From Polynucleobacter sp. AM-25C3 (GTDB lineage: Bacteria; Pseudomonadota; Gammaproteobacteria; Burkholderiales; Burkholderiaceae): a DNA stretch of 64,000 bases. Both the position numbers and the translations under genes were made by a program. The notes under the pieces are model-generated. The model made no database searches. It was not told the origin of the DNA and was given only the letters and a program-made list of their open reading frames with translations. Numbering within the stretch: the stretch's first letter is position 1; the number at the start of each line of letters is the position of its first letter. Of this stretch, positions 1-64,000 are shown one piece after another. The DNA is taken from the NCBI RefSeq assembly GCF_018882335.1, contig NZ_JACVOS010000006.1:1-64000 (forward strand). Direction: 5' to 3'.

Positions 1-55
1 CGGCTTGTTTGAGGATGGCCATGATTTGGCTATCGGTAAAGCGGGAGGTTTTCAT
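1..55 (-). CDS. IS3-family transposase OrfA, N-terminus only
   Basis: The reverse strand reads ATG at 55-53 followed by MKTSRFTDSQIMAILKQA, which is the typical start of OrfA of IS3-family elements (the helix-turn-helix protein that is joined to the DDE integrase OrfB by frameshifting). An AAAGGAAA Shine-Dalgarno sequence sits a few bases upstream. Only 18 residues are in the window. The family call rests on the characteristic 'SRFTDSQI' start. Whether the transposase is intact cannot be seen. Confidence 0.8.
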   Translation of the reverse strand, partial: MKTSRFTDSQIMAILKQA

Positions 56-102
56 AGAATTTCCTTTAAATCAAACAACTTAGAAATTCTACTTTTAACT
101 CA
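1..102 (-). mobile_element. End of an IS3-family insertion sequence (partial)
   Basis: The left window edge holds the start of a transposase reading off the window. On the minus strand a sequence beginning TGAGTTAAAAGTAGAATTTC at about 102 precedes that gene; IS3-family terminal repeats commonly begin with TGA, so the element probably ends near 102. The other end, the opposite repeat and the target duplication are outside the window, so the boundary is an inference from one side only. Confidence 0.55.
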
Positions 103-373
103 GGTTAAGGGGCGGGGGTATTACCCCTTCAAGCGTAGGAATGAATAATGGTTGATATAACTGTGGTTTGCGTCTTGCTCCATTCCCATATAGCTCCTTG
201 CTAAAACAGTTGCTTGCGTGTCGCAAATCCTTACCCAAATTCAGCTTCATCTGCTCTATGTCTTTTGGGAGCTTGTGATATGGGCGATAGTAGCTTTGGG
301 CAACTACATAATGGGTTATGTGCTTTGCTTGCTCATCTAAATAGCTACGTATGGTATTTGCTGTAATCTGCAT
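95..373 (-). pseudogene. Orphan element protein, probably truncated by the IS
   Basis: An open frame of about 92 codons starts at ATG 373 (an in-frame TTG lies at 394). It is rich in Tyr, His and Lys and includes SYLDEQAKHITHYVVAQSYY near the start and FIPTLEG near the end. The last two codons and the stop fall inside the presumed IS end, so the real protein probably continued further. The general look (basic, with a PxxEG-like stretch) recalls the N-terminal part of replication-initiator-like proteins of integrated elements, but I do not firmly recognise it. No convincing ribosome binding site is visible. AT-rich composition matches the rest of the mobile segment. Confidence 0.4.
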
Positions 374-517
374 ACGTTTATTTATGCGAACCAAATAAAA
401 CCAATATATTTTTAACTAATTATTAGGTTTTTGGTGAGAATTGGTGGCAGATTTAGGTAGGAATTAGAAAAAATCAGCCATAAAGTAAGTATGCCCATTA
501 ACTTATAGGAGAAAACA

Positions 518-961
518 ATGAGCATAGTTACAAACTTGAAGTTAATTACTACAGCTAAATGCACAGCTATTTCACCAATTATGCAACGTCGTAATAAGCT
601 ACTTGCTAAAGTGCAAGAACAGCTTGAATTATGCGAAGCACAGCGTAATCAGCAAACTTATGCACCAAAACGCATAAAAACAGTTACCAATAAAGAAACA
701 GGTGAACGTATGACTGTTGAAACAGTTAAACGTGTTAAGGAATGGTTTTGGATTGCAGAGAATGGCAAGATTAACTTAGCTGTTAAGTATGGCTCTAAAA
801 CATTACCACTTAACAAAAAAGGTGCTAATGCTATCGAATTAACTAATGGCACAGAACTAATTGGCACGTTACATAAGTTGAAAGATGCTGTTGTTGCAGG
901 CGAATTTGACGATGCTATTAGTGAAGTTAGTGATGCTACACGCAAAGCATTTAACAAATAG
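518..961 (+). CDS. DUF6641 family protein
   Basis: This encodes a 147-residue protein with a clear AGGAGA ribosome binding site 7 bases before ATG. It carries the features I associate with DUF6641: an N-terminal 'SPIMQRRNKL' segment, then 'TYAPKRIKTVTNKETGER', a 'VKRVKEWFWIAENGKI' block and a C-terminal acidic helix that ends in a basic tail. Function is unknown; such proteins are typical of phage, plasmid and genomic-island gene sets in Proteobacteria. There is no signal peptide or membrane segment. Codon use is strongly AT-biased, unlike the guaA side of the island boundary, consistent with horizontal acquisition. It probably heads a short transcript with the two small ORFs that follow. Confidence 0.75.
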   Translation: MSIVTNLKLITTAKCTAISPIMQRRNKLLAKVQEQLELCEAQRNQQTYAPKRIKTVTNKETGERMTVETVKRVKEWFWIAENGKINLAVKYGSKTLPLNKKGANAIELTNGTELIGTLHKLKDAVVAGEFDDAISEVSDATRKAFNK

Positions 962-966
962 TGTTG

Positions 967-1006
967 TTTACGTGCCCCAGTGTTTTAAGGATTTGGGGCA
1001 CGTAAA
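967..1006. terminator. Perfect 13-bp inverted repeat after the DUF6641 gene
   Basis: The arms TTTACGTGCCCCA (967-979) and TGGGGCACGTAAA (994-1006) are perfectly complementary around a 14-base loop, starting 5 bases after the DUF6641 stop. No T-run follows, so this is not a textbook intrinsic terminator. It may be a weak terminator, an RNA-stabilising hairpin or a protein-binding site. Confidence 0.55.
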
Positions 1007-1028
1007 TGTAATAAAACTAAATATTGTT

Positions 1029-1172
1029 ATGAAACGATATAAGGCTATAGTTAATGCAAGTGGGATGTGGGTTGAGACTATCTTGTATGCACAGAATCAA
1101 GCACAAGCATATAAATTATTCCAAACAATATTTGGAAGTAGCAATGTGCCACATCAGCCAACGCAACTGTGA
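1029..1172 (+). CDS. Small element-borne protein (47 aa)
   Basis: A 47-residue frame from ATG 1029 reads MKRYKAIVNASGMWVETILY followed by AQNQAQAYKLFQTIFGSSNV and a short tail. The pattern, a short beta strand pair (KAIVNASGMWVETILY) followed by an amphipathic helix rich in Ala and Gln, resembles small proteins that often accompany DUF6641 genes in integrative elements. No strong ribosome binding site is seen. The next ORF begins 4 bases after its stop, consistent with co-translation. Function unknown. Confidence 0.55.
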   Translation: MKRYKAIVNASGMWVETILYAQNQAQAYKLFQTIFGSSNVPHQPTQL

Positions 1173-1176
1173 TGAT

Positions 1177-1338
1177 ATGAAAATAGAAGAAGTAATTAAA
1201 CCACCTACTCCACAACAACAACGCATTAAATCTTTACAGCTACAGAAGGATAATGTAGCTAAACAGCTTAAAGCAGAGCGTGATAGGCAGAAGATCGCTA
1301 AGGCACAGCAAACTATTAATAGTGTTAAGTTGGGATAA
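1177..1338 (+). CDS. Small charged coiled-coil protein (53 aa)
   Basis: This frame starts at ATG 1177 and gives 53 residues. It has a Pro-rich start (IKPPTPQQQRIKSLQLQKDN) followed by a basic helix with many Lys, Arg and Gln (AKQLKAERDRQKIAKAQQ). Small Lys/Gln-rich helical proteins of this kind occur in phage and island cargo; I cannot assign a function. Its final 14 bases overlap, tail to tail, the end of the convergent integrase gene, so the two transcripts would be antisense to each other there. Confidence 0.55.
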   Translation: MKIEEVIKPPTPQQQRIKSLQLQKDNVAKQLKAERDRQKIAKAQQTINSVKLG

Positions 1339-2608
1339 GCAAACCATCTTTAATTGTGTAACCTGCAAATGCATTAGCAATTAGCTTAGCGTCTGTAGTG
1401 TGATAGTAAGTATTTTCTATTTGTGTAGTGCTTGTTCCAGCTATTTCACCAACTGAAGTTGGGACTAATCCACTATTCACTTTTTGCGTTATGTAATAGT
1501 GCCTAAAACTGTATGGAACAATATTACGCTTTTCTAAGTTATCAATTTCTGCTAATTTCATTACCTTATCGAAGTGATAAGCAATTGCACGATTACTAAT
1601 AGCTTTGTCGCCGTTAGGACTAAAAATTATTGTATTGCCAAATTTTTTCTGTAGTTCTTTAGGTTTTGATTTTTGATAAGCTGTGATACGTGGATATTGC
1701 AAATTAAATAGTTCTGCAAAGTAGCCAATATCTTTTTCTACAATTCTGCGTGTCTTATTAACTTTGCTTATTTCAGCTCTAACAGTTAGCTTAACTAAAC
1801 CATAATCTTCATTAGCAACCTTATGCTCAAACTCTTCGTAATCTCTCCATTCCAACTGCGTTTGCTCTCCTCTACGCAATCCAAACATTAAGCTAATTAC
1901 CAAGTAGTAACCAGTTATAGCCTTAACTAAATTTCCAGTTTCATTAATTTTCTGTAATGCTTCTGCAATGTATGTGTCCAATACATTACGTATATCCTTA
2001 ACTTCGTCATCCGTAAAACTATTACGTCTTAAACTTTCATCACCTCCATCAGCACGTTTAAGTTTTGTAAATTCAAACCCATTAATGTTTGTTTGTTGAT
2101 GCTTATAAAGCCACTTCATCATTGCATTAATAGTGCTTTGTTCATTTTCTACAGTTGTGTGACTTATTGATTGTTTCTTTCCTATTCCTGCTTGTCTTGC
2201 ACTAAAGTAATCTTCACAAGCATTAATACCTAACTCTTTTAACTTAGTATCTCGCTTAATATAATTAAGCCAATGCTCTAAGTGCGTCTTAATTGTGCTA
2301 AATCTTCCTTTAGTAATGTTTATACCAATATGCTTTTGTCGTTGTTCTAAATACATAGCAACGCCATCTTTAGCTGTCTTACTAAAGTGTGGAACTCCTG
2401 CATATTCTTTAGCTTTATGCTCGTAGTAGTGCTTTTTAACTTCTTCTTTAGCTGTGTTCAAGTTAGTTGTGTTTAAGCTCAAACGCACATACTTACGTTC
2501 TTTAGCTAACCATAACCTATAGTGCCAATACTCTCCACGCTTGTAAATAACAGCGTCTTCAAATACAGCAATCTCTGTTCCGTTAGTCTTAACTTTTTTA
2601 GTTGGCAT
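1325..2608 (-). CDS. Tyrosine recombinase (site-specific integrase)
   Basis: This is a 427-residue phage-type integrase. The N-terminal half (about 1-190) contains arm-binding and core-binding SAM-like regions. The C-terminal catalytic domain shows the first Arg in 'MFGLRRGEQTQLEW' (about residue 245), the HxxR-type box as 'YSFRHYYIT' (about 370) and the nucleophile Tyr in 'ENTYYHTT' (about 403). It would catalyse integration and excision of the element it sits on. The gene starts 160 bases from the 3' end of guaA and reads away from it, the usual placement of an integrase next to its attachment site. AT-rich codons mark it as part of the transferred segment. It appears full length with no frameshift. 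Confidence 0.9.
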   Translation of the reverse strand: MPTKKVKTNGTEIAVFEDAVIYKRGEYWHYRLWLAKERKYVRLSLNTTNLNTAKEEVKKHYYEHKAKEYAGVPHFSKTAKDGVAMYLEQRQKHIGINITKGRFSTIKTHLEHWLNYIKRDTKLKELGINACEDYFSARQAGIGKKQSISHTTVENEQSTINAMMKWLYKHQQTNINGFEFTKLKRADGGDESLRRNSFTDDEVKDIRNVLDTYIAEALQKINETGNLVKAITGYYLVISLMFGLRRGEQTQLEWRDYEEFEHKVANEDYGLVKLTVRAEISKVNKTRRIVEKDIGYFAELFNLQYPRITAYQKSKPKELQKKFGNTIIFSPNGDKAISNRAIAYHFDKVMKLAEIDNLEKRNIVPYSFRHYYITQKVNSGLVPTSVGEIAGTSTTQIENTYYHTTDAKLIANAFAGYTIKDGLLIPT

Positions 2609-2647
2609 TTAATTTATGTTTAGCTGTCTATTTTCATAGCTACAAAG

Positions 2648-2730
2648 TTGTGTAACTATTTCAACAACTGTAAATTAAATTGCTAAGGAATACAACGACT
2701 TATTGTTTTGTGTGAAACTTTTGTGTAACT
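2648..2730. repeat. Direct repeats TTGTGTAACT, candidate integrase arm sites
   Basis: The 10-mer TTGTGTAACT occurs at 2648-2657 and 2721-2730, with a near copy TTGTGTGAAACT at about 2708-2719. All lie between the integrase start and guaA. Short directed repeats beside an attachment site are expected for arm-type binding sites of tyrosine recombinases. Repeat presence is seen directly; the role is inferred. Confidence 0.45.
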
Positions 2731-2759
2731 CGTAAATCCATATAAATCAAGGACTTACA

Positions 2760-2800
2760 AGCGTGTTTTCACTCCCACTCAATAGTTGCCGGAGGTTTTC
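2760..2800. other. Putative attachment site at the 3' end of guaA
   Basis: The mobile segment abuts the last codons of guaA (the conserved [10 protein letters not shown]-terminus). The 3' end of guaA is a well-known target of integrases of genomic islands and integrative elements. The reading frame and stop are intact, as expected when the element carries a copy of the gene end. I see no second copy of this sequence in 1-2760, so the distal junction should lie to the left of the window. Confidence 0.6.
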
Positions 2801-4376
2801 CGCTGATGTCATAGACCACGCGATTGATACCGCGCACTTCATTAATGATGCGATTCGATACCTTGCCGAGTAATTCATGTGGCAAATGGGCCCAGTGCGC
2901 AGTCATAAAATCCTGCGTTTGAACCGCTCTCAAGGCGACAACATATTCATAGGTCCTACCATCGCCCATCACACCAACAGACTTGACTGGCAAGAATACG
3001 GCAAAGGCCTGGCTAGTGAGGTCATACCAAGATTTTTGACTGGCTTCATCAATCGTGTTGCGTAGCTCTTCAATGAAGATGGCATCAGCACGTTGTAAAA
3101 GACTAGCGAATTCGGCTTTAACCTCACCCAAGATGCGAACACCAAGACCGGGTCCTGGGAACGGATGGCGATATACCATCTCACGTGGTAACCCCAAGGC
3201 AACGCCAAGTTCACGCACTTCATCTTTAAACAGCTCACGCAAGGGCTCAAGTAGCTTGAGATGCATATCTTCAGGCAAACCACCCACGTTATGGTGACTC
3301 TTAATCGTATGCGCGCCCTTTTTACCTTTACCAGCAGACTCGATTACGTCTGGATAAATAGTGCCCTGAGCAAGCCACTTGGCATTCTCAATCTTGCCTG
3401 ACTCAGTCTGGAAAATCTCAACGAATTCTTTACCAATAATTTTGCGTTTGGCTTCTGGATCAGCAACTCCTGCTAGCTCAGACATAAACTTTTGAGCAGC
3501 ATCCACACGAATGACTTTGACACCCAGGTTGCGTGCAAACATTTCCATCACCATGTCGCCTTCGTTCAAACGAAGTAAACCATGATCCACAAAAACGCAG
3601 GTAAGTTGATCGCCAATCGCACGATGAATTAATGCTGCGGCAACACTAGAGTCAACGCCACCCGATAAACCAAGGATGACCTCTTCATCGCCGACTAGCT
3701 TGCGAATATTTTCGACAGCCTCACTAATGTAATCACCCATGACCCAGTCTGGTTTGCAAGCGCAGATCTCGTGCACAAAGCGGCCTATGATGGCCTCGCC
3801 TTGTATGGTGTGGGTTACTTCAGGATGGAACTGAAATGCATAGAACTGACGCTCTTCATCAGCCATACCCGCAATCGGGCAAGACTCCGTTGAAGCCATC
3901 ATCTTGAAGGATGGTGGCAGTGTTGTTACTGAATCGCCATGACTCATCCATACTTTCAGAATGCCATGGCCTTCGCTAGTGGAGAAGTCCTGAATGCCTT
4001 TAAGCAAATTAGTATGGCCATGGGCACGCACTTCTGAATAACCAAACTCACGGGCTTTACCCAAGGATTCAGCAGAAGCAACGGCGCCACCCAATTGGGT
4101 TGCCATGGTTTGCATGCCATAGCAAATACCAAGAACAGGAACACCTAATTCAAAAACGATTTGAGGTGCACGAGGACTACCTTCTTCCGTTACAGAGCTT
4201 GGCCCACCAGAAAGAATGATTCCTTTGCCACCCTGCTCTTGAATAAATTTACGAATAAATTCTGGATCGCAATCGTAAGAATGGATTTCAGAATAGACGC
4301 GAGCATCACGCACGCGCCTAGCAATCAATTGGGTGACTTGGGAACCAAAGTCGAGAATCAGTATTTTGTCGTGCAC
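2769..4376 (-). CDS. guaA: GMP synthase (glutamine-hydrolysing)
   Basis: GuaA amidates XMP to GMP using glutamine and ATP, the last step of guanine nucleotide synthesis. The 535-residue length is normal. An N-terminal class I glutamine amidotransferase domain (1-200) has the nucleophile Cys85 in GICYGMQ and the His/Glu pair in FHPEVTH. The ATP pyrophosphatase domain has the P-loop GLSGGVDSS (about 240). The C-terminal dimerisation domain ends in PPATIEWE. The start is GTG at 4376, giving the [13 protein letters not shown] start usual for the family. It lies 49 bases downstream of guaB and is probably co-transcribed with it. Its native downstream terminator has been displaced by the integrated element. 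Confidence 0.97.
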
Positions 4377-4425
4377 GAAAGAATCAGTCTTTAATTCAGC
4401 CTTAATTTCAGCTTTTATTTACTTG

Positions 4426-5898
<1,473 letters not shown>

Positions 5899-5915
5899 CT
5901 AGTCGCAAAAACCGA

Positions 5916-6275
5916 TTATAGCCTCCTAGCCTTTCTTTTAGCTGCGGCAGCCTGGAATTTGGCATCCTGGTTCTGATTCGCCTTCTTTCGTCGCACGGCC
6001 TTGGGGTCTACCAGGAGCGGTGAATACAGCTCCAGGCGATCGCCCTCGTAAATAGGGCTGTCCCAGTCCTTGCGCTTGCCAAAGACGCCAAAACAACCTT
6101 TCCTAGACAGGACTGGGTCATCAGAAGCTATTGCGATTCCAGTCTTTTGAAGGGCTAAACCAACCGTAGGACTCTCATGTGGCGCTAACTCCAATGTGAA
6201 ATGGCTTAACTTTGGCTCACCTTGCCTAGCATCACATATCAGGAGATTCAAGGTGGTCATGGACTTACTGCCCAT
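5916..6275 (-). CDS. rnfH: RnfH family ubiquitin-like protein
   Basis: This small protein (119 aa from ATG 6275; ATG 6260 is an alternative giving MTTLNLLICDARQ) has the beta-grasp fold pattern of the RnfH/UPF0125 family. The conserved segments are VGLALQKTGI, GCFGVFGKRKDWDSPIYEGDR and LELYSPLLVDPKAVRRKKA. The molecular role of RnfH is unsettled; in many Proteobacteria it is linked to ratA, as here. Its 5' end overlaps ratA by 11 bases, indicating translational coupling. A basic tail (AAAKRKARRL) ends the protein. Confidence 0.85.
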   Translation of the reverse strand: MGSKSMTTLNLLICDARQGEPKLSHFTLELAPHESPTVGLALQKTGIAIASDDPVLSRKGCFGVFGKRKDWDSPIYEGDRLELYSPLLVDPKAVRRKKANQNQDAKFQAAAAKRKARRL

Positions 6276-6699
6276 CAAGGTCTTCTGCTCGCTTTACAAA
6301 GCAGTCAACAAAGGTGCCGGCAATATGACCGAACACTGGGCCGATGAGCTTATCTAGAATGGCACTTTTAAACTCCCAGTGGAGCTTAAATTCCACCTTG
6401 CAGGCATCTTCCTTCAGGGGAATGAAGTTCCACTGCCCAGAAAAATGCTTAAAAGGGCCGTCTACAAAGACCATATCGATGGTTTCAGGGCGGTGATTGA
6501 TGTTGCGGGTATGAAAATACTGATTAATACCCTTGAAGTGGATATTGATTTTGGCATCCAAAACAGTCTCGGTTTGCTCAAAAATTTCCACTCCGCCACA
6601 CCAGGGAAGGAACTCTGGGTAGCGCGCAACGTCAGTTACTAAGCCATACATACGTTCGGCTGATTGGCCAATTAAAACGGTCTTGTAGACGTCTGCCAT
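6265..6699 (-). CDS. ratA: RatA family SRPBCC (START-like) protein
   Basis: This 144-residue protein belongs to the COQ10/RatA branch of the SRPBCC lipid-binding superfamily. Visible signatures are VARYPEFLPWCGGVEI near residue 25, the 'INHRPETIDMVFVDGPFKHF' block and the C-terminal helix FVDCFVKRAEDL. In E. coli RatA was reported as a toxin blocking 70S ribosome assembly; homologues in other bacteria are often viewed as ubiquinone-binding COQ10-like proteins, so the role here is open. It starts 26 bases from the divergent smpB gene, a conserved arrangement, and is the promoter-proximal gene of the rnfH-guaB-guaA run. Confidence 0.88.
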   Translation of the reverse strand: MADVYKTVLIGQSAERMYGLVTDVARYPEFLPWCGGVEIFEQTETVLDAKINIHFKGINQYFHTRNINHRPETIDMVFVDGPFKHFSGQWNFIPLKEDACKVEFKLHWEFKSAILDKLIGPVFGHIAGTFVDCFVKRAEDLDGQ

Positions 6700-6725
6700 A
6701 ATCGATCTTGAGAAGCTAAATAAAT

Positions 6726-7178
6726 ATGAGTATCGTCGATAACAAAAAAGCCTTCTTCGATTATTTTATCGAGGAACGGTTCGAGGCAGGGCTGGTTCTG
6801 GAAGGCTGGGAAGTAAAAGCCATCCGCGCCGGTCGAGTGCACGTCAAAGAAGCGTATGTTGTCATCCGTCGGGCGGAGCTATTCCTGATCGGTTGTCACA
6901 TCACCCCCCTTCTCTCAGCGTCCACCCATATCGTGCCAGACAGCACACGTACCCGCAAACTCCTACTCAATGCGATTGAGATTAAAAAACTCATTGGCAA
7001 AGTTGAGCAAAAGGGCTACACCCTAGTTCCCCTCAATTTGCATTTTTCCAAGGGAAATGTGAAGTGTGAGATCGGTCTAGCTCGAGGCAAGAAACAGCAC
7101 GATAAACGCGCAGCAACTAAAGAGCGTGAATGGGAAGTCCAAAAAGGACGAATTGCTAGGGGCGATCTCAACGCCTAA
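6726..7178 (+). CDS. smpB: SsrA-binding protein SmpB
   Basis: SmpB binds tmRNA and delivers it to stalled ribosomes for trans-translation. The 150-residue length is typical. Characteristic segments are [20 protein letters not shown], the '[11 protein letters not shown]' start and the C-terminal [19 protein letters not shown], whose tail reads the empty mRNA channel. The gene is divergent from ratA with a 26-base gap, so both promoters must overlap or lie inside coding sequence. No tmRNA gene was recognised in this window. Confidence 0.97.
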
Positions 7179-7249
7179 TTGGGCAAAACAATCGGTGTAT
7201 GCTGGGACTTGGGGTGAATAGCCCTACAGCAGTCAAAGCTAAGCATTCT

Positions 7250-7266
7250 TGCACCAATTAAGTGCA
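7250..7266. promoter_or_regulatory. NtrC-like dyad upstream of the Anbu operon
   Basis: The 17-mer TGCACCAATTAAGTGCA is a perfect TGCAC-N7-GTGCA dyad and differs by one base from the enterobacterial NtrC consensus TGCACC-N5-GGTGCA. It lies only 4 bases upstream of the sigma-54-like element, closer than usual enhancer sites. It is therefore either a promoter-proximal NtrC site or another regulator's operator. Confidence 0.4.
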
Positions 7267-7269
7267 TTA

Positions 7270-7284
7270 AGGCACCAAGCTGCC
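7270..7284 (+). promoter_or_regulatory. Sigma-54-like promoter (-24/-12)
   Basis: AGGCACCAAGCTGCC matches the sigma-54 pattern TGGCAC-N5-TTGC, with the essential GG (7271-7272) and GC (7282-7283) dinucleotides exactly in register. Transcription would start near 7295, about 35 bases before the ATP-grasp gene. Position and adjacent NtrC-like dyad support it; no experiment does. Confidence 0.45.
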
Positions 7285-7329
7285 TCATCTTCAGATTTCT
7301 TATCCAATCAAAGGCATTAGTTTGTAACT

Positions 7330-8742
7330 ATGAAATTGCCTTTTGACGAAATGCTCGACGCCAGCGGAAAAGCGCGTCCCCATTACCAAGTTTTTCATAA
7401 CTGGCTTAAGCAGCAGAGTGACACCCTCATGGGTCTCAAACGCGCTGAAGCTGACCTCATCTTCCGACGAGTCGGCATTACCTTCGCCGTCTATGGGGAT
7501 GACCTCGGATCCGAGAGAACCATTCCATTCGATCAAGTGCCCCGAATCTTTACCGCCAAAGAATGGGAGCAGCTAGAAGCTGGATTGCGTCAACGGGTTA
7601 AAGCACTCAATCGCTTTCTCTATGACGTCTATCACGAAGAAGAAATTATCAAAGCGGGAATTATCCCTGCCGAGCAAATCTATAACAACGCGCAATACCG
7701 CCCTGAGATGCGCAATGTCAATGTGCCACGAGACATCTACGCTCAAATAGCCGGTATTGATATTGTGCGTGCTGGTGAAGGCGAGTTCTACGTCTTAGAA
7801 GATAACTTGCGCGTACCCTCTGGCGTCTCTTATATGGTTGAAGACCGCAAGATGATGATGCGCCTCTTCCCCGACCTTTTCCAAAAATATCGCGTTGCCC
7901 CAGTTGAGCACTATCCCGATTTTCTGCTGGAGTGCTTGAAGTCAGTTAAACCTGATGATGTTAAAAAACCGAATGTCGTCGTGTTAACCCCGGGCATGTA
8001 CAACTCAGCTTATTTTGAGCACAGCTATCTCGCACAACAAATGGGTGTGGAGTTGGTAGAAGGCAAAGATTTGTTTGTGAAGAACGAGCAAGTATTTATG
8101 CGCACGACTCAAGGGCCTGAACGTGTTGATGTGATTTATCGCCGCGTAGATGATGACTTCTTAGATCCCCTCGCCTTCCGCTCTGATTCAACATTAGGAG
8201 TTGCTGGATTACTCGCTGCACATCGCGCTGGTAACGTCACTTTGGCCAATGCGATTGGTACCGGCATTGCGGATGACAAATCCATCTACCCGTACGTTCC
8301 AGACATGATCGAGTTCTATCTCGGTGAGAAACCCATTCTGAATAACGTACCGACCTACCAGTGCCGCAAGCCGGATGATCTCGCTTACACCTTAGCGAAC
8401 TTAGACAAGCTCGTTGTGAAGTTGACGCATGGTGCCGGTGGCTATGGCATGCTGGTCGGTCCAGCAGCCAGCAAGGCAGAGATTGAGGAATTCCGCGGGC
8501 ATCTGATTGCCAATCCGGATAAATATATTGCCCAACCAACGCTCGCGCTTTCCACCTGCCCAACTTTTGTTGAGTCCGGTGTTGCGCCACGCCATATTGA
8601 TTTGCGTCCTTTTGTGCTCTCAGGCAAGACGATCAAGATGGTTCCAGGTGGACTCACCCGCGTTGCTCTTAAAGAAGGCTCTTTAGTAGTGAACTCCTCT
8701 CAAGGTGGCGGCACTAAAGACACTTGGGTGCTAGAAGAATAA
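7330..8742 (+). CDS. Circularly permuted ATP-grasp type 2 protein
   Basis: This 470-residue protein matches the CP_ATPgrasp_2 (former DUF404/DUF407) family. Conserved segments are YGDDLGSERTIPFDQVPR near the start, 'VLEDNLRVPSGVSYMVEDRK' (about 155-175), 'VKLTHGAGGYGMLVG' (the glycine-rich ATP-binding loop, about 363-377) and 'PRHIDLRPFVLSG'. The family is predicted to form an amide or peptide bond with ATP, but no substrate is established. It is the first gene of a four-gene operon with alpha-E, transglutaminase and Anbu proteins. The ATG has no strong ribosome binding site. The length is normal for the family. Confidence 0.92.
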   Translation: MKLPFDEMLDASGKARPHYQVFHNWLKQQSDTLMGLKRAEADLIFRRVGITFAVYGDDLGSERTIPFDQVPRIFTAKEWEQLEAGLRQRVKALNRFLYDVYHEEEIIKAGIIPAEQIYNNAQYRPEMRNVNVPRDIYAQIAGIDIVRAGEGEFYVLEDNLRVPSGVSYMVEDRKMMMRLFPDLFQKYRVAPVEHYPDFLLECLKSVKPDDVKKPNVVVLTPGMYNSAYFEHSYLAQQMGVELVEGKDLFVKNEQVFMRTTQGPERVDVIYRRVDDDFLDPLAFRSDSTLGVAGLLAAHRAGNVTLANAIGTGIADDKSIYPYVPDMIEFYLGEKPILNNVPTYQCRKPDDLAYTLANLDKLVVKLTHGAGGYGMLVGPAASKAEIEEFRGHLIANPDKYIAQPTLALSTCPTFVESGVAPRHIDLRPFVLSGKTIKMVPGGLTRVALKEGSLVVNSSQGGGTKDTWVLEE

Positions 8743-8756
8743 AGGGATAAGTAAAT

Positions 8757-9737
8757 ATGTTGAGCCGTACCGCCGATTGCCTGTACTGGATGGCCCGCTA
8801 CACAGAGCGTGCAGAAAATACTGCCCGCATGCTGGACGTCAATCATCAGACCTCCCTATTACCTCAGCCCGCAGAATTTCTGGAGCAGAGTTGGAAGAAG
8901 TTGCTCACGATCTCCAAGCTAGAAGAATCCTTCCTAGAGAAATACGATGTAGTCACTCGTGAAAATGTTTTGGATTTCATGATTTATGAAACCAGCAATC
9001 CGTCCAGCATTGTGTCCTGCTTATTTGCTGCCCGTGAAAATGCACGTGTCATTCGTGGAAGAATTACCTCGGAAGCATGGGAAACCCAAAATACGACTTG
9101 GCTAGAATTACAGCGCATTCTCGAAGCGAGAAATCAAGCAGACCCGAGCCGACTACTGGAGTGGGTAAAACATCGCTGTCATTTGTTCAGGGGCGTAATG
9201 CACGGCACCATGCTCAAGAATGAAGCTTTTTACTTCATGAATGTGGGCACACTTTTAGAGCGGGCCGATAACACTGCTCGTATTTTAGAAACAAAGTATG
9301 AAGACCAAGCAACTCTGAAAGTATTGCGCACAGATAAAAAAGTTGAAGCCGATGGTGCAGACGGCGATTTCTTTGACTTCTACCATTGGGCCGCCCTACT
9401 TCGCTCAGTATCTGCTTTTGAAATCTATCGCCAAATCTACTCTGACCAGGTTACTCCAAAGCAAGTGGCACAACTCTTGATTTTTAATAAGCAAATGCCT
9501 CGCTCCCTGGTTAGTTGCGTGAATGAACTGATTCCATTGATTTCAGAAGTGAAGAATCAACAATCCAAGGAAATCGAACGACTACTTGGAAAGCTCAAAG
9601 CAAACTTAGATTACTCAGACATTGATGAGGTTTTCTCTCAAGGCCTGGAAGAGTTCATTGAAGAATTTTTAGAGCGCATTAATCACATTGCTGATGAATT
9701 CAGTAATGCCTACCTTATTCCATTGGCAGTAGCCTAA
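8757..9737 (+). CDS. Alpha-E domain protein (DUF403)
   Basis: This 326-residue, all-helical protein starts MLSRTADCLYWMARYTERAE, the hallmark of the alpha-E family, and contains 'FYFMNVGTLLERADNTARIL' near the middle. Glu-rich helices (ARYTERAEN, LERADNTARI) give the family its name. Function is unknown; it nearly always accompanies the circularly permuted ATP-grasp protein and a transglutaminase-like protease and is thought to work with them. An AAAGGGATAAG ribosome binding region precedes ATG. It follows the ATP-grasp gene by 14 bases. Confidence 0.92.
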   Translation: MLSRTADCLYWMARYTERAENTARMLDVNHQTSLLPQPAEFLEQSWKKLLTISKLEESFLEKYDVVTRENVLDFMIYETSNPSSIVSCLFAARENARVIRGRITSEAWETQNTTWLELQRILEARNQADPSRLLEWVKHRCHLFRGVMHGTMLKNEAFYFMNVGTLLERADNTARILETKYEDQATLKVLRTDKKVEADGADGDFFDFYHWAALLRSVSAFEIYRQIYSDQVTPKQVAQLLIFNKQMPRSLVSCVNELIPLISEVKNQQSKEIERLLGKLKANLDYSDIDEVFSQGLEEFIEEFLERINHIADEFSNAYLIPLAVA

Positions 9738-9745
9738 AGATCGCC

Positions 9746-10543
9746 ATGCACCTCAAGATTCGTCACCGTACAGAATATCGCTATGAAACGCCAGTACGTT
9801 ACTCTATTCAAGAGTTGCGCCTCACACCATCTGATGTAGCCGGTCAAACAATTGATAAATGGAAAGTGAGCACCCCCATCAAGGCAAGCACCTCTTATGA
9901 TGCCTTCGGAAATCTCTGTAGCGTTTTTGCACAAGAAACCTCCTATACCTCGATGATGATTGAGGCTGAAGGTGAAGTCCATACGCAAGATGCCTATGAA
10001 TTTATCGATGCGCCTAAAGCGGTGTCTCCCTACCACCTGCTACAACAAACGAATTTGACGGAACCCACACCAGAAATGCTGGAATTTTTCTCTGAATCTC
10101 TGCCCAAGAAAAACTCTGTCGATGAAGTCATGGCATTAGCTGCAGCAGTGCAAAGCGCCATCCTGTACTTCCCCGGACAGACCAACTTTGCCACCACTGC
10201 AGCCCAGTCTTTTGCCATGAAATCCGGCGTCTGCCAAGATCATGCACACATCATGCTCGGCTTGTGTCGCGCCTCAGGTATTCCGGTACGTTACGTTAGT
10301 GGTTATTTCTTCGCTGAAGACTCGCCAAACTTAGCCAGCCATGCCTGGATTGATTTCTGCGCTGACATTGATAAAAAGCTCTGGCTTAGCGTCGACATCA
10401 CCAACGCCTGCTTTACGGATGCTCGGCATATTCGCCTCGCTATTGGTAGAGATTATTACTCAGCAGCCCCCGTTAAAGGCGTCCGCTCAGGCGGCGGAGG
10501 TGAAGAACTGAGCGCTAATATATCCATCACCCAACTGAACTAA
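9746..10543 (+). CDS. Transglutaminase-like cysteine peptidase family protein
   Basis: This 265-residue cytoplasmic protein has an N-terminal beta-rich domain (Bact_transglu_N, about 1-85, beginning HLKIRHRTEYRYETPVRYS) and a C-terminal transglutaminase core. The catalytic triad is visible as Cys163 in KSGVCQDHAHIM, His199 in NLASHAWIDF and an Asp in SVDITN (about 217). Bacterial members usually hydrolyse amide bonds rather than cross-link proteins. No signal peptide is present. The gene starts 8 bases after the alpha-E gene and fits the operon with ATP-grasp and Anbu, where a ligase and two proteases occur together. Confidence 0.92.
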   Translation: MHLKIRHRTEYRYETPVRYSIQELRLTPSDVAGQTIDKWKVSTPIKASTSYDAFGNLCSVFAQETSYTSMMIEAEGEVHTQDAYEFIDAPKAVSPYHLLQQTNLTEPTPEMLEFFSESLPKKNSVDEVMALAAAVQSAILYFPGQTNFATTAAQSFAMKSGVCQDHAHIMLGLCRASGIPVRYVSGYFFAEDSPNLASHAWIDFCADIDKKLWLSVDITNACFTDARHIRLAIGRDYYSAAPVKGVRSGGGGEELSANISITQLN

Positions 10544-10602
10544 AGCGCCCCACTCAAGCCAAGTAAGAGATAATTCCAAGGAATAATTAAAGGGGTTGCA
10601 GG

Positions 10603-11484
10603 ATGACGTATTGCGTTGGGCTTTGCCTAAAAGATGGTTTAGTTTTTTTATCAGACACACGCACCAATGCGGGCGTAGATCAAATTGGCACCTTTAGAAA
10701 GATGTCTTTATTTCAAAAAGATAAAGATCGTTTTTTTACCTTAATGAGTGCCGGCAATCTTGCTATTACTCAAGCCGTTAAAGAAATCCTATTACAGGGC
10801 CAACTCCTCAACGGAAAGAATCTGTGGAATGTGGAAAGCACCCATGATGCAGCCGTAGTTATTGGAGACGCCATTAAACAGGTTTATGACAGAGATCACA
10901 AGGCACTAGAAAAAGCAGGGATTGATTTCAATTGCAACCTGATCTTTGGCGGTCAAGTGAAGGGCGAACGCCCAAGGCTCTTTAATATTTATTCAGCCGG
11001 CAACTTTATTGAAGCTACACCAGAAACTTGTTATTTCCAAATAGGTGAATCCAAATATGGAAAGCCGATCTTAGATAGGGTGATTAGCTTTGATACCCCC
11101 CTCAATTTGGCAACGAAGTGCGCATTGATTTCAATGGACTCCACTCTGAATAGCAATATTTCTGTTGGCCTACCACTAGATTTACTCGTCTACGAAAAGA
11201 ACTCTTTGCAAGCCAGCAAACTAGTCACCATGGATGAATCCAATCCCTACTTTCAGATGATTCATCAACTCTGGGGCGAAAAATTACGTGCTGCGTTTAA
11301 CTCAATTGCGGAGCCAAGCTGGTCAGGAGAAACACCATCCAAATCTATTACCTCCCCCGCCAAGAAGATGGGTGCTGTGCCGATTTATCGCGCCAGCAAA
11401 GCAGTGAAGAAGGTGGCTACACCCACCAAAACTGTAAGCAAAACGATCCCAAAGAAAAAGGTAACTTTAAAGGCTAAGCGCTAA
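10603..11484 (+). CDS. Anbu, proteasome-like peptidase, with Lys-rich tail
   Basis: Anbu is the 'ancestral beta subunit' of the proteasome/HslV Ntn-hydrolase family. The protein starts MTYCVGLCLKDGLVFLSDTR, and the expected catalytic set is visible: Thr2 (Thr1 after Met removal), Asp18 and Lys33 in GTFRKM. The core ends near residue 243, the usual family length. Residues 244-293 add about 50 residues with roughly 13 Lys, plus Ala, Thr and Pro (for example SKTIPKKKVTLKAKR). I do not associate such a tail with the family; it resembles a nucleic-acid- or polyanion-binding extension. ATG is preceded by AAAGGGG. It is the last gene of the operon and a strong terminator follows. Confidence 0.92.
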   Translation: MTYCVGLCLKDGLVFLSDTRTNAGVDQIGTFRKMSLFQKDKDRFFTLMSAGNLAITQAVKEILLQGQLLNGKNLWNVESTHDAAVVIGDAIKQVYDRDHKALEKAGIDFNCNLIFGGQVKGERPRLFNIYSAGNFIEATPETCYFQIGESKYGKPILDRVISFDTPLNLATKCALISMDSTLNSNISVGLPLDLLVYEKNSLQASKLVTMDESNPYFQMIHQLWGEKLRAAFNSIAEPSWSGETPSKSITSPAKKMGAVPIYRASKAVKKVATPTKTVSKTIPKKKVTLKAKR

Positions 11485-11505
11485 TTCAGCGAGCTCCCAC
11501 AAAGC

Positions 11506-11536
11506 AAAAGGCCTAGATCAAATCTAGGCCTTTTTT
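11506..11536. terminator. Bidirectional intrinsic terminator
   Basis: AAAAGGCCTAGAT (11506-11518) and ATCTAGGCCTTTT (11522-11534) form a perfect 13-bp stem with a 3-base loop, flanked by A-runs on the left and T-runs on the right. It can end the Anbu operon on the plus strand and ppsA on the minus strand. Confidence 0.9.
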
Positions 11537-11551
11537 GCATCTACCAAGCTT

Positions 11552-11570
11552 TGCTGGCATACCGCCAGCA
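11552..11570 (-). terminator. Small hairpin after ppsA
   Basis: TGCTGGC (11552-11558) and GCCAGCA (11564-11570) form a 7-bp stem with a 5-base loop, 4 bases past the ppsA stop. There is no T-run, so it is likely an accessory 3' hairpin ahead of the main terminator. Confidence 0.4.
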
Positions 11571-11574
11571 TGCA

Positions 11575-13977
11575 TTAGGCTTCGTTTTTACCCAACATTT
11601 CCCAAGTAGCTACTACGCTATCTGGATTAAGTGAGATTGAGGTAATACCCTTGGCAACTAACCAACGCGCAAAGTCTGGGTGATCTGAAGGGCCTTGACC
11701 GCAAATACCAACATACTTGTTTTGCTTACGGCAAGCCTCAATAGCACGAGCAATCATGAACTCCACTGCAGGGTCACGCTCATCAAAGTCAATGGCTAGC
11801 AACTCCATGCCGGAATCACGATCCAGACCCAGTGTTAACTGAGTCATATCGTTTGAGCCAATTGAGAATCCATCGAAATGCTCGAGGAATTGATCGGCCA
11901 AAATCGCATTTGATGGAATCTCGCACATCATGATCAGGCGCAAGCCATTTTCACCACGCTTGAGGCCCAAGTTCGCCATCATCTCAATCACGCGCTTGGC
12001 CTGATTAATCGTACGCACGAATGGCACCATGATCTCTACGTTATCTAGACCCATATCTTCGCGAACACGCTTCATAGCTGCGCACTCTAAGGCAAATGCT
12101 TCACCAAAATCTGCTGATACGTAACGGGATGCGCCACGGAAACCCAACATTGGGTTTTCTTCATCTGGTTCATAGCGTGAACCGCCGATGAGCTTCTTAT
12201 ATTCGTTTGACTTAAAGTCTGACAAACGTACGATGACTGGTTTTGGATAGAACGCAGCAGCAATCGTTGCAACGCCTTCGACCAATTTATCTTCGTAGAA
12301 CTGACGGGGGCTTGCATAGCCACGAGCAACGCTCTCTACCGCACGCTTGAGATCAGAATCGATGTTTGGATATTCCAATACAGCACGTGGATGCACGCCA
12401 ATGTAGTTATTAATAATGAACTCAAGACGAGCTAAACCAACACCGGCATTCGGGATTTGACAGAAATCAAAGGCCAGCTGAGGATTGCCAATATTCATGG
12501 TGATCTTCACTGGAATCTCCGGCAATACACCACGAGAAACTTCAGTCACTTCAGTCTCAATCAAGCCATCGTAGATATGACCTTCATCGCCTTCTGCACA
12601 AGAAACGGTAACCATCATGCCGTCTTGCAAATGCTCAGTCGCATCGCCGCAACCCACTACCGCAGGAACACCTAACTCACGCGCAATAATCGCAGCGTGG
12701 CAAGTACGACCACCACGATTAGTCACAATTGCAGAAGCGCGCTTCATCACGGGCTCCCAGTTCGGGTCGGTCATATCAGCCACCAATACATCACCAGGCT
12801 GGACGCGATCCATCTCGCTCGGATCACGAATCACACGAACCGGACCTGCACCAATCTTTTGACCAATTGCACGACCTTTGGCGAGAACTTTAGAAGTGCC
12901 CTTCAATTTATAGCGCATCTCCACTTGGCCAGCAGCTTGGCTCTTTACTGTTTCTGGACGTGCTTGCAGGATGTAGATGCGACCATCTTGACCATCCTTG
13001 CCCCACTCGATATCCATTGGACGACCGTAGTGCTTTTCAATAATCACAGCGTATTTTGCTAATTCTGTAATGTCAGCATCTTCCAATGAAAAACGATTGC
13101 GCTTTTCTGGGGCCACATCAACAGTTACCACCTTCTCAGCAGAGCCAACTGGCGCAAATTGCATCTGAATCAACTTGGAGCCTAAAGAGCGACGAATAAT
13201 CGCCTTCTTATCTTGCGCCAAAGTAGTTTTGAAAACATAGAACTCATCTGGATTCACTGCACCCTGCACTACCGTCTCACCCAAGCCATAGCTTGAAGTA
13301 ATAAATACGACATCTTCAAAGCCAGACTCCGTATCCAAAGTAAACATCACACCAGCAGCGCCCAGGTCAGAACGCACCATGCGCTGAATACCAGCGGATA
13401 AGGCCACTTCAGCATGAGCAAAGCCTTTGTGAACGCGATAAGAAATCGCACGGTCGTTATACAAAGAGGCAAATACTTCACGAATCTTCAGCAAAACGTC
13501 ATCAATACCTTCAACGTTCAAGAAAGTTTCTTGTTGCCCTGCAAATGAAGCGTCAGGCAAGTCTTCTGCCGTTGCAGAAGAGCGCACTGCAAATGAACCT
13601 TTGCCGGAATCATCTAACTTCTTAAATGCAGTACAAATCTCTTCATCAAGACGCGCCTGGAATGGTGCAGTCTCAATCCAGCCACGAATCTCTTTACCAG
13701 CTTCAGCCAGCGCGCGCACATCATCAATATTGAGATTTTCTAAACGCTTCTGAATGCGCTCAGTCAGATTGTTGTGCTCTAAGAAATCACGAAATGCCAA
13801 TGAGGTGGTTGCAAATCCAGTAGGTACACGAACACCAGTGGAAGACAACTGAGAAATCATTTCGCCTAATGAGGCATTTTTACCGCCAACTGACTCTACG
13901 TCAGTCATGCGGAGTTGCTCAAAAGGCAAAACATAGGCGTTTGTTACATCGCTACTTTGTTGCTGTTGGTTGGACAT
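11575..13977 (-). CDS. ppsA: Phosphoenolpyruvate synthase
   Basis: PpsA converts pyruvate and ATP to PEP, AMP and phosphate, the entry to gluconeogenesis. The 800-residue length is standard. Domains in order: ATP-grasp/pyruvate phosphate dikinase N-domain (1-345, with [20 protein letters not shown]), the swivelling phosphohistidine domain (His427 in [15 protein letters not shown], with Thr425 as the target of the PpsR regulatory kinase), and the C-terminal PEP-utilising TIM barrel with MVPFVRT and [11 protein letters not shown]. It is divergent from ppsR with a 106-base gap. Confidence 0.97.
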
Positions 13978-14083
13978 AAAATACTCTCTAAAGATAAGGA
14001 AACTGGTCGAGCGGCCGAATAAAATACGGCATACTTCATTAACTGCATATTGTAGTGCTGACCACGACTTTTAGGCCAATCTC

Positions 14084-14911
14084 ATGTCTACCCAAACCCG
14101 CATTGTTTTTATCGTTTCTGACGGCACCGGAATTACAGCCGAGAACTTCAGCCAGTCGATTTTGGCGCAATTTGAGGCCACTTTTAAGCACATTCGAGTG
14201 CCTTTTGTGGATAGTATTGAAAAAGCCCATGATGCCGTTTCTACCATCAATCAAGCGGCCTCCAAATATGAAGTTCAACCGATCGTTTTCACCACTTTGG
14301 TGAATCCCGAACTGAACCAGATTGTCGGTAAGGCTAATGGCCTTATTTTGGATATGTTTCAGACTTTCGTAGCCCCTTTAGAACAAGCTCTTGGGGTTAA
14401 ATCAACCCATGCCATGAATCGCCTCCATCACAATGCTGACACAGAGGCCTACAAAAACCGCATTGAGGCCATTAATTACTCCCTAGCTCATGATGATGGT
14501 CAGTCCAACAAAAATTTGGCTGAAGCAGATGTCATCTTGGTGGGCATCTCCCGCGTTGGCAAAACGCCAACCAGTCTTTACTTGGCGATGCAATACGGTA
14601 TGAAGGCAGCGAACTACCCTCTCATTCCGGAGGATTTTGAGCGCGGTCAATTACCTAAGGATTTGGTTCCGTATCGCAATAAGATATTTGGCCTCATGAT
14701 TGATGCTGAGCGACTATCAGAGATTCGCAATGAGCGGCGCCCAGGGAGTAACTACGCGAAGTTAGAAAACTGCCGCTATGAAATTAATGAAGCCACTGCC
14801 ATGATGAAGAAAGCGTCGATCCCATGGGTAGTCACTACTAGCAAATCCATTGAAGAAATTGCGACCACAGTCTTGCAGTCCATTAAGTCAGATAAAACAA
14901 TCTTAGGTTAA
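14084..14911 (+). CDS. ppsR: PEP synthase regulatory protein (kinase/pyrophosphorylase)
   Basis: This 275-residue DUF299-family protein has the P-loop GISRVGKT at 154-161, the N-terminal FIVSDGTGITAENFSQS and the conserved PLIPEDF and NERRPGSNYA segments. It inactivates PEP synthase by ADP-dependent phosphorylation of the active-site Thr and reactivates it by phosphate-dependent removal. Divergence from ppsA supports PEP synthase as the target. Its 3' end faces the next gene with a 9-base gap. Confidence 0.95.
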   Translation: MSTQTRIVFIVSDGTGITAENFSQSILAQFEATFKHIRVPFVDSIEKAHDAVSTINQAASKYEVQPIVFTTLVNPELNQIVGKANGLILDMFQTFVAPLEQALGVKSTHAMNRLHHNADTEAYKNRIEAINYSLAHDDGQSNKNLAEADVILVGISRVGKTPTSLYLAMQYGMKAANYPLIPEDFERGQLPKDLVPYRNKIFGLMIDAERLSEIRNERRPGSNYAKLENCRYEINEATAMMKKASIPWVVTTSKSIEEIATTVLQSIKSDKTILG

Positions 14912-14920
14912 AGACCTTCT

Positions 14921-15454
14921 TTATCCGTTTGAAAATTCTGGATTAAAGGTTTGGAAGAGGCTAATTACCAATAGCGCTATCAGCAGCATCAATGCAATGA
15001 AGTTGGTAGCTCGCTCTTTTTTGCTTGTCCAAGCCCAACCCAGAAAACCAATGATGGCCAATATCACCGCCAATACAGCCAACTGAGATAGATTAATCAG
15101 CAATAAGGTTGCCATGTTCCAAAAACCTGTAGCGCCTGGAACCAGATCTTGATTAACAATGTATTGCTCTTTTCCGGCACCAAAAATGCCGACAAATAAA
15201 GTGCCTATCCAATTAGCCCATAGGGAGACATAGAGGCAAAAGGTAGCAATAGCCTTGGTAAATTTGGGGAGAGATAACTGGGGCCACATCCAAGCAAAAG
15301 AAAAGAATACTAAAGCTTGTACTGCTCCAATTAAGTGAGCCTGCAAGAGGCCTATTTTGGCTAGTGCATACGGCGAGTAAATTGGCGCTACAAGCCCAAG
15401 AACCAACATAATGAGTCCAGATATTAAGAATCTTTTGTCGTATTGGAAGCTCAT
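14921..15454 (-). CDS. Four-helix membrane protein, hydroxylaminobenzene-mutase-like
   Basis: This 177-residue integral membrane protein has four hydrophobic segments (about 10-28, 38-58, 65-90, 118-140 and possibly 150-170). The segment LLQAHLIGAVQALVFFSFAW followed by FCLYVSLWANW recalls HabA/HabB-type hydroxylaminobenzene mutases and related DoxX-like small membrane proteins. The resemblance is modest, so no substrate is claimed. It is convergent with ppsR and 48 bases from the SpoU methyltransferase gene on the same strand. Confidence 0.55.
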   Translation of the reverse strand: MSFQYDKRFLISGLIMLVLGLVAPIYSPYALAKIGLLQAHLIGAVQALVFFSFAWMWPQLSLPKFTKAIATFCLYVSLWANWIGTLFVGIFGAGKEQYIVNQDLVPGATGFWNMATLLLINLSQLAVLAVILAIIGFLGWAWTSKKERATNFIALMLLIALLVISLFQTFNPEFSNG

Positions 15455-15501
15455 TCAATCCTAAAAAAATATGGTGTTAGCAATACTACTTCAGTAATCA
15501 G

Positions 15502-16326
15502 TTAACTGCGTCTAACGCGCACAGCTTCAAACAGGCAGATCGCCGCTGCCGTGGAAACATTCAGGGATTCAACTCTTGGATCAATCGGTATAGAAACGCC
15601 TTTAGCTTGGGCCATCAGATCTTCAGAGACGCCTTGGCCTTCACTTCCCATTACCCAGGCAACCGGATGAATCAATACCTTAGGCATATTGAAGAGCTCT
15701 AACTCACCATCAGCAGTAGCGGCTAGTAAAGGTGCGGTCACAGCGCTTAACACTTGCTGTGTTGACCAGCCTTCATAAAGATCCAGCAATCGGTGAGCGC
15801 CCATACCAGCGCGCAATACCTTGCTTGACCACAAGTGGGCGCAACCCGTAAGTGCAACGACCTGAGTAAAGCCAGCTGCTGCTGCAGTGCGCAAAATCGA
15901 GCCAACGTTACCTGCATCTTGTATGCGATCCAAAATAATCACATCGCCAGAAATCGTCGCAACCGACTTTTGTGGATTTAAAGCAGTTTGAGGAAGATCC
16001 AATAATCCCGCAATTTGTGGAGCATTCACCAAATCACTCAGCAAATCCCATAGGCCTTTATCCAATTGATACACGCGCGTCTCGGGACAAATTTCTACAT
16101 GGTCATAGACGGCTTGGGCAATCTCTGGATTTTGCAATCCCAGCTCTGAGGTAATTAAGGTTTTGAGCGCTGGATCACCTACCCAGGTTTGAACCAAATG
16201 AATGCCTTCTAGCAAAGCCTGGCCGCAAGCAAATCTTGCCTTTTGGCCTTTAGGGCCAGTGGCTTGCAATTGACGAACCTCCCTAAACAAGGAATTGTCT
16301 TTTGAGCTAATAAATTCAATTTTCAT
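15502..16326 (-). CDS. TrmH/SpoU family RNA 2'-O-methyltransferase
   Basis: This 274-residue SPOUT enzyme has the three SpoU motifs: 'ILDRIQDAGNVGSILRTAAA' (motif 1), 'VAWVMGSEGQGVSEDL' (motif 2) and 'IPIDPRVESLNVSTAAAICL' (motif 3), forming the knotted SAM site. The N-terminal 'KDNSLFREVRQL' is the substrate-binding domain start common in the RlmB-like subgroup. The exact nucleotide methylated cannot be told from sequence. It lies 8 bases downstream of rnhB, a pairing seen in related Burkholderiaceae, and is probably the last gene of the lpx-rnhB run. Confidence 0.9.
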   Translation of the reverse strand: MKIEFISSKDNSLFREVRQLQATGPKGQKARFACGQALLEGIHLVQTWVGDPALKTLITSELGLQNPEIAQAVYDHVEICPETRVYQLDKGLWDLLSDLVNAPQIAGLLDLPQTALNPQKSVATISGDVIILDRIQDAGNVGSILRTAAAAGFTQVVALTGCAHLWSSKVLRAGMGAHRLLDLYEGWSTQQVLSAVTAPLLAATADGELELFNMPKVLIHPVAWVMGSEGQGVSEDLMAQAKGVSIPIDPRVESLNVSTAAAICLFEAVRVRRS

Positions 16327-16334
16327 AGCTTGGA

Positions 16335-16928
16335 TTATCGACTATGAAGGGCTAAAACATTGCGAACAGGCGAGAAGCTACGACGATGCTCTGAACATGC
16401 TCCAAACTCTTTTAAGGCGGCAAAATGCGCTTCCGTTGGATAACCCATATGTTGAGCAAAGCCATACTGAGGATGTATCTCGTGCAAAGCCATCATTTGA
16501 CGATCGCGCGTTACTTTAGCCAAAATCGAGGCCGCCGAGATAGCGGGCTCCTTGGCATCCCCTTTGACAATGGCTTCTGCGGCAATCGGCAACTCTGGGC
16601 AGCGATTACCATCGATTAAAGCCTTCTCCGGCCAGCCGCCTAAACGGGTAGTCAAATCTTCAATCGCTCGGCGCATTGCCAGCATCGTTGCTTGCAAAAT
16701 ATTAATCTGATCTATCTCTGCAGGACTGGCTTCACCGAGCCCCCATGCTTTTGCCTTTAATTGAATTTCCCCGAACAAAAACTCACGTCTTGCGGCAGAT
16801 AATTTCTTGGAATCCTTTAATCCGGTGATGGGGTTCTCTGGATCAAGTACAACTGCACCAGCGACCACCGCTCCCGCCAAAGGGCCACGCCCTGCTTCAT
16901 CGACACCGCAGATCCAAATCACACTCAC
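16335..16928 (-). CDS. rnhB: Ribonuclease HII
   Basis: RNase HII cuts RNA in RNA-DNA hybrids and removes misincorporated ribonucleotides. The 197-residue protein has the family signature [15 protein letters not shown] with the catalytic Asp10-Glu11 pair, the further Asp in ALIDGNRCP and [16 protein letters not shown]. The start is GTG (16928), overlapping the lpxB TGA stop as GTGA, so translation is coupled to lpxB. Confidence 0.96.
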
Positions 16929-18127
16929 GCACTAATCCGATTTTTACCAGCAGCAATAGTTTGTGCAACAGCCTGCGCCACCAGCAAGCCCGTTGGTCTG
17001 CGTAAGGTCTCATGCATCTGTGCAAAACGGGTTTTGAGTTGATTGACTTTATTGGGATGATTTAACCAATCCAACAAGGCGTCTGCCAATTTACTCGGAG
17101 TAGCATCATCCTGCAAAAGCTCCGGGACAACAAATTCACCGCATAGAATATTCGGCAGGCCGACATAAGGAAGATAACCTTGGCGCTTCATAATCTGAGC
17201 AGTGAGCCAAGGCACTTTATAGGAAATGACCATCGGTTTTTTCCAAAGCGCAGCTTGTAGAGCAGCCGTACCGCTGGCGATCAACACTACATCAGCAGCC
17301 TCCAAAACGGCATCAGCCTCACCATCAATCAAATGAATATCAAGATCTGGATTTTGCTCTAGAGTTTTATTGAGCAAGGCTTCAAGCGGCGCACGCAAAC
17401 GTGGCGTTGCCACCGGAATCACAAAGTGCAGTACCTGCCCCTGCATACGCTTCGCAAGTTCGGTCATCGTCTCGAAAAAGATAGGGGCAATGAGTTCAAT
17501 TTCTGAGCCGCGGCTACCAGGCAATACAGAAACAACAATTCCATTTAATGCGTTGCTAGGTAAATTTAAGATTATTTCGATTCTTTGTTTGGCAGACGCT
17601 GGGTTTGGCTCTAGAGGAATCTCACTTGCTAGTGGGTGCCCAACGTAAGTCGCACTGATACCTGCTCGCTCATAAATCTCGGTTTCAAATGGAAAGATGC
17701 ACAGCATTCTTTCGACAGCTTGCTTAATCTTGGTAATGCGCCCAGCTCTCCACGCCCAAATAGATGGGGAGACGAAATGTAAAGTTGGAATGCCTGCTTT
17801 ACGCAAGGCCAGCTCCACTCCTAAATTGAAATCCGGTGCGTCTATCCCGAGATAAACATCGGGGCGACCTTCGCCCAGAAGATTGGCGATTAACTCTTTA
17901 CGGAGTTTCAGAATGGCAGGTAGCTGTTTGATTGCCTCAACATAACCACGGACACTCAAGGTCTCCATCGGCCAATCAGATCGCAAGCCTTCAGCCTGCA
18001 TGCGTGGGCCTCCAATACCGTAAACCTCCAAATTGGATGTGTCGGGGATCTGCTTTAAGGCACTCAGTGCTGGTGCAGCCAGTAGATCGCCCGAAGGCTC
18101 TCCGGCAACACAAGCGAGTTTAGACAC
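16925..18127 (-). CDS. lpxB: Lipid-A-disaccharide synthase
   Basis: LpxB joins UDP-2,3-diacylglucosamine and lipid X to the lipid A disaccharide at the inner membrane. Signatures are [13 protein letters not shown] at the start, '[12 protein letters not shown]', '[13 protein letters not shown]' and '[10 protein letters not shown]' near the C-terminus. I place the start at GTG 18127 (about 400 aa), 10 bases after the lpxA stop; upstream in-frame starts would overlap lpxA by up to 74 bases and add non-conserved residues. The gene is translationally linked to rnhB. Confidence 0.95.
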
Positions 18128-18137
18128 TAGGCTTACT

Positions 18138-18935
18138 TTATCGAATGATGCCGCGCGTAGAGGCGGCAATAAAGTCATGGAACTCAGCGAGCTTTTCCGC
18201 GGTAGCAACATCTGAAGCGCTAGCGATCACCATCTTCTGAATCTCCACCTTAGCCTCTTCAAAGCTCAGACCATCTTTGTAAAGAACCTTGTATGCCTGA
18301 CGCAATGCAGAAATAGTCTCGCTTGAAAAACCCCGACGTTTAAGGCCTTCCACATTAATACCATGTGGAGAAGCTTTATCACCAGCAGCAATCACAAACG
18401 GTGGAATATCTTGCACTAAAGCAGAGGCCCCACCAAGCATAGCGTGCTGACCAATGCGCACAAACTGATGTACGCCAGACATGCCACCCATTATTGCCCA
18501 ATCATTCACTTGAACGTGACCAGCAATTTGTGCATTGCTTGAGAAAATCGTGTTGTTACCAATCTGGCAATCATGTGCAATATGCACATAAGCCATAATC
18601 CAATTGTCATTACCAATACGGGTAATGCCCTCATCTTGAGAGGTCCCCGTATGAATGGTCGTGAACTCACGGATCGTATTGCGATCGCCAATAATCAATT
18701 GGGTAGGTTCGCCACGGTATTTCATATCCTGTGGTGCTCCACCGATAGCTGCAAAGTGCGCAAAGGTATTTTCTTTACCGATGGTGGTGTAACCCTCAAT
18801 CACGGTATGAGAGCCTATCTTAGTACCAGCGCCGATTTTGACATTTGGCCCGATAACTGAATAAGGGCCAATCTCAACATCGCTAGCGATTTCGGCCTTG
18901 CTATCAACTACTGCGGATGCATGAATCCGAGTCAT
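18138..18935 (-). CDS. lpxA: Acyl-ACP--UDP-N-acetylglucosamine O-acyltransferase
   Basis: LpxA performs the first step of lipid A synthesis. The 265-residue protein is a left-handed beta helix of hexapeptide repeats (for example [20 protein letters not shown]), with the catalytic His in '[11 protein letters not shown]' (about 125) and a C-terminal helical domain. The start is ATG 18935 ([10 protein letters not shown]), which shares a base with the fabZ TAA stop; the longer frame adds nine unlikely residues. It sits in the standard lpxD-fabZ-lpxA-lpxB order. Confidence 0.97.
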
Positions 18936-19384
18936 TACACGCCTTTCGTACGAACGGCACAAGTGATATTGGCTTCAGCTGCAAGCTCTCCATCAACTGT
19001 CGCTTGTACTTGGAACTTGTAGATGCCAGCGCGCTCACGCTCCAACTTTGCAGTCATGATAAGTTGATCTCCCGGCAATACCGGCTTCTTAAAGCGAGCA
19101 CCATCAATGCCAGCAAAGTAGTAAACAGCATCTTCCGCACGCTCTTCCGAGAACGTCAATAAAGCAGCCGTTTGAGCTAGCGCTTCAATAATCAAGACAC
19201 CAGGCATGACTGGAAAATCCGGAAAATGGCCCTGAAAGAATGGCTCATTCATTGTGACGTTTTTGAGCGCAGTAATGCTTTTACGCGGCTCAAGCTCTAA
19301 TACGCGATCAACCAATAAAAAAGGATAGCGATGCGGCAATAATTTCAAAATCTTATTAATGTCGATGGCGATGGGTTTGCTCAT
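18935..19384 (-). CDS. fabZ: 3-hydroxyacyl-ACP dehydratase FabZ
   Basis: FabZ dehydrates 3-hydroxyacyl-ACP in fatty acid elongation and balances fatty acid against lipid A synthesis. The 149-residue hot-dog protein has [19 protein letters not shown] and the active-site segment [20 protein letters not shown] with His53 and Glu67. It lies between lpxD and lpxA with a one-base overlap to lpxA. Confidence 0.97.
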
Positions 19385-19436
19385 GGTTTACCTGCTTATT
19401 TGAGTTACTAAGGATTTGGATTCTATTATTTTAAGA

Positions 19437-20498
19437 CTAGGAGTTTTTGGATTTATCCAATAAACGCAAGCGTTGGCGTATTTTATCGAGACCCCGCAGG
19501 ATAGCTGCATTTTTCTCCCAAGCGCTATGTAGCATTGAGGGATAAACGCCTGTGTAATGCTGGCCTGGCTCAGTAATGGAGCGGATTATCGAGGTATTAC
19601 CAGAAACTGTAGTTCTATCAGCAATCGTGAGATGTCCAGCAAAATTCGCTGCGCCACCAATGATGCAGAAGTTACCAATCTTGGTGCTTCCTGAAATAGC
19701 TGCACAACCCGCAATAACGCAACAGTTACCAATCACTACGTTATGCGCAATTTGTACTTGATTATCAATTTTCGTGCCTGCGCCAATGATGGTGTCGCTC
19801 ATCGCGCCACGATCAATCGTGCTTGATGCGCCAATTTCCACATCATTGCCAATCACTACAGCCCCAGTTTGCGGAATCTTGACCCACTCACCGCCCGTAG
19901 CGGAAAAATCAGGGGCAAAGCCAAAACCATCGGCACCAATCACCGCGCCACTATGAATGATGCAACGCTCACCAATCGTGGTCTCTGAATAAATAGAGGC
20001 ATTGGGGTAAATCAAAGTGTCACTGCCAATGGTGGAATTTCTTGCTACAAAAATATTGCCTAGTAATGTAACGCGCTCACCCAACTTAACGCCAGGGCCG
20101 ATTTGTACAAATGGTCCGATATGGCATGAAGCAGGAATATTTACAGTGGGATCTATTGCTGCGCTTGGATGTATGCCGGGAGCATAAATGGGTGCAGATG
20201 CCTTAGCAAAATACTGCGCCATTCTGGCAAAGCTAGCATAAGGATTTTTTGAGACAAAGTAAACGCGTTTCGCTGAATCCGCACTAGGCATTGCCTGAAG
20301 AAAATCCAGATCCGCTTGGCTAACAATCAATCCCCCCGCAGCGCTATCGCTAGCCTGCTGGCGATACAGCGGATTTGAGAGAAAGGAGATCTGGTTAGAC
20401 TGGGCCCGCTCGAGAGGAGCGAGGCCCTGAAGCGCGAGGGAGCCATCCCCCACCAAGCTTACTTGAAACTGTTCGGCCAGCTCGATGGCGGTGGGCAT
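19437..20498 (-). CDS. lpxD: UDP-3-O-(3-hydroxyacyl)glucosamine N-acyltransferase
   Basis: LpxD adds the N-linked hydroxyacyl chain in lipid A synthesis. The 353-residue protein has an N-terminal uridine-binding domain (1-105), a long hexapeptide beta helix (about 110-320) with the catalytic His in '[12 protein letters not shown]' and a C-terminal helix. It starts 5 bases after the skp-type gene stops, in the conserved bamA-skp-lpxD order. A residue stretch [10 protein letters not shown] is typical of the family. Confidence 0.96.
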
Positions 20499-20503
20499 AA
20501 AAC

Positions 20504-21031
20504 TTACTTGAGACTGTTCAAGGCCTTGATGACATCATCAGTAACGTCAACCTTTGGATTGGCATAGGCTGGGTCTTGAATAATGACATCAATTTTTCTT
20601 TGGTCAGCAATTTGCTTGAGGGCTTGGTTTGCTTTTTCAGCAATCTTGGCACGCTCTTCAAAGTTACGCTGATTGAGATCTTCTGTGTATTCGCGTTGCT
20701 TGCGTTGCAATTCGCGATCTTGGTCTGACAACTCACGTTGACGACGTACACGATCCGCTTCAGACATCACCGCTGAATCACGATCCAACTTTTCAGCAGC
20801 CGACTTAATTTTTTGAGCGCTTTCACGAATTTCATTCTGACGCTTCATAAACTCATTTTGCAGCTTAGTCTGACTTGCCTTAGCCATATTCGATTCGTTG
20901 AACACTTTTTCAACGTTAACAGCCGCAACCCGAGTTCCAGCTTCTTGAGCAAATGCCTGTGGCAAAGCAATAAGAGATGAAACGGCAATTAAGCCGTATT
21001 GAATCCATTTAGAAGATTGATAGAGCCTCAT
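20504..21031 (-). CDS. skp: Periplasmic chaperone OmpH/Skp family
   Basis: Skp holds unfolded outer membrane proteins in the periplasm on the way to BamA. From ATG 21031, preceded by an AAGGAAA ribosome binding site, the protein is 175 residues. A signal peptide (MRLYQSSKW to QAFAQEAG) is likely cleaved after AFA. The mature part starts [20 protein letters not shown] and forms a long coiled coil with many Arg, Gln and Glu. It directly follows bamA. Confidence 0.93.
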
Positions 21032-21049
21032 AAAACTTTCCTTAAACAA

Positions 21050-23398
21050 TTAAAACGCTGTACCCACTTGGAACTGCAAACGCTGAATATTATCTGTTGG
21101 TAACGATTTGATCGGAATACCATAACTAAATTTCAGTGGGCCCAGTGGTGATATCCATGATAAACCCAAGCCATAAGAATATCGCAAGACGAGATTGATA
21201 TTTTCGTTATAGACATTACCACCGTCTACGAAACCAAATACCCGTAAGGTTTTATCGACGCCAGATCCGGGAACCGGAACGGTATATTCAACGTTAGTCA
21301 CAATTTTGGACTGTCCACCGGTTGGCTGATTTAAGCCGGTATAGGTATTGACATAAGTAGGTCCAAGAGAGCCTGGAGAATAACCTCGAACCGACCCGAT
21401 ACCACCCACATAGTAGTTTTTGGTAATCGGGAACGGGTACTTGCCGTAGGCCTCACCATAACCAACCTCACCATTAAAGGACAAAATATTGCCTTTTGAG
21501 AAAGAGTGGTATTTCTGATATTGCCCAAATAAGCGATAGAACATCATGTTGCCTAAAGGAGTACCCACTTCAGCATTCAATTGCTGCAATGATCCAGTTG
21601 ATGGAATCAAGGCGCTATCACGACCATCGCGTGACCAACCCACAGTAATTGGAACGTTGTAAGTATTCAGTGTCGCAGGATAGCCAGGCGCTGCAATGCC
21701 ATAGTCCTGCATGTAATTTAGATACGGAGTTGGCGTATTGATACTAGATTGAATTTGGAAAACCTCAAAACCAGAGCCAAAGAAAACACGATCCACTTCG
21801 GTATAGGGAACACCAAACTTAATATTGCTACCAACTGACTTGATCTGATAGTCCGGATCACCGGTGTAATACAGCGGCTTGGAAGAGCGGTAGTACAAAT
21901 CGGTGTAGCGACTAATGCCGTCTTCCGTGAAATACGGGTCGTAGTTTGATAAGGCCAAACTTTGATTAATCTTACCAAGAGAAAAATTCAGACCTACCGC
22001 TGTGCCAGTACCAAAGGCATTTTCCTGGTTAATACCTGCAGACAGGATCAACTTCTCAGTAGATGAAAAGCCAGCACCTAAGGTAATTGCGCCCGTTGGC
22101 TTCTCAGTCACCTTAACATTCACATCTACTTGATCGGGGGATCCAGGAACGTCTTGCGTAGAAACATCAGTCTCAGTAAAGTAGCCCAGACGACCTAAAC
22201 GCTTTTTAGATAAATCAATCTTCTCACTATCGAACCATGAACTTTCAAACTGACGCATCTCACGACGAATCACCATATCGCGGGTCTTGGCATTTCCAGT
22301 GACATTGACTTGGCGCACATAAACACGACGACCTGGATCAACTACGAGCGTCAAATCCACTTCACTTAAGTCGCGACGGATGTCTGGCTGGGGATTAATC
22401 GTTGCAAAGGCATAACCATAGGAGCCGAGAATTTCTGCAATTGCTTTAGTGCTTTCGGTTAACTTAGCAGAGGAGAAAGTGTCTCCTGGCTTCAGTTTTA
22501 CCAATTGAATCAGTTCGGCCTCTTTGCCTAGTAAATCGCCAGCCAAGCGGACATCTTTCACCGTGAACTTATTGCCCTCACGAATACTGATGGTCAAGTA
22601 AATACCTTTTTTATCCGGAGTAATCGATACCTGGGTAGATTCAATGACAAATTCAAGATAGCCCCGATTGAGATAGTAAGAGCGAATATTCTCTAAGTCA
22701 GCGGTCAGTTTTTGCTTGGAATACAGATTATCTTTGCTATACCAAGATAGCCATCCACCGGTCTTGAGCTGCATCTGGCTTTTCAGGGTGCTCTCGCTGA
22801 ATACGGCATCACCGATGAAATTAATCTCCTGAATCTTCGCTACAGGACCTTCATCGATATTGAAATAAATCGCTACCTGGTTACGCTCAACAGGGGTCAC
22901 TGTTGCAACCACTTCTGCCGCATACATACCTTTACCGACATATTGGCGCTTGAGCTCTTGTTCTGCTTTGTCAATTAAGGCCTTGTCATAGAAGCGGGCT
23001 TCAGCAACGCCAACTGTTTTTAAGGATTTGCGTACTACTTCCTGGTCAAACTCTTTCATCCCAGTAAATTCAATGCGGGAGATAGTGGGACGCTCTTCAA
23101 CAATCACAATTAAGACACTACCTTGCGCCTGAATCTGCACATCTCGGAAAAAGCCAGTGCTATACAAAGCTTTGATGGCTTCAGCACTTTTCTCTTCTGT
23201 GAAGGTATCACCCACTTGCACGGGCAAGTAACTAAACACGGTGCCTGGCTCAACCCGCTGCAAACCCTCAATACGGATATCTTTGATAACGAAGGTTTCT
23301 GCTGCTTGAGCATTTATACACAGACCGGCAGCAATAATCAGGGCGATTTGGGCAACAAATCGAGTTACAGAGCGAAAAGAAGGGTTCAAAAAATTCAA
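21050..23398 (-). CDS. bamA: Outer membrane protein assembly factor BamA
   Basis: BamA is the central Omp85 protein that inserts beta-barrel proteins in the outer membrane. The 782-residue protein has a signal peptide (ending INAQAAETF), five POTRA domains (about 33-430; the first begins VIKDIRIEGLQRVEPGTVFS) and a C-terminal 16-strand barrel with the conserved VRGYSPGSLGP loop segment and a terminal Phe (FQVGTAF). The start is a TTG at 23398 overlapping the rseP stop (TTGA); no ribosome binding site is obvious, so coupling to rseP is likely. Confidence 0.96.
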   Translation of the reverse strand: MNFLNPSFRSVTRFVAQIALIIAAGLCINAQAAETFVIKDIRIEGLQRVEPGTVFSYLPVQVGDTFTEEKSAEAIKALYSTGFFRDVQIQAQGSVLIVIVEERPTISRIEFTGMKEFDQEVVRKSLKTVGVAEARFYDKALIDKAEQELKRQYVGKGMYAAEVVATVTPVERNQVAIYFNIDEGPVAKIQEINFIGDAVFSESTLKSQMQLKTGGWLSWYSKDNLYSKQKLTADLENIRSYYLNRGYLEFVIESTQVSITPDKKGIYLTISIREGNKFTVKDVRLAGDLLGKEAELIQLVKLKPGDTFSSAKLTESTKAIAEILGSYGYAFATINPQPDIRRDLSEVDLTLVVDPGRRVYVRQVNVTGNAKTRDMVIRREMRQFESSWFDSEKIDLSKKRLGRLGYFTETDVSTQDVPGSPDQVDVNVKVTEKPTGAITLGAGFSSTEKLILSAGINQENAFGTGTAVGLNFSLGKINQSLALSNYDPYFTEDGISRYTDLYYRSSKPLYYTGDPDYQIKSVGSNIKFGVPYTEVDRVFFGSGFEVFQIQSSINTPTPYLNYMQDYGIAAPGYPATLNTYNVPITVGWSRDGRDSALIPSTGSLQQLNAEVGTPLGNMMFYRLFGQYQKYHSFSKGNILSFNGEVGYGEAYGKYPFPITKNYYVGGIGSVRGYSPGSLGPTYVNTYTGLNQPTGGQSKIVTNVEYTVPVPGSGVDKTLRVFGFVDGGNVYNENINLVLRYSYGLGLSWISPLGPLKFSYGIPIKSLPTDNIQRLQFQVGTAF

Positions 23399-24528
23399 GG
23401 TGAAAGGTAGCGTTGCAAATCGTTAAACAAGGCTAACAAGGAAAGAGATATCAGTAGCAAAAAACCCACTTTTTGGAGCTTTTCCTGCATCGATAATGAA
23501 ATTCGCTTGCCAACAACCAACTCCCATGCATCATACAGGAGCTGACCCCCATCTAGCATTGGGAGAGGCACCAAATTCAAGAGTCCGATACTGATACTCA
23601 TGAGGGCCAAAAAGGCTACAAATGGCTGCCAGCCCACCTGAGCAGACTTCCCCGCCATATCAGCAATGCTTAAGGGTCCGCCAAGCTGCTTTAAGGTCGT
23701 TTTGCCGGTAAATAAACCCAGCATTAGCCGCAGGGAGACCTTGGTAATTAAAAATACCCGCTGACTGGCAAAGCCCAGGGCATCTATAGGGCCTAATTTG
23801 AGCTCTTTCCACTCCGAAGGTGAGCTGATTACTGGAAGCAGGCCTAGCGCCTGAAAGGGGTCAGATTCTGGCGCTACTTGCGGTAAATCACCCCGCTTGA
23901 ATGATTTGACGTGGCGACCACCAGAAACATCTTGCATCTCGAGAGCAAAACCCTGCTCCCCAGTGATGGCATCCAATAATAGCCAGCGCAAGGCATTCCA
24001 ACTGGGAACAGGATCAAAATCCTCAAGGATTGGGGCGCCACCCTCATCAGATGACAAAGATTGCCAGCCGATGACCTGATCACCTGCTACTACGCCTAAT
24101 TTGGCAGCAACCGATTGCTCGGGCGGAGCTTGAAGTCGAGCAGGCAACTGAGGCACACCCGAGACATAAATCACAGAGAACAAAATCACCGCCAACAGGA
24201 AATTGGCAAAGGGTCCCGCTGCTACGATCAAGGACCGCTGCCAAAGCGGCTTTACATCAAATGATTCTGGGCGATCTGCAGAGCTGATCGATTGCTGACT
24301 ATCGCGCCCGTCCAGCAATTTCACATAACCGCCCAAGGGAATGGAGGCAAGGACCCATTCGGTTCCGTTGCTCGCACGATGAGTAAATAGCGGCCTGCCA
24401 AATCCCAGGGCAAAGCGAAGGACTTTAACGCCACACAAACGTGCAGCTAAAAAATGGCCATACTCATGAAAGCTAACCAGCACACCTAGCGTGACCAAGA
24501 ATGCAGCAAGAGTAATTAAAGCCTGCAC
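23395..24528 (-). CDS. rseP: Site-2 protease RseP, short form with one PDZ domain
   Basis: RseP is an inner-membrane zinc metalloprotease that cleaves anti-sigma factors such as RseA and remnant signal peptides. HEYGH at 21-25 supplies the zinc ligands and LPMLDGG (about 323-329) the third. Membrane segments are at about 1-20, 100-123, 300-322 and 355-372. Between them I see only one PDZ-like region (about 125-235), and the 377-residue length is some 70 residues shorter than the two-PDZ E. coli enzyme. The GTG start at 24528 gives MQALITLAAFLVTLG. It is in the standard dxr-rseP-bamA order. Confidence 0.92.
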   Translation of the reverse strand: MQALITLAAFLVTLGVLVSFHEYGHFLAARLCGVKVLRFALGFGRPLFTHRASNGTEWVLASIPLGGYVKLLDGRDSQQSISSADRPESFDVKPLWQRSLIVAAGPFANFLLAVILFSVIYVSGVPQLPARLQAPPEQSVAAKLGVVAGDQVIGWQSLSSDEGGAPILEDFDPVPSWNALRWLLLDAITGEQGFALEMQDVSGGRHVKSFKRGDLPQVAPESDPFQALGLLPVISSPSEWKELKLGPIDALGFASQRVFLITKVSLRLMLGLFTGKTTLKQLGGPLSIADMAGKSAQVGWQPFVAFLALMSISIGLLNLVPLPMLDGGQLLYDAWELVVGKRISLSMQEKLQKVGFLLLISLSLLALFNDLQRYLSP

Positions 24529-24543
24529 AAAATTACCGATCTC

Positions 24544-25731
24544 TCACCTGATATCGCGAATGAAATCACTCGCAATCTGACGTGCTTTCGTATCTGCACT
24601 AAGAATGGTCTCCAGAGAGCCCGCAGAAACGGAGGGCACCGCGTTTAATGTGCGCTCCACCACTTCCGCAATCTTTAAATAAGGCAAACCTTCATCTAAA
24701 AAAGCGGCGACTGCGATTTCATTAGCGGCATTGAGTATGGCGGGTGCAGTGCCGCCCGTTTTAGCAGCTGCAAATGCCAAGCTCAAACAAGGAAATTGAG
24801 CGAGATTGGGTTCGGAAAAACTTAGTCCAGCTAACTGCGTCAGATTTAATGGCGCTACGCCAGCATCGATACGCTCGGGCCATGCCAATCCATAGGCAAT
24901 GGGTGTGCGCATGTCAGGCTGACCCATTTGCGCTAGCACTGAACCATCACGATAGCGCACCATCGAATGCACCACGCTCTGCGGATGAATCAATACCTTA
25001 ATTTGATTTAGCGGCAAACCAAACAACCAAAAAGCCTCGATCACCTCAAGGCCCTTATTCATCATCGTCGCAGAATCTACTGAAATCTTTCGACCCATCA
25101 CCCAGTTAGGATGCGCGCAGGCTTGCTCCGGTGTGATGTTCGCCAAATCTGTTATCGGCATATCTCTAAATGGGCCACCAGAGGCCGTTAACCAAAGCTC
25201 TTCAACCCCCAAATGATCTAATGGGTTTTTGGTAAAACGATCAGGCAGGCATTGGAAAATAGCATTGTGCTCACTATCGATCGGCAATAGCTCACCTCCA
25301 CCGGCTTTCATGGCTTGCATAAATAAATCGCCTGACATCACGAGCGCTTCTTTATTAGCTAGCAATACACGCTTACCCGCTTGCGCCGCAGCTAAGGCTG
25401 GGACCAGGCCAGCCGCACCGACAATCGCGGCCATCACGGTGTCGCATCCAGATTCGGTCACTGCACTAACTAAGGCTCCAGGTCCATAGAGGACTTGAGT
25501 GGATATCTTCTTTTCCTGCAAGAGTCGACTCAGCTGAGCAGCGCCGTCAGCGTCAGCAACAACTGCAATAGCAGGATTGAACTCAATACATTGCTCAGCT
25601 AAACGTTCAATTTGTTTTGCGGCAGTGAGTGCCACTACCTGAAAGCGATCGGGATGTGCACGAATCACATCTAGAGTATTTACGCCAATTGATCCCGTCG
25701 ACCCGAGGATGGCAACTTTCTTGACCGACAT
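24544..25731 (-). CDS. dxr: 1-deoxy-D-xylulose-5-phosphate reductoisomerase
   Basis: Dxr makes 2-C-methyl-D-erythritol 4-phosphate with NADPH, the committed step of the MEP isoprenoid pathway that feeds uppS nearby. The 395-residue protein has the nucleotide-binding [14 protein letters not shown] at the N-terminus, the metal/substrate segment [13 protein letters not shown], and '[10 protein letters not shown]'. Its ATG overlaps the cdsA stop by one base (TAATG). Confidence 0.97.
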
Positions 25732-26558
25732 TAAATAAACCCGGCAAGCAGCGCAGCAATCGGCATGGTTGGAATGAGTGCATCAACACGATCCAAAACA
25801 CCGCCATGGCCAGGCAGCAAATGACTGCTGTCTTTAACGCCAGCCAAGCGTTTTAACTGAGACTCAAATAAATCACCGAAGACGCTAAATGCAGCCAATA
25901 CCGTCACCATCAAGAACATGGGAACCCAACCAAACCGAATCGCCCAAGCTCCAAACAAAGTATCCCCAAGCGGTAAATACACCACGCACAACAATGCATA
26001 GAGATAGCAAAGCACTAAGCCACCCAGCGCTCCTTCAATCGATTTTCCGGGGCTAATTTGCACGGCTAGTTTATGTTTACCAAATGCCTTGCCAACGAAA
26101 TAAGCACCAATATCAGCCACCCAGACCAAGGCCATACTGCTTAATAAAAATACCAAACCCAGTTCACGTAAGAAAACCAAAGCAAACCAAGTCGCTGGAA
26201 GAATGATAAGTCCGAGAATGCTGTAGAAAGGCTTAAATTTCTGCAGGGAGAGATTCATACCGTTTGCCAAAATGAATGGCGCAAGAAAGAACCAAAATAA
26301 GACAGCCATCATCAGCAAAGAAAACTGCCATGAGATGGCTTGCATACCCAACAAAAATAAAATGATTGCTAAGCAAAAAGCGGCGTAGAGCCATGCGGCT
26401 AATTTCGCTTCAGGCGCAATCATGCGGCTCCATTCCCAAGCGGCAGCTACCAGCGCAAGTAGGAAAAAAGCACCGAGATAAAACGGTGGCAATAAAAATA
26501 AGATGGGCAATAGCACTGCCATCAGAATGGTGGCAGTAATGATTCGGGTTTTTAACAT
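25731..26558 (-). CDS. cdsA: Phosphatidate cytidylyltransferase
   Basis: CdsA forms CDP-diacylglycerol from phosphatidate and CTP in the inner membrane. The 275-residue protein has about eight hydrophobic segments and the C-terminal family signature beginning '[20 protein letters not shown]' and continuing through [15 protein letters not shown]. It sits between uppS and dxr in the conserved cluster, 15 bases after uppS. Confidence 0.96.
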
Positions 26559-26573
26559 AGGGGGATAAAGGGC

Positions 26574-27347
26574 TTAGACTGCGTCGCTCATTGGCTCGGA
26601 AGCTAGCTGAGCACTCGTACGCCCAAAACGACGCTCACGCTGACTAAACCAATCAAAAGCCTTGTGTAATTCAGCCTCATCAAAATCAGGCCAGAGTATG
26701 TCCGTGAAATACAACTCGGTATAGGCTAGTTGCCATAGCAAGAAGTTGCTGACGCGCTGCTCACCACCAGTACGAATAAACAAATCTGGCTCTGGTGCAT
26801 AGGCCATCGACAAATGAGGCTGAAGCAATTCTTCGGAAACTTGCTCAGGCTTTAAGTCGGGATTGGCAACTAAACATTGGCGCATGGCCTGCAAAATATC
26901 CCAACGTCCGCCATAGTTGGCGGCGATAGTAAAAGTAAGCCCCTTACATCCAGCAGTTTTTTCTTCAGAAAATTGCACCATCTCTTGAATCGCAGAATCA
27001 AAGCGACTCAAGTCGCCAATGAGACGCAGAGAGATATCGTTTTCAGCAAGGCGGGAGACTTCGCTTTTCAATGACTTCAAAAATAGCTTCATTAAAAAAC
27101 CCACCTCTTCCGGTGGGCGGCGCCAGTTCTCGGAACTGAACGCAAACACGGTGAGGTATTCCACACCAAGGCGACGGCACTCTTGAACAATTTTACGTAC
27201 TGAGCCCAAACCTTCGGAGTGACCTGCTACGCGCGGCATGAAACGCTTACTAGCCCAGCGCCCATTGCCGTCCATGATGATGGCAACATGGCGTGGAATA
27301 GCGCGAACCTCCGGAACAACTAAGGTGGAACTAGTATGGGGAGTCAT
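26574..27347 (-). CDS. uppS: Undecaprenyl diphosphate synthase
   Basis: UppS extends farnesyl diphosphate with isopentenyl units to make the C55 carrier lipid for cell wall and O-antigen synthesis. The 257-residue protein has the cis-prenyltransferase signature [13 protein letters not shown] with Asp26, '[12 protein letters not shown]' and the C-terminal '[20 protein letters not shown]'. It lies 32 bases after frr. Confidence 0.97.
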
Positions 27348-27379
27348 TGATCTTGATGTAGAAGAAATGGATCTGACGA

Positions 27380-27940
27380 CTAAACCGTCATGATCTCTTT
27401 TTCTTTTTCTGAAACGATCTTGTCGATATCTACCACGGCACGATCAGTCATCTTCTGAATCTCGTCTGTCGCACGACGCTCATCATCCTCGGAAATTTCT
27501 TTATCTTTGGTGAGACGCTTTAAATATTCGTTTGCATCACGGCGTAAATTGCGGACAGCAATTTTGGTATCTTCGCCCTCGTTTCTCACAACCTTCGTCA
27601 AGTCACGACGACGCTCTTCAGTTAGCGCAGGCATTGGTACACGAATAACGGTACCTTGGGATGCGGGATTGAGACCTAAATCAGAGTCACGAATGGCCTT
27701 CTCAATTGCGGCAACCATGGTCTTTTCAAATGGTTGAACATTAATCGTTCTGGCATCAGCCAAACCTAAGCTAGCCACTTGGCTCAGCGGCGTTGGATTA
27801 CCGTAGTAATCGACTTGGATATGCTCCAAAATTCCAGGGTTTGCACGACCAGATCGGATCTTCGCCAAATTGGTCTTCAAGGCCTCAAGAGACTTCTGCA
27901 TCTTTTGATCGCTAGTGGTTTTAATTTCTGCTGCGGACAT
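27380..27940 (-). CDS. frr: Ribosome recycling factor
   Basis: Frr splits post-termination ribosomes with EF-G. The 186-residue protein has [21 protein letters not shown] near residue 30 and '[20 protein letters not shown]' in the C-terminal helices. A strong AGGAGG sits just upstream; I choose ATG 27940 over the TTG one codon earlier because the spacing to AGGAGG is better. It follows pyrH by 11 bases. Confidence 0.96.
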
Positions 27941-27951
27941 CAAGCCTCCTA

Positions 27952-28662
27952 TTAAACGTGTACTAAAGTACCTTCAGACTCACCCTGAACCACACGCATC
28001 AGAGCGCCTGGCTTGAGGATCGAAAATACTTTGATTGGTAATTTGCGATCGCGGCACAACGCAAATGCCGTTGCATCCATGACCTGTAAGTTTTTGATGA
28101 TGGCTTCATCAAAAGTAATGGTTTTGTAGAGGGTAGCCGTTGGGTCTTTCATTGGATCGGCGCTGTAAATACCATCGACCTTGGTAGCTTTCAACACAAT
28201 CTCCACACCCATCTCTGCGCCACGCAAAGCCGCTGCGGTATCGGTAGTAAAGAAAGGGTTGCCGGTACCCGCCGCAAAAATCACCACCTTGCCCTCACCT
28301 AATGCACGAATGGCACGCGGGCGAATATAAGGCTCAACCACTTGATCCATTCTTAAAGCGGATTGCACGCGGGCCTCGACGCCTTTTTGACGCAAGGCAT
28401 CTTGCAGCGCAAGAGAATTCATCATGGTGGCAAGCATTCCCATGTAGTCAGCCGTTGCACGATCCATACCGGCCGCACCACCTGCTACCCCACGGAAAAT
28501 ATTTCCGCCACCGATCACGATTGCTAACTGAACGCCGCTGTTCACTACATCGGCAATTTCTGTGACCATGGAATCAATAGTGACTGGATTGATGCCAAAA
28601 GCATCATCCCCCATCAGGGCTTCACCAGAAAGTTTCAAGAGAACACGTTTGTAGGCTGGCAT
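27952..28662 (-). CDS. pyrH: UMP kinase
   Basis: PyrH phosphorylates UMP to UDP. The 236-residue amino-acid-kinase-fold protein has [19 protein letters not shown] at the start, '[11 protein letters not shown]', '[20 protein letters not shown]' and '[12 protein letters not shown]'. It begins a second transcription unit with frr after the terminator that follows tsf, though readthrough is possible. Confidence 0.97.
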
Positions 28663-28770
28663 CGTTTTATTTTCCGTAATTAGCCAAGCAATTTACTTGC
28701 TTAGCGTATTGATCTTTAAGTACTTTTTAATATCTTGCCCAAATTATAAAGGGCTTGGGACAGATCAAAC

Positions 28771-28806
28771 AAAAGGGCATAGAAACCGAGATTCCTATGC
28801 CCTTTT
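28771..28806 (-). terminator. Terminator/attenuator between tsf and pyrH
   Basis: AAAAGGGCATAG (28771-28782) and CTATGCCCTTTT (28795-28806) form a perfect 12-bp stem with a 12-base loop and T-runs on both strands. It lies 45 bases after the tsf stop and ends, or attenuates, the rpsB-tsf transcript. Confidence 0.88.
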
Positions 28807-28851
28807 GAGGATTACAGCCTTACTGGGCAAGCCCAGCAATATTGGAGCTAA

Positions 28852-29730
28852 TTAAGCGCCTTTAGCAGCGGCAACCTGAGCAGCCACTTCAGCTGCAAAG
28901 TCGTCCTGACGCTTCTCAATGCCCTCGCCTACAACAAACATGGTGAAACCCTTGATTGTTGTATTGGCAGCCTTGAGCATTTGCTCAACGGATTGCTTGT
29001 CGTTTTTAACGAAAGTTTGGTTCAACAAAGACACCTCTTTGAGGTACTTCTGAATAGAACCTTCAACCATCTTCTCAACGATTTCTGGTGGTTTGCCAGA
29101 TTCAGCAGCCTTTTGAACCGCAACACTACGCTCAACAGCAATTGCTTCAGCAGGAACATCAGCCATCGACAAAGCCACTGGCTTCATTGCAGCAATATGC
29201 ATTGCTACGTCTTTAGCTGCAGTTTCGTCGCCTTCGAACTCAACCATGACACCGATACGAGTACCGTGGAGGTAAGAAACCAACTTGTTGCTACCAGCAA
29301 AACGCTTGAAGCGACGCGGCATGATGTTCTCGCCGATCTTACCGATCAAGGCGCTACGAACTTCGTCAACTGTTTGACCGCTCATTGGCAATGCAAGTAA
29401 TGCAGCAACGTCAGCTGGATTCTTTTCAGCAACCAATTTCACGCACTCATTCGTAAATGCCAAAAAGTCATCGTTCTTAGAAACGAAGTCAGTTTCGCAG
29501 TTCACTTCAAGCAAAGCACCGTTAGTGCCGTCGATGAATGAAGCAACAATACCTTCAGCAGTAACGCGGGACGCAGCTTTACCAGCCTTACTTCCCAGCT
29601 TTACACGCAGAATCTCTTCTGCACGAGCCATATCGCCATCAGCCTCAGTCAAGGCCTTCTTGCACTCCATCATCGGAGCATCAGTTTTGGCGCGTAACTC
29701 GCCAACCATTGCAGCGGTAATAGCAGCCAT
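28852..29730 (-). CDS. tsf: Elongation factor Ts
   Basis: EF-Ts is the nucleotide exchange factor of EF-Tu. The 292-residue protein has the UBA-like N-terminal [20 protein letters not shown], the core signature '[17 protein letters not shown]' and the C-terminal module. Its ATG overlaps the rpsB TAA by one base, tighter than the spacer usual between these two genes. Confidence 0.97.
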
Positions 29731-30479
29731 TATTCAGCTTTCCCTTCTTCAACAAACTCTTCTTCGCCTTCTTTAACGGCGGTCAAGATTTCTTGAACAG
29801 AGTTTGATTTACCTTCGAGGATTGCATCAGCAATGCCACGAGCGTAGAGAAGAACCGCTTTGCTGGAGTCATCGTTACCAGGGATGATGTAATCAACACC
29901 TTCTGGAGAGTGGTTGGTATCGACTACAGCGATAACTGGAATACCCAGCTTGTTCGCTTCGGTAATAGCAATCTTGTGATAACCAACATCCACTACGAAA
30001 ATCGCATCAGGAACGCCGTTCAAATCTTGAATACCGCCAAGCGCTTTTTGCAACTTGTCGAGATCACGATCATTAGTCAACGCTTCTTTCTTGGAAAGCT
30101 TTTCCCAATCGCCAGCTTCTTTAGCAGCTGCCATGTCCTTCAAACGCTTGAGGGAACCTTTAACAGTTTTAAAGTTGGTGAGCGTACCGCCCAACCAACG
30201 GCTGTCGATATAAGGCATACCAGCACGAGCAGCTTCTTCAGCAATGATCTCGCGTGATTGACGCTTTGTACCAACGAATAAAATAGTTCCACGATTAGCA
30301 GCAATTTGTTTTGCAAATTTCAGGGCATCCTGAAACATTGGCAATGTTTTTTCCAAATTGATAATGTGAATTTTGTTGCGATGGCCGAAAATGTAAGGGG
30401 CCATTCTTGGGGACCAGAAACGGGTTTGGTGACCAAAATGGCAACCGGCTTCCAGCATTTGACGCATAGTTACTGACAT
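29730..30479 (-). CDS. rpsB: 30S ribosomal protein S2
   Basis: S2 of the small ribosomal subunit, 249 residues. The signatures [20 protein letters not shown] at the start and '[20 protein letters not shown]' with '[20 protein letters not shown]' are intact. An acidic C-terminal tail ([14 protein letters not shown]) is present. It is the first gene of the rpsB-tsf unit, preceded by a leader of about 100 bases. Confidence 0.97.
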
Positions 30480-30587
30480 AACTTCTCCTAAGGGTTAGTT
30501 TCTAAGATTGAGTCCTAGCTGCGCTAAAAAACGCCACCCTGGAAGGCTCAACCCGCGATTTCAGATCAAAATTGACCTGAGAACGAA

Positions 30588-30593
30588 ATTATA
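30588..30593 (-). promoter_or_regulatory. -10 box, probable rpsB promoter
   Basis: The minus strand reads TATAAT at 30593-30588 in a GCTATAATTTCG context. No good -35 is found at the usual spacing. It would give an rpsB leader of about 100 bases, long enough for S2 feedback control, which is known in other bacteria but not shown here. Confidence 0.45.
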
Positions 30594-30688
30594 GCTTAAA
30601 TATCAATGATCTAGCTAGCTCTAGCCCAGCATCAGACTGGGGGGTGAGGGGTAAAAGCACTCCTGAGAAGGCTTTAAAGGAGGGGATT

Positions 30689-30703
30689 GCCTAAATTTTA
30701 GGC
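30689..30703. promoter_or_regulatory. Palindrome upstream of map
   Basis: GCCTAAATTTTAGGC is a 15-base perfect palindrome (7-bp arms, one central base), flanked by GGGG and CCCC, 45 bases before the map start codon. It could be an operator or a hairpin in a leader. Confidence 0.4.
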
Positions 30704-30747
30704 ATTACACCCCTGTCAAAAACCGCCAAGTCGTTGATAATCAAGGC

Positions 30748-31584
30748 ATGAATAGTGTATTTACCGCCGAAAAAGACATCCAAGGGATGCGCGAAGCTGG
30801 CCGCTTAGCTAGTGAAGTTCTTGATCATGTAGCTCCACACGTCAAAGCAGGCGTCAGTACGGCTGAGTTGGACCGCATCTGCCACGAGTACATGCGCGAT
30901 GTCCAAAAGACCATTCCAGCCCCATTGAACTATCAGCCTCCAGGCTATCCACCCTTCCCGGCATCGATCTGCACTTCTGTGAATGATGTGATCTGCCATG
31001 GCATTCCTGGTGAAAAGATTTTAAAAACTGGCGATGTCGTAAATTTGGACATCACCGTCATCACCCCTCATGGCTACTACGGCGATACCAGCCGCATGTT
31101 CATGGTTGGCGAAGTTTCGGTATTGGCCAAGCGCCTGACTCAAATTACTTTTGAATGCTTGTGGCTTGGCATTGCTCAAGTCAAACCAGGGGCCTCACTA
31201 GGCGACATTGGTCATGTCATTCAAACCCATGCTGAAAATGCTGGATATTCAATCGTGCGTGAATATTGCGGTCATGGCATTGGGAAAGTATTCCATCAGG
31301 ATCCACAGATTCTTCACTATGGTCGTCCTGGCACTGGTGAAAAATTGAAAGAAGGTATGACCTTCACAATTGAGCCGATGATTAATGCTGGCAAACGAGA
31401 TATTCGTACGATGCCCGATCAATGGACCGTGAAGACTAAGGACCGCAGCCTCTCCGCGCAATGGGAGCACACCCTCTTGGTCACGGCAACTGGCGTAGAA
31501 GTATTGACTTGGTCAGAAGGAAGCAATCCGATCCCCGATTGCGTTAAAGGTCTTTCGTTTAGACCAAACCTGGCTAACGCCTAA
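30748..31584 (+). CDS. map: Methionine aminopeptidase, type I
   Basis: Map removes the initiator Met from nascent proteins. The 278-residue pita-bread enzyme has the metal ligands in NLDITV and GDTSRMF (two Asp), CGHGIGKVFH (His), TIEPMI (Glu) and QWEHTLLV (Glu). It is divergent from rpsB, a common arrangement, and is followed after 30 bases by glnD. The C-terminal 20 residues extend slightly past the core. Confidence 0.97.
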   Translation: MNSVFTAEKDIQGMREAGRLASEVLDHVAPHVKAGVSTAELDRICHEYMRDVQKTIPAPLNYQPPGYPPFPASICTSVNDVICHGIPGEKILKTGDVVNLDITVITPHGYYGDTSRMFMVGEVSVLAKRLTQITFECLWLGIAQVKPGASLGDIGHVIQTHAENAGYSIVREYCGHGIGKVFHQDPQILHYGRPGTGEKLKEGMTFTIEPMINAGKRDIRTMPDQWTVKTKDRSLSAQWEHTLLVTATGVEVLTWSEGSNPIPDCVKGLSFRPNLANA

Positions 31585-31614
31585 CCCTTAAGCACTTCAA
31601 TTACCTCAAGCGTA

Positions 31615-34218
31615 ATGGGTCACACTCTCGCAGGAAGTAATCCGATTGCAGATATCGCTAGTTTACGAGCTGCACGAGAATTGGCTTATGCGGATTTTCG
31701 TGAGAATCAAGTTGTTGGAAGACTAACTAAGCAACTGAGCAAGCTCAGTGATGAGTTACTCGTCAGCCTGTGGAATTCCTGTGAGCTTAAATCCGATGCT
31801 GCGCTAGTAGCGGTAGGCGGATTTGGCAGAGGTGCACTCTTCCCCTGCTCCGATATTGATATATTGATCTTGTTGCCAGCGGATAAACAATATTTTGAAG
31901 AAGTATTGGCTAGCAAGATTGAAAAGTTTGTGGCGCAATGCTGGGATACTGGCTTGGAGATTGGCTCCTCCGTGAGAACAGTCGCAGAGTGTATCTCCGA
32001 AGCCGAGCAAGATATTACGGTTCGAACATCCTTGCTTGAATCCCGACTCATCTGTGGCAAGAAAGCCCTCTTCAAAGAATTTGCTTCTGTTTATGAAGAG
32101 ACTTTAGATCCAAAGACATTCTTTCAGGCCAAGCTCGCTGAGCAAATTCAGCGGCACTATAAATATCAAGATACGCCCTACTCTCTAGAGCCTAACTGCA
32201 AAGAGAGTCCTGGTGGCTTACGTGACCTACAAGTAATCACATGGGTGAGTCAAGCAGCACACTTAGGCAGCACCTTTAAAGATCTCAACATTACAGGTCT
32301 CGTTACTCAACGAGAGCTAACTGAGCTTAATCGCAACCAACGTTTTTTAGAAACTTTGCGCGCTAACTTGCATCTACTAGCTAAGCGCAGACAAGATGTA
32401 TTGGTGTTTGACTTGCAAACACCCCTTGCTGCGGCCATGGGAATTAAAGAAGATTCCTCTAGGCTAGCAAGTGAAGCCATCATGCGTCGTTACTATTGGG
32501 CCGCCAAAGCGGTTAGTCAATTAAACGATGTGCTGCTACAAAATATTGAGGCCTTACTCTTTCCTCAAGAATCCAAAACAACTCACGCTATTGCCGGCGA
32601 GGGAAATGAAGGCTTCATTGAGCGTCAAGGCGTCTTGGATATCACCGATCCACAACTGTTTCAGAAACATCCTGAACAGATTCTGCGCACTTTCTTGGTT
32701 TTTGCGCAAACTGCCAACGTCAAAAGTCTTTCAGCCACCATCTTTAGAGCGCTGTATAACGCGCGCCAGAAGATGGATAGCCAATGGCGCAAAGATCCGG
32801 TTAATCGCGCACTCTTCATCCAAATACTGAAAGAACCTGAGGGCGTTAGTCGTGCATTTCAGCTCATGAATCGCTCTAGTGTGCTGGGTCGCTACATGCC
32901 CGCCTTCAGAAAAATTGTTGGCCAGATGCAGCATGACTTGTTTCACGTGTATACGGTTGATCAGCATATCTTGATGGTCCTGCGCAATGTTCGCCGCTTT
33001 ATGGTGGTTGAGCATACCCATGAATTTCCATTCTGCAGCAGCCTCATCGCCCATTTTGAAAAGCCTTGGTTGTTAGTCATTGCAGCACTCTTTCATGACA
33101 TTGCTAAAGGACGTGGTGGAGACCACTCTGAACTTGGCAAAGCAGACATGCGTAAATTTGCTAAGGATCACGGCTTAGATAAAGCAGATACCGAGCTTCT
33201 AGTTTGGTTAGTTGCAGAGCATCTCAACATGAGCCAAGTAGCTCAGAAGCAAGATATTACCGACCCAGAAGTAGTGCAAGCTTTTGCTAAAAAGGTGGGG
33301 GATGAACGCCATCTAACTGCACTCTACTTACTCACAGTTGCCGATGTCCGCGGTACCAGCCCCAAAGTATGGAATGCCTGGAAAGGTAAATTACTAGAGG
33401 ATCTATACCGCGTGACTCTGCGTGTATTGGGCGGTGCAAAACCAGATGCCTCATCTGAACTTGCACAGCATCAAGAAGAATCTCGTGCCCAGTTACGTCT
33501 TCATGGTATTGAAGATGCCGCCTACGATAATCTCTGGAAAAAATTGGATGTCGCATTTTTCTTGCGTCAGGATGCGGGAGATATTGCTTGGCTTACGCGC
33601 CATCTGTTTAATAAAGTGGATAGTGAGACTCCGGTAGTGAGAGCTCGCCTCTCCCCAGTTGGTGAGGGCCTACAAATTGCCGTCTATGTCAAGGACCAAG
33701 AAGATTTGTTTGCCAGAATTTGTGCCTACTTTGAACGTCACGGCTTCTCGATTTGGGATGCGCGCATTCATACGACAAAACATGGCTACGCTCTCGATAC
33801 CTTCCAAATCTCCGGCAGTAATTTAGTGGATGAAGGAGGAAGCTATCGCGACCTCATTCAGCTGGTGGAATATGAACTTACAGCAGCCCTGCAAAATAAT
33901 GGGCCTCTGCCATCGCCAAGTATGGGGCGCCTTTCAAGGCAATCACGTACCTTCCCGATTCAACCTCGAGTGCATATGACTCCAGATGAGCGTGGGCATT
34001 ACTATGCGCTATCCCTATCAGCAAGCGATCGTACCGGCCTACTCTATGCAATCTCCAGAGTATTGGCCAAGCATCAGGTCTCACTTCATACTGCCCGCAT
34101 CAACACATTGGGCGAGCGAGTGGAGGACGTATTCTTGTTGGATGCGGCTAACCTGAGCAAGAATCCCAAGTTACAGATCTTGCTAGAGACGGATTTACTA
34201 GAGGCGTTAGGGGCTTAA
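31615..34218 (+). CDS. glnD: Bifunctional uridylyltransferase/uridylyl-removing enzyme
   Basis: GlnD senses glutamine and uridylylates or deuridylylates PII, the top of the nitrogen control cascade leading to NtrB/NtrC. The 867-residue protein has the nucleotidyltransferase motif [17 protein letters not shown] (Gly68-Gly69, Asp80, Asp82), an HD hydrolase domain with [18 protein letters not shown] (about 495-513) and two C-terminal ACT domains (about 690-770 and 795-867). It lies downstream of map, as in many Proteobacteria. Confidence 0.97.
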
Positions 34219-34251
34219 TGCCATTGGCCACTCTTTATTTTTTGAAATAAG

Positions 34252-35772
34252 CTAAACCCTCCAGGCAAGCTTATTCTGAATAAGTTTTTTGACGCTTTTC
34301 TCGCATAAAGAACGAACGCGCTGGCGCTCAGCCTTAAGCCAGCCTAGAGCAAACAACAACGTTGGATCACCCTTAGTCAAGCTTTCAATTCGACTAATGG
34401 ATACACAAATATCATTAAACAATCCGAAATGATCCAGCGTAATTGATATTGATTTAAAGAATTCACGATAGTACTTTTTATTGCAATAGTCTTTATAAAA
34501 TTCAAGTGAGTAACGCATGAATTTCATCTTTTTTCGTAAGGTATGAATTGCTTCATCCTCTAATACTGAAAATCGCGGCACCTGTGTAGCGATAAAACTA
34601 AAAGTGCTGTCGAGTAATTTAACTGCCGTCTTTTTAATAGCGCCTGAACTCTCTTTGGTATTTTTTTCTTCCAGCGGATCGACAAGCGCAGGAATTTCAA
34701 GAGACATTATCTCAATCAATAGAAGCTGGAAGTCTTTATTTCTAGTGATATGGGAAGGGTTTGGCAAATCCCGAATGGCGCCCAGCTTAATCTCTGGCCC
34801 ACCTAGAGATTGGAGGATGGGATTCAAGACACCAGTAAGGTAATCGCTATCCCGATATTCGCCAAGCGCATCAAAAGTTTTTTTGAAAACCTCCAAGCCT
34901 GCTTCACCAACGCAAACATCATGTCTTGCTAAATACTTAAACAACACTTTGAGACGCCTCAGACCTACCCGTAACTGGTGAAGATATTCAGAAGGATTGA
35001 CGGATTCAGAATTTAGAACACTTTGATTTGGTAGAACCTGACTCAAGCAGGAGTGAATCAACAAGTTTATCGTTGACCTATCACTTTTAATATTCCTAAG
35101 GGATATAGACTTAGCTCGAACTGGGGGGCTCGCTTGAAGGCTACGCGCCAACAAAAAACCGCGCTCAGATTTGCTTTGCGTATCGATGTAAGCCCCGTAT
35201 CTCTTGATAATATTTTGCGCATGCAGAAGAAGGCCGCTTGAGGGCCCCGCTTTTAGCTCAATTTCTAGCTCTTGAACAACAGTCTTACTTGCTCCAGTAG
35301 ACTGATTCGACTGAATAAACCCCAAATCCAATGCATATTCAATCAAGCCAGAGCGGGTTTTTACCAAAGCTTTTCGACGCCATATATCCGTCTGATAGGA
35401 GGCCTGTAAATCCTTAGCTTGTAATTTCGGGAGGCATTTCTTTAAAGCGTTTCCTGCCTCGTGGTCTTGGTGAAGCTCAATATCCCAATTAGGAATCGCA
35501 CTGCCAGACACGCTCAAGGTAACGTTATGTTCAAGTCGCTCAAGTAGATTGGGGGTAGAAACCTTTAAGGTTTGAATCCATTGCCTACCCTCTTTTCGCA
35601 AGCGAAAGGCAATGCCTGACTGAGTAAGCAAAAAATCAGGGGTATCAATGTAAATAGCCTGTAAATGTTGTCTGCGAATACCCCCTTTCGAGACAATAAA
35701 CTTTTCAATAGCCTCAAGCTTATCCTCTGTAAAGAGAAACTTCATTTCGAATTCGCTACTGTTAGTGGGCAT
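34252..35772 (-). CDS. CYTH and CHAD domain protein
   Basis: This 506-residue protein has an N-terminal CYTH domain (about 1-205) with the EFEMKF form of the ExExK signature, 'AIYIDTPDFLLTQSGIAFRL' and 'KVSTPNLLERLEHN'. The C-terminal CHAD region (about 230-500) is a helical bundle with conserved His and basic residues (EYLHQLRVGLRRLKVLF, HTLRKKMKFMRYSLEF). CYTH domains hydrolyse triphosphates, and CHAD domains bind inorganic polyphosphate and target proteins to polyphosphate granules in Ralstonia. An inorganic triphosphatase or polyphosphate-associated role is inferred. It is convergent with glnD and 47 bases from the SixA-like gene, a common partnership. Confidence 0.9.
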   Translation of the reverse strand: MPTNSSEFEMKFLFTEDKLEAIEKFIVSKGGIRRQHLQAIYIDTPDFLLTQSGIAFRLRKEGRQWIQTLKVSTPNLLERLEHNVTLSVSGSAIPNWDIELHQDHEAGNALKKCLPKLQAKDLQASYQTDIWRRKALVKTRSGLIEYALDLGFIQSNQSTGASKTVVQELEIELKAGPSSGLLLHAQNIIKRYGAYIDTQSKSERGFLLARSLQASPPVRAKSISLRNIKSDRSTINLLIHSCLSQVLPNQSVLNSESVNPSEYLHQLRVGLRRLKVLFKYLARHDVCVGEAGLEVFKKTFDALGEYRDSDYLTGVLNPILQSLGGPEIKLGAIRDLPNPSHITRNKDFQLLLIEIMSLEIPALVDPLEEKNTKESSGAIKKTAVKLLDSTFSFIATQVPRFSVLEDEAIHTLRKKMKFMRYSLEFYKDYCNKKYYREFFKSISITLDHFGLFNDICVSISRIESLTKGDPTLLFALGWLKAERQRVRSLCEKSVKKLIQNKLAWRV

Positions 35773-35819
35773 TATTTAATAAATAAGATGTAAGGAGGAC
35801 TGGAGGTGAGGGAAGCTGC

Positions 35820-36302
35820 TTAATTTAAAAAATTAAATTTTGATGCTCTCTCCGTCAATATATGATGCCACTCTTTAAAATCAAATGAAAACTTAATTAA
35901 AGAACATGTCGACAATGAGATGGGCTCACCCGCTATTAAAGATGCCAAACTCATTAATCCAGGATTGTGTCCAACGACCATTAGCTTGTCGATCTTTTTC
36001 GAAACCGAAGAAATTACTTTTAATAAGTTCATCGCTTCAGCAGCATATAGTGAATCGTTAACCACTAAATGTGCATGCGAGATTTTTAATCCCTTTGCAA
36101 TAATTTGAGCTGTAGAAATAGTACGAACAGCTGGGCTAGTAATAATTAATTCAAAATCAAGATCTTTTTTTGATAACTTATTAGCCAGCTTACCAACATC
36201 TTTAACCCCTTTTTCAGACAAGGGCCTATCTTTATCTGCAATCAGAATTCCTCCAGCAGCTGCTTTGGCGTGACGCAATAGGAATAGTGATTTTGAGCCC
36301 AT
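35820..36302 (-). CDS. SixA-like histidine phosphatase
   Basis: A 160-residue member of the histidine phosphatase superfamily. The RHG-type motif is LLRHAKAA (His11 nucleophile from ATG 36302), with 'RPLSEKGVKDV', the second Arg in ITSPAVRTISTAQII and the catalytic His in VVGHNPGLMSL. SixA proteins dephosphorylate phosphohistidines in signalling or PTS-Ntr proteins. A TTG seven codons upstream is possible but less likely. It is paired with the CYTH-CHAD gene. Codon use is more AT-rich than the core genes on either side. Confidence 0.88.
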   Translation of the reverse strand: MGSKSLFLLRHAKAAAGGILIADKDRPLSEKGVKDVGKLANKLSKKDLDFELIITSPAVRTISTAQIIAKGLKISHAHLVVNDSLYAAEAMNLLKVISSVSKKIDKLMVVGHNPGLMSLASLIAGEPISLSTCSLIKFSFDFKEWHHILTERASKFNFLN

Positions 36303-36377
36303 TGAATTATGTAATTTGCTCAATATGCGGTTGATACACCAAGTCTTTAAGGTGCGTCAGGAGATATTGGGCTTATC

Positions 36378-36554
36378 TTATTTATCTTTCTTTTCTTTAC
36401 CCAATTTATCCAACTTGCCATTTCCATAGGTGCACCAATATCGAATATCGTCACCTAAATTATCTATCTCTTTTCTAGATAACTCTCTGTATTCCATTAG
36501 ATCGAGCATCCCAGTTTTTCTAAGCTTCTTTAGGATATCGTTATATAAACTCAT
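36378..36554 (-). CDS. Small basic orphan protein (58 aa)
   Basis: This 58-codon frame starts at ATG 36554, overlapping the ackA TGA stop as ATGA, so it is probably translated by coupling. The protein begins MSLYNDILKKLRKTGMLDLM and ends in the Lys-rich KLDKLGKEKKDK, with a central Glu/Arg helix and the segment DIRYWCTYGNGK. I do not recognise a family. The tight overlap, the lack of in-frame interruption and the operon position support it as a gene. Confidence 0.6.
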   Translation of the reverse strand: MSLYNDILKKLRKTGMLDLMEYRELSRKEIDNLGDDIRYWCTYGNGKLDKLGKEKKDK

Positions 36555-37783
36555 ACATTACTCGCTTTATTTTTGACGGTTGTATTATTACTTAATTCAA
36601 GTGTATGCCTAGCAATTATGCGCTCTTCATCCGTATGGATCTTTAAACATAAGACCCTTGAAGCATCCGATGAAATATTCACTTCACCATTTAGATTTCT
36701 ATCCTCATCTAAATCAATTCCAATCCAAGCCATCTCCCTTAAAATTCTTCCGCGAATAGCGGCAGAATTCTCACCAATACCGCCAGTAAAGACAACCACA
36801 TCCAAGCCGGCCATCAGCGCAGTTAATGCACCAATCTCTCGCTTAACTTCTTTAACGTAATAATCAATGGCTTCTTTTGCCTCAGGAAGATCAGACTCTT
36901 CTAGGGTGCGCATATCATTTGAAAGGCCGCCAGATAGACCTTTTAAGCCGGACTCTTGATACAAAATTTGTGCAATTTGTCCAGCATCCATACCTTCATG
37001 CTGCATCATGTAAAGCAACACACCAGGGTCGATTTCACCGCAACGCGTACCCATTGGCAGCCCATCTAAAGACGAAAATCCCATGGTGGATGCAATTGAG
37101 TGGCCATTATTTAACGCTGTCATAGATGCGCCATTACCCAAGTGCGCAATAATCACTTTCTTAAGAGCTTCCTTTGGATACATCTGAAGTAGGCGATCGG
37201 AAATATATTCATATGAGAGCCCGTGAAATCCATATCGACAGACCCCTTTTTCATAAAAATATCGCGGAATCGCATAGCAATCATCCACAAATGAATGGGT
37301 GCGATGAAAGGCAGTATCAAAACAGGCTATTTGTGGTATTCCACCAAAACTTTCTTGTGCCGCTCTGATACCCGCAAGATTATGGGGCTCATGTAAAGGC
37401 GCAAGAATCATCAGTGCGTCTAGCTCCTCCATCACCTCATCGCTAATTAAAGTAGGCGCGCTATATTTCTGGCCCCCATGAACAACGCGATGCCCTACCG
37501 CAACCACTTCAATATCTTTTGCGAATTGATGCAACCAGTCAATCAAGAAAGATAGCGCCTCACGATGATTCTGGGGTCGAGATGCACTTGGCCAGGCAAT
37601 GGTTTCTTCAGTGCTTTTTGATGCTAACTTCACTTTAAAGCGAACCTCGCCACCAATACCATCAATCTGACCGGCAATAATTTGGTTAAGTTGGGGAACT
37701 AAGAATAAGGAGAACTTAATGGATGAAGAGCCAGCATTGATAGTGAGAATAGCTTGACCATGTAAACCTGTTTGCATATCCAT
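36551..37783 (-). CDS. ackA: Acetate kinase (acetate/propionate kinase family)
   Basis: AckA makes ATP and acetate from acetyl phosphate. The 410-residue protein has the signature TINAGSSSIKFSLF near the start, 'CFDTAFHRTH', 'VIIAHLGNGASMTALN' and 'VVFTGGIGENSA'. It follows the MaoC-Pta fusion gene by 11 bases, so acetyl-CoA can be converted through acetyl-P to acetate with ATP gain. The length is a little longer than the usual 400 because of the C-terminal tail. Confidence 0.95.
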   Translation of the reverse strand: MDMQTGLHGQAILTINAGSSSIKFSLFLVPQLNQIIAGQIDGIGGEVRFKVKLASKSTEETIAWPSASRPQNHREALSFLIDWLHQFAKDIEVVAVGHRVVHGGQKYSAPTLISDEVMEELDALMILAPLHEPHNLAGIRAAQESFGGIPQIACFDTAFHRTHSFVDDCYAIPRYFYEKGVCRYGFHGLSYEYISDRLLQMYPKEALKKVIIAHLGNGASMTALNNGHSIASTMGFSSLDGLPMGTRCGEIDPGVLLYMMQHEGMDAGQIAQILYQESGLKGLSGGLSNDMRTLEESDLPEAKEAIDYYVKEVKREIGALTALMAGLDVVVFTGGIGENSAAIRGRILREMAWIGIDLDEDRNLNGEVNISSDASRVLCLKIHTDEERIIARHTLELSNNTTVKNKASNV

Positions 37784-37794
37784 GATGAAAAACC

Positions 37795-39222
37795 TTAGGT
37801 CTTGGTATTGCTTAAACTAAAACTTGAATATCCATTTTGCTGAAACGCATGAAATAGTTGCGCCAAAGCACAAGAAGCCAATCTAGCGCGTTCATTATCA
37901 GCACGACTAGTCAACATGATTGGTACTTGCGCACCCAAAACTAGACCAGCTGGCTGCGCATGCGAAATAAAAGTCAGCTGTTTGGCCAACATATTTCCAG
38001 CCTCTAGGTTGGGAACGACCAATATTTGCGCCTTTCCTGCTACTGGAGAGGTTAGGTGTTTTGTTTTAGCTGCACCAACATCAATCGCATTGTCCATCGC
38101 CAAAGGTCCATCAACCAAGCCACCAGTAATCTGACCGCGATCGGCCATTTTGGCAAGAATTGCAGCATCCATTGAGGATGGAATATTAAAGCTGACGGTT
38201 TCAACAGCAGAAAGAACTGCTACATAGGGCAATGTAATGCCGCAAGCCCTTGCCAGATCAATCGCATTTTGGATGATGTCCACTTTCGTAGGCAGGTCTG
38301 GAGCAATATTAATAGCAGCATCCGTAATAAATAGTGGCTGCTCTAAGCTCGCTACATTTAACACAAACACATGGGAGATGCGTCTTAGGGTTCTTAAGCC
38401 CCCCTCCTTTTTTACCACCTGGGAGAGCAGCACATCTGAGTGGAGATTACCCTTCATGATGGCTGTTACTTTTCGCTGATGCACCAACTCCACTGCTTTA
38501 GCAGCCGCTTGCTTATGATCGGCAATATCAATCAGTTCTATACCAGAGAGATCTAATTGCGCTTCTTCGGCCGCACTTTGAATTTCTTTTCGCGATCCTA
38601 TCAAAACCGGTTTAATTAAACCCTCTGTCATTGCTAAAAATGCTCCCGCTAACGACATGGCGTCATCAGGGCAAACAACTGCTGTAGGCATCGGCTCCAG
38701 TTTTTTAGCCTCAGCAATGAGTCGATCGAAATGATCGTGCTCATCCATGAGTAAACCTGGCAAATCATTAGGTCCTAGGTAGATATTCTCCAATGGGGCG
38801 TCAACAATGGCTGTACCAGATGCTATACAGACTCCATTACTATCTGAAACGGTAGTATGAAAAACAGCACTCGGGCTTTCCCACTTCTCGGTAAGGGTCA
38901 CGGTGATTTTCAAAAGATCGCCAACGTGCGCTCTACCCATAAACTCAAAATTCTGCGAACGGTATAGAGTTCCCGGTCCCGGAAGAATATTGCCCAACAC
39001 GCTTGAGATGAGGGATCCAAGCCAGATGGATGGCGCAACTACTGAAGTGCTTCCTTCATTTTGCACATCAAGATGGGGGATATTTAGAGGATTCATATTG
39101 CCTGATGCATGGGCAAAAAGAAATAAGTCCCGAGCAGTAACGCGCTTCTCAATAGAGGCTTTATCCCCTACTTTCAGCTCATCCCAGGTCCGATTCTTCA
39201 ATCCATTCACAGGCGCATTCAT
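37795..39222 (-). CDS. MaoC-like/phosphate acetyltransferase fusion
   Basis: This 475-residue fusion has an N-terminal MaoC-type hot-dog domain (about 1-150, FLFAHASGNMNPLNIPHLDV) and a C-terminal PTA_PTB domain (about 165-475, KPVLIGSRKEIQSAA to ALVLG-type end; 'GGLVDGPLAMDNAIDVGAA' is diagnostic). Such proteins are annotated as bifunctional enoyl-CoA hydratase/phosphate acetyltransferase. The second half would exchange CoA for phosphate on acetyl- or butyryl-CoA; the hydratase half could supply R-3-hydroxyacyl-CoA. The 3' neighbour is ackA; upstream is the DUF3141 gene at 2 bases. Confidence 0.92.
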   Translation of the reverse strand: MNAPVNGLKNRTWDELKVGDKASIEKRVTARDLFLFAHASGNMNPLNIPHLDVQNEGSTSVVAPSIWLGSLISSVLGNILPGPGTLYRSQNFEFMGRAHVGDLLKITVTLTEKWESPSAVFHTTVSDSNGVCIASGTAIVDAPLENIYLGPNDLPGLLMDEHDHFDRLIAEAKKLEPMPTAVVCPDDAMSLAGAFLAMTEGLIKPVLIGSRKEIQSAAEEAQLDLSGIELIDIADHKQAAAKAVELVHQRKVTAIMKGNLHSDVLLSQVVKKEGGLRTLRRISHVFVLNVASLEQPLFITDAAINIAPDLPTKVDIIQNAIDLARACGITLPYVAVLSAVETVSFNIPSSMDAAILAKMADRGQITGGLVDGPLAMDNAIDVGAAKTKHLTSPVAGKAQILVVPNLEAGNMLAKQLTFISHAQPAGLVLGAQVPIMLTSRADNERARLASCALAQLFHAFQQNGYSSFSLSNTKT

Positions 39223-39224
39223 GA

Positions 39225-41603
39225 TTATTCAGCCTTAGAATCGAGCTCTTGGGCAACGATTACATCCTCGAGGGGCGCTTCATCAGCGTGAGCCTTCTTA
39301 TGATGAAGGAGATCTTCAATTTGCCCATACATTTTTAAAGCAAATGGGTGCATGGTCTCACGTGGTCCAGCTATGCCCATGACTAGCTTGAGCGCTTTCT
39401 TTTGAGCGTCAGCAGTATGAAGAAGAATTGGTAATGAGTCGATTGCTAATTTAGGCTCAAAGTCGACTATTAACGCTTGCTGATGAACAATCTTCACGAT
39501 ATCCTCATGATCCATGTCTGGAAATAACTTAGAGTGACCTAAAGCGATCAACTCACGCTCTAATCTTGTTCTACGAACGTAACCACGAGCATCATTTAAT
39601 AAATGCAAGATTCGGACTACCCCTTCAGCCAGGCCACCTTTATCCACAAGAGCCAATGCATTGTGAACTTCAGGCATTTGACGAACATCAACCATTGAGT
39701 GTTTAGGTAAACCAGAATCTTTGGGGCTAATGATGGCTTTAATCAACGGAGAGGTATAGATGGAGAAGAAGCTAGTTTCCGTCATGGAATCACGCATGCT
39801 GCGGTAGAGATTGAGCTGAGTCTCGATTAATTCACTGGCAACTTTTTCTGCCATGATGAAGGGATTATCTTTGCTGGCGGGCTTTCTCTCTTGGGTAATA
39901 GATTCCGCTGCCTTATCTAACATCGGCATGATGGGATTCTTATCAGAGAACATGACTCGTTGTGTTCGCAGCGGATGAGATTCACGCATCAAGGCTGCAG
40001 TTTCAGGGGTTGACATATTTTGAATCGCGGGACGGACAAAGCGGTCGTATATTTCAGTATTGATATTAGACATCTGAGCTACTTCGGTAAACAACTCCTC
40101 ATCATCCCTGCCGTCACCTAAAGCTAAAATATCACCCATTCCACGTGGCTCAAAACGAATATGAACACGATCTTCTTCATCGTCCAATTTCATTTCATAC
40201 AGTCCTGGTGATAGCGCTTCAATCGCCCGCACAGTGTCGGTAATCGCTACGTGTTCACGACCAGCAATTTGACTAGAGACAAAAATGCCTAGATGCCCAA
40301 TGGAGTCATGCAACATATACACAATTCGCTGACCTCGAGCTTTGATCTCTTCTACGCTGGCGTATAAGTCAGGAATCCAATTTAATGCCTGCTGTGGCGG
40401 CGTAATATTGTCACCGTGGGATGCAAACACAATAATGGGAGATTTGATTGCCTTGAGATCTACTCGCTCCATTCCCAGAATAGCTTCACCAGTCGCTAAC
40501 TTATTACCAATAAATAAATTATCAAGAATCCAACGCATCTCAGCTTCAGTCATGAAGCAATATCCGCCCCACCACTTTTCAAAATCCAAGAATCGTTGAG
40601 CTTCCGTATCTACATTGGAATATAAGTTGTAATATTTTCCAAAAAAACTATTACCTGGATTTAAGGCCTCAAAATTAGCTACTAAATTTGCGCCATCAAA
40701 CAAGCCATTGCCCATATCCGCCAGCATTAAGGCAGACATTGCACCACCGCGCATACCACCGGTATAGCGCATTGGGTTATCCCCAACCTTGCCCGCCCAA
40801 TAAGACATTGGGGAGCCATTGAGCACAATTGGGCCCATCAGATCAGGAACTGCCGCAGCCAATAACATGGCCGCCCAACCACCCTGGCAATTGCCAACCA
40901 CAATGGGTTTTGGTGAATGGGGGTGTTGCTCAACAATATGTTTTAAGAATACGATTTCAGCATCACGAACATCAACAATCGTTTGAGTGGGTTCTGGCAT
41001 TGGCCTAAATGCAACAAAGTACACCTGATGACCATCCGCAAAAGCCTCGCCCACTTGACTATCAGGCTTGAAACCACCAATACCTGCACCGTGACCAGCA
41101 CGTGGGTCAATAATCATGACTGGAGCGCGCTTCTCATCAATCACAACACCCTTTGGTGGCTTAATCTTCAGCAATAAGTAATTCACAGGCGTGCTTAAGT
41201 CATGCCCATCAATGATGACTTCGTATCCAAAATCTAAAACTGGTGGCATGCCTGATTCAACATGATCTAGATATACATTGCCACGCTTGCGTAGCGTTTC
41301 AAAAACCATCGCACTACGCTGAGTAGAGTCAGTTAAGTATTCCCGCCACATACCCCATAGGGCAGTCGGCTCTGAAGCCATCAGTTCAGTTGCTTTTTCT
41401 TTGGTTTTTTCTAAAAGATTTTCAATCTTTTTGGATTCAGTGAGCATGACCCCCTGAAGCTTTTGATTATGTATGGAGCTTAGCTCTGAAATCTTATGTA
41501 AGGATTGCTTTTGTCCTTGACGAGATAGTTGAGCGGCCTGCATATTCTTTTGGAGAATATTTCTATAAGAACTCATGGGACTGTATTGGCTAAAATTAAA
41601 CAT
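39225..41603 (-). CDS. DUF3141 protein, PHA-synthase-like alpha/beta hydrolase
   Basis: This large (792 aa) protein has a helical, phasin-like N-terminal region (about 1-110, rich in Gln, Lys and Glu) and then an alpha/beta-hydrolase fold. The nucleophile elbow reads VVGNCQGGWAAMLLAA with Cys239, the G-x-C-x-G form known from class I/III PHA synthases rather than a serine lipase box. The probable Asp lies in FASHGDNITPP and the His in DSIGHLGIF. A further C-terminal region of about 300 residues is characteristic of DUF3141. A role in polyhydroxyalkanoate metabolism is suggested by the motif and by the phasin nearby. Function is not established. Confidence 0.88.
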   Translation of the reverse strand: MFNFSQYSPMSSYRNILQKNMQAAQLSRQGQKQSLHKISELSSIHNQKLQGVMLTESKKIENLLEKTKEKATELMASEPTALWGMWREYLTDSTQRSAMVFETLRKRGNVYLDHVESGMPPVLDFGYEVIIDGHDLSTPVNYLLLKIKPPKGVVIDEKRAPVMIIDPRAGHGAGIGGFKPDSQVGEAFADGHQVYFVAFRPMPEPTQTIVDVRDAEIVFLKHIVEQHPHSPKPIVVGNCQGGWAAMLLAAAVPDLMGPIVLNGSPMSYWAGKVGDNPMRYTGGMRGGAMSALMLADMGNGLFDGANLVANFEALNPGNSFFGKYYNLYSNVDTEAQRFLDFEKWWGGYCFMTEAEMRWILDNLFIGNKLATGEAILGMERVDLKAIKSPIIVFASHGDNITPPQQALNWIPDLYASVEEIKARGQRIVYMLHDSIGHLGIFVSSQIAGREHVAITDTVRAIEALSPGLYEMKLDDEEDRVHIRFEPRGMGDILALGDGRDDEELFTEVAQMSNINTEIYDRFVRPAIQNMSTPETAALMRESHPLRTQRVMFSDKNPIMPMLDKAAESITQERKPASKDNPFIMAEKVASELIETQLNLYRSMRDSMTETSFFSIYTSPLIKAIISPKDSGLPKHSMVDVRQMPEVHNALALVDKGGLAEGVVRILHLLNDARGYVRRTRLERELIALGHSKLFPDMDHEDIVKIVHQQALIVDFEPKLAIDSLPILLHTADAQKKALKLVMGIAGPRETMHPFALKMYGQIEDLLHHKKAHADEAPLEDVIVAQELDSKAE

Positions 41604-41680
41604 TGCTGCCTCTCGCTGGATCGAATCTTCGTAGTTGACCTATCAGTCTAGTTATCATGCGTGTCAACTTCATGTAAGTT

Positions 41681-41689
41681 TTGTGACAA
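41681..41689. promoter_or_regulatory. TTGTSACAA palindrome upstream of the DUF3141 gene
   Basis: TTGTGACAA, a 9-base palindrome with a central S, lies 78 bases before the DUF3141 start. Perfect copies also occur at 45493-45501 and 46662-46670, all between genes of the storage cluster. It may be a common operator. Confidence 0.35.
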
Positions 41690-41708
41690 TTCGGGTATAG
41701 CTGATGAT

Positions 41709-42263
41709 TTAAGCCGTGGAATTGGTAGCTATATACATCTTGGCATCGTCTTCATCAGTATGTAATTCGTAGCCTAGATGACGCATCAACACCAACATAT
41801 CGTGATTCTCTTTAATTACGAACCCATAAATTTCAGATAAGCCATTTAATCGCGCACAATCCAATATTCCCTGCATCAAATGGGATCCAATGCCTTCATG
41901 ATGGTAATCATCACTTACCGATAGAGAAAATTCACCTCTAGTGCTATTTGCATCACGAACATATCGTGAAATACCAACCAAACTTTCTGTGGATTCACCC
42001 TCCTGCCTAATGAAAGCAGCCAGGGCAAAATCATTGGGATTTGACGCGTGAATAATTTGCTCTAGCAAATCCTCAGGCAGGGTTGACATTGCGTGGGCAT
42101 ATCTAAAATATCGACTTTGAGAAGATAAATGTTGAAATAAATCTAACACTGCCTCCCGATCATCTGGTGTGATAGGCCTAATCTCATACTCTCCACCATG
42201 AACCAGTGACCACTTCTTGATGAAGCTCGATTGCAATGCGTTGTTAATCGATATTGTGTCCAT
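41709..42263 (-). CDS. GNAT family N-acetyltransferase
   Basis: A 184-residue GNAT protein. The acetyl-CoA binding region is 'SDDYHHEGIGSHLMQGILD' (motif A, Q/RxxGxG/A form as HHEGIGS). The N-terminal 'YEIRPITPDDREAVLDLFQHLS' and 'QSRYFRYAHAMSTLPEDLLEQ' resemble the GNAT domain fused to acyl-CoA synthetases (protein lysine acetyltransferase Pat type). A protein-acetylating role on acyl-CoA enzymes is possible given the acetyl-CoA neighbours but unproven. It lies 5 bases after the CoA transferase B gene. Confidence 0.85.
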   Translation of the reverse strand: MDTISINNALQSSFIKKWSLVHGGEYEIRPITPDDREAVLDLFQHLSSQSRYFRYAHAMSTLPEDLLEQIIHASNPNDFALAAFIRQEGESTESLVGISRYVRDANSTRGEFSLSVSDDYHHEGIGSHLMQGILDCARLNGLSEIYGFVIKENHDMLVLMRHLGYELHTDEDDAKMYIATNSTA

Positions 42264-42268
42264 TGTCT

Positions 42269-42937
42269 TTAATCCCCCTCCAAATCCATTTCATGAATAT
42301 CTTCTGAAATAATCAGATGCGTACCGGTTGCTGTAATGACTTGATCTACCGTTACTCCTGGAGCCAGCTCTCTTAATACCAAACCCTCAGGCGTAGGCTC
42401 TATGACTGCCATGTCAGTCACAATCAAGCTTACTGGGCGAGTAGCGGTAAGCGGCAAGGTGCATTCCTGAACAATTTTGTGCGCACCCTTAGCGGTATGT
42501 TGCATGGCGACAACCACTTTTTTAGCGCCAGAAACCAAGTCCATAGCACCACCCATTCCGGGTGCCATCTTGCCGGGAATCATCCAATTAGCCAATTTTC
42601 CTTGTGCGTCTACTTGCAGACCACCAAGAACCGTCATATCTAAATGTCCGCCGCGAATCAATCCAAATGAGAAAACAGAATCAATTCTTGCGGCCCCTGG
42701 TATCGCCATTACTGGAGTGCCTCCAGCATCGGTTAAATCATCATCCTCCATACCCTCAGGAGGACGCGCTCCAAGTCCAATGAGGCCATTTTCTGACTGC
42801 AAAAAGACGGTCATATTTTTTGGTAGGTAATTGGCTACTTGGGTAGGCAGTCCTATTCCCAAATTCACCAACATGCCGTCCGATAATTCCTTGGCAACAC
42901 GCCTGGCAATTATTTCATTAGGGGAAAGTGTAGTCAT
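42269..42937 (-). CDS. scoB: 3-oxoacid CoA-transferase subunit B
   Basis: The beta subunit of a family I CoA transferase (ScoB/AtoA type), 222 residues. Signatures are LGIGLPTQVANYL near residue 27 and the active-site FLQSENGLIGLG with the catalytic Glu49. It would transfer CoA between succinyl-CoA or acetyl-CoA and 3-oxoacids such as acetoacetate. Its partner alpha subunit immediately upstream is frameshifted in this sequence, so activity depends on whether that frameshift is real. It ends with 'TGTHLIISEDIHEMDLEGD'. Confidence 0.93.
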   Translation of the reverse strand: MTTLSPNEIIARRVAKELSDGMLVNLGIGLPTQVANYLPKNMTVFLQSENGLIGLGARPPEGMEDDDLTDAGGTPVMAIPGAARIDSVFSFGLIRGGHLDMTVLGGLQVDAQGKLANWMIPGKMAPGMGGAMDLVSGAKKVVVAMQHTAKGAHKIVQECTLPLTATRPVSLIVTDMAVIEPTPEGLVLRELAPGVTVDQVITATGTHLIISEDIHEMDLEGD

Positions 42938-42951
42938 GATTAATTGCTTTC

Positions 42952-43615
42952 CTAGTGGTGCTTGTGAGGCATTGAAATCAGTTCGGTCACAATGGCTCCG
43001 GGTGTGATGACATCATTTGGAGAAATCATGCCAACGGGAACAATTTCATTGGCCTCACACAACACTACCTTGGCAGCCATTGCCATGACTGGGTTGAAAT
43101 TGGTCGCAGTGAGTTGATAGGCCAAGTTACCGAGATAGTCAGCTTGATGTGCGTGGATAAGTGCAAAATCTGCAAATATCGGCAGCTCTAATAACCAATC
43201 CTCCCCATCAATATCGATGACTCGCTTACCCTCTTCAACTAGTGTGCCGATGCCAGTCTGGACCAATACGCCCCCCCAAACCAAATCCTGCTGCACGTAT
43301 CCGTTCCGCTAAATTGCCTTGAGGCACTAAATCAACAGTAATGTCTTTGCTAAACATTTTGGCCTGGGTTTCTGGATTTAAGCCAATGTGACTAGCAATG
43401 ACGTGCTTTACTTGGCCGGTGGAAATCAGTTTTCCAATGCCATAGTTTGGCTTACCCGTATCGTTAGCTATAACGGTTAAGTTAGATGTGCCAGCCGCTA
43501 CCAAAGCGTCGATCATGCGATGGGGGGAGCCGATTCCCATAAAGCCACCAATCATTATGGAGGCGCCATTAGGGATAAGCTCAACTGCTGCTTCAACTGA
43601 AATTGCTTTTTTCAT
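42952..43615 (-). pseudogene. scoA: 3-oxoacid CoA-transferase subunit A, frameshifted
   Basis: Two overlapping frames together make a full alpha subunit of about 220 residues. The first (43615 down to about 43271) has MIGGFMGIGSPHRMIDALV, 'VIANDTGKPNYGIGKLI' and LAERIRAAGFGLGG. The second (about 43277 down to 42952) continues VLVQTGIGTLVEEGKRVIDI and ADFALIHAHQADYLGN. The break lies at a run of seven C on the plus strand (G7 in the gene, 43271-43277); six would restore one frame. Possible causes are a sequencing error, a recent mutation, phase variation or slippage. The remaining sequence shows no other damage, so if real the event is recent. Confidence 0.9.
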
Positions 43616-43621
43616 AATGAA

Positions 43622-43939
43622 TTACTGTTCTTCCGCATGGTGATGACCCAGATTAAGTCTTTGAAAAATCTCTTCCTCTAAGGGGCTCTTCCCATCAGGA
43701 ACACCATGCTCTGCTCTCAACTGATGTATGTGCCCTCTCAGTAGGATGAGGCCTTTTAAGGTGGCTAACTTATAAAAATGCTCATGATCATCCGGTAGAT
43801 TTTTTTCTAAGAGTTCATCAACAACATCGACTCGCTCAAGATCGACATTTAAAAAATAAGCCAATCTCACTATCTCCTTATTAAGCTCATGAATATCTTC
43901 ATTTAATCGCAGATCTTCTAATGCACTTTCGGGAAGCAT
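43622..43939 (-). CDS. Hypothetical 105-aa charged helical protein
   Basis: From ATG 43939 this frame gives MLPESALEDLRLNEDIHELN, continuing through VDVVDELLEKNLPDDHEHFY, KLATLKGLILLRGHIHQLR and ending in GHHHAEEQ. It is acidic and helical with no signal peptide. I do not recognise a family. The start is 2 bases after the fabI stop and its stop 6 bases before scoA, so it belongs to the operon. His-rich tail residues could bind metal, but that is speculation. Confidence 0.7.
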   Translation of the reverse strand: MLPESALEDLRLNEDIHELNKEIVRLAYFLNVDLERVDVVDELLEKNLPDDHEHFYKLATLKGLILLRGHIHQLRAEHGVPDGKSPLEEEIFQRLNLGHHHAEEQ

Positions 43940-43941
43940 GG

Positions 43942-44697
43942 CTATGCCACTGCATGGCAACCGCCATCCACATAAATCGTTTGCCCTGTCATACCACTAG
44001 AGCCATCGTCACATAGGAAGGCCGTTAAATTAGCAACCTCCTCCGTGGTGACCAACCTACCTAAGGGTGCTTTTTCAATAGCATGCTTCATAAGGGCATC
44101 AAATTCTTCAATACCAGAGGCGGCACGGGTCAGGATGGGGCCTGGAGATACGGCATGAACGCGGATCTTTTGTGGCCCCAATTCCAATGCCATGTATCGA
44201 ACCAAAGATTCTAGCGCCGCTTTTACCGGACCCATTAAGCCGTAATGAGGAACCGCTTCGTCAGCACCGATGTAAGTCATCGTTACCATGCTCCCCCCAT
44301 CCATCATATGCGGAAGGCATAAATGGGCAATCTCCGCAAATGAATGGCAGGAGACTGCCATAGCCCTAGAAAAGCCCGCACTAGAGCTATCAATGACCTT
44401 GCCATGCAAATCTTCTAAAGGAGCCCACGCGATGGAGTGAACGATAAAATCAAATTTACCAAGACGTGTCGCTGCTTCATCAATGAAATTTTTTAACTGC
44501 TCAGGATCTTCCACATTGCAAGGCTGAACGGAAATGTCCACCGCTAATAAACCCGGGGAAACAATGTCATAAGCTTTTTGGTTAAGGCAAGAGGCTGTTA
44601 CAAATGCGCCATCTTCACCCAGTTTCTTGGCAACAGCATATGCAATGCTCTTGTCATTAGCTACCCCAAAAACAATTCCTTTTTTACCCTTAAGCAT
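43942..44697 (-). CDS. fabI: Enoyl-[ACP] reductase, FabI type
   Basis: This 251-residue short-chain dehydrogenase-like enzyme has the FabI N-terminus MLKGKKGIVFGVANDKSIAY and 'HSIAWAPLEDLHGKV'. The active-site Tyr152-(x6)-Lys159 is in HYGLMGPVKAAL. It reduces enoyl-ACP with NADH in fatty acid synthesis. ATG 44697 has GGGA about 7 bases upstream and fits the family start; a longer frame to 44799 is unlikely. It is the first gene of the minus-strand run that reaches ackA. As it lies in a storage/low-oxygen cluster it may be a second, specialised FabI; a housekeeping copy elsewhere is assumed. Confidence 0.9.
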   Translation of the reverse strand: MLKGKKGIVFGVANDKSIAYAVAKKLGEDGAFVTASCLNQKAYDIVSPGLLAVDISVQPCNVEDPEQLKNFIDEAATRLGKFDFIVHSIAWAPLEDLHGKVIDSSSAGFSRAMAVSCHSFAEIAHLCLPHMMDGGSMVTMTYIGADEAVPHYGLMGPVKAALESLVRYMALELGPQKIRVHAVSPGPILTRAASGIEEFDALMKHAIEKAPLGRLVTTEEVANLTAFLCDDGSSGMTGQTIYVDGGCHAVA

Positions 44698-44724
44698 CTT
44701 CATTTCCCGAAAAATTACCAACGG

Positions 44725-44775
44725 TTCATATTGCAGGTGCAATATGACAATATGAAGGCTGATTAAGCTAATCAG
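44725..44775. promoter_or_regulatory. Clustered dyads and tandem repeat upstream of fabI
   Basis: Three structures overlap here: the inverted repeat TTCATATTG (44725-44733)/CAATATGAA (44748-44756), the tandem 8-mer CAATATGA (44740-44747 and 44748-44755), and the palindrome CTGATTA-AGC-TAATCAG (44759-44775). They lie 28-78 bases before the fabI start codon, where operators are expected. Confidence 0.5.
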
Positions 44776-44785
44776 ACATGCTCTA

Positions 44786-44799
44786 TTGACCCAAATCAA
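44786..44799. promoter_or_regulatory. FNR/Anr-like box upstream of fabI
   Basis: TTGACCCAAATCAA matches the FNR consensus TTGAT-N4-ATCAA with one mismatch. Centred about 95 bases before the fabI start, it could activate the operon under low oxygen if transcription starts near 44751. Confidence 0.45.
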
Positions 44800-44801
44800 A
44801 C

Positions 44802-44825
44802 GCCCCAGTCATTTCTAACTGGGGC
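44802..44825 (-). terminator. Hairpin downstream of the phasin gene
   Basis: GCCCCAGT (44802-44809) and ACTGGGGC (44818-44825) form an 8-bp GC-rich stem with an 8-base loop, 35 bases after the phasin stop. On the minus strand a T-containing stretch (GTTTGATTTG) follows. It is a likely terminator of the phasin gene. Confidence 0.6.
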
Positions 44826-44860
44826 CATAGACCTAAAGCCGACAACTAATGCTAAGTGAA

Positions 44861-45409
44861 TTACTTTTTAGCAGCTACACGCTTAGTAGCAGGTTTTTCA
44901 ACAGCAACATCTGTTCCAGCAATCTGATGAATTGCTTGGTCTGCATTGTCAATGGCATTATTTACTAACTTGCGACCCTCTTTAAATGCTTTGGTACCTG
45001 CATCAGATATATCGCGCACTACTTTCGCCAATTTATCGCCACCAATAGGCATCTTCTGCTCAGCATCATCGAGCCAGTCAGATAACGAATCTCGCGCCTT
45101 ATCTAAATGCTTTTCAGCCTTGTCAGCAACATCATTACTCAAGTTATTTAATAAAGTTTTAGCTTTTTTATGGTAAACAACCATTCGTTTTCTGGCTTCT
45201 ACAGCAGCACTCTTTTGCAGCTCATCCAATTGCTTTAAGTCATTCTGGGCAGCGCTCTTAGCCAAATCCATTGCATGTGTCACATGAATGCGCAACTCTT
45301 CGGCATGGTATTCGCCTAACTGTTTTGCTGTATCCAATAATTGATGTGAAAGCGAAAATAGCTCTTCTGCTTTTTGTTTATTCCACTCATGCATATCGAT
45401 CTTTTTCAT
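44861..45409 (-). CDS. Phasin family protein
   Basis: This 182-residue protein is almost entirely helical with long amphipathic heptads (KAEELFSLSHQLLDTAKQLG, KSAAQNDLKQLDELQKSAAV) and ends in a Lys/Ala tail (EKPATKRVAAKK). It fits phasins, which coat polyhydroxyalkanoate granules. The Lys-Ala tail recalls phasins or PhaM-like proteins that also touch DNA. An AAGGAG ribosome binding site precedes ATG. The gene stands alone between a terminator and a region with a TTGTSACAA palindrome. Confidence 0.8.
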   Translation of the reverse strand: MKKIDMHEWNKQKAEELFSLSHQLLDTAKQLGEYHAEELRIHVTHAMDLAKSAAQNDLKQLDELQKSAAVEARKRMVVYHKKAKTLLNNLSNDVADKAEKHLDKARDSLSDWLDDAEQKMPIGGDKLAKVVRDISDAGTKAFKEGRKLVNNAIDNADQAIHQIAGTDVAVEKPATKRVAAKK

Positions 45410-45492
45410 TTACTGCTCCTTATATTGAGGGTCAATAGATCCGTCTAATTCAACAACAATTTGACTTAATATAAGGTTTTTTCATGACAGTA

Positions 45493-45501
45493 TTGTCACA
45501 A
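45493..45501. promoter_or_regulatory. TTGTSACAA palindrome upstream of the phasin gene
   Basis: TTGTCACAA lies 84 bases before the phasin start codon, in the 144-base gap between the phasin and SRPBCC genes. It is a perfect copy of the motif at 41681-41689. Confidence 0.35.
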
Positions 45502-45553
45502 AACAAATATTTATTCAGTCTTGGGACTACCTCCAATGATCAGAATGGAGGAT

Positions 45554-46147
45554 CTACAAAATAGTAGATTTTTTACAATCTGAATTTGGATCAGGCTTCT
45601 GCTGTGATGCGCGCTCAGCCATTAGCTCAAAACGCCTAGTGGCACTATTTTCTAGAAAATGCTTAATCAAAAAAAGTGGAATAGCTGTCTCCAGCTCAAA
45701 AGTAGCGTGGTGCTTAAAACGCGTGCCATTTTTCTCAGGCTCAATCACCCAACTCCCTTTATAGGCCTTGGCATCTCCTTCAAGCTGAGTAAATTCGAGT
45801 CGTCTGGGTGACACCTCTGAAAACTCAAGAATTGAGCGTAGGTTAATGGGGAAAAATAATACCCTCTCCTCTACGACTCTCTCGACTTGAACCTTATTGC
45901 CGACACGATCAATGACCTTTGACTCTCTGATTCCCGGAATAGTTTTGGCGCCCTCATAATCAGTTAAAAACGCATAGGCCTCACACTCGTTAACAGGTGC
46001 AATATAACTTGCTTGAACTTGAAAACCGGCGCCAGATCTACCTACAAAAACCTGTAAATCATAGGGAGTAGGCTCAGCTGCAACACAATATGTTTGAATA
46101 ATTGCCAGAAGAAGTGAGCAAATAATCCCTTTAGCAAAAATAATCAT
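45554..46147 (-). CDS. Exported SRPBCC (cyclase/dehydrase-like) protein
   Basis: From ATG 46147 the 197-residue protein has a signal peptide (MIIFAKGIICSLLLAIIQTY ending CVAAEP) and an SRPBCC domain (about 30-180) with 'AYAFLTDYEGAKTIPGIRES', 'ERVLFFPINLRSILEFSEVS' and 'FKHHATFELETAIPLFLIKH'. The fold binds hydrophobic ligands. The export signal suggests a periplasmic lipid- or quinone-binding role, not proven. Its placement beside phasin and the HU-like gene is notable. A longer frame to 46216 would lose the signal peptide position and is unlikely. Confidence 0.75.
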   Translation of the reverse strand: MIIFAKGIICSLLLAIIQTYCVAAEPTPYDLQVFVGRSGAGFQVQASYIAPVNECEAYAFLTDYEGAKTIPGIRESKVIDRVGNKVQVERVVEERVLFFPINLRSILEFSEVSPRRLEFTQLEGDAKAYKGSWVIEPEKNGTRFKHHATFELETAIPLFLIKHFLENSATRRFELMAERASQQKPDPNSDCKKSTIL

Positions 46148-46297
46148 CAATGCTCCGAAGTGTTTATTGTGGCTTTGATTTTGAAGGTCTATTGTGACTA
46201 TTTGAGGGCACTGCAATGGGCTGAAGCTTCACCAATCAGTTTGATTAAACTAATCCACTGCCAAAATGATCCGCCACCCAACTCTCCCAACCGAATA

Positions 46298-46582
46298 TCA
46301 AAGTGACTTGCTATTCACAGCATCTTTAAATGCTGAGCCCGCTCTAAACTTGACTGATCTGGAGGCCTGAATCTGTACCGAGGCACCAGTCACCGGGTTT
46401 CGACCCATCCTCGCACTACGCTCACAAGGGGCAAAAGAGCCAAAACCAATGATTTGAACAATTTCATCGTTTGAAACGCTATGTATCACATGCAGGATGA
46501 AAGAATTTAAAACACGCTCGGCTGCAAGCATTGAAATATCTGCGCCTGCTGCAATTTTCTCAATTAATTCAACTTTATTCAT
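46298..46582 (-). CDS. HU-family DNA-binding protein
   Basis: This 94-residue histone-like protein starts at ATG 46582 with MNKVELIEKIAAGADISMLA. It has the family core 'EIVQIIGFGSFAPCERSARM' followed by GRNPVTGASVQIQASRSVKF. It differs from housekeeping HupB by the CERSARMGRNPVTG arm with Cys and by a short Ser-rich tail, so it is a divergent paralogue. It would bend or coat DNA; a local role, for example in gene control or nucleoid-granule contact, is possible. Confidence 0.88.
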   Translation of the reverse strand: MNKVELIEKIAAGADISMLAAERVLNSFILHVIHSVSNDEIVQIIGFGSFAPCERSARMGRNPVTGASVQIQASRSVKFRAGSAFKDAVNSKSL

Positions 46583-46661
46583 ATCAATGTAGATCAATTC
46601 GTTTATTTATGAATGAAATTTAGCATGAATAAATTACAAGAAAAAATTACGCATCATCTAA

Positions 46662-46670
46662 TTGTCACAA
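46662..46670. promoter_or_regulatory. TTGTSACAA palindrome upstream of the 139-aa ORF
   Basis: TTGTCACAA lies 54 bases before ATG 46725, between the HU-like gene and the orphan ORF. It is the third perfect copy of the motif in this cluster. Confidence 0.35.
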
Positions 46671-46724
46671 TGGAATGCAAGAATACGCACATGCCTTGGC
46701 TCCACAAAATGAAGGAGTGCCTAG

Positions 46725-47144
46725 ATGCAATACCAAATCATCCCATTAGAAATTGGCTCCATTGTCGATAGAGAAGTCTTCCAAAACAGCAATATGGAAA
46801 TTAAATGCGGTCTAGTTTGGAAGCTAGGCTCTGTGGTCACCGATTTCAAACCTAGTTTTTTAAAAAATTATGATCCGGATATTGGCATCTGCATTGCTGA
46901 TATTAAAGGCGCTCATATTAGCGAAACCTACAATGGTGAAAAGGTCATCTATTTTTCACAAACTGTTCCAGAAGCAATGGAAGAGGAGCTCACCGATATC
47001 TTTTACGGTATTTCAAGAAAATTCTCCGGCCCCTATCAAGATATTTTTCAAGATTTAGAATGGCAATTGGTTCGATCAGAATCTTTTATATTTGGGCAAC
47101 TGGAAGTGAAAGAAATAAAAGATCCCTACTTGTCTTACAAGTAA
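46725..47144 (+). CDS. Hypothetical 139-aa protein
   Basis: This frame has a good AAGGAG ribosome binding site and encodes a soluble protein, MQYQIIPLEIGSIVDREVFQ to KDPYLSYK. Predicted strands alternate with short helices (CGLVWKLGSVVTDF, DIGICIADIKGAHI) and no signal peptide or membrane segment is seen. I do not recognise a family. It is the first plus-strand gene after a long minus-strand region, preceded by a TTGTSACAA palindrome. Confidence 0.75.
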   Translation: MQYQIIPLEIGSIVDREVFQNSNMEIKCGLVWKLGSVVTDFKPSFLKNYDPDIGICIADIKGAHISETYNGEKVIYFSQTVPEAMEEELTDIFYGISRKFSGPYQDIFQDLEWQLVRSESFIFGQLEVKEIKDPYLSYK

Positions 47145-47296
47145 TTGCCCACTTGCCTTTTGAATCTAGTAAATCTCGGGCTAATTGTGACGTATTTAAG
47201 TATTCTTAAATTTAATCATCATTCATCAAATTGCCACAATTATCCTGCAATATGAAGTGGCTTTCTAAATGAAGCTCCTTTGTCATTACGACTTAT

Positions 47297-47320
47297 CCCA
47301 GCTTCGGCTGGGATTTTTTT
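47297..47320 (+). terminator. Strong intrinsic terminator with UUCG loop
   Basis: CCCAGC (47297-47302), loop TTCG and GCTGGG (47307-47312), followed by ATTTTTTT, form a compact terminator. It lies 153 bases after the 139-aa ORF and only 12 bases before the next small ORF, so it may end a separate small RNA or act as an attenuator. Confidence 0.9.
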
Positions 47321-47332
47321 AGACTGGCATTT

Positions 47333-47509
47333 ATGAAATTGAACAGCGGTGATCCAAAAGCCTTGGTTGAACCTGAATATAAGCCAGACTCAATCCCTGA
47401 GAAAAAGATAATTGAAAAAAAGCAGGGCAAGACACGCTCCAACCTAGGAAAAACATTGGCCGAATTAAAAAATGGCATGTATAGGCTAGAGCGCCTGCCC
47501 GAAGACTGA
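47333..47509 (+). CDS. Small charged orphan protein (58 aa)
   Basis: From ATG 47333 this frame gives MKLNSGDPKALVEPEYKPDS, a Lys/Glu-rich middle (EKKIIEKKQGKTRSN) and LGKTLAELKNGMYRLERLPE at the end. It is highly charged with no signal peptide. No family is recognised. It starts 12 bases after a strong terminator, so it needs its own promoter or terminator readthrough. No good ribosome binding site is visible, so this is a moderate-confidence gene. Confidence 0.5.
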   Translation: MKLNSGDPKALVEPEYKPDSIPEKKIIEKKQGKTRSNLGKTLAELKNGMYRLERLPED

Positions 47510-47530
47510 AAAAGCCAAGCTAGCTATGGT

Positions 47531-48532
47531 TTATATGCCCATCTCAGATTGAATGAATCCACAAACCAGAAGATTGAATGGCGCCGGATGGCCTGAGTCT
47601 GCAACCTCAAGCGTACTGAGCTTAGGAATAATGCTTCTAGCCTCTTCAACCCGCTGCTGGGTGCATATTTTGGATTGCCCCCCGTAGATCAGCCCCACCC
47701 TACCCTTGTAACCCTCTAATGCTTCGTGGAAATTCATGCCCCAGACATCAGCGCGGAAGGAAAGGTCAAAATGTCCCGGGGACTGAACACCTGAAATTGC
47801 CCTCTCATCCACTTTGAGATCCTTAGCCAACTGTCGCACCTCTTGAAAACCTACATCATTTTTCATGGACTTATATAGCGAGTATAGGGATGTCCAATTC
47901 ACAGTTAAGGCAATATCATTAAGAATGATTTCGAATATTTTTTTACCAAATATTTGAGTCAAGTACATCGCCAAGACCCCACCCATACTAGTTCCAAGAA
48001 TGGTCAGCTTCGGGCGCACCTTATCATTGGTCAAGATAATTCCACGAATCAACTGATTAATATCGGAAAGGTATGAGGACATCTTGTATGTATCAACATC
48101 ATCGAGATGATCGGACTCACCCCTACCGGAAAGGTCGATGCTAATGACTTTGCAATTTTTAAATTTCAAAAAATAAGCATGAATCACTAAAAATGTTTGT
48201 TTGGTTTCCAGCAATCCTGGTAAACACAATAAAACATTCTCTGCATCCACATCACCTGAAATTGTGTAGGCAATCTTGCGTGATTTGTCACCATCCAGGA
48301 TCTCAAAATAACGTGTTTCTGGCGCGGTACTCTCAACCCCTTTAGCTGCTGGCTGAGATTTAAATGAGGCACCATCAGGAGGCGTTACTTTCGAAGCGGG
48401 CTCCAGAATGATGACATCGCCACCCTGATCATTGGACGTCAAATGCTCTGGAGGACGCATACCAGAAGACTGGTCAGATCCAAAAAAATCGGACTTCATA
48501 TTTCGCAACAGATCAAAAAAATTTCTTTTCAT
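47531..48532 (-). CDS. Alpha/beta hydrolase with disordered N-terminal region
   Basis: This 333-residue protein has a low-complexity N-terminal region (about 1-72, rich in Ser, Pro, Gly and Asp) and a canonical alpha/beta-hydrolase domain. The nucleophile is Ser182 in ILGTSMGGVLAMY, the oxyanion region is CLPGLLETKQ, and the catalytic His lies in VADSGHPAPFN (about 315). The substrate is unknown; esterase activity on short-chain or polyester substrates would suit the storage cluster. It is cytoplasmic since no signal peptide precedes it. The 210 bases up to ligA hold no gene that I can support. Confidence 0.85.
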   Translation of the reverse strand: MKRNFFDLLRNMKSDFFGSDQSSGMRPPEHLTSNDQGGDVIILEPASKVTPPDGASFKSQPAAKGVESTAPETRYFEILDGDKSRKIAYTISGDVDAENVLLCLPGLLETKQTFLVIHAYFLKFKNCKVISIDLSGRGESDHLDDVDTYKMSSYLSDINQLIRGIILTNDKVRPKLTILGTSMGGVLAMYLTQIFGKKIFEIILNDIALTVNWTSLYSLYKSMKNDVGFQEVRQLAKDLKVDERAISGVQSPGHFDLSFRADVWGMNFHEALEGYKGRVGLIYGGQSKICTQQRVEEARSIIPKLSTLEVADSGHPAPFNLLVCGFIQSEMGI

Positions 48533-48742
48533 TCAGTAATATCTAACTATAAGTATTTGGGGATATAAACCAAGTCTATCCACTGTATAGAGTCTTGATG
48601 ACAGTAATAATTAAAATGCACCAGATTGTGAAATGACTCGATCAAGCCACTTTTTGCGGGGTGCGCATTCTTGGCCTTGTTAAAGCCTACATGTCCATAC
48701 TACTAGCCCTTGGGCATTCTCGTATGTTTATATTTTTGAGAA

Positions 48743-50773
<2,031 letters not shown>

Positions 50774-51841
50774 TTAACTAAAGAGTCTGCTGGCAGTAGA
50801 AGAGCCTGCTGAAACGCCGCCCCTCTCGAGATTGGCGTACAAGCCATCTAGATGCTGACGAATGCTAATCACAGCGGCTTCAGTCAGATTGATGCCATTG
50901 TCATCAACTAGACGACCGTGAGCTGATTGGGCGATTTCAATACCCTCGCCCAGCATGCGCTCAAATGCACGCTCATCATGCGATACCAAGGGCACCTCAA
51001 GCAATAAAGTGAGTTGTTTAACAGGTGCGTTAGGATCAATCTCAGCGCTAGTAAAAATTAGTGCGCCATTGCTAAAGAACTCATAGGCACGGCCATTACG
51101 AGACAGTCTAAATCCTCTTTTGCGCATCAAGGCATCGAAGTTAGCACCAGGAGTTTCCTCATCAAATAGCACATTGATGCTCAATTGAATATCACTCTCA
51201 GCTGCCATGGCATCAAGCTCTTTGGCGCTCTCTAGCATTGTGTTTACACTCGGCATATCAATCTGGGAACCCAATGTTTCTGCAAGCGCTTGCGCGCGTG
51301 AACAAAAATCAGATAGCTCCAGTACGCCAATGGGTCCGCGACGGCTAGCTAGCTGAATTGCCAATTGCAACTCGGAGTAAGTGGCCTCGGAACGCAATGT
51401 CTCCCAATCCTCAGCCGCGTCGACATCAGCATTTAAGCCTTCGCACATCCAGCGTGCGGTTGAAGTAGCAGGAACATCATTCCATGCATTGATCTCTTCT
51501 AGAATTTCAGCGCCACTAATGCTTTCATCAAAACGTAGCGTGATGACGCAATCAATCCGAGGATCAATTGAAAAACTTTCTGGGACAGCAGGGGTAGAGA
51601 ATCCAGCATCCCCAAAGGAAGGCTCAGCCCTATCCTCGGCTTCAGCAAAACCTTGGCCAAAGGAAGGCTCTCTTGAAAAACGATCGTCTGTAGAAATGTC
51701 ACTATCTTTTGCCTTACGGCGTGCGCGAGCGTATTTGACATTCACTATAGCCACTGATATCAAAATCAATAGACCAATTACAGCCAAAGCGAACTGCAAG
51801 TCAGACAAACCCAACATTGTCATGATTTGCTCTAGATCCAC
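50774..51841 (-). CDS. zipA: Cell division protein ZipA
   Basis: ZipA tethers FtsZ to the inner membrane. The 355-residue protein has an N-terminal membrane anchor (about 15-35, DLQFALAVIGLLILISVAIV), a basic stretch (RARRKAKD), a variable acidic linker and a C-terminal FtsZ-binding ZipA domain (about 215-340). The start is GTG 51841, with a GGAGG ribosome binding site inside the smc 3' end. It directly abuts the smc stop, so translation is coupled. The linker is shorter than in E. coli-type proteins with long Pro/Gln segments. Confidence 0.9.
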   Translation of the reverse strand: MDLEQIMTMLGLSDLQFALAVIGLLILISVAIVNVKYARARRKAKDSDISTDDRFSREPSFGQGFAEAEDRAEPSFGDAGFSTPAVPESFSIDPRIDCVITLRFDESISGAEILEEINAWNDVPATSTARWMCEGLNADVDAAEDWETLRSEATYSELQLAIQLASRRGPIGVLELSDFCSRAQALAETLGSQIDMPSVNTMLESAKELDAMAAESDIQLSINVLFDEETPGANFDALMRKRGFRLSRNGRAYEFFSNGALIFTSAEIDPNAPVKQLTLLLEVPLVSHDERAFERMLGEGIEIAQSAHGRLVDDNGINLTEAAVISIRQHLDGLYANLERGGVSAGSSTASRLFS

Positions 51842-54800
51842 TTAAGCTGCCTCCACCATGGATACCGCCGAAGAAATATCCACCGCCACAATACGGGATA
51901 CACCCTGCTCTTGCATGGTGACACCAATCAACTGATGAGCAATTTCCATAGTGATCTTGTTATGTGAGATGAACAAAAACTGTGTCTTGCCTGACATTTT
52001 GGCCACTAGCTGCGCATAACGCAAGGTGTTTGCATCATCCAATGGTGCATCAACCTCATCCAATAAGCAGAATGGCGCAGGATTCAGGAGGAATAAGGAG
52101 AAGACCAGAGCAATCGCGGTCAAGGCCTTTTCGCCACCAGAGAGCAAGTAAATAGAGCTGTTCTTCTTGCCTGGAGGCTGAGCCATCACTTGTACGCCAG
52201 CATCCAAGATCTCTTCACCAGTCATCACTAACTCCGCATGACCGCCACCAAAAAGCTCAGGGAATAGTTTTCCGAAATGGATATTGACCTGATCAAAGGT
52301 GCCTTGCAAGAGATCACGGGTTTCCGCATCAATCTTCGCAATTGCATCTGTCAGAGTCTGCATGGCTTCATTCAAGTCGGCTGACTGTGCATCCAAGAAT
52401 TGCTTGCGCTCACGTGAGCTAGAGAGTTCGTCTAAGGCAGCCATATTGACCGGGCCTAAAGACTGAATCTCATTACCCAGACGAGTCACTTCGCTTTGCA
52501 AAGCGCCTACCTTGAGGTCTGGGCTAAAGTTTGCTTCTAGCGCAGTTAAGTCTGCTTCGGCATCTGACAGCAAAGTTGCAAATTGTTCAAAGTTCAAGCG
52601 GGCAGCTTGTTCACGCAATTGCAAGTCGACAACCTTGTCACGCATTGGCTGAAGGCTGCGCTCAATCTGCATACGCACTTCATCGGCTTCGCGCAATTGA
52701 TGTAATAAAGCATCTTGCTCTGTGCGCGCGTTAGCTAAGGCGGCTTCGCGAGCACTGCGGGCAAGTAATAGGCCCTGTAATTTCTCTTGCGCCTCTTCAT
52801 CACTGAGAGTTTCAAGCTCTTGTTCTGAAGTGGCTTGCTTATCTTGAATCTCCATGATCTGCACGCGAGCAGTACTTTGATCGCGTTGCAAGTCAGCAAT
52901 ACGTTGCTGCAAAGAGCGAGTTGCAAAGGCTGCCTCTTGAGCTGACATTTCAGAAGAACGTAAAGATTCACGCAGGCGATCGCGCTCTTGCGTGGCTAAC
53001 TCGAGTTTTTCTTGAGCAATGGCAAGATTTTCTTGCAAGCCTTGCTTAGATTCTTCTGACTGAGCGAGCTCTTCTGAAGATTGTTCTTGAGTTTGACTCA
53101 ACTGCGCCATCTGCTGACGCAACTCACTTAACTCACCCTGAATTTGTTCGGCGCGCTGGCTGTACTTTTCTTGAGCTTGAGTTAACTGCATTCTTTCAAC
53201 TTCAAAACCGTGCACTTCTTGAACTGCTTGTTCAGCATAGATGCGAGTTTGCTCAGCAGCCTGATGGGCGGCTTGGTAATTGGCAACGCATTGATCCAAT
53301 TCACCTTGCAATTCACTTTGAATGAGTTTTTGCGCACGCAATTGCTTCTCGAGACCTTCCATCTCTTGTGCACGTGCCAACATACCAGCTTGCTCGGAGT
53401 CTGCTGCATACAGCTGAACACCAACGCGGCTGACTAAATGGCCCTGTTGAGTGACGAATGCACCACCTGCGGGTAACTTTTCACGGCGATGCAGTGCATC
53501 TTCCAAGCTATTGGCAATGTAAATGTTGTCCAGCCACTCTTGCAATACAGCAGCAACGCGCGGTGCGCCCGCACTTTGTACGCGAGTGAGCAAAGTAGTG
53601 AAGTCTGCCGGCACCGTAGTGTGCGCAGGAGAAATGTCTTCAGTCAACAAAATAGCTAAACGGCTTGGAGGCGCATCATTAGCCAAGGCTAAAGTTTCTT
53701 GAACACTCTTGGCCGTAACAGCAGCTAAACGCTCGCGCAGCACTGATTCCAAAGCAGCTTCCCAACCGGTCTCCACTTTGAGCTCTTGCCACAGACGCTT
53801 GCTCTCTTTTAAGCCTTTGCTCTCAAGCCATGGACCAATCTTGCCCTGAGCCTGAACGCTTGCCTGCAATGCAGTTAAGGCTGTCAGCTTGGCTTCGGTT
53901 TGCGCCAATTCTTGATTAGCAGCCTGAATCTGTTGTTGTGCGGTATTACGCGCTTCATCGGCAGCTGGCACGCGTTGTTGTGCATCACCTGCTTTTTGTC
54001 TTGCTTCGTCAACTTTACGCTGCGCCATAGCATGACGATCAATCGCCGTTTGCAATGCTTCAGCATCAGGTCTACGCATACCAGCAAGCTCAGCTTCAAG
54101 ACGTGTATCGCGCCCTTTGAGCCCTTCTAGTTGAGCCAAGATTGCTTTAACGCGCTCGCCCAAACTGGCTAAACGCTGGTCAATCGTAGCGAGGTTCTCA
54201 CGGGCATCATTGAGTTCGCGTGCATGAACTTGATAAGCCTCTTCGCGAGCTGGCATTTGTTCTTGCAGGCCAGATAAATCCGCTAACAATGTTTGTTCTT
54301 TTTCGGCAGCTAAGCTCAGTTCGTGCTCAGCAGTGCGCTGCGCTTGAGCAGCATCTGTCTCTTGAACAGTCCAGCGCTGTAACTGAGCCAATAAATCTTG
54401 TGATTGCTGCTGTAGACGCTGACGTGCTTCTTGCACGTAACGAATTTGTGATTCCACTTGGCTCACATCAGCATTGGTTTGATACAAATCGCCTTGAGCT
54501 TGAGAAACCTTGTCTTGCAAAGCGTACTGTTCGGTGCGCATGGTTTCAAGTTCAGTTTCAGCATGACGCATTTTTGCAGTCTGCTCTTCTAAACTCACTT
54601 GAGTATCACGAATACCATTGGCATGGCGCTCTTGCTCTTTGCCAGCCTCGGTCTGACGCACAAACCAGAGTAACTGTTGTTGTGACTTCATTGCAGTAGA
54701 AAGTTCTGCATGACGCTCGGCGACAGTAGCCTGCTTCTCTAAACGAGTCACCTGCTGATCTAACTCACGCAGAATATCTTCAACGCGAACTAAGTTCTCT

Positions 54801-55363
54801 TTGGTATCCTCAAGACGGGATGCGGTTTCTTTACGACGCTCTTTGTATTTAGAAACGCCGGCAGCTTCTTCCAAGAAAACACGGAGTTCTTCTGGCTTAG
54901 CTTCTAAGATGCGGTTGATTGTGCCCTGTCCAATAATGGCGTAACCTCTTGGACCCATACCAGTACCCAAGAAAATATCTTGAATATCTTTACGGCGCAC
55001 GACTTGGTTATTCACGTAATAACTAGAGTTGCCATCACGCGTGAGAACACGTTTGATGCCTAATTCTGTAAAAGCACTCCACTGACCTTGAGCGCGTCCT
55101 TCTGAATTATCAAAAATGAGTTCAACGCTGGCACGACCTGAAGGCTTACGTAAACCAGAACCGTTAAAAATAACGTCCTGCATCGATTCGCCACGTAACT
55201 CACTGGCACGAGACTCACCCAAAACCCAGCGTACAGCGTCAATAATATTCGACTTTCCGCAACCGTTAGGACCCACAACACCGATCAATTGACCTGGCAT
55301 TTCAAAATGGGTTGGATCGACGAACGACTTAAAGCCGGAAAGTTTGATGGATTTCAGTTGCAC
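51842..55363 (-). CDS. smc: Chromosome segregation protein SMC
   Basis: SMC is the condensin ATPase that organises the chromosome. The 1173-residue protein has the N-terminal Walker A segment VVGPNGCGKSNIIDAVRWVL, two long coiled coils (about 165-500 and 665-1000) around a hinge (about 510-640), and the C-terminal signature YLLSGGEKALTAIALVFSLF with Walker B PFCLLDEVDAPLDDANT. The start is GTG 55363. It heads the smc-zipA-ligA unit; no scpA or scpB is in this window. Confidence 0.97.
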   Translation of the reverse strand: MQLKSIKLSGFKSFVDPTHFEMPGQLIGVVGPNGCGKSNIIDAVRWVLGESRASELRGESMQDVIFNGSGLRKPSGRASVELIFDNSEGRAQGQWSAFTELGIKRVLTRDGNSSYYVNNQVVRRKDIQDIFLGTGMGPRGYAIIGQGTINRILEAKPEELRVFLEEAAGVSKYKERRKETASRLEDTKENLVRVEDILRELDQQVTRLEKQATVAERHAELSTAMKSQQQLLWFVRQTEAGKEQERHANGIRDTQVSLEEQTAKMRHAETELETMRTEQYALQDKVSQAQGDLYQTNADVSQVESQIRYVQEARQRLQQQSQDLLAQLQRWTVQETDAAQAQRTAEHELSLAAEKEQTLLADLSGLQEQMPAREEAYQVHARELNDARENLATIDQRLASLGERVKAILAQLEGLKGRDTRLEAELAGMRRPDAEALQTAIDRHAMAQRKVDEARQKAGDAQQRVPAADEARNTAQQQIQAANQELAQTEAKLTALTALQASVQAQGKIGPWLESKGLKESKRLWQELKVETGWEAALESVLRERLAAVTAKSVQETLALANDAPPSRLAILLTEDISPAHTTVPADFTTLLTRVQSAGAPRVAAVLQEWLDNIYIANSLEDALHRREKLPAGGAFVTQQGHLVSRVGVQLYAADSEQAGMLARAQEMEGLEKQLRAQKLIQSELQGELDQCVANYQAAHQAAEQTRIYAEQAVQEVHGFEVERMQLTQAQEKYSQRAEQIQGELSELRQQMAQLSQTQEQSSEELAQSEESKQGLQENLAIAQEKLELATQERDRLRESLRSSEMSAQEAAFATRSLQQRIADLQRDQSTARVQIMEIQDKQATSEQELETLSDEEAQEKLQGLLLARSAREAALANARTEQDALLHQLREADEVRMQIERSLQPMRDKVVDLQLREQAARLNFEQFATLLSDAEADLTALEANFSPDLKVGALQSEVTRLGNEIQSLGPVNMAALDELSSSRERKQFLDAQSADLNEAMQTLTDAIAKIDAETRDLLQGTFDQVNIHFGKLFPELFGGGHAELVMTGEEILDAGVQVMAQPPGKKNSSIYLLSGGEKALTAIALVFSLFLLNPAPFCLLDEVDAPLDDANTLRYAQLVAKMSGKTQFLFISHNKITMEIAHQLIGVTMQEQGVSRIVAVDISSAVSMVEAA

Positions 55364-55474
55364 GGCGTACTTTGCAGGGAAAAAAGGGGTTCAAATAAGG
55401 GGGTAAAAATTAATACTAAAGTGGGAAGATGATAGCAAGCTTAGGGCTCCCCGCACGGGTTTTTGCCCCACCGA

Positions 55475-55480
55475 TATAAT
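55475..55480 (+). promoter_or_regulatory. -10 box, probable dapD promoter
   Basis: TATAAT at 55475-55480 lies 57 bases upstream of the dapD start codon in the 174-base divergent gap with smc. A matching -35 is not obvious. Confidence 0.4.
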
Positions 55481-55537
55481 GATAAATCGACATCCAGGGC
55501 CAAAACCCCTTAACAATCTGATAGTTAACTGAAAAGT

Positions 55538-56365
55538 ATGAGCCAATCACCACAAAGCATCATCGAACAAGCCTGGGAAAACCGCGCAAACCTGTCTCCT
55601 GAGGCCGTTTCCGCTGAAATCCGCAATGCCGTTAGCGCGGTCCTCGAAGGCCTTAATACGGGCGATATTCGCGTGGCTGAGCGCCGTAGCGTCGGCAAAT
55701 GGGAAGTCAATCAGTGGGTCAAAAAGGCAGTTTTGCTGTCTTTCCGCCTAGAGGACAATAAGCCGATGGGTGCTGGTGGCTATACCCAGTTCTACGACAA
55801 GGTGCCTAGTAAGTTTGAAAACTACACCGCAGAAGACTTCGCCAAAGGTGGCTTCCGCGTAGTTCCCCCTGCCATAGCTCGTCGTGGCTCATTTATTGGC
55901 AAGAATGCCGTTCTAATGCCCTCTTACGTCAATATTGGCGCTTATGTAGGCGAAGGCACCATGGTTGACACTTGGGCTACTGTAGGTTCTTGCGCTCAAA
56001 TCGGTAAAAACGTTCACCTTTCTGGTGGAGTCGGTATTGGCGGTGTTTTAGAACCAATTCAGGCTGGCCCCGTCATTATTGAAGATAACTGCTTTATTGG
56101 CGCCCGCTCTGAGGTTGTCGAAGGCGTAGTCATCGAAGAGAACGCCGTACTCTCCATGGGCGTGTACATTGGTCAAAGCACCAAGATTTATGACCGCGAG
56201 ACTGGTGAAGTGCATTACGGCCGAGTACCAGCAGGTTCAGTTGTCGTTCCAGGCTCACTTCCATCTGCTTGCGGCAAGTACAGTCTCTACGCTGCGATCA
56301 TTGTGAAGAAAGTGGATGCTCAAACTCGAGCAAAGACTGCGATTAACGAACTCTTACGCGATTAA
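55538..56365 (+). CDS. dapD: 2,3,4,5-tetrahydropyridine-2,6-dicarboxylate N-succinyltransferase
   Basis: DapD succinylates tetrahydrodipicolinate in lysine and diaminopimelate synthesis. The 275-residue protein has an N-terminal helical domain and a left-handed beta helix of hexapeptide repeats ([40 protein letters not shown]) and a C-terminal '[16 protein letters not shown]'. It is followed by dapE 9 bases later, so the two are co-transcribed. Confidence 0.97.
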
Positions 56366-56374
56366 GCCAAACCT

Positions 56375-57526
56375 ATGAGCGCCACCCTTGAGCTAACTGA
56401 AGCCCTCATCTCCTGCCGCTCGGTAACCCCGGCGGATGGCGGTTGTCAGGAGCTTATTGCTGAGCGCCTGCAAGCGATTGGCTTTCATACTGAGAGTGTT
56501 ATCAGCGGTCCTGAAAGTTTCCAGGTCACCAATCTGTGGGCAATCAAAAAAGGTAGCACTGGCGATCAAGGCAAAGTCTTGATGTTCGCCGGCCATACTG
56601 ATGTTGTCCCCACTGGCCCGCTTGAGAAGTGGACCAACGATCCATTTACTCCAACCATTCGGGATGGCATGCTCTACGGTCGTGGCGCTGCGGATATGAA
56701 AACCTCTCTTGCAGCCTTTGTCGTTGCAACAGAAGAATTTGTTGTTACCCACCCTAATCACAAAGGCTCTATTGCCTTTTTGATTACGAGCGATGAAGAA
56801 GGTCCCGCAAACGATGGCACGGTCATCATGTGTGAACGTTTGCAAAAGCATGGTCAGCGCTTGGACTACTGCGTCATTGGTGAGCCAACTTCAGTAGATC
56901 AATTGGGCGACATGATTAAAAATGGTCGTCGCGGCTCCCTCTCTGGGAAGCTTCACATTAAAGGCATTCAGGCACATATTGCCTACCCACATCTTGGCAA
57001 GAACCCGATTCATATTTCTTCGCCAGCGATTCAGTCGCTTGTAGAAACCGAATGGGATAATGGCAATCAATACTTTCAGCCTACGAGTTTTCAGATCTCT
57101 AATATCCACGCAGGCACTGGTGCCAATAATGTCATTCCTGGTGAACTCAGTATTGACTTTAACTTCCGTTTCTCTACTGAGAGCAAGCCAGAAGAACTGC
57201 GTAGTCGCCTAGAGAAAATCCTTACTGACGCAGGTCTTGAATTTGAAATTGATTGGGTCTTAGGTGGAAGCCCATTTATTACGGGTGACGGTGCCCTTGC
57301 TGGCGCACTACGCAAAGCCATCAAAGCGGAAGCCAAGATTAATACAGAACTTTCCACCACTGGTGGGACAAGCGATGGTCGTTTCATCGCCAAGATCTGC
57401 AAAGAAGTAGTGGAATTCGGGCCACTCAATGCCACGAGTCACAAAATCGATGAGTGCGTCATCGTTGATGATGTCGTGCCACTCAAAAACATCTATCGCA
57501 AAACTCTCGAGCAGTTGATTGCTTAA
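56375..57526 (+). CDS. dapE: Succinyl-diaminopimelate desuccinylase
   Basis: DapE removes the succinyl group to give LL-diaminopimelate. This M20 metallopeptidase of 383 residues has '[20 protein letters not shown]' (zinc-binding His and Asp), '[20 protein letters not shown]', '[13 protein letters not shown]' with the catalytic Glu pair and '[12 protein letters not shown]'. It sits between dapD and prmB. Confidence 0.97.
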
Positions 57527-57544
57527 TTCATTCATATAAGCCTC

Positions 57545-58441
57545 ATGGACCCTGCGCCTCAGCAATCTCTTACGCTTGATCAATGCATTGATCAGATCGC
57601 CCAACGACTTGAAGCTGCGGATTTACATTATGGCCATGGCGCCATTGATGCCCAGAGCGAGGCCTTATGGATCGCCAGCAAACAACTGGATCTCAGCCCT
57701 ACTGATGCGCTAGATCACCTAGACCAAACTATGGGTGCCCAGCAAATTGGCAAGGCATTTGAAATTACAGAAACCCGCATTTCCACTCGCAAGCCTTTAG
57801 CCTATATTTTGGGCGAAGCTTGGTTAATGGGTGTGCCTTTTTTCTCCAGCGAGCAAAGCATTGTTCCTCGCTCATGGATCGCTGAGTTAATTGTGGATGG
57901 CTCACTAGAGTCTTGGCTGCCTGCCGATGGCAAAGCGCTGGATCTGTGCACTGGCAATGGCTCTTTAGCCGTTTTACTGGCTATGACTTGCCCAGATATT
58001 CATGTGAGCGCCTGTGACATTAGTCTGCCGGCCCTAGCGGTAGCCGCACGCAATCTTGATCGCCATGGCCTGACTTCACAGATTGAGCTTTTTGAAGGTG
58101 ACCTTTGGGAAGCGTTGCCAGAGCCGCATGATGACAATCGCTTTGATCTCATTATCTGTAACCCGCCTTACGTTAACGCCAACTCCATGAATGCATTGCC
58201 AGCTGAATATCATGCAGAGCCTGCTCTTGCATTAGCTGGTGGTGACGATGGTATGGATCTGATTCGCAAAATCATTGCCGGCGCCCCTGACTACCTCTCT
58301 GAGCGTGGCGCCATTCTGATTGAGATTGGCAATGAGTATGAGCACTTTAAAAAAGCGTTCCCCCAGATTCCAGCAATTTGGATGGAGGTCTCTGCTGGGG
58401 ATGAGCAGGTGTTACTTATTCAAGCCGAGGACCTGCGCTAA
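57545..58441 (+). CDS. prmB: Ribosomal protein L3 glutamine N5-methyltransferase
   Basis: PrmB (HemK-like family) methylates a glutamine of ribosomal protein L3. The 298-residue protein has an N-terminal helical substrate domain and a SAM-binding domain with 'ALDLCTGNGSLAVLLA' and the catalytic NPPY motif in 'DLIICNPPYVNANSMNALP'. The 'YILGEAWLMGVPFFSSEQSI' segment is typical of PrmB rather than PrmC. It is 18 bases after dapE. The C-terminus faces radA with a 33-base gap. Confidence 0.93.
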   Translation: MDPAPQQSLTLDQCIDQIAQRLEAADLHYGHGAIDAQSEALWIASKQLDLSPTDALDHLDQTMGAQQIGKAFEITETRISTRKPLAYILGEAWLMGVPFFSSEQSIVPRSWIAELIVDGSLESWLPADGKALDLCTGNGSLAVLLAMTCPDIHVSACDISLPALAVAARNLDRHGLTSQIELFEGDLWEALPEPHDDNRFDLIICNPPYVNANSMNALPAEYHAEPALALAGGDDGMDLIRKIIAGAPDYLSERGAILIEIGNEYEHFKKAFPQIPAIWMEVSAGDEQVLLIQAEDLR

Positions 58442-58474
58442 GCAGCCATCTAAAGACTTAGGTCGGCAATTTAC

Positions 58475-59836
58475 TCAGAGTTCCGCAGCCGCTGCAATTG
58501 CCTGATCAATCCGTTCGACCGGTATCACTCTTAATCCTGGAATCTTGGTCTTAGGCATATTCGCCTTGGGAATAATCGCCACAGTAAAGCCAAGCTTTGC
58601 GGCTTCTTTTAAGCGTTCTTGACCGCGCGGGCATGGACGAATTTCTCCAGCCAAACCAACCTCACCAAATACGATTAACTCTTTAGGTAAAGCCTTATTA
58701 CGGATTGAGGATTGAATTGCTAAGAGCACAGCCAAGTCAGCCGCTGGCTCCGAAATCTTCACACCACCTACCGCGTTTAAGAAGACATCTTGATCAAAGC
58801 ACGCTACGCCTGCATGGCGATGCAAAACCGCCAAGAGCATGGCTAAACGCGCTTGCTCTAAGCCAACCGCTAAACGGCGTGGGTTTGGAATATGTGCTGT
58901 ATCCACCAGCGCCTGAATTTCTACCAAGAGAGGGCGACTACCCTCTTGCGTAACCAATACACAAGCACCGGGCACCATCTCCGCATGCTGCGATAAGAAA
59001 ATAGCGGATGGATTGGCGACGCCACGTAGACCTTTTTCAGTCATGGCAAATACGCCCAACTCATTGACTGCGCCAAAACGGTTTTTAATCGAGCGCACCA
59101 ATCTAAACGAAGAATGGGTGTCACCCTCAAAGTAGAGCACGGTATCGACAATGTGCTCAAGGACGCGAGGACCAGCTAAGTGACCGTCTTTAGTTACGTG
59201 ACCCACCATCAATACACAGATACCGCTAGACTTTGCAGCCCTAGTTAACTGGGCCGCACACTCCCGCACTTGCGCAACCGATCCCGGGGCAGAACTCAAT
59301 ACTTCTGAATACAAGGTCTGAATAGAATCTACCACCAATACCTGGGGCCTTACCGTATCCATGATGGATAACAGTTTTTCTAACTGAATCTCAGCCAGCA
59401 CTTCCAATTGAGGTGCGTCTAATGCAATACGTTTTGCTCGCAATGCAATCTGAGCGGCCGACTCTTCGCCGCTGCTGTAGAGGACATTCATACCTGCGGC
59501 ACTCATCTCGGCAAGGGCTTGAAGCAACAGAGTAGATTTACCAATGCCTGGGTCACCACCCAACAAGACCACTCCACCAGGCACCAAGCCACCACCCAGT
59601 ACGCGATCAAACTCTTCTACACCCGTACTGAATCGTGGCAGATCTTCTGCACTAATGGCGGAGAGTTTTTGGCGAGGCAACGATTGCGCTAAGCCCTGAA
59701 AACGGGTATTTGAGCTCACTTCAGGTAAGCCCTCTTCCAGCGTATTCCAGGCCTGACAAGATGGGCACTGTCCCTGCCATTTGGCAGAGGTACCGCCGCA
59801 GGACTGACAGATATAGATGGTTTTAATCTTGGCCAA
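58475..59836 (-). CDS. radA: DNA repair protein RadA
   Basis: RadA is a RecA-like branch-migration ATPase. The 453-residue protein has an N-terminal Cys4 zinc finger (CQSCGGTSAKWQGQCPSCQA), Walker A GGDPGIGKSTLLLQ (about 90-105), the RadA-specific KNRFGAVNELGVF and a C-terminal Lon-like domain with 'SEPAADLAVLLAI'. The start is TTG at 59836. It is convergent with prmB. Confidence 0.96.
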   Translation of the reverse strand: MAKIKTIYICQSCGGTSAKWQGQCPSCQAWNTLEEGLPEVSSNTRFQGLAQSLPRQKLSAISAEDLPRFSTGVEEFDRVLGGGLVPGGVVLLGGDPGIGKSTLLLQALAEMSAAGMNVLYSSGEESAAQIALRAKRIALDAPQLEVLAEIQLEKLLSIMDTVRPQVLVVDSIQTLYSEVLSSAPGSVAQVRECAAQLTRAAKSSGICVLMVGHVTKDGHLAGPRVLEHIVDTVLYFEGDTHSSFRLVRSIKNRFGAVNELGVFAMTEKGLRGVANPSAIFLSQHAEMVPGACVLVTQEGSRPLLVEIQALVDTAHIPNPRRLAVGLEQARLAMLLAVLHRHAGVACFDQDVFLNAVGGVKISEPAADLAVLLAIQSSIRNKALPKELIVFGEVGLAGEIRPCPRGQERLKEAAKLGFTVAIIPKANMPKTKIPGLRVIPVERIDQAIAAAAEL

Positions 59837-59881
59837 TGTATTACCTAGTAAATTAGTAAGTGAGTAAAGCAGTAAAAAAGA

Positions 59882-60391
59882 TTAATCGAGCTGAGTGCCC
59901 GCTTTGTTTTCTTGAGCGCGCTTAGGCGCATCTTTGCGACGTTGCTCTAGATCTGCTGCACGAGCGGCGGCGGCTTTTTGTTTTTCTTCAAATTCTTTTT
60001 GATTGGCAGCACGCTCAGCAGCTTTTTCAGCTGAGGCACGCTCAGCAATCTTAGCCGCATCTCGTTGATCCTTAATGCTGGCACGCAACTTTCGTTGCAC
60101 TTCATGCAACTCCACCTCTTGCTTGCGTATGGGATCAATCTCTTTGCGGTAATCGGCACGAGAGTCTTTCAGGCAGCTATTAACCCAATACTTTTGATAA
60201 CACTCGGAGTTCGTTTTATCCCAACGGTATTTAGCCCAATCGCGCTGCAGCTCCAACTCTTGCTCAATCTTATCGAGCTGCTCCAACTGAGCCTCTTCGG
60301 CAGGCGTAGCAAGAACTAAACTGCTGAAGGAGCAAACCAGCAGGAAAGCACCTAATGAAACTAAGGAGCGCAAAGAAACTGGCTTTCTCAA
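59882..60391 (-). CDS. Periplasmic coiled-coil protein
   Basis: A 169-residue protein with a signal peptide ([20 protein letters not shown] ending VLATPAEEA) and a long helical mature part. Two Cys (in [20 protein letters not shown]) could form a disulphide in the periplasm. The C-terminal half is Ala/Glu/Lys/Arg-rich ([20 protein letters not shown]). The function is unknown. Its ATG overlaps the kup TGA by 4 bases, so it is translated with kup; the pairing suggests, but does not show, a link to potassium or osmotic response. Confidence 0.82.
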
Positions 60392-62328
60392 ATCTCAACC
60401 TTTGCACCCAGCTCAACCAAACGGTTAGCAGGAATCTTGAAGAAGTCAGATTGACGGCCGGCGTTCTGATACATCCAGCAGAACAGACGCTCACGCCACA
60501 TTGCCATGCCTGGAATGGCGGATGGAACGATCGTATCGCGGGAGAGGAAGAATGAGGTATTCATTAAATCAAATTTCATGCCGAAGGTCTTCTCAATCAA
60601 ATCAATGATGGAGCCCATATCTGGAGTTTCTTTAAATCCATAGATGGCACGAATAACATGGATATTGCCGCCAAGATCCCTCATGGTGAGGCGCTCAGCA
60701 TCGCTGACATAGGGCACATCCCAAATACTGACCTTGAGGAAGAAAACCCGCTCATGTAGAACATGATTGTGCTTCAGATTATGCAAGAAAGAAACCGGCA
60801 AGTAATCTACGTGCGCAGTTAAGAATACGGCAGTACCCTCAACTCGATGCGGCGGATGCTTGAGCAAGGATTCAATAAAGCTTCCCAACTGAATACCCTC
60901 TTCCATAGCGCGCTTGCGCAAGATCTGACGACCCTTAAACCAAGTAATGAGGCAGGTGAAGCACAGCAAGCCGAGCGCCAATGGGTACCAACCACCATCT
61001 TTGATCTTAATTAAATTAGCAGTCCAGAAAGCAAAGTCAATAATTAAAAAGGAAATGGTGATGAACGCAACCAGTAAAAAATTCATCTTCCATTCACGGA
61101 ACATAACCACTGCCAGTAGGATGGTTGTAATCAGCATGGTTGAAGTCACTGAAATGCCATAGGCTGCCGCCAAATTCAGGGATCCCTTAAATGCGATGAC
61201 TGTTGCAACCACCATAAACAGTAACACCCAATTCACAATCGGAATATAGATCTGCCCCTGCTCTGAATCCGAGGTGTGCAAGATATTCATGCGAGGCATA
61301 AAGCCTAGCAAAATTGCCTGACTAACCAATGAGTAAGCGCCAGAGATCACAGCCTGAGAGGCAATTACTGTTGCTGCTGTGGCCAAGCCCACTGTTGGCC
61401 ATAAAGCCCAATCAGGCACCATTAAATAGAATGGGTTTTTAATGGCTTCTGGATCTGAAAGCACCAAGGCGCCTTGACCCAAATAGTTAATTAATAAGCT
61501 CGGTAGAACCACAATCAACCATGCATAGCGAACTGGGGAGCGGCCAAAGTGACCCATGTCCAAATACAAAGCCTCAACTCCGGTCACTACAAGCACTACA
61601 GCTCCCATCACAATGTAAGCTGTTGTAGGGTGATCAATAACAAAATTAATGGCATACGCTGGGTTAAAGGCCCCAATGATTTGAGGAGCATCTCCAATAT
61701 TGATTGCTCCCAATAAGGCAAGGACTAGAAACCAAACCAAAGTAATGGGGCCAAATAATTTACCAACCGTTGCAGTACCGTATTTCTGAATCAGAAATAA
61801 AGCCGCCAAAATAATCAGCGATATCGGAATAATGAATTTATGCAATGCTGGGGCTGCAATCTCAATGCCCTCAACCGCTGACAAAACAGAAATTGCAGGT
61901 GTGATGACAGACTCGCCCAACAACATGCAAGCGCCCAACATACCCAGGATCATGAAAAAGAAATAGCTCTTTGACTTGTTGTCGAAGGAGCGCAGCGCCA
62001 AGGCCATTAAAGACAGAACGCCGCCCTCACCTTTGTTATCTGCGCGCATCACAAACAATACGTATTTAATGGTAACAACCAAGATCAGCGCCCAGATCAT
62101 CATAGAGATCACGCCAAAGAGCGCCTCTGGGGTGTATGCAATACCGTGATGCGGATCGAAACACTCTTTCAGCGCATAGAGTGGACTAGTACCGATATCA
62201 CCAAAGACCACTCCAATTGCCGCGAGCATCATGACGCCGAGGCTTTTTTTATGCTCGCCGCCCGTTCCGTGAACCTCAACAGGGTTCAAAAGTGTGGAGC
62301 TGGAAAATTCTGGATTGCTAATGGACAT
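60388..62328 (-). CDS. kup: Kup-type potassium transporter
   Basis: Kup is a low-affinity K+/H+ symporter of the inner membrane. The 646-residue protein has about 12 membrane segments in the first 450 residues and a soluble C-terminal domain. The signature [20 protein letters not shown] at about 37-56 is diagnostic, with '[20 protein letters not shown]'. The start is ATG 62328. It is divergent from the tRNA-fMet gene. Confidence 0.96.
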
Positions 62329-62442
62329 CTCAAAACCTTAAGGTGATGTTGCACGGCAATATGTTACTCCTTATACAGGCTGACTTAAGGCTCATATTTA
62401 CCCCTCAAAACCCCTTATTCCAGCTCTATTTAAAGGAATACC

Positions 62443-62472
62443 TCGACAGGGAGGCCTAAAAAATGGTAGAAT
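62443..62472 (+). promoter_or_regulatory. Sigma-70 promoter of tRNA-fMet
   Basis: TCGACA (62443-62448) and TAGAAT (62467-62472) are separated by 18 bases and sit just upstream of the tRNA gene, each one mismatch from consensus. Transcription should start near 62479. Confidence 0.6.
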
Positions 62473-62484
62473 TTCAGCTTCAGA

Positions 62485-62561
<77 letters not shown>

Positions 62562-62569
62562 AACAGTAG

Positions 62570-62606
62570 AAGGCTTCTAGGTCAATTGACTCAGAAGCCT
62601 TTTTGC
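62570..62606 (+). terminator. Terminator of tRNA-fMet
   Basis: AAGGCTTCT (62570-62578) pairs with AGAAGCCTT (62593-62601), enclosing the 10-base palindrome GTCAATTGAC, and is followed by TTTTGCTTTT. It ends the tRNA transcript 9 bases past the tRNA. Confidence 0.85.
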
Positions 62607-62742
62607 TTTTCTGGAGGCCTGAGGTGTGATCTGCGCCCCAAATTAGGGAAAAGATCATTTTCAGTGCCCTAGGTCGTCTACTATTCTCAATACAGGGAGG
62701 AATCATCAATTCCCATGAATTGCCTATTTTGGAGATTAAGTA

Positions 62743-63711
62743 ATGACATTAGTAAGCAAATTGATTGCGATAGCCTGCGGCTCTCTAATTGGCTTTGGTG
62801 CAATAGCCCAAACCTACCCTAGCAAACCCATCAAGATCATTGTGCCGTTTGCGCCTGGTGGTAGCACCGACATCATTGCGCGCAGTATGGCTGACCCTTT
62901 GAGCAAGCAACTAGGCCAATCCGTGATTGTGGAAAACAAAGCTGGCGGTGGTGGCTCTGTTGGTGCACTAGAAGTAATACGCGCGCCTAAAGATGGTTAC
63001 ACCTTAGGCATTGCAACAGTGTCTACTACGGCGTCCAATCCAGCGATTAATGCCAAGATTGGTTACGACCCGCTCAAGGATTTCACACCCATTACCAATA
63101 TTGCCGCGACACCGAATGTCATTGTGGTGAACCCATCCTTTCCTGCGCGAGATTACAAAACCTTTATTGAAGTCATCAAAAAGAATCCCGGCAAATATTC
63201 TTATGCAAGTTCTGGCACCGGCGGCATTGGTCACATGCAAACAGAGCTCTTTAAGAGTCTGACTGGTACCTTTATTGTGCACATCCCATACCGCGGCGCA
63301 GGTCCTGGCCTCATTGATGTCGTAGCAGGTCAAGTTCCCATCATGTTTGATAACTTACCTTCTGCCCTCCCCTTTATTAAAGATGGCAGGCTTATTCCGA
63401 TTGTGATCGCAGCGCCTAAGAGACTTGCGCAGTTACCAAACGTTCCGACATTTGCAGAGGTGGGCTTAGCGCCAGCTAACAGAATGGCTTACTACGGCCT
63501 ACTAGGTCCAGCGGGCTTGCCTAAAGATGTTGTCGATAAGATTTATGCGGCAGCTCAAAAAGCTGTTTTAGATCCTGCCGTGAGAAAACGCATTGAAGAT
63601 ACTGGCTCGATCATTAACGTCAATGGCCCAGAAGCCTTCTCCAAAGAAATGGCTACAGAGTACGCAACCTATAAAGATGTAGTAACCAAACAAAAACTAG
63701 AGATAGAGTAA
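62743..63711 (+). CDS. TctC/Bug-type periplasmic substrate-binding protein
   Basis: A 322-residue receptor of the Bug family of tripartite tricarboxylate transporters. A signal peptide (MTLVSKLIAIACGSLIGFGA, then IAQ) is followed by the hallmark YPSKPIKIIVPFAPGGSTDI and 'GKYSYASSGTGGIGHMQTEL', 'VPYRG-type' HIPYRGAGPGLIDVVAGQV. These receptors bind carboxylates or aromatic acids; many in Burkholderiaceae are orphans without TctA/TctB partners, and no such genes are visible here. GGAG lies 8 bases before ATG. Confidence 0.93.
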   Translation: MTLVSKLIAIACGSLIGFGAIAQTYPSKPIKIIVPFAPGGSTDIIARSMADPLSKQLGQSVIVENKAGGGGSVGALEVIRAPKDGYTLGIATVSTTASNPAINAKIGYDPLKDFTPITNIAATPNVIVVNPSFPARDYKTFIEVIKKNPGKYSYASSGTGGIGHMQTELFKSLTGTFIVHIPYRGAGPGLIDVVAGQVPIMFDNLPSALPFIKDGRLIPIVIAAPKRLAQLPNVPTFAEVGLAPANRMAYYGLLGPAGLPKDVVDKIYAAAQKAVLDPAVRKRIEDTGSIINVNGPEAFSKEMATEYATYKDVVTKQKLEIE

Positions 63712-63781
63712 TCGACTTGGTCGGTACTCAAATCCGAACTTAAATCAGTACTCAAGCTTGAATTATTCAAAAGGAACCTCG

Positions 63782-64000
63782 TTGAACTTACCAAATCATC
63801 AGCTCACCATGACCATCTTGATGACGCCTGATAAAACGAATTTCTTTGGCAACGTTCACGGGGGCGATGTTTTAAAGCTCCTAGATCAAGTAGCTTATGC
63901 CTGTGCCAGTCGATATGCTGGCAGGCATGTAGTTACCCTCAGCGTAGATCAGGTGACCTTTCGTCAACCGATTCATGTAGGTGAATTACTGACATTTTTA
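63782..64000 (+). CDS. Acyl-CoA thioesterase, hot-dog fold (partial)
   Basis: The 5' 73 codons of a hot-dog thioesterase run off the window. The start is TTG 63782 with AAAGGAA 7-8 bases upstream; ATG 63809 is an alternative. MTPDKTNFFGNVHGGDVLKL and 'ASRYAGRHVVTLSVDQVTFR' are typical of the YciA/BFIT-like family that hydrolyses medium-chain acyl-CoA. The C-terminal half is outside the window. Confidence 0.88.
   Translation, partial: MNLPNHQLTMTILMTPDKTNFFGNVHGGDVLKLLDQVAYACASRYAGRHVVTLSVDQVTFRQPIHVGELLTFL

Follow-up and report, generated by a model that had tools for sequence, protein, structure and literature searches.

Anbu is a proteasome-like Ntn hydrolase whose function, substrates and partners were stated as not known in reports from 2017 to 2021 (PMC5666114, PMC6376114, PMC8665760). 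Its catalytic residues are given as Thr1, Asp17 and Lys32(33), and the YbAnbu particle is described as a split ring of 12-14 subunits (PMC6376114). A role in dimer formation has been assigned to the long C-terminal helix (PMC5666114), and the C-termini are reported generally to point away from the ring (PMC8665760). The Anbu proteins of Pseudomonas, Yersinia and Hyphomicrobium (5lox, 5nyw, 5nyj) have the fold, the catalytic positions T2, D18 and K33, the four-gene cluster and the long C-terminal helix in common with the Anbu of Polynucleobacter sp. AM-25C3 that we describe here. The solved chains differ from it, however, in that they are 240-251 aa long, match it only up to residue 240 and have neither its appendix nor its lysine-rich tail. 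We found no account of this tail among the matches listed from the open-access literature, and PMC8665760 mentions neither 'Polynucleobacter' nor 'lysine'.

The gene lies in a window of 64,000 nucleotides, the whole stretch of DNA that was analysed (Table 1). Among named records the closest by protein, at 99% over the core, belongs to a Polynucleobacter, as do other close ones, which places the window in this genus. Residues 1-240 correspond to solved Anbu chains, five of which were matched by phmmer (best 5loy, E 8e-84) with alignments that stop at query residues 233-240; residues 241-293 have no counterpart in these five chains. The top Foldseek matches of the AlphaFold monomer model, which contains the C-terminal helix, are likewise Anbu structures (5nyw, E 6e-30, 52% identity). 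The general Pfam Proteasome model scores 22.0, slightly below its cut-off of 22.4, and NCBIfam has no family for any of the four cluster proteins. The catalytic positions T2, D18 and K33 are invariant across 76 aligned Anbu sequences. The ATP-grasp, alpha-E and transglutaminase genes are all present at 90 of 100 genus loci (L031-L130). At eight Polynucleobacter loci (L117-L123 and L128), ATP-grasp, alpha-E and Anbu occur with no transglutaminase match in the stretch examined, and Anbu is untailed in all eight; at L117 (e.g. 2001-3688) alpha-E directly adjoins Anbu. In one genome, G126, a second Anbu cluster lies about 22 kb from the first (L103, L104), and the lysine tails of the two differ by one residue.

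Table 1. Features of the Anbu cluster and of the Anbu C-terminus, in positions of the window
Feature	Positions	Strand	Basis or remark
Circularly permuted ATP-grasp protein, Anbu cluster	7330..8742	+	Pfam PF14403, E 1.7e-167
Alpha-E protein, Anbu cluster	8757..9737	+	Pfam PF04168, E 7.1e-99
Transglutaminase-like protein, Anbu cluster	9746..10543	+	Pfam PF01841, E 3.9e-17; PF08379, E 1.1e-19
Anbu gene, proteasome-like Ntn hydrolase, 293 aa	10603..11484	+	last in the ATP-grasp / alpha-E / transglutaminase / Anbu cluster
C-terminal helix, residues 215-233, counterpart of the dimer helix in solved Anbu	11245..11301	+	AlphaFold helix
Proximal appendix, residues 239-261 (SWSG...PAKKMGAVPI)	11317..11385	+	conserved, dN/dS 0.059, pLDDT ~79 (241-260)
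Distal lysine-rich H1-like tail, residues 262-293	11386..11481	+	composition, charge conservation, pLDDT <50 from residue 275

The original prediction, made from the DNA sequence, was that this Anbu carries a lysine-rich extension of about 50 residues, and this is what the intact ORF (10603-11484, single frame) encodes: residues 244-293 contain 13 Lys and no Asp or Glu. The 55 residues from 239 on comprise the same 13 Lys, 2 Arg and a single acidic residue. The tail contributes a net charge of +14 to a core of -2, giving a subunit of +12, and the same median values for core (-2) and tail (+14) are obtained over 102 full-length tailed proteins. Gene fusion, a frameshift or a stop-codon error as the origin of the extension can be ruled out, because it belongs to a single ORF and a like tail is found at 103 of 130 genus loci. 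The tail consists of two layers, a conserved appendix (239-261) followed by the lysine-rich end (262-293). In the AlphaFold model, block-mean pLDDT over residues 241-270 is 79, 79 and 76; it falls below 50 at residues 275-293, as it also does at core residues 22-27, and the last 19 residues (275-293) are accordingly predicted to be intrinsically disordered. In a second model, of a Comamonadaceae Anbu (L239), the tail has block means of 69-76.

Anbu was matched in 142 of the 186 Polynucleobacter genomes, leaving 44 with no match; the 130 loci that we examined come from 129 of the matched genomes. A lysine-rich tail is present at 103 loci, that is in 102 genomes, one of which (G126) has two copies. 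In the other genomes the tail is short and near neutral or acidic (14), absent (10) or frameshifted (one, L102), and two genomes have gene fragments only. Poor conservation of the composition among relatives had been named as grounds against the original prediction; in 102 of the 129 genomes the tail is lysine-rich. Counted from residue 239, the lysine tails are 36-73 aa long, contain 7-16 Lys and have net charges of +8 to +18. All 103 contain a PAKKMGAVPI-like piece, detected with a loose pattern that was written after seeing the tails, and we used it to divide each tail into a proximal (239-261 here) and a distal part. The distal parts are 13-50 aa long (median 32 over the 103 tails) and are composed of 30.5% Lys, 15% Ala, 9% Pro and only 0.7% Asp+Glu (3115 residues; 103 tails, 101 distinct). 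Two strains inside the tailed clade have lost the tail: L102 by a frameshift near residue 237, and L088 by a stop in place of Trp240, past which in-frame lysine-rich sequence persists. Anbu genes are broken at two more genus loci (L124, L125). Considering these losses and broken genes together with the 44 genomes without an Anbu match, the tail is dispensable in evolution.

These two losses, as well as the variable distal sequence, might be taken to mean that the tail is a product of low-complexity drift without function. The substitution pattern makes this extremely improbable. Over 25 disjoint pairs, compared with equal part lengths, dN/dS rose from 0.017 in the core through 0.059 in the proximal tail to 0.289 in the distal tail. 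Within the distal part, 4.8% of the Lys cells changed, compared with 26% for Arg, 34% for Ala, 40% for Val and 47% for Thr. We counted 21 changes altering Lys or Arg, where synonymous divergence at four-fold sites leads one to expect 162 (lowest of 300 simulations, 134), and 6 involving Asp or Glu, where 40 are expected (lowest of 300, 24). Even among the lysine changes themselves, the K-R exchange was the commonest (13 of 23). Because Lys changes so much less often than Ala, Val and Thr, and basic positions so much less often than expected, we conclude that the charge is under selection and the spacers are freer. Conservation of basic positions this far beyond neutral expectation rules out neutral drift.

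As to the origin of the tail, a FastTree phylogeny of 190 cores requires three changes of the lysine-tail label, which on this tree correspond to a single gain followed by two losses; the branch holding the tailed clade has a support of 79. In an IQ-TREE phylogeny of 57 rows, with the two loss rows left out, one change suffices, and the split between tailed and short-tailed members of the genus is supported at 97. A single gain in Polynucleobacter is thus the fewest-changes reading, with the reservation that the tailed clade's own branch has an IQ-TREE support of only 28. The untailed Anbu of one genus genome (L126, G066) falls among distant families in the FastTree phylogeny (long branch, support 35) and was possibly acquired from outside the genus.

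Comparison with other Burkholderiales changes the view of what is unusual about this protein. We collected 118 non-genus loci (30 taken from selected genomes of the family, 26 best order hits and 62 best named hits), a sample biased to near relatives. A tail of 23-109 aa is present at 107 of them, and the remaining 11 have at most 13 aa. The initial assumption that Anbu ends near residue 245 therefore holds for the crystallised proteins and for these 11 loci, but not for the other 107, and possession of a tail is ruled out as the unusual trait. It is the lysine-rich distal half (262-293) that stands out: none of the 118 loci has 7 Lys in its tail, the whole tail having at most 6, and among the loci examined such an end was seen only in Polynucleobacter. 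The proximal part aligns in places with the other Burkholderiales tails, which suggests shared descent. The Anbu proteins of Ralstonia, Comamonadaceae (e.g. Rhodoferax), Undibacterium and Noviherbaspirillum have a like appendix around the conserved Trp240 and, by eye, a similar second hydrophobic patch; they differ in that the distal end is not lysine-rich and is instead of the EKLI or QTLAQ type. At Comamonadaceae-type loci (L228-L288) the appendix is conserved, measures about 32 aa and closes with an EKLI-type C-terminus, and a Q-T-L-A-Q-type motif recurs near the Anbu C-terminus at L158, L160, L163, L185, L252, L268 and others. A transglutaminase match is absent at 57 of the 62 named non-genus loci, and at L228, L239 and L246 none of the three cluster proteins is matched.

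Among unique non-genus tails, 54 of 114 finish with [EDQN][KR][LIV][IV] (maximum in shuffles, 2) and 36 of 114 contain Q-x-hydrophobic-A (shuffles, mean 5.5, maximum 13); among the 103 lysine tails the numbers are 0 and 1. Both patterns were drawn up once the tails had been inspected, and their counts are inflated by shared descent. It is tentatively possible that the Burkholderiales tail is a modular address, in which a conserved appendix is combined with a lineage-swapped end (EKLI, QTLAQ or lysine) that would decide the place or the partner of the peptidase. A related reading, in which the tail is a partner-specific contact and its distal end a swappable address recognised in every lineage by another partner, draws on these motif counts with their caveats. 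We find it unlikely, as the lysine tails conserve charge rather than sequence.

The lysines could also serve in chemistry rather than in binding, as acceptors for isopeptide bonds formed by the ATP-grasp or the transglutaminase of the cluster. The cluster does encode two putative amide-bond enzymes, a peptide-synthesis role has been suggested for it (Iyer 2009, as cited in PMC5666114), and the eight genus loci mentioned above have an Anbu that lacks both the tail and a nearby transglutaminase match. Yet 75 of the 107 tailed non-genus loci also have no nearby transglutaminase match (flank lengths vary, and at many loci the entire cluster lies elsewhere), whereas a match is found near 8 of the 11 untailed ones, albeit a weak one (22-24% identity) in 6 of the 8. 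Moreover, the K-R exchange predominates among lysine changes, and co-expression with the cluster is reported, as data not shown, to have given no different Anbu form (PMC5666114). The link between tail and transglutaminase is thus weakened, and we regard the isopeptide role as very unlikely.

Given that Anbu C-termini are reported generally to point away from the ring, the tails would be displayed on the outside, and there would be 12-14 of them per particle if Polynucleobacter Anbu is built like YbAnbu. This outward orientation (PMC8665760) bears on another explanation, namely that electrostatic attraction of acidic or unfolded protein substrates to the tail feeds the peptidase without an ATPase. 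The shift in subunit charge from -2 to +12 would suit such a role, as would the report that Anbu has no known partner ATPase (PMC5666114). Nonetheless, we consider it improbable: besides the direction of the C-termini, YbAnbu is described as having no peptidase or amidase activity (PMC6376114), and no sequence feature indicates substrates.

The predicted likeness to histone H1-type tails is supported by the distal composition, the selection on charge and the disorder predicted for the last 19 residues. To place the tail among other basic C-termini we turned to an even 800-kb sample of the genome of a relative (G044), in which the last 32 residues of Anbu are second in net charge among 885 ORFs of at least 60 aa. 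Only three ORFs of this sample reach 8 Lys and a net charge of +8: Anbu, an HC2-like protein and a protein resembling the GTPase Der. Several other high-charge ORFs look by sequence like ribosomal proteins and a GTPase, and the list also includes ORFs without an evident nucleic-acid role and probable non-genes. One entry of the list (L297:7575-7865, minus strand) is a 96-aa protein made mostly of KAPAKK-type repeats and weakly HC2-like (Pfam E 7.6e-8, below the cut-off).

Of the 103 distal tails, 19 contain the SPKK-type motif [ST]P[KR][KR], compared with 6.2 in shuffles (at most 13), but it is absent from the other 84 and its count is inflated by shared descent; K-x-x-K is rarer than in shuffles (134 vs 244, 103 tails). 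By reading, the tail of the 293-aa protein contains no KPAA, and tandem KPAA-type repeats were not found. The tail nevertheless resembles the KPAA tails of AlgP and PhaF and the bacterial H1/HC2-like proteins in being Lys/Ala/Pro-rich, acid-poor and predicted disordered; unlike them, it is short, lacks tandem KPAA repeats and is fused to a peptidase. PhaM is a precedent of the PAKKA type. A fragment of the KPAA tail of AlgP is reported to bind DNA, and the lysine-rich, disordered basic domain of RNase R to bind both the ribosome and polyphosphate.

Lysine-rich disorder by itself leaves the ligand unfixed, and polyphosphate, one of the ligands proposed initially, deserves attention. Anbu might work with polyphosphate in starvation as Lon does, since lysine-rich regions of YihI and RNase R are reported to bind it, Lon associates with polyphosphate granules in starvation (PMC7566177) and Anbu is up in nitrogen-limited P. 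putida (PMC5666114). PPK2, which may make polyphosphate, has two matches in the genome studied here, and 155 of the 186 Polynucleobacter genomes contain it. PPK1, on the other hand, was found in 53 of the 186, and neither in the genome studied here nor in 91 of the 102 lysine-tailed ones, whereas it is present in 14 of 14 short-tailed and 9 of 10 untailed genomes (23/24 against 11/102 of the 129 examined); this pattern follows phylogeny, and some assemblies are incomplete. The 12 tailed loci in the 11 PPK1 genomes have tails of 37-45 aa, the other tailed loci 36-73 aa (median 55). Published strain reports are consistent with this, PnecA strains SHI2 and SHI8 carrying ppk and ppk2 (PMC10112219) and PnecC strains KF022 and KF023 carrying ppk2, which KF032 lacks (PMC10019162). 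Nor do the tails conform to the PASK motif, a polyacidic, serine- and lysine-rich stretch targeted by polyphosphate (PMC12345225), as Asp+Glu make up only 0.7% of the distal residues. The absence of PPK1 from most tailed genomes thus weakens the case for polyphosphate, even though it might simply reflect phylogeny, and we see only a small chance that polyphosphate is the ligand. As a whole, the first interpretation of the tail is upheld in its H1-like character and loses ground in its polyphosphate part.

DNA or RNA binding by the tail is plausible, and nucleic acid is the ligand we favour on composition and precedent. We would give roughly even odds to the tail placing the peptidase by multivalent anchoring to a polyanion, nucleic acid being the likeliest one. 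The end of an older conserved appendix would have turned once into a disordered, lysine-rich, H1-like tail; with about +14 on each tail, the many tails of a particle would provide avidity for a polyanion, most probably nucleic acid in the form of nucleoid DNA or of RNA or ribosomes. We infer that the split-ring peptidase would thereby be localised near DNA- or RNA-bound, perhaps damaged, proteins, with a corresponding effect on proteolysis. This would parallel Lon, which has been found on DNA and in the nucleoid, and the proposed mode, a protease placed by binding to DNA or polyphosphate, would be common to both (PMC7566177). Lon is an unrelated protein, however, with its site in the ATPase domain, whereas that of Anbu would be a disordered tail (PMC7566177).

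The charge-selected tail offers a removable handle on localisation, as a cut at residue 261 keeps both the core and the appendix, and nature already supplies relatives for comparison whose Anbu has no tail, a short one or a truncated one. In other Burkholderiales, the tails that end in motifs could in turn be used as bait for partners. In most of the freshwater Polynucleobacter genomes examined that encode Anbu, a member of this known enzyme family thus carries an H1-like tail that is specific to the lineage and maintained by selection. If the proposed anchoring is true, Polynucleobacter Anbu would be a proteasome relative set on chromatin or RNA by its own H1-like tail.
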